A stretch of 10,143 nucleotides of DNA from Alphaproteobacteria bacterium (GTDB taxonomy: Bacteria; Pseudomonadota; Alphaproteobacteria; UBA828). Position 1 is the first letter of the stretch; every line of letters starts with the position of its first letter. The translations under genes and the position numbers were made by a program. Shown here one piece after another: positions 1 to 10,143 of this stretch. The stretch covers positions 1 to 10,143 of the forward strand of contig JAJDVB010000048.1 in the NCBI GenBank assembly GCA_022826345.1. Direction: 5' to 3'. The notes beneath the pieces are model-generated. The model saw nothing but the letters and a program-made list of their open reading frames with translations. It was not told where the DNA came from and made no database searches.

Positions 1-1063
1 GCTAAACTTTGCGGCATTCAGTCAGCGCTTCGAGGCCAGTTGCGGTTGGCCCTCGATCACCAGACCGCAAAACTGTGGGGACGGACGCCAACCCGTCCCC
101 TCTGGTTTCGGTTGGCCCTCGATCACCAGACCGCTAAACTACGTCACCAGAGCGTGGCATGACGCCACTGGTTGCGGTTGGCCCTCGATCACCAGACCGC
201 TAAACTCTGGTCACTGAAGCGATGCCGTGGGCTCCAGTTGCGGTTGGCCCTCGATCACCAGACCGCTAAACTACACGCGTCTCCATGCGGGCGCTTTCCG
301 GCGTTGCGGTTGGCCCTCGATCACCAGACCGCTAAACTGCGACGGTGGCAGCCGTCGGTATTCACGAGGTTGCGGTTGGCCCTCGATCACCAGACCGCTA
401 AACTGACGCCCTGACCGAGTGACGCGTCGTCCGTGTTGCGGTTGGCCCTCGATCACCAGACCGCTAAACTGTGGTCGAACGTCGGGACCGGCACGACCTA
501 GTTGCGGTTGGCCCTCGATCACCAGACCGCTAAACTCGTGCCTGGCGGCCGGTACGGACGGACTGAGTTGCGGTTGGCCCTCGATCACCAGACCGCTAAA
601 CTGCATGGGGCAAGCCATCCGCGAGCCTCACGGTTGCGGTTGGCCCTCGATCACCAGACCGCTAAACTCTCGTGCCGGATGAGGTCGATCGCGAGTTCGT
701 TGCGGTTGGCCCTCGATCACCAGACCGCTAAACTTCACGGCTGCATCAGATAGCCGGGCATCGGGTTGCGGTTGGCCCTCGATCACCAGACCGCTAAACT
801 GACGAGCGGCGGGACGAGGGCGAAGGCCGTGTTGCGGTTGGCCCTCGATCACCAGACCGCTAAACTGATTCGGGTCATGTCCTCACCCCAAGGTCAGTTG
901 CGGTTGGCCCTCGATCACCAGACCGCTAAACTGGACGGCGGTGTTCCACGTGGCACGGCCTGTTGCGGTTGGCCCTCGATCACCAGACCGCTAAACTGAT
1001 TGGCGCCGGACGCCACCGGATCAGGTGGTTGCGGTTGGCCCTCGATCACCAGACCGCTAAACT
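1..1063 (+). CRISPR. Type II-C CRISPR array, 16 full repeats plus one partial
   Basis: A 36-nt direct repeat starts at 39, 105, 171, 237, 303, 369, 435, 501, 567, 633, 699, 765, 831, 897, 962 and 1028. The last 8 nt of another repeat lie at 1-8, so the array runs off the left edge. All 16 spacers are 30 nt except 933-961, which is 29 nt. Repeats are identical apart from 39-74 (T31 to A) and 105-140 (G4 to T). The last repeat, next to cas2, is canonical. Three signs indicate transcription on the + strand: the anti-repeat and tracrRNA at 5974-6057 pair with the repeat in this sense, the terminator at 1076-1101 faces this way, and the repeat starts GTTGCGG as related II-C repeats do. The array is therefore convergent with the cas operon. 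No leader is visible; it would lie left of the window if it sits upstream of transcription. I could not search the spacers against phage or plasmid sequences. Confidence 0.99.
171..206 (+). promoter_or_regulatory. Promoter embedded in each CRISPR repeat (representative repeat)
   Basis: Within the repeat, TTGGCC at repeat positions 8-13 (here 178-183) and TAAACT at positions 31-36 (here 201-206) are exactly 17 nt apart. They match 4 of 6 bases of both the -35 and the -10 sigma-70 consensus. The same arrangement recurs in every repeat. Repeat-borne promoters with the -10 box at the repeat's 3' end are established for the II-C system of Neisseria meningitidis. Transcription would start several bases into each spacer, giving crRNA guides shorter than 30 nt without upstream processing. 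In repeat 39-74 the -10 box is AAAACT, so that copy may be weaker. The promoter function is inferred from sequence only. Confidence 0.55.
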
Positions 1064-1075
1064 CCACATTCCCTC

Positions 1076-1101
1076 AAGGCCCTGAAACTAGGGCCTTTTT
1101 T
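1076..1101 (+). terminator. Rho-independent terminator of the CRISPR array
   Basis: AAGGCCCT (1076-1083) and AGGGCCTT (1090-1097) form a perfect 8-bp stem with a 6-nt loop, and a run of six T (1096-1101) follows, then CTTCT. The T-tract is on the + side only, so the terminator acts on transcripts leaving the array rather than on cas2 mRNA. It begins 12 nt after the last repeat. Confidence 0.85.
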
Positions 1102-1135
1102 CTTCTGGCCGGGCGACAATTCGGCCATACGTACA

Positions 1136-1516
1136 TCAGAACAAGACCAGTTGGTCGGGGTTTCTGGGGCTCGGTTCGCGCTTTCTTCCCCGGAAGGTGC
1201 GGATGTTCTCATACTGCTTGTCGGTAATCTGGATCATGTGAACCTTGCCCTCCTTCGGCATGGCCAGCTCGATCCGGCGGGCTAGCGCGTCGGCCTGCTC
1301 CTTGCCCGCACAGTGCCGAAGGTACACGGAATACTGGCTCATCTCGAACCCTTCATCCAGCAGGTCATGACGAAACCGCGTAGCGGCGCTACGATGCGAC
1401 TTGGTGCCCACCGGCAGGTCAAAGAGCACGATTAGCCACACGATTCGGTAGCCGCTGAGAGCGGATCCGCTGTCCGCTCGCGGCTTCTTCTTCCGGGCAG
1501 CCACGTCATCCTCCAA
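1136..1516 (-). CDS. cas2: CRISPR-associated endonuclease Cas2
   Basis: This is the Cas2 subunit of the Cas1-Cas2 spacer integrase, which holds the prespacer duplex between two Cas1 dimers. The 126-aa product has the ferredoxin-like first strand WLIVLFDLPV, with the conserved Asp at about residue 33. The F-x-M-S-Q-Y-S-V-Y segment and a C-terminus ending near NPDQLVLF are also typical of type II Cas2. It is somewhat longer than usual (about 100-110 aa) because of a basic N-terminal stretch (ARKKKPRAD). A start closer to the first strand is possible, but no better in-frame ATG is obvious. The start overlaps the end of cas1 by 11 nt, which suggests translational coupling. Its stop is 72 bp from the last repeat, and it is convergent with the array. 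Confidence 0.95.
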   Translation of the reverse strand: MEDDVAARKKKPRADSGSALSGYRIVWLIVLFDLPVGTKSHRSAATRFRHDLLDEGFEMSQYSVYLRHCAGKEQADALARRIELAMPKEGKVHMIQITDKQYENIRTFRGRKREPSPRNPDQLVLF

Positions 1517-2405
1517 GCGGCAGCTTTGGCAGCGGAAGGTCGAGCGTATCGTCCGCGCCCGCGTAGGCGCGCGCCAAAGACTGTGCCAGACGTTCCGCGC
1601 GGACCATTACTGGACTCATGCCTGCGGCAGTCGGCAGGTCCAGGATCATCACTCGGGCCAGCACTTCCTTGGCGTCGCGGTCGACCTCCTCGACGCCTTC
1701 GCGGACAAGACGCCAAACCTCCAGATCCACCACGGGACGGAACGGCTCCATCAGATCGTCCACCAGGACCATGGCGTTGCCCCGGTTGGCGTGCATTAGG
1801 CCCAGGCTGGGATGGAGGCCCGCCGCCATTACGGCGCGCGCCACGCCGGCCCGCAGAACGGCGTAACCGTAGTTCAATAGTCCATTCGCTCCACCGGCGT
1901 CCCGGTCGCGGCGGAAGTCCGTACCCATCAGCTGTGGCCAGTACCGACGGGCGGCCTCGGCTTCAACGTTGTCGGGGTCGCCCGACCGCACCTTGCGGGA
2001 GAGAAGTTGGAAGCCGCCGTGTTGCGCACCCGCAGCAGCCAGCGTCGCGCCTTGGGCCAGGATTTTCGCGCGCACGATTTGCGCCCATAGGCGTTTCTTG
2101 AGCGGTGCTCTGGCGTTCGCCTGATCCGCCATGCGCCCGGCCTGGGCATGGTGGCCTTCCACGGGCCAGACAATGGCCGCAGGTCTGTGGTTCGGGCCGC
2201 ACAAGATCGTTGCGATGCCTCGTTCCGCCAGTGTCACCAGCGCATGATTGCTGTAAGTCAGGCCGTGAGCGTTGGCGACCACCGCCGCGATGCCTTCGAG
2301 CCCGATGCGACCGACCTTCTCACCATCCTCGCTCACCACCAGGAAACCGCGATGGAGTGAAAGGTAGCGGCCGTCAGTCTCCAATTCCACCACGCGTCCC
2401 GCCAT
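1506..2405 (-). CDS. cas1: CRISPR-associated integrase Cas1 (type II-C)
   Basis: Cas1 is the metal-dependent integrase that inserts new spacers at the repeat. The 299-aa length is normal for type II Cas1. An N-terminal beta domain (about residues 1-85) precedes a helical catalytic domain. The metal ligands can be placed: Glu148 in VEAEAARRYW, His205 in LMHANRGN and Glu220 in DDLMEPFRP, the same spacing as the known type II Cas1 triad. The ATG at 2405 follows a GGAGG ribosome-binding site 8 nt upstream and lies 18 nt after the cas9 stop. The 3' end overlaps cas2 by 11 nt. All active-site residues look intact, so adaptation should be possible. No csn2 or cas4 is present in the window, which fits subtype II-C. 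Confidence 0.97.
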   Translation of the reverse strand: MAGRVVELETDGRYLSLHRGFLVVSEDGEKVGRIGLEGIAAVVANAHGLTYSNHALVTLAERGIATILCGPNHRPAAIVWPVEGHHAQAGRMADQANARAPLKKRLWAQIVRAKILAQGATLAAAGAQHGGFQLLSRKVRSGDPDNVEAEAARRYWPQLMGTDFRRDRDAGGANGLLNYGYAVLRAGVARAVMAAGLHPSLGLMHANRGNAMVLVDDLMEPFRPVVDLEVWRLVREGVEEVDRDAKEVLARVMILDLPTAAGMSPVMVRAERLAQSLARAYAGADDTLDLPLPKLPLGG

Positions 2406-2423
2406 ACCGGATCCTCCACGTGC

Positions 2424-5400
2424 TTACAACGAGCGAGCAGCTTCGTCCGAAGGAATGCGCCAGATACGCCCCAATTCATCAACCCGGACGCGCTCCGCGC
2501 CCCGTTCCTTGAGCGTATTGTAAGAAGCCATAAGCCAACGGAACGGATCTATGTCGTTGGATTCGGCGTGGCGTTTGTCTAGGTTTCCGGCCTCATTGTG
2601 CGCGGCGAGCTTGAAGCGGCTCGCGGCAACGTCGAGGCGGTGTACGACCATGACCCGCCTCTTGCCCTCATGATCCAGAGCGATCAAGTCGCCCTTCCTG
2701 ACCCGCATGACGAAGGTGACGTCTTCGCTGTCACGCCAGCGCGGCCGATGGCTGGATCGGTTGGCCTGGAATACGGTCGTCGCTTCGCCTCGCCACTTGC
2801 CGTCGGGCGTCTCGTAGATGTCGACGAAAGCGTTTTCTCCCGCGCTGTAGGCTTTTTCGTGCGGTCGCTCGCCGTGCCTGACGGTGACGAGGTATTCTGG
2901 TTTTTCTGGTTTCAGAATGCGGACTCGCCGGAGACCGTCCTTGACGTGGGGATGTCCTTGGTGCGCGGCGTTGAAACTCTCCAGAGCCTCTTTCAAACCC
3001 TGGCCTTGTACCGCCTCCGCACCGACATGGGTTTCGACCATCTCCCGCAGACGGATATCCCGGATACGTCCGATCTCGGGCTTGGTGAGCGCTGTCACGT
3101 CTTTGCGATAGACGAGGTTCGCACCTTCGCGGTCGGGGTCCTTGACGAGCCCGTAGGCAGTCGCTTCGTGCAGCTTGTCGCTGGCAGCATGATCGGGCCT
3201 GTGTGAGACCGTCATGGCTTCCAGCGCCGTACTCAGGTCATCGCGCACGCTTTTCCAAGGCTCTGGAACCGTGATGCGGTTTCGCTCGTCGTCGTAGGCG
3301 CTCGCCATGGACAGCAAGAGTGAGCGGTCGGTCAGGCCCGCCACCAGCGCGTCGATGGCGTGATGGCGATGATCCAGACGGTTCTTTCGATCGCCAATGT
3401 TGTGATCGTGCAGAAGATCGTTGAGGCCCCATTTGGCCCGGATCATTTCGGTGAGCCGGCCAGGGACGACCCAGACTTTGTGGGGACCGGTGAGCCCCTC
3501 AACGTAGTCCTTGGCCAGCCGCGCGAACCACCCCGTCTCGTTGAGTTGGCGAGCGAGAAATCCTCCCTGCTTTTCGAAGCGCTGCATGGCGTCGGGCGCG
3601 AAGCGCCAACTCTTGTTCCTGGGCAGGTTCGCGGACCGTCGGGCGATGTCCTCCCACACGTAGCGGCGACCGTTGATCTTCGGGCTGCGACTGAACGCGC
3701 CAAACGGCGTGTCCTGGCCCTTGGCCCGGTTAGCGAAGCGCATGGCGACCACCTTGTTGGCCGCGCTGTCGTCCCACGATTCCGAGAACGGGATCAGGTG
3801 CTCGATCTCGACCTCCTCGGAGAAGAGACGCTGGATTGAGATCTTCTCGCCGCTGAAGGGGCAACAACGGTCCAATGGGTCGTCCGGGTCAAGCTCCTCC
3901 CACAGCCGCAGCTTCAGCCGATTGCGGGCGTTAGGCATGCGGTCGTGTGCCCTGATGATCGTGTCGCGCTTCTCGTTCTTCTCCTGATTCGCTGCCTGTT
4001 CGCGCTCAAGCTCGCGCAACTTGCTCGGAGGCAGCTTGAAGCCGCGCGTCATTTCCACCACTGCTTCGGATGGCGGTCCATGCTCCCTGACGATTGCGTT
4101 GACCACGCGACGAAGCTGACCAAGCCCGATGTGGACCGTAGGGTTGGGAAGGCGGCCCCAGCGTTTGATGTTGCCGTTGCGTACGTCGCCGGACCCTGTC
4201 ACCGCGGCAGGTATCCATTCGCCGTAATATGGCAGGCGTTCCACCACCTCGCCGGTGCGCTTCTCGGAATGACTACCGAATTCCCGGGTCGCCGCCTCGT
4301 CGTAGCGAAGTCCCGCTTCCATGTGGGGCAAGAGCCGTTCGATGGCGCGGCGCCCAAGCCGTGCATGGCCCTCGGGTAAGGCGGCGTTGGAGACGCGCCG
4401 AGCCGTTATTTCGTCCACCCCGATCTCGCGCTCGAGCCAAGCGACCATCTCATCCTCGTTTTGGGTGGCCAGCAGTCGCTCCACGACGGCACCTTGCCGC
4501 CTCCGGTCCATGGCGCGCCACCGTTTGCCGAACAGGTCCTTGTGGCTCAGCTTCGCGGCGGTTTCGTCGCCCTTCAGCTCCTTGCGCTTGTCGCTTTCAA
4601 GATTGAAGCGCGCACCCTCGGGTAGCTTCAGCAGCGCGCGCATCCGATCAAAGGTCAGCTTGTTCTTCCCACTCAAGGCCAGCGCCAACTTCTGGCGCTG
4701 CTCATCGTCCGGCTTGATCGATTCCCGTCCGACCTCGCCGTACTCCAGGTTGTTGACCTCCTGAAGGATACGGAAGCGTTGGGCCAGAGGATGGGCGCGC
4801 GCCAGACGGAAGCCGTCCGCATCGTCCGAATCCTTGGCGGGATCGAGCGCGCACTTGCCGACCGGCTGTTCGCGCAAGGGCCGCTGATGGAAGACGGTCT
4901 CGCGCAGCGCGTCGCGCGCGTCGTCCGTCATCTCGGGATGATGGGGTGCCTGCGCCGCCCAGATCGCGTCGAACTCCTGCCCGAGCATCCTGCGCGAGGG
5001 GTAGAGATCGTAGGCCACCTTGGCCGCCGTGCCGCTGTTACGCACGCGCACGCCCTGGCGTTCACGGTGACGACGCCACAGGAACTCGCCCAGGGTGCGC
5101 GCGCCCTCGGCCTTCATGGCTTGCTCCAGCTTGCCCACGGCCTCCTTGATCGGCCCGGCCTCGTTGGCGCCGCCGTCAGTCTTGCGGTTCGACCTGAACC
5201 CGCGACGCTGGTTCAGGTGGAACAGGGCACGGCCCACATGATGCAAAGGAAGTCGGCAATCCAGCGCATCAGCCCGGAGCTCGTAGGGGTCGCGCTCTTC
5301 GAGTTGCTTTCTTGCCGCCTCGTCGGCCGGCATGAGTCCGAAGCAGACAAGTTGATCCATCAGCCGCTCGCGGCGTTTCAGATAGCGGTGCCGCCGCCGC

Positions 5401-5597
5401 CGCATGCCGCGGGCTATGCGGCGCGAGGCGGCATTGGACGCCTTCGATTGTGGATCGCGACCGTCAGGGAAGATGCGTACTCCGCCCGGCCCAAGCCCAC
5501 AGGGCTTGCTGCCATCGTCAAGCCAGATGACGAACCAGCCGATAGAGTTTGACCCCAGATCGAGACCCAGACGATAGGGACGATTGCGCTCGGTCAT
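2424..5597 (-). CDS. cas9: Cas9 RNA-guided DNA endonuclease, type II-C
   Basis: Cas9 is the effector that binds crRNA:tracrRNA and cuts matching DNA next to a PAM. The domains are in the usual order. RuvC-I is YRLGLDLGSNSIGW with Asp13. An Arg-rich bridge helix follows (ASRRIARGMRRRRHRYLKRR, about residues 58-77), then the REC lobe. RuvC-II is VVEMTRG with Glu515. The HNH domain is EIEHLIPFSESWDD with His600, followed by ANK. RuvC-III is HHAIDA with His746 and Asp749. A basic PAM-interacting C-terminus ends the protein. All nuclease residues are present. At 1,057 aa it matches compact II-C enzymes (about 980-1,080 aa). The ATG at 5597 is chosen because GGAGG lies 5 nt upstream and RuvC-I starts at residue 8; an upstream in-frame start at 5663 would lie inside the tRNA-like gene. 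The PAM cannot be read from this window. Confidence 0.98.
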   Translation of the reverse strand: MTERNRPYRLGLDLGSNSIGWFVIWLDDGSKPCGLGPGGVRIFPDGRDPQSKASNAASRRIARGMRRRRHRYLKRRERLMDQLVCFGLMPADEAARKQLEERDPYELRADALDCRLPLHHVGRALFHLNQRRGFRSNRKTDGGANEAGPIKEAVGKLEQAMKAEGARTLGEFLWRRHRERQGVRVRNSGTAAKVAYDLYPSRRMLGQEFDAIWAAQAPHHPEMTDDARDALRETVFHQRPLREQPVGKCALDPAKDSDDADGFRLARAHPLAQRFRILQEVNNLEYGEVGRESIKPDDEQRQKLALALSGKNKLTFDRMRALLKLPEGARFNLESDKRKELKGDETAAKLSHKDLFGKRWRAMDRRRQGAVVERLLATQNEDEMVAWLEREIGVDEITARRVSNAALPEGHARLGRRAIERLLPHMEAGLRYDEAATREFGSHSEKRTGEVVERLPYYGEWIPAAVTGSGDVRNGNIKRWGRLPNPTVHIGLGQLRRVVNAIVREHGPPSEAVVEMTRGFKLPPSKLRELEREQAANQEKNEKRDTIIRAHDRMPNARNRLKLRLWEELDPDDPLDRCCPFSGEKISIQRLFSEEVEIEHLIPFSESWDDSAANKVVAMRFANRAKGQDTPFGAFSRSPKINGRRYVWEDIARRSANLPRNKSWRFAPDAMQRFEKQGGFLARQLNETGWFARLAKDYVEGLTGPHKVWVVPGRLTEMIRAKWGLNDLLHDHNIGDRKNRLDHRHHAIDALVAGLTDRSLLLSMASAYDDERNRITVPEPWKSVRDDLSTALEAMTVSHRPDHAASDKLHEATAYGLVKDPDREGANLVYRKDVTALTKPEIGRIRDIRLREMVETHVGAEAVQGQGLKEALESFNAAHQGHPHVKDGLRRVRILKPEKPEYLVTVRHGERPHEKAYSAGENAFVDIYETPDGKWRGEATTVFQANRSSHRPRWRDSEDVTFVMRVRKGDLIALDHEGKRRVMVVHRLDVAASRFKLAAHNEAGNLDKRHAESNDIDPFRWLMASYNTLKERGAERVRVDELGRIWRIPSDEAARSL

Positions 5598-5602
5598 GGG
5601 AA

Positions 5603-5607
5603 CCTCC
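5603..5607 (-). promoter_or_regulatory. Ribosome-binding site of cas9
   Basis: GGAGG on the minus strand lies 5 nt before the ATG at 5597 and fixes the cas9 start. It sits between the CCA end of the tRNA-like gene (5619) and the start codon, so a tRNA-processed cas9 mRNA would keep it within a leader of about 21 nt. Confidence 0.8.
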
Positions 5608-5618
5608 AGTATGAAGCT

Positions 5619-5719
5619 TGGACGAGACGGAAGGACTCGAACCCTCAACCTCCTCAGGGTCACGGGTGGTCAGCCTTTGCCAGAACCCGAGGTGCTCTAT
5701 CCGATTGAGCTACGTCTCG
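5619..5719 (-). tRNA. tRNA-like gene with enlarged anticodon arm, just upstream of cas9
   Basis: Reading the minus strand from 5719, a 7-bp acceptor stem (CGAGACG with CGTCTCG), a TA linker, a D-arm (GCTC, loop AATCGGATA, GAGC), a T-arm (GAGGG, loop TTCGAGT, CCTTC), a discriminator T and an encoded CCA can all be placed. The part between D-arm and T-arm is not canonical. It is 46 nt rather than about 22, and contains a 7-bp stem (CCTCGGG with CCTGAGG, one G-T pair) closing a loop of about 27 nt, so no anticodon can be assigned with confidence. The 24-nt excess is too short for a group I intron. It may be a tRNA with an insertion, a pseudo-tRNA, or a tRNA mimic kept for RNA processing. It lies 21 nt before the cas9 start on the same strand, downstream of a strong promoter, so it is probably co-transcribed with cas9. 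Confidence 0.6.
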
Positions 5720-5742
5720 CATGTGGGATCGCGTGTTTCACG

Positions 5743-5771
5743 ATGATGCTGAGGGTGGCTACCCTTGTCAA
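5743..5771 (-). promoter_or_regulatory. Sigma-70 promoter for the tRNA-like gene and cas9 operon
   Basis: On the minus strand a perfect -35 box TTGACA (5771-5766) is followed after exactly 17 nt by CATCAT (5748-5743), which matches 4 of 6 bases of the -10 consensus. The predicted start near 5736 is about 17 nt before the tRNA-like gene. No better promoter is visible between the tRNA-like gene and the cas9 start codon, so this is the best candidate driver of cas9-cas1-cas2. The promoter call is inferred from sequence. Confidence 0.65.
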
Positions 5772-5777
5772 ATCTAT

Positions 5778-5796
5778 CCCCACACCATCCCTTAGC
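5778..5796 (-). promoter_or_regulatory. Candidate Cas9 autoregulation target next to the cas9 promoter
   Basis: On the minus strand this 19-nt stretch ends in GGTGTGGGG, identical to the last nine bases before the pseudo-repeat at 5882. The rest matches the guide at 5862-5881 except for one bulged C and one G/A difference. The 3' flank, where a PAM would be, reads ATAGATTTGAC and runs into the -35 box. Cas9 bound here would cover the promoter toward cas9. An alternative reading is that the two segments are simply arms of an inverted repeat used as an operator or hairpin. Confidence 0.5.
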
Positions 5797-5797
5797 A

Positions 5798-5826
5798 TTG
5801 CGGGCAGCAAGCTTTCTGACTACGAT
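5798..5826 (+). promoter_or_regulatory. Candidate promoter for a long tracrRNA
   Basis: TTGCGG (5798-5803) and TACGAT (5821-5826) are spaced by 17 nt on the + strand, with 3 of 6 and 4 of 6 consensus matches. The predicted start is near 5833, upstream of the guide-like segment and the pseudo-repeat. It is divergent from the cas9 promoter and begins 27 nt from that promoter's -35 box, with the candidate Cas9 target site between them. It is moderate in quality and needs 5'-end mapping. Confidence 0.4.
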
Positions 5827-5881
5827 CAACCCACAGTCACGTCAACCCCATGCCAGATTCTGCTAGGGGATCGGTGTGGGG

Positions 5882-5906
5882 GTTGCGGTTGGCCCCAAGA
5901 TCACTG
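5882..5906 (+). repeat. Degenerate CRISPR repeat upstream of the tracrRNA
   Basis: The first 14 nt (5882-5895) are identical to the 5' end of the array repeat. After a short divergent stretch (CAA in place of TC), the GATCAC of the repeat reappears at 5899-5904. The 3' half of the repeat, including the TAAACT box, is missing. The retained part is exactly what is needed to pair with the anti-repeat. It is in the same orientation as the array repeats and is isolated, with no second repeat nearby. Confidence 0.85.
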
Positions 5907-5973
5907 TTGCTGCAGTGTTCGGATTGCGGTACGTTCGGCACTGGTGCAAGCACAAGGAGAGTTTTCGCCAACG

Positions 5974-6057
5974 TAGCGGTCTGGTGATCGAGGGCTTTCC
6001 GTTAACAAGCTGAAATATGCACCACATGAGGCGGCCTGCGGGCCGCCTCTTCGCGTT
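5974..6057 (+). ncRNA. tracrRNA (anti-repeat and 3' hairpin)
   Basis: Positions 5974-5995 are the perfect reverse complement of repeat positions 11-32 (22 nt). They are followed by a UUU bulge and a lower stem (5999-6006, pairing with GUUGCGG). Downstream lie a short linker (6007-6027) and a perfect 9-bp hairpin at 6028-6049. In type II systems this RNA pairs with pre-crRNA, is cut by RNase III, and anchors Cas9. It is divergent from cas9 and on the same strand as the array, so its pairing sense sets the crRNA orientation as +. The 3' end is placed after the hairpin and the following TTCGCGTTT. The exact 5' end is unknown. Confidence 0.85.
6028..6053 (+). terminator. tracrRNA 3' hairpin and probable terminator
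   Basis: GAGGCGGCC (6028-6036) and GGCCGCCTC (6041-6049) form a perfect 9-bp stem with a TGCG loop. The following TTCGCGTTT is only a weak T-tract, so this is a strong hairpin with uncertain termination. Equivalent 3' hairpins in tracrRNAs are bound by Cas9. Confidence 0.6.
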
Positions 6058-6292
6058 TGCGATTAGGAAATCTGGCATAGTGTCGAAGGGAGATAGTCGC
6101 TGCGGGAGTCGAACCGCGCTGCAACCCAGCGACTGTACGCACGATTCTTCGTGGACACGCCTGCCGGTCCCACAATCTGCCCAACACCGCGAGCCGGAAT
6201 AGCGCGGACCCTGCCGGAGCGTCCGCACCTTGTCGCGATCGCAACCCGGAAGGGGCCTGAAACGGCTTGGCCTCAATTGATCGAATCCGCTT
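6058..6292. other. Intergenic region without a supportable gene
   Basis: No convincing coding sequence is seen on either strand. The small open frames here lack ribosome-binding sites and recognisable motifs. The only structure noted is the tRNA-like inverted repeat at 6095-6134. The region separates the tracrRNA from the 3' end of the toxin gene and may hold the junction between the CRISPR module and the mobile-element genes. Confidence 0.5.
6095..6134 (-). other. Inverted repeat resembling a tRNA acceptor and T-arm
   Basis: AGTCGCTG (6095-6102) and CAGCGACT (6127-6134) are perfect 8-nt complements. Between them, on the minus strand, lies CGGTTCGACTCCCG, which looks like a tRNA T-arm (GTTCGA loop). 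There is no D-arm, anticodon arm or CCA end, so this is not a functional tRNA. It could be a decayed tRNA fragment, such as an attachment-site remnant, or a chance hairpin. Confidence 0.35.
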
Positions 6293-6715
6293 TCATGTTT
6301 CCGACCACGGATCGAATATCTCCACGCCCGTGGTCCGGAAGTCCGCCACGTTCCCCGTGACCACCGTCATCCCGTGAACCATGGCCGTCGCCGCGATCAG
6401 CGCGTCCCGTTCGGCCCTTGGATCGGGAACATGGAGTTGTGCGCACTTGAGGGCCACAGTGGCATCGACGGGCAACGTGCGCTCCAGGAACTCGGGCAGC
6501 ACATGCCGATCCATCCAGGTGCGCAGGCGCTCCCCCTGCCCGACGTCCCGCCGCTCGACGCGAAGGATGCCGATCTCCAGCTCCATGAGCGTGAGCGCCG
6601 AGTTGTAGAAGCTCGCCGCGTCCCGGCCGGAGATCCACGCCGCAACACGGGCGTCCGCCCTGCCGTCCCCGAGCTTGCGCAACTCGGAGATCACGTTCGT
6701 ATCCAGCAGGAACAT
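6293..6715 (-). CDS. vapC: PIN-domain ribonuclease toxin, VapC family
   Basis: This is the toxin of a type II toxin-antitoxin pair; VapC proteins cleave RNA (tRNA or rRNA) when free of antitoxin. The 140-aa product has the full set of PIN acidic residues: Asp5 in MFLLDTNVISE, Glu45 in TLMELEIG, Asp104 in ERDALIAATA and Asp125 in NVADF. The length is normal for the family, and the sequence around the motifs resembles the FitB/VapC type. The ATG overlaps the antitoxin stop by one base (TGATG), and there is no clear ribosome-binding site of its own, so translation is probably coupled to the antitoxin. The RNA target cannot be inferred. It may stabilise the element carrying the transfer genes. 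Confidence 0.93.
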   Translation of the reverse strand: MFLLDTNVISELRKLGDGRADARVAAWISGRDAASFYNSALTLMELEIGILRVERRDVGQGERLRTWMDRHVLPEFLERTLPVDATVALKCAQLHVPDPRAERDALIAATAMVHGMTVVTGNVADFRTTGVEIFDPWSET

Positions 6716-6969
6716 CAGGAGAGATCGGGCGCAGCAGCCTCGATACGCGCACGCGGCGGATCGAAGTCGATATCGGCCAGCCCCGGCATCGACAATGCCT
6801 CCACGAGACTGCGGCCCTGGCCCGTCAGCCGCCGGTAATCCTCGATGCTGAGAAGGACGTGGGCGGGCTTGCCGCGGTCGGTGATGAACACCGGCCCCGA
6901 CTTCGCGGCCTTCTTTGCGCGCGCGACGTCCTGATTGAGTTCGCGGCTGGATACGGTGGTGACGGTCAT
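6715..6969 (-). CDS. Type II antitoxin, Phd/YefM-like, partner of VapC
   Basis: This is an antitoxin that neutralises the adjacent VapC and normally represses its own operon. The 84-aa product starts MTVTTVSSRELNQDVARAKK and continues with PVFITDRGKPAHVLLSIEDYRRL, the classic Phd/YefM DNA-binding fold (residues about 1-50). A variable acidic tail follows that would wrap the toxin. The ATG at 6969 is chosen over longer upstream starts because it opens the conserved domain, has a GGAG about 7 nt upstream, and follows the promoter and operator-like sequence. The stop overlaps the toxin start in TGATG. The order antitoxin-toxin is typical. Confidence 0.92.
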   Translation of the reverse strand: MTVTTVSSRELNQDVARAKKAAKSGPVFITDRGKPAHVLLSIEDYRRLTGQGRSLVEALSMPGLADIDFDPPRARIEAAAPDLS

Positions 6970-6980
6970 GCCGGGCTCCG

Positions 6981-7010
6981 ATGTGTATGTAGCGATGTAA
7001 CTACCATATC
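6981..7010 (-). promoter_or_regulatory. Probable operator and promoter of the toxin-antitoxin operon
   Basis: An AT-rich patch in otherwise GC-rich DNA contains an imperfect palindrome with GTAG (6989-6992) and CTAC (7001-7004) arms, extended by partly matching flanks. A TATGGT box (7008-7003, minus strand) could be the -10. This is where the antitoxin, alone or with toxin, would be expected to bind. A convincing -35 box was not found. Confidence 0.4.
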
Positions 7011-7202
7011 GCCGGACGGGCAAGGGCCGGAACCTGGTATCATTTGGGCGCCGACGATCAGCGTGACGGACCTTGCGGGTTGGCCTCGCGCTGAATTCGG
7101 GCGCTGCCGTCACGCATGAGACGGTGGCCTCGCCAGCACTGTTTCCCCTGAACATGCGAGCGCCCCGGGTCGGAGCCTGCCGGCCCCGAGCAGCGGCGGC
7201 GA
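7011..7202. other. Intergenic spacer between the antitoxin gene and the AlpA-like gene
   Basis: No gene is supported here. Near its right edge GCGGCGA (7196-7202) pairs with TCGCCGC (7210-7216), a 7-bp GC-rich hairpin that overlaps the end of the AlpA-like gene. It lacks a T-tract, so a terminator role is uncertain. Confidence 0.4.
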
Positions 7203-7418
7203 TCAGCGGTCGCCGCTGTCTCCGTGCGCGACAGGCCTGCCGGCGGCCCACTCGTCGAGGTCCACCACCCGCCATCTCACGCTGCGCTTGCCGATCTTCA
7301 CCGGCTCCGGGAAGCGCCCGGCGCGCATCTCGCAGTAGATCCAGCTTCGCGAAACGCCGAAGCGCTCCTCGACCTCCTCGCGGCGCATCAGCTCGCGCAC
7401 CATGGTGTTGCTCATCAC
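7203..7418 (-). CDS. AlpA-like helix-turn-helix regulator or excisionase
   Basis: This small DNA-binding protein (70-71 aa) is of the AlpA/MerR-like winged HTH type found in prophages and integrative elements, where such proteins activate integrase or excision genes. LMRREEVEERFGVSRSWIY is the helix-turn-helix. AGRFPEPVKIGKRSVRWR is the wing, and VVDLDEWAAGR the closing helix, all in the family order. A strong AAGGAGG lies 6 nt before a GTG at 7418 and 9 nt before an ATG at 7415; either could be used. It follows the membrane-protein gene on the same strand with about 60 nt between, so it may belong to the same operon. Its target genes are not visible here. Confidence 0.88.
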   Translation of the reverse strand: MMSNTMVRELMRREEVEERFGVSRSWIYCEMRAGRFPEPVKIGKRSVRWRVVDLDEWAAGRPVAHGDSGDR

Positions 7419-7437
7419 AGGTTTCCTCCTTTTCGTC

Positions 7438-7463
7438 GCGGCGGGGTTCGCATTCCCCGCCGC
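7438..7463. repeat. Perfect 9-bp inverted repeat between the membrane-protein and AlpA-like genes
   Basis: GCGGCGGGG (7438-7446) and CCCCGCCGC (7455-7463) flank an 8-nt loop, 20 nt upstream of the AlpA-like start. There is no T-tract on either strand. It could stall transcription, stabilise an mRNA end, or be a protein-binding site. Confidence 0.5.
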
Positions 7464-7479
7464 CTTCTCTCCACCGCAG

Positions 7480-8217
7480 TCACGGCCGCACCGTCAGCGG
7501 ACATTCGACGACCGTGTCCGTCTCCATGGCCTGGTGCTCGCAGTCGACGATGGTGCGTCCGTAGGTGTTCCAGATGTGCTCACCCCAGCCTCGGGTGGGA
7601 TCGTGCAGGGGGACGACTTCGAACTGCACCTGGACCAGCAGGCCGAGAAGGACGCAGGCGGGGAGGCCCGCGGCCATCGCGAGACCCGCCCAGCGCCTGC
7701 GCCTGCGCCTCTCGTTCCCGGCCCAGCGCACGAATTCGGCCTTGAAGGCGCGGAGCGCGGCCGCGAGTTCCGCCGCCGCGCTCATCGCCGCGTCCCGGGG
7801 CTCCTGAGCCTCGTCCGGCGGTCGCTCGGGCCGCGCTCCTGTCGCGTCAGTGCCCCCGCCGTGCGGGTCGACCGGCTCAATCGCATCTTCCTGCGCAACA
7901 TGCGGCGGCTCCTGTCCATGTTCGTACTCCGCGATCTTCTCCGCGACATAGCGCGCGAAGAGCCAGCTTTCGCCGCTTGCCGACACAACGCCGCCGCGCT
8001 TCTCCGCCGGAGCGGGGTCCGCCCCGGCGTCGGATGCCGGCGGGGCCGGGCCGTCGCCGGCGGGCGCGCTGCCCGCGCCTGCCGACTCATCCCCCGCCGG
8101 CTTGCCGCCGCGGGATTCGCCCCGCGGCTCGTGCCGCTGCCCGTTGACGGGCCGCCTCTCCTCATGGTCGTGATCCAGGTCGATGCCATCCGGCATCGTG
8201 GGCCTCCTGGCAGTCAT
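7480..8217 (-). CDS. Hypothetical single-pass membrane protein with disordered N-terminus
   Basis: The function is not recognised. The product is about 245 aa. Residues 1-90 are rich in Pro, Ala, Gly and charged residues and are probably disordered. A SWLFARYVAEKIAEYEHGQE helix and a second low-complexity stretch follow. Next come an Ala-rich helix (AMSAAAELAAALRAFKAEF) and a basic NERRRRRRW cluster directly before a hydrophobic segment (AGLAMAAGLPACVLLGLLV). A short C-terminal domain has two Cys (DCEHQ and VECP). The basic cluster before the membrane span suggests the N-terminus is cytoplasmic. The ATG at 8217 overlaps the traG stop (ATGA) and has GGAGG 7 nt upstream; a second ATG at 8196 has AGGAGG 6 nt upstream. 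Coupling to the TraG gene suggests a transfer-related role, which is inference only. Confidence 0.75.
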   Translation of the reverse strand: MTARRPTMPDGIDLDHDHEERRPVNGQRHEPRGESRGGKPAGDESAGAGSAPAGDGPAPPASDAGADPAPAEKRGGVVSASGESWLFARYVAEKIAEYEHGQEPPHVAQEDAIEPVDPHGGGTDATGARPERPPDEAQEPRDAAMSAAAELAAALRAFKAEFVRWAGNERRRRRRWAGLAMAAGLPACVLLGLLVQVQFEVVPLHDPTRGWGEHIWNTYGRTIVDCEHQAMETDTVVECPLTVRP

Positions 8218-10143
8218 TCCGCACCTCCCATGATCGTCGTCGGCCGGCGTGTACCGCCGCCCGCAGCGGAGTTGGCCGCCGCCATCTCCTTGCGCAGAAC
8301 GTACGGGTTGGGATCGGCCAGGAAACGCGTGTCCGGCCGCTCCCAGTAGTGCGCGTGGTGGAGATGAAGCGCGTCGCGCTTGATGTCTTTCGCCGCCCCG
8401 ATCACGTACTGACGGTCCGGCGCCATCGTCATCAGCTCGTCGGGCGTCACCAGCCGCTCGCGCACGAGGCTGAAGGATTCTCCGGCCTGCCACTGCGTGT
8501 TGCCGGCAACCGCGCGGCTGTCCGAGACGCTGCCCGAGCGGCTCTCCGTCCGGCCCTCGAAGGTGGCGGTGCCGATGGCCTTGGACATCTCCTCCGCGCC
8601 CTCCGCGTCGGTGCGCGGAAAGCCGAGGATCTGGACGACCTCGGCAAGATCCAGCAGCGTCTTGCGGTGCTCCTTGCCCCAGGTCGAATCAAGCGCAGAG
8701 ATCGACTGGGCGAAGCACCAGAAGTGCACTCCCTTGCCGGCGGCCATGGTATAGCCGTCCATCACCGGCTTGAGGTATCCGAGCCTCGGCATCTCGTCGA
8801 TCACGATCAGCATGTCGCGCTCGAGCGGCCTGATGCCCGCCACGGCGTTGGGGATGGCAACCCAGAGTCGGAGCCAGCCCTTGACGTGCTCGACGGTCTC
8901 CTCCGGCACGACGACGAAGAGATCGATGTCGCCGTCTGCCAGCATCAGCGGGTTGAAGCCCCTCTGCTTGGAGGTGTGGGCGAGCAGCTCCGGGTAGTTG
9001 AGGAAGGAGAGCTGGTTGGCGATGGTGCTGAAGTTCGACCCGCCTTCCTCCTTGCCCACCTGCGCCTGGCGCTCGACGGCGATGTGGGTCAGACCGCCGG
9101 CGAAGCGCTCCGTTCTGCGGACCAGCTCAGCGAACTCCTCCCGCTCCCCCGGCCCCATGGAGAGCATGCGATAGACCGAGCCCAGGGTCTGGAACCCGGG
9201 CGGCTCGCGGAAGCGCACCCAGGCCATGTACCCGGCGACGATGGCGCGGGCGGACTCGTAGAAGTGCCGGCTGTTCTCGGGCGCGCCCGGACGCGGCGGG
9301 GTCAGCAGGGCGTCGAGCAGCACGTTGATGTCGCGCACCGCGAGGCCCTCGTCCTCGCGGATGAACGAGAGCGGGTTGTAGTTGGAGCCGATCACCTCCG
9401 GCACCAGGCACCCCCCGAAATCCTCCCTGTGCTTCCTCACCACCCCGAAGGGATCGATGAGCACGGTCCGCCGGCCCATCTCGCGGCGGCGGCGCGCGGC
9501 GATGCAGTACAGCTCGCCGCGCGGGTCGATGGTGACGGTGGAGCCGTCGAAGCCGCGTCCCTCGGGCGAGAGCAGGTTGAGGGCGATGAGGGCGCCCTTT
9601 CCGGCGCGGGGCGGGGCGACGGTGATGGCGGAGCCTTCGAGGGACCAGCCGACGAGCGGCGCATTCCGGCCGGCGCCCCACTGGCCCAGCAGGATGCCGT
9701 TCCGCTTCGCCAGCCGGCGCAGGAACCGGCGCCCGAGCAGGCTCGCATGTCCGTGCAGGTCGGAGTCGGCGCGGCGGCGGCGGTCGCTGCCACCCAGATG
9801 CCGGAAGGTGGCGACGGCTGCCTCGAACCAGAGAATGCAGAGCACCCCGGTGGCGGGCAGCGGCACGACCGCCATCGCCAGGGCGAGCCCGTCCAGCGCC
9901 CCGAGCCAGCCCGTGACGGCCCCGAGGGAGGGCGCATGCTGGAGCGGCCGCACCACCCCGGTCCAGAGCGAGGCCCCGGCCACCGCCAGCGCGCCGCCGT
10001 AGAGCCCGAAGCGGAGCCAGAGTAAGGAGTCCTTCCGGTCGCCGGCGAAGTAGGCGAGGAACGACGCTCCGACGGCCGTGCCGAGGCCGGCGGCGGTGAC
10101 GTCTTCCGGCCGGTGTCCGTTGACCAGCCAGGCCGCCCAAGCT
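8214..10143 (-). CDS. VirD4/TraG-family type IV coupling ATPase (5' end outside window)
   Basis: Coupling proteins bring the DNA-relaxase complex to the type IV secretion channel during conjugation. The reading frame is open through the right edge, so the N-terminus is missing and about 640 codons are visible. Hydrophobic segments lie near the visible N-terminus (around 10070, 9990 and 9850-9910). The Walker A motif APPRAGKGALIALNLL (about 9570-9620) has the GKG form common in VirD4/TraG. The Walker B is MLIVIDEMPRLGYL (about 8780-8815), followed by a Gln-containing FAQSISALDS segment also typical of the family. A conserved FNPLSFIR-like stretch reads YNPLSFIR here. The stop at 8214 overlaps the next gene by 4 nt. 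No relaxase or channel genes are in view, so whether the element is self-transmissible is unknown. Confidence 0.93.
   Translation of the reverse strand, partial: AWAAWLVNGHRPEDVTAAGLGTAVGASFLAYFAGDRKDSLLWLRFGLYGGALAVAGASLWTGVVRPLQHAPSLGAVTGWLGALDGLALAMAVVPLPATGVLCILWFEAAVATFRHLGGSDRRRRADSDLHGHASLLGRRFLRRLAKRNGILLGQWGAGRNAPLVGWSLEGSAITVAPPRAGKGALIALNLLSPEGRGFDGSTVTIDPRGELYCIAARRRREMGRRTVLIDPFGVVRKHREDFGGCLVPEVIGSNYNPLSFIREDEGLAVRDINVLLDALLTPPRPGAPENSRHFYESARAIVAGYMAWVRFREPPGFQTLGSVYRMLSMGPGEREEFAELVRRTERFAGGLTHIAVERQAQVGKEEGGSNFSTIANQLSFLNYPELLAHTSKQRGFNPLMLADGDIDLFVVVPEETVEHVKGWLRLWVAIPNAVAGIRPLERDMLIVIDEMPRLGYLKPVMDGYTMAAGKGVHFWCFAQSISALDSTWGKEHRKTLLDLAEVVQILGFPRTDAEGAEEMSKAIGTATFEGRTESRSGSVSDSRAVAGNTQWQAGESFSLVRERLVTPDELMTMAPDRQYVIGAAKDIKRDALHLHHAHYWERPDTRFLADPNPYVLRKEMAAANSAAGGGTRRPTTIMGGAE

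Follow-up and report, generated by a model that had tools for sequence, protein, structure and literature searches.

Positions 5861-6057 of the window (the whole stretch of 10,143 nucleotides that was analysed) very probably encode a long tracrRNA, a natural single guide with which the type II-C Cas9 of the locus would repress its own cas9 promoter. A sequence-only reading had proposed that the tracr-L logic of S. pyogenes operates in this II-C locus, and the proposal was supported by guide/target matches private to each locus and by PAM-like flanks, both of which recur among related loci. With less assurance, but still rather likely, natural single-guide autoregulation is not specific to type II-A and has been gained, rewritten and lost repeatedly in II-C loci (mostly Alphaproteobacteria), each lineage aiming a guide of its own at the cas9 promoter that it carries; the same degree of belief extends to a bulge after the 9-nt seed as a second safety device in the clade of the window, where a nearly full-length guide would hold the promoter uncut.

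The window carries a type II-C locus (Table 1) in which the array is followed by three minus-strand genes, cas2, cas1 and cas9, and these by the tracrRNA on the plus strand. Among the eight proteins of the 10-kb window, cas9, cas1 and cas2 were found without csn2 or cas4, as is the rule for type II-C; csn2, the II-A gene, was not found among the eight proteins scanned, and cas9-cas1-cas2 abut the array directly. The RuvC and HNH motifs of Cas9 were retained in an alignment to a solved Cas9. VapC-like, Phd-like and TraG-like neighbours (Phd match above the NCBIfam cut-off, VapC and TraG matches below) suggest a mobile element. The tRNA-like element was called by ARAGORN as a 101-nt tRNA-Ala(ggc) and reached 48.2 bits with the Rfam tRNA model; its anticodon arm is over-long and its fold was no better than that of shuffled sequences (z 0.10). 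By its position, it would share a transcript with cas9. ARAGORN called no tRNA in 17 related loci, among them L001, which carries a diverged counterpart of the element. A 23-nt inverted repeat (78%; 5837-5859 and 6069-6091) flanks the region of the long tracrRNA on both sides. Comparison of positions 5560-6070 with phages gave no match, and comparison with plasmids gave a sole match of 89 nt in Nitrobacter hamburgensis.

Table 1. Features of the window discussed in the text.
Feature	Position	Strand	Remarks
CRISPR array	39..1063	+	16 repeats of 36 bp, 15 spacers
cas2	1136..1516	-	NCBIfam cut-off passed
cas1	1506..2405	-	NCBIfam cut-off passed
cas9, type II	2424..5599	-	NCBIfam cut-off passed
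tRNA-like element	5619..5719	-	between predicted cas9 promoter and cas9
Predicted cas9 promoter	5743..5771	-	TTGACA (5771-5766), 17 bp, CATCAT (5748-5743)
Flank ATAGATTT, presumed PAM (N4AY)	5770..5777	-	overlaps -35 box
Target site	5778..5797	-	seed part 5778-5786
Natural guide, 21 nt	5861..5881	+	ends exactly at pseudo-repeat
Pseudo-repeat (degenerate CRISPR repeat)	5882..5906	+	crRNA-like half of predicted single guide
Linker	5907..5973	+	hairpins in predicted RNA; without tracrRNA-facing TTGAC box
tracrRNA anti-repeat	5974..6006	+	same strand as pseudo-repeat, 3' of it
tracrRNA tail	6007..6057	+	GC-rich hairpin ~6027-6048
VapC-like and Phd-like genes, TraG-like coupling protein	6293-7017 and 8214-9983	-	beside locus

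The coordinates given earlier for a pseudo-repeat upstream of the anti-repeat were verified, as was the capacity of the two to pair in cis, so that in the window, as in tracr-L, a crRNA-like segment precedes the anti-repeat on its own strand. Pseudo-repeat and array repeat are identical over their first 14 positions (14 of 14), after which the pseudo-repeat degenerates. Of its first 26 nucleotides, 21 were paired with the anti-repeat in cis in the minimum-energy fold (shuffled pseudo-repeats: mean 1.9, with 0 of 60 reaching 21). Duplex energies with the anti-repeat, calculated for two strands, were -36.6 kcal/mol for the pseudo-repeat and -59.1 kcal/mol for the true array repeat. The folding energy was less unusual than the pairing (z -1.73 for 5862-6057, the stretch whose folding had been suggested; z -2.23 for 5882-6057), and in one predicted fold six guide bases (5874-5879) were tied to the tracrRNA tail, which counts against the model. 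A scan of the tail (6007-6057) for a T-run terminator found none.

Guide and target agree over nine contiguous seed bases up to the pseudo-repeat boundary, followed by a bulged guide C and by pairing at 10 of the next 11 positions; 19 of the 20 target bases are paired in all. This is the match of 18 of 19 with a bulged C that had been described before, confirmed and one base longer. Against the intergenic DNA the guide scored 16.0, a value that 5,000 dinucleotide shuffles never attained (best 14.5), and guide and target are the only two places in the window that contain the seed GGTGTGGGG. Promoters were sought with a simple consensus of the E. coli type. TTGACA-17-CATCAT was the only promoter-like site on either strand of 5560-6320 (shuffle mean 0.2); it faces cas9, and the target site adjoins its TTGACA, as the sequence-only reading had held. 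The window accordingly has what marks tracr-L, a short match that ends at the repeat boundary and lies at the (predicted) promoter of its own cas genes. Since the flank overlaps the -35 box, bound Cas9 would cover this box. The same E. coli-type scan of the window revealed no candidate promoter for the long RNA, a point against the model.

Related II-C loci were collected from a genome scan, viral contigs, plasmids (5 of 47 records) and further genomes. Of 278 confirmed matches in the genome scan the best 80 were used, and the genome searches took samples of their groups; the counts given below are therefore not population frequencies. Cultured relatives among the loci include Methylopila turkensis (L034) and Stakelama marina (L069). 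The 158 sequences (window included) contained 27 duplicates; of the 131 distinct sequences, two with less than 80 nt upstream (L006, L130) and seven with a weak anti-repeat were dropped, which left 122 loci with a usable anti-repeat. A pseudo-repeat, defined by agreement at 11 or more of 14 bases upstream of the anti-repeat, was present in 27 of these 122 loci and on the opposite strand in 0 of 122; shuffled repeat prefixes gave a mean of 0.98 loci and a maximum of 5. The distance from anti-repeat to cas9 exceeded 200 nt in 27 of 27 loci with a pseudo-repeat (206-522), as against 19 of 95 without. Another 27 loci agreed with the repeat at 9-10 of 14 positions; 18 of them were usable, and three had a seed of at least 9 nt. 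From this second set, L045, L062 and L129 were added to the pairing, promoter, PAM, TTGAC-box, tree and seed-length analyses. Among the resulting 30 loci, cis pairing lay above all 60 nulls in 20, and between 1 and 60 nulls equalled it in L001, L002, L003, L012, L034, L045, L060, L064, L131 and L152; in relatives this comparison is partly circular because pseudo-repeats were chosen for likeness to the repeat. On a Cas9 tree of 124 loci (five short Cas9s left out; 27 labelled loci, namely the 24 that remain of the main set once L014, L064 and L131 are removed, and the three added ones), the module changed 21 times by parsimony, with a mean of 24.5 and a minimum of 18 for shuffled labels. The scatter of the module on the tree, where it comes and goes in a nearly random manner, counts against the model. 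Further relatives in the order of G001 (16 genomes), the family of G003 (96) and the order of G002 (43) yielded no new loci.

Seeds were searched in the non-coding DNA between pseudo-repeat and cas9, with a slack of one base at the boundary for data and nulls alike. A match of at least 9 nt between a locus's own guide and its own target was found in 19 of the 27 pseudo-repeat loci, as against 1 of 702 swapped pairs and 14 of 2,700 shuffles; for at least 11 nt, the numbers were 13 of 27, 0 of 702 and 0 of 2,700. As the guides differ between loci, the matching is recurrent and not a single inherited sequence; the earlier suggestion to look for joint change of guide and target among related loci was thus followed, with a result in favour of the model. 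In four of the 27 (L014, L038, L064, L131), any seed was shorter than 7 nt. In the Nitrobacter-like L014 and L064, the pseudo-repeat lies ~230 nt upstream of the anti-repeat and there is no intergenic target match. Seeds of 8 nt or more were compared in 22 loci, made up of 19 from the main 27 and of L045, L062 and L129 (L020, whose seed is one base off, and loci with seeds below 8 are omitted); they were 8-13 nt long, 11 nt in nine of the loci. Past the first mismatch, the match was at chance level (38 of 147 positions in these loci minus the window and L001). Relative to the guide, 13 targets were inverted and nine direct.

The best cas9-facing promoter-like pair overlapped the target footprint in 20 of 26 loci, with 9.3 expected for random placement in the region, as scored with a loose consensus and the top-scoring pair of each locus alone; the overlap was absent in L002, L012, L040, L045, L050 and L062. 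A TTGAC box facing the tracrRNA was found between pseudo-repeat and anti-repeat in 25 of the 30 loci (shuffles 2.1) and was missing in the window, L001, L020, L038 and L062. Such a box predicts two RNAs, of which only the longer would include the pseudo-repeat. Some relatives also have a tracrRNA-facing TTGAC box close to the target.

The nearest locus with the module is L001, from an alphaproteobacterial MAG, with a Cas9 that is 80% identical over its 793 residues. Its seed is GGTATGGGG in place of the window's, and the change is matched by a change in its target. The bulge follows the ninth base in both loci (1 nt in the window, 2 nt in L001), and nine of the next ten positions are paired in both. 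Between the two loci, distal position d5 carries an identical change in guide and target, and d1 a matched change only when the guides are aligned with their bulges opposite each other; in the window d6 is left unpaired, in L001 d9. The flanks of the two targets are not collinear, and homology of the targets is therefore likely, not certain. L001 was scored at 9 nt in the seed count because non-coding DNA alone was searched; a 12-nt match to its own guide lies within the first 30 nt of its cas9 coding region and may be chance or a second site. L007 (80%), the closest full-length relative among the loci examined, has a short tracrRNA only and lacks the module, which counts against the model; its Cas9 (P0009) belongs to a set of close Cas9 proteins (P0002-P0017) with 76-84% identity.

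PAM evidence was drawn from the flanks of 24 loci with seeds of at least 8 nt, one of which (L059) looks like chance. Among the 20 loci less related to the window, 13 had GG at positions 2-3 of the flank, with a background of 6.9% (p 4e-11), and seven lacked it. The flanks of the window's clade (ATAGATTT, AGATACTT, TAGAACCA and AAAAACTA) have A at position 5 in 4 of 4, followed by T or C, and A at position 5 is also found in the flank of L002 (seed 7), GGAAACTT. From these five flanks, we infer N4AY as the putative PAM of the window's clade. Protospacers were sought for the array of the window in phages and plasmids and for that of L012 in phages, with either no match or matches at E about 3; one further match, in N. 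hamburgensis, was to the array repeats of that organism. Exact searches of IMG/VR with the last 24 nt of four of the window's 15 spacers gave none. For EHCas9, a II-C enzyme, the available text of PMC10281378 gives a measured PAM of NGG, with NGGDT preferred; the GG flanks of the distant loci resemble it, a likeness of PAM and II-C subtype alone.

By the proposed mechanism, the long RNA 5861-6057 would be transcribed, fold as a natural single-guide RNA and be loaded by Cas9. The complex would bind the seed-matched site 5778-5797 beside the predicted -35 box, with the N4AY flank as PAM; the bulge would prevent cutting, and the binding would repress the cas9 promoter. At low Cas9 the promoter would be free and at high Cas9 shut, a feedback loop that would need no other regulator.

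Guide and site might instead be a mere inverted repeat (a hairpin in DNA or RNA whose arms templated repair would equalise or which would serve as an attenuator) in which Cas9 has no part. Their arms are indeed inverted and co-changing in the window and L001, as template switching could yield; the nine direct targets beside the 13 inverted ones tell against this explanation, as does the arrangement, seen in many loci, in which the match ends at the pseudo-repeat boundary with a PAM-like flank next to it, and it is regarded as scarcely credible. Very improbable, too, is a fossil origin, by which the pseudo-repeat would be the remnant of an array unit that gave rise to the tracrRNA and would have no function in the window. 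Degenerate repeats decay, four of the 27 loci lack a target seed of 7 nt or more and L007 lacks the module, all of which a fossil would explain; a fossil is hard to square with a private match of at least 9 nt kept in 19 of the 27, with a window match that none of the 5,000 shuffles attained, or with L001, where the match is retained through changes on both sides.

The single guide could also be real and act mainly on something other than cas9, namely the tRNA-like element or the promoter of its own tracrRNA. The position of that element between promoter and cas9, and the tracrRNA-facing TTGAC box near the target in some relatives, leave some room for this; yet the sole promoter-like site found in 5560-6320 of the window faces cas9, and the 17 related loci, L001 included, gave no ARAGORN tRNA, which makes such an output quite unlikely. 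Repression of the cas9 promoter by the single guide is the reading preferred here.

S. pyogenes tracr-L (II-A; Workman et al. 2021, Cell) is described, in the part of a 2021 review that was available (PMC8616872), as binding without cleavage through an 11-nt match; the same part confines the long tracrRNA to II-A and has it absent from other subtypes. The term tracr-L also occurs in PMC11417352 (II-A) and PMC12216829 (Group B Streptococcus). As far as the excerpts of PMC8616872 and PMC11417352 allow a comparison, the present loci share with tracr-L a long tracrRNA as single guide (predicted here), a short match beside a PAM (presumed here) at the promoter of their own cas genes, of 11 nt in tracr-L and of 8-13 nt in 22 of the II-C loci, and long and short tracrRNA forms (predicted here). 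They differ, by the same excerpts, in that locus and Cas9 are II-C and the PAMs are others, in that the target lies beside or in the cas9 promoter, whereas the review places that of tracr-L downstream of the promoter, and in the bulge plus about ten extra pairs of the window and L001. The scaRNAs of Francisella novicida (II-B) and Neisseria meningitidis (II-C) are likewise CRISPR-linked small RNAs that employ Cas9 outside immunity; according to the sections available of PMC13431127, they regulate other genes, unlike the present locus, and the scaRNA of N. meningitidis acts post-transcriptionally, with binding independent of tracrRNA and PAM. Words beginning with autoreg were absent from the available text of two metagenomic type II papers (PMC10281378, PMC10278012).

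No description of tracr-L-type autoregulation in II-C was recognised in the literature searched, mostly at title level, and novelty is claimed within those limits. Mini-arrays of types I and V-A, reportedly treated by Shmakov et al. in 2023 and by others, are said to be Cas-regulating RNAs in which a degenerate repeat is joined to a spacer that partly matches the own promoter; they reportedly differ from the present case in their effectors and in being separate small RNAs.

If the model is true, the self-control of Cas9 by a built-in single guide would span subtypes, with different Cas9s and PAMs, and would be a solution that evolves again and again in systems passing from host to host. From self-targets one could then read which PAMs uncharacterised II-C Cas9s use, a GG type in the case of one large group, and the bulged guide would exemplify in nature how a probably active nuclease may hold its site without cutting it.
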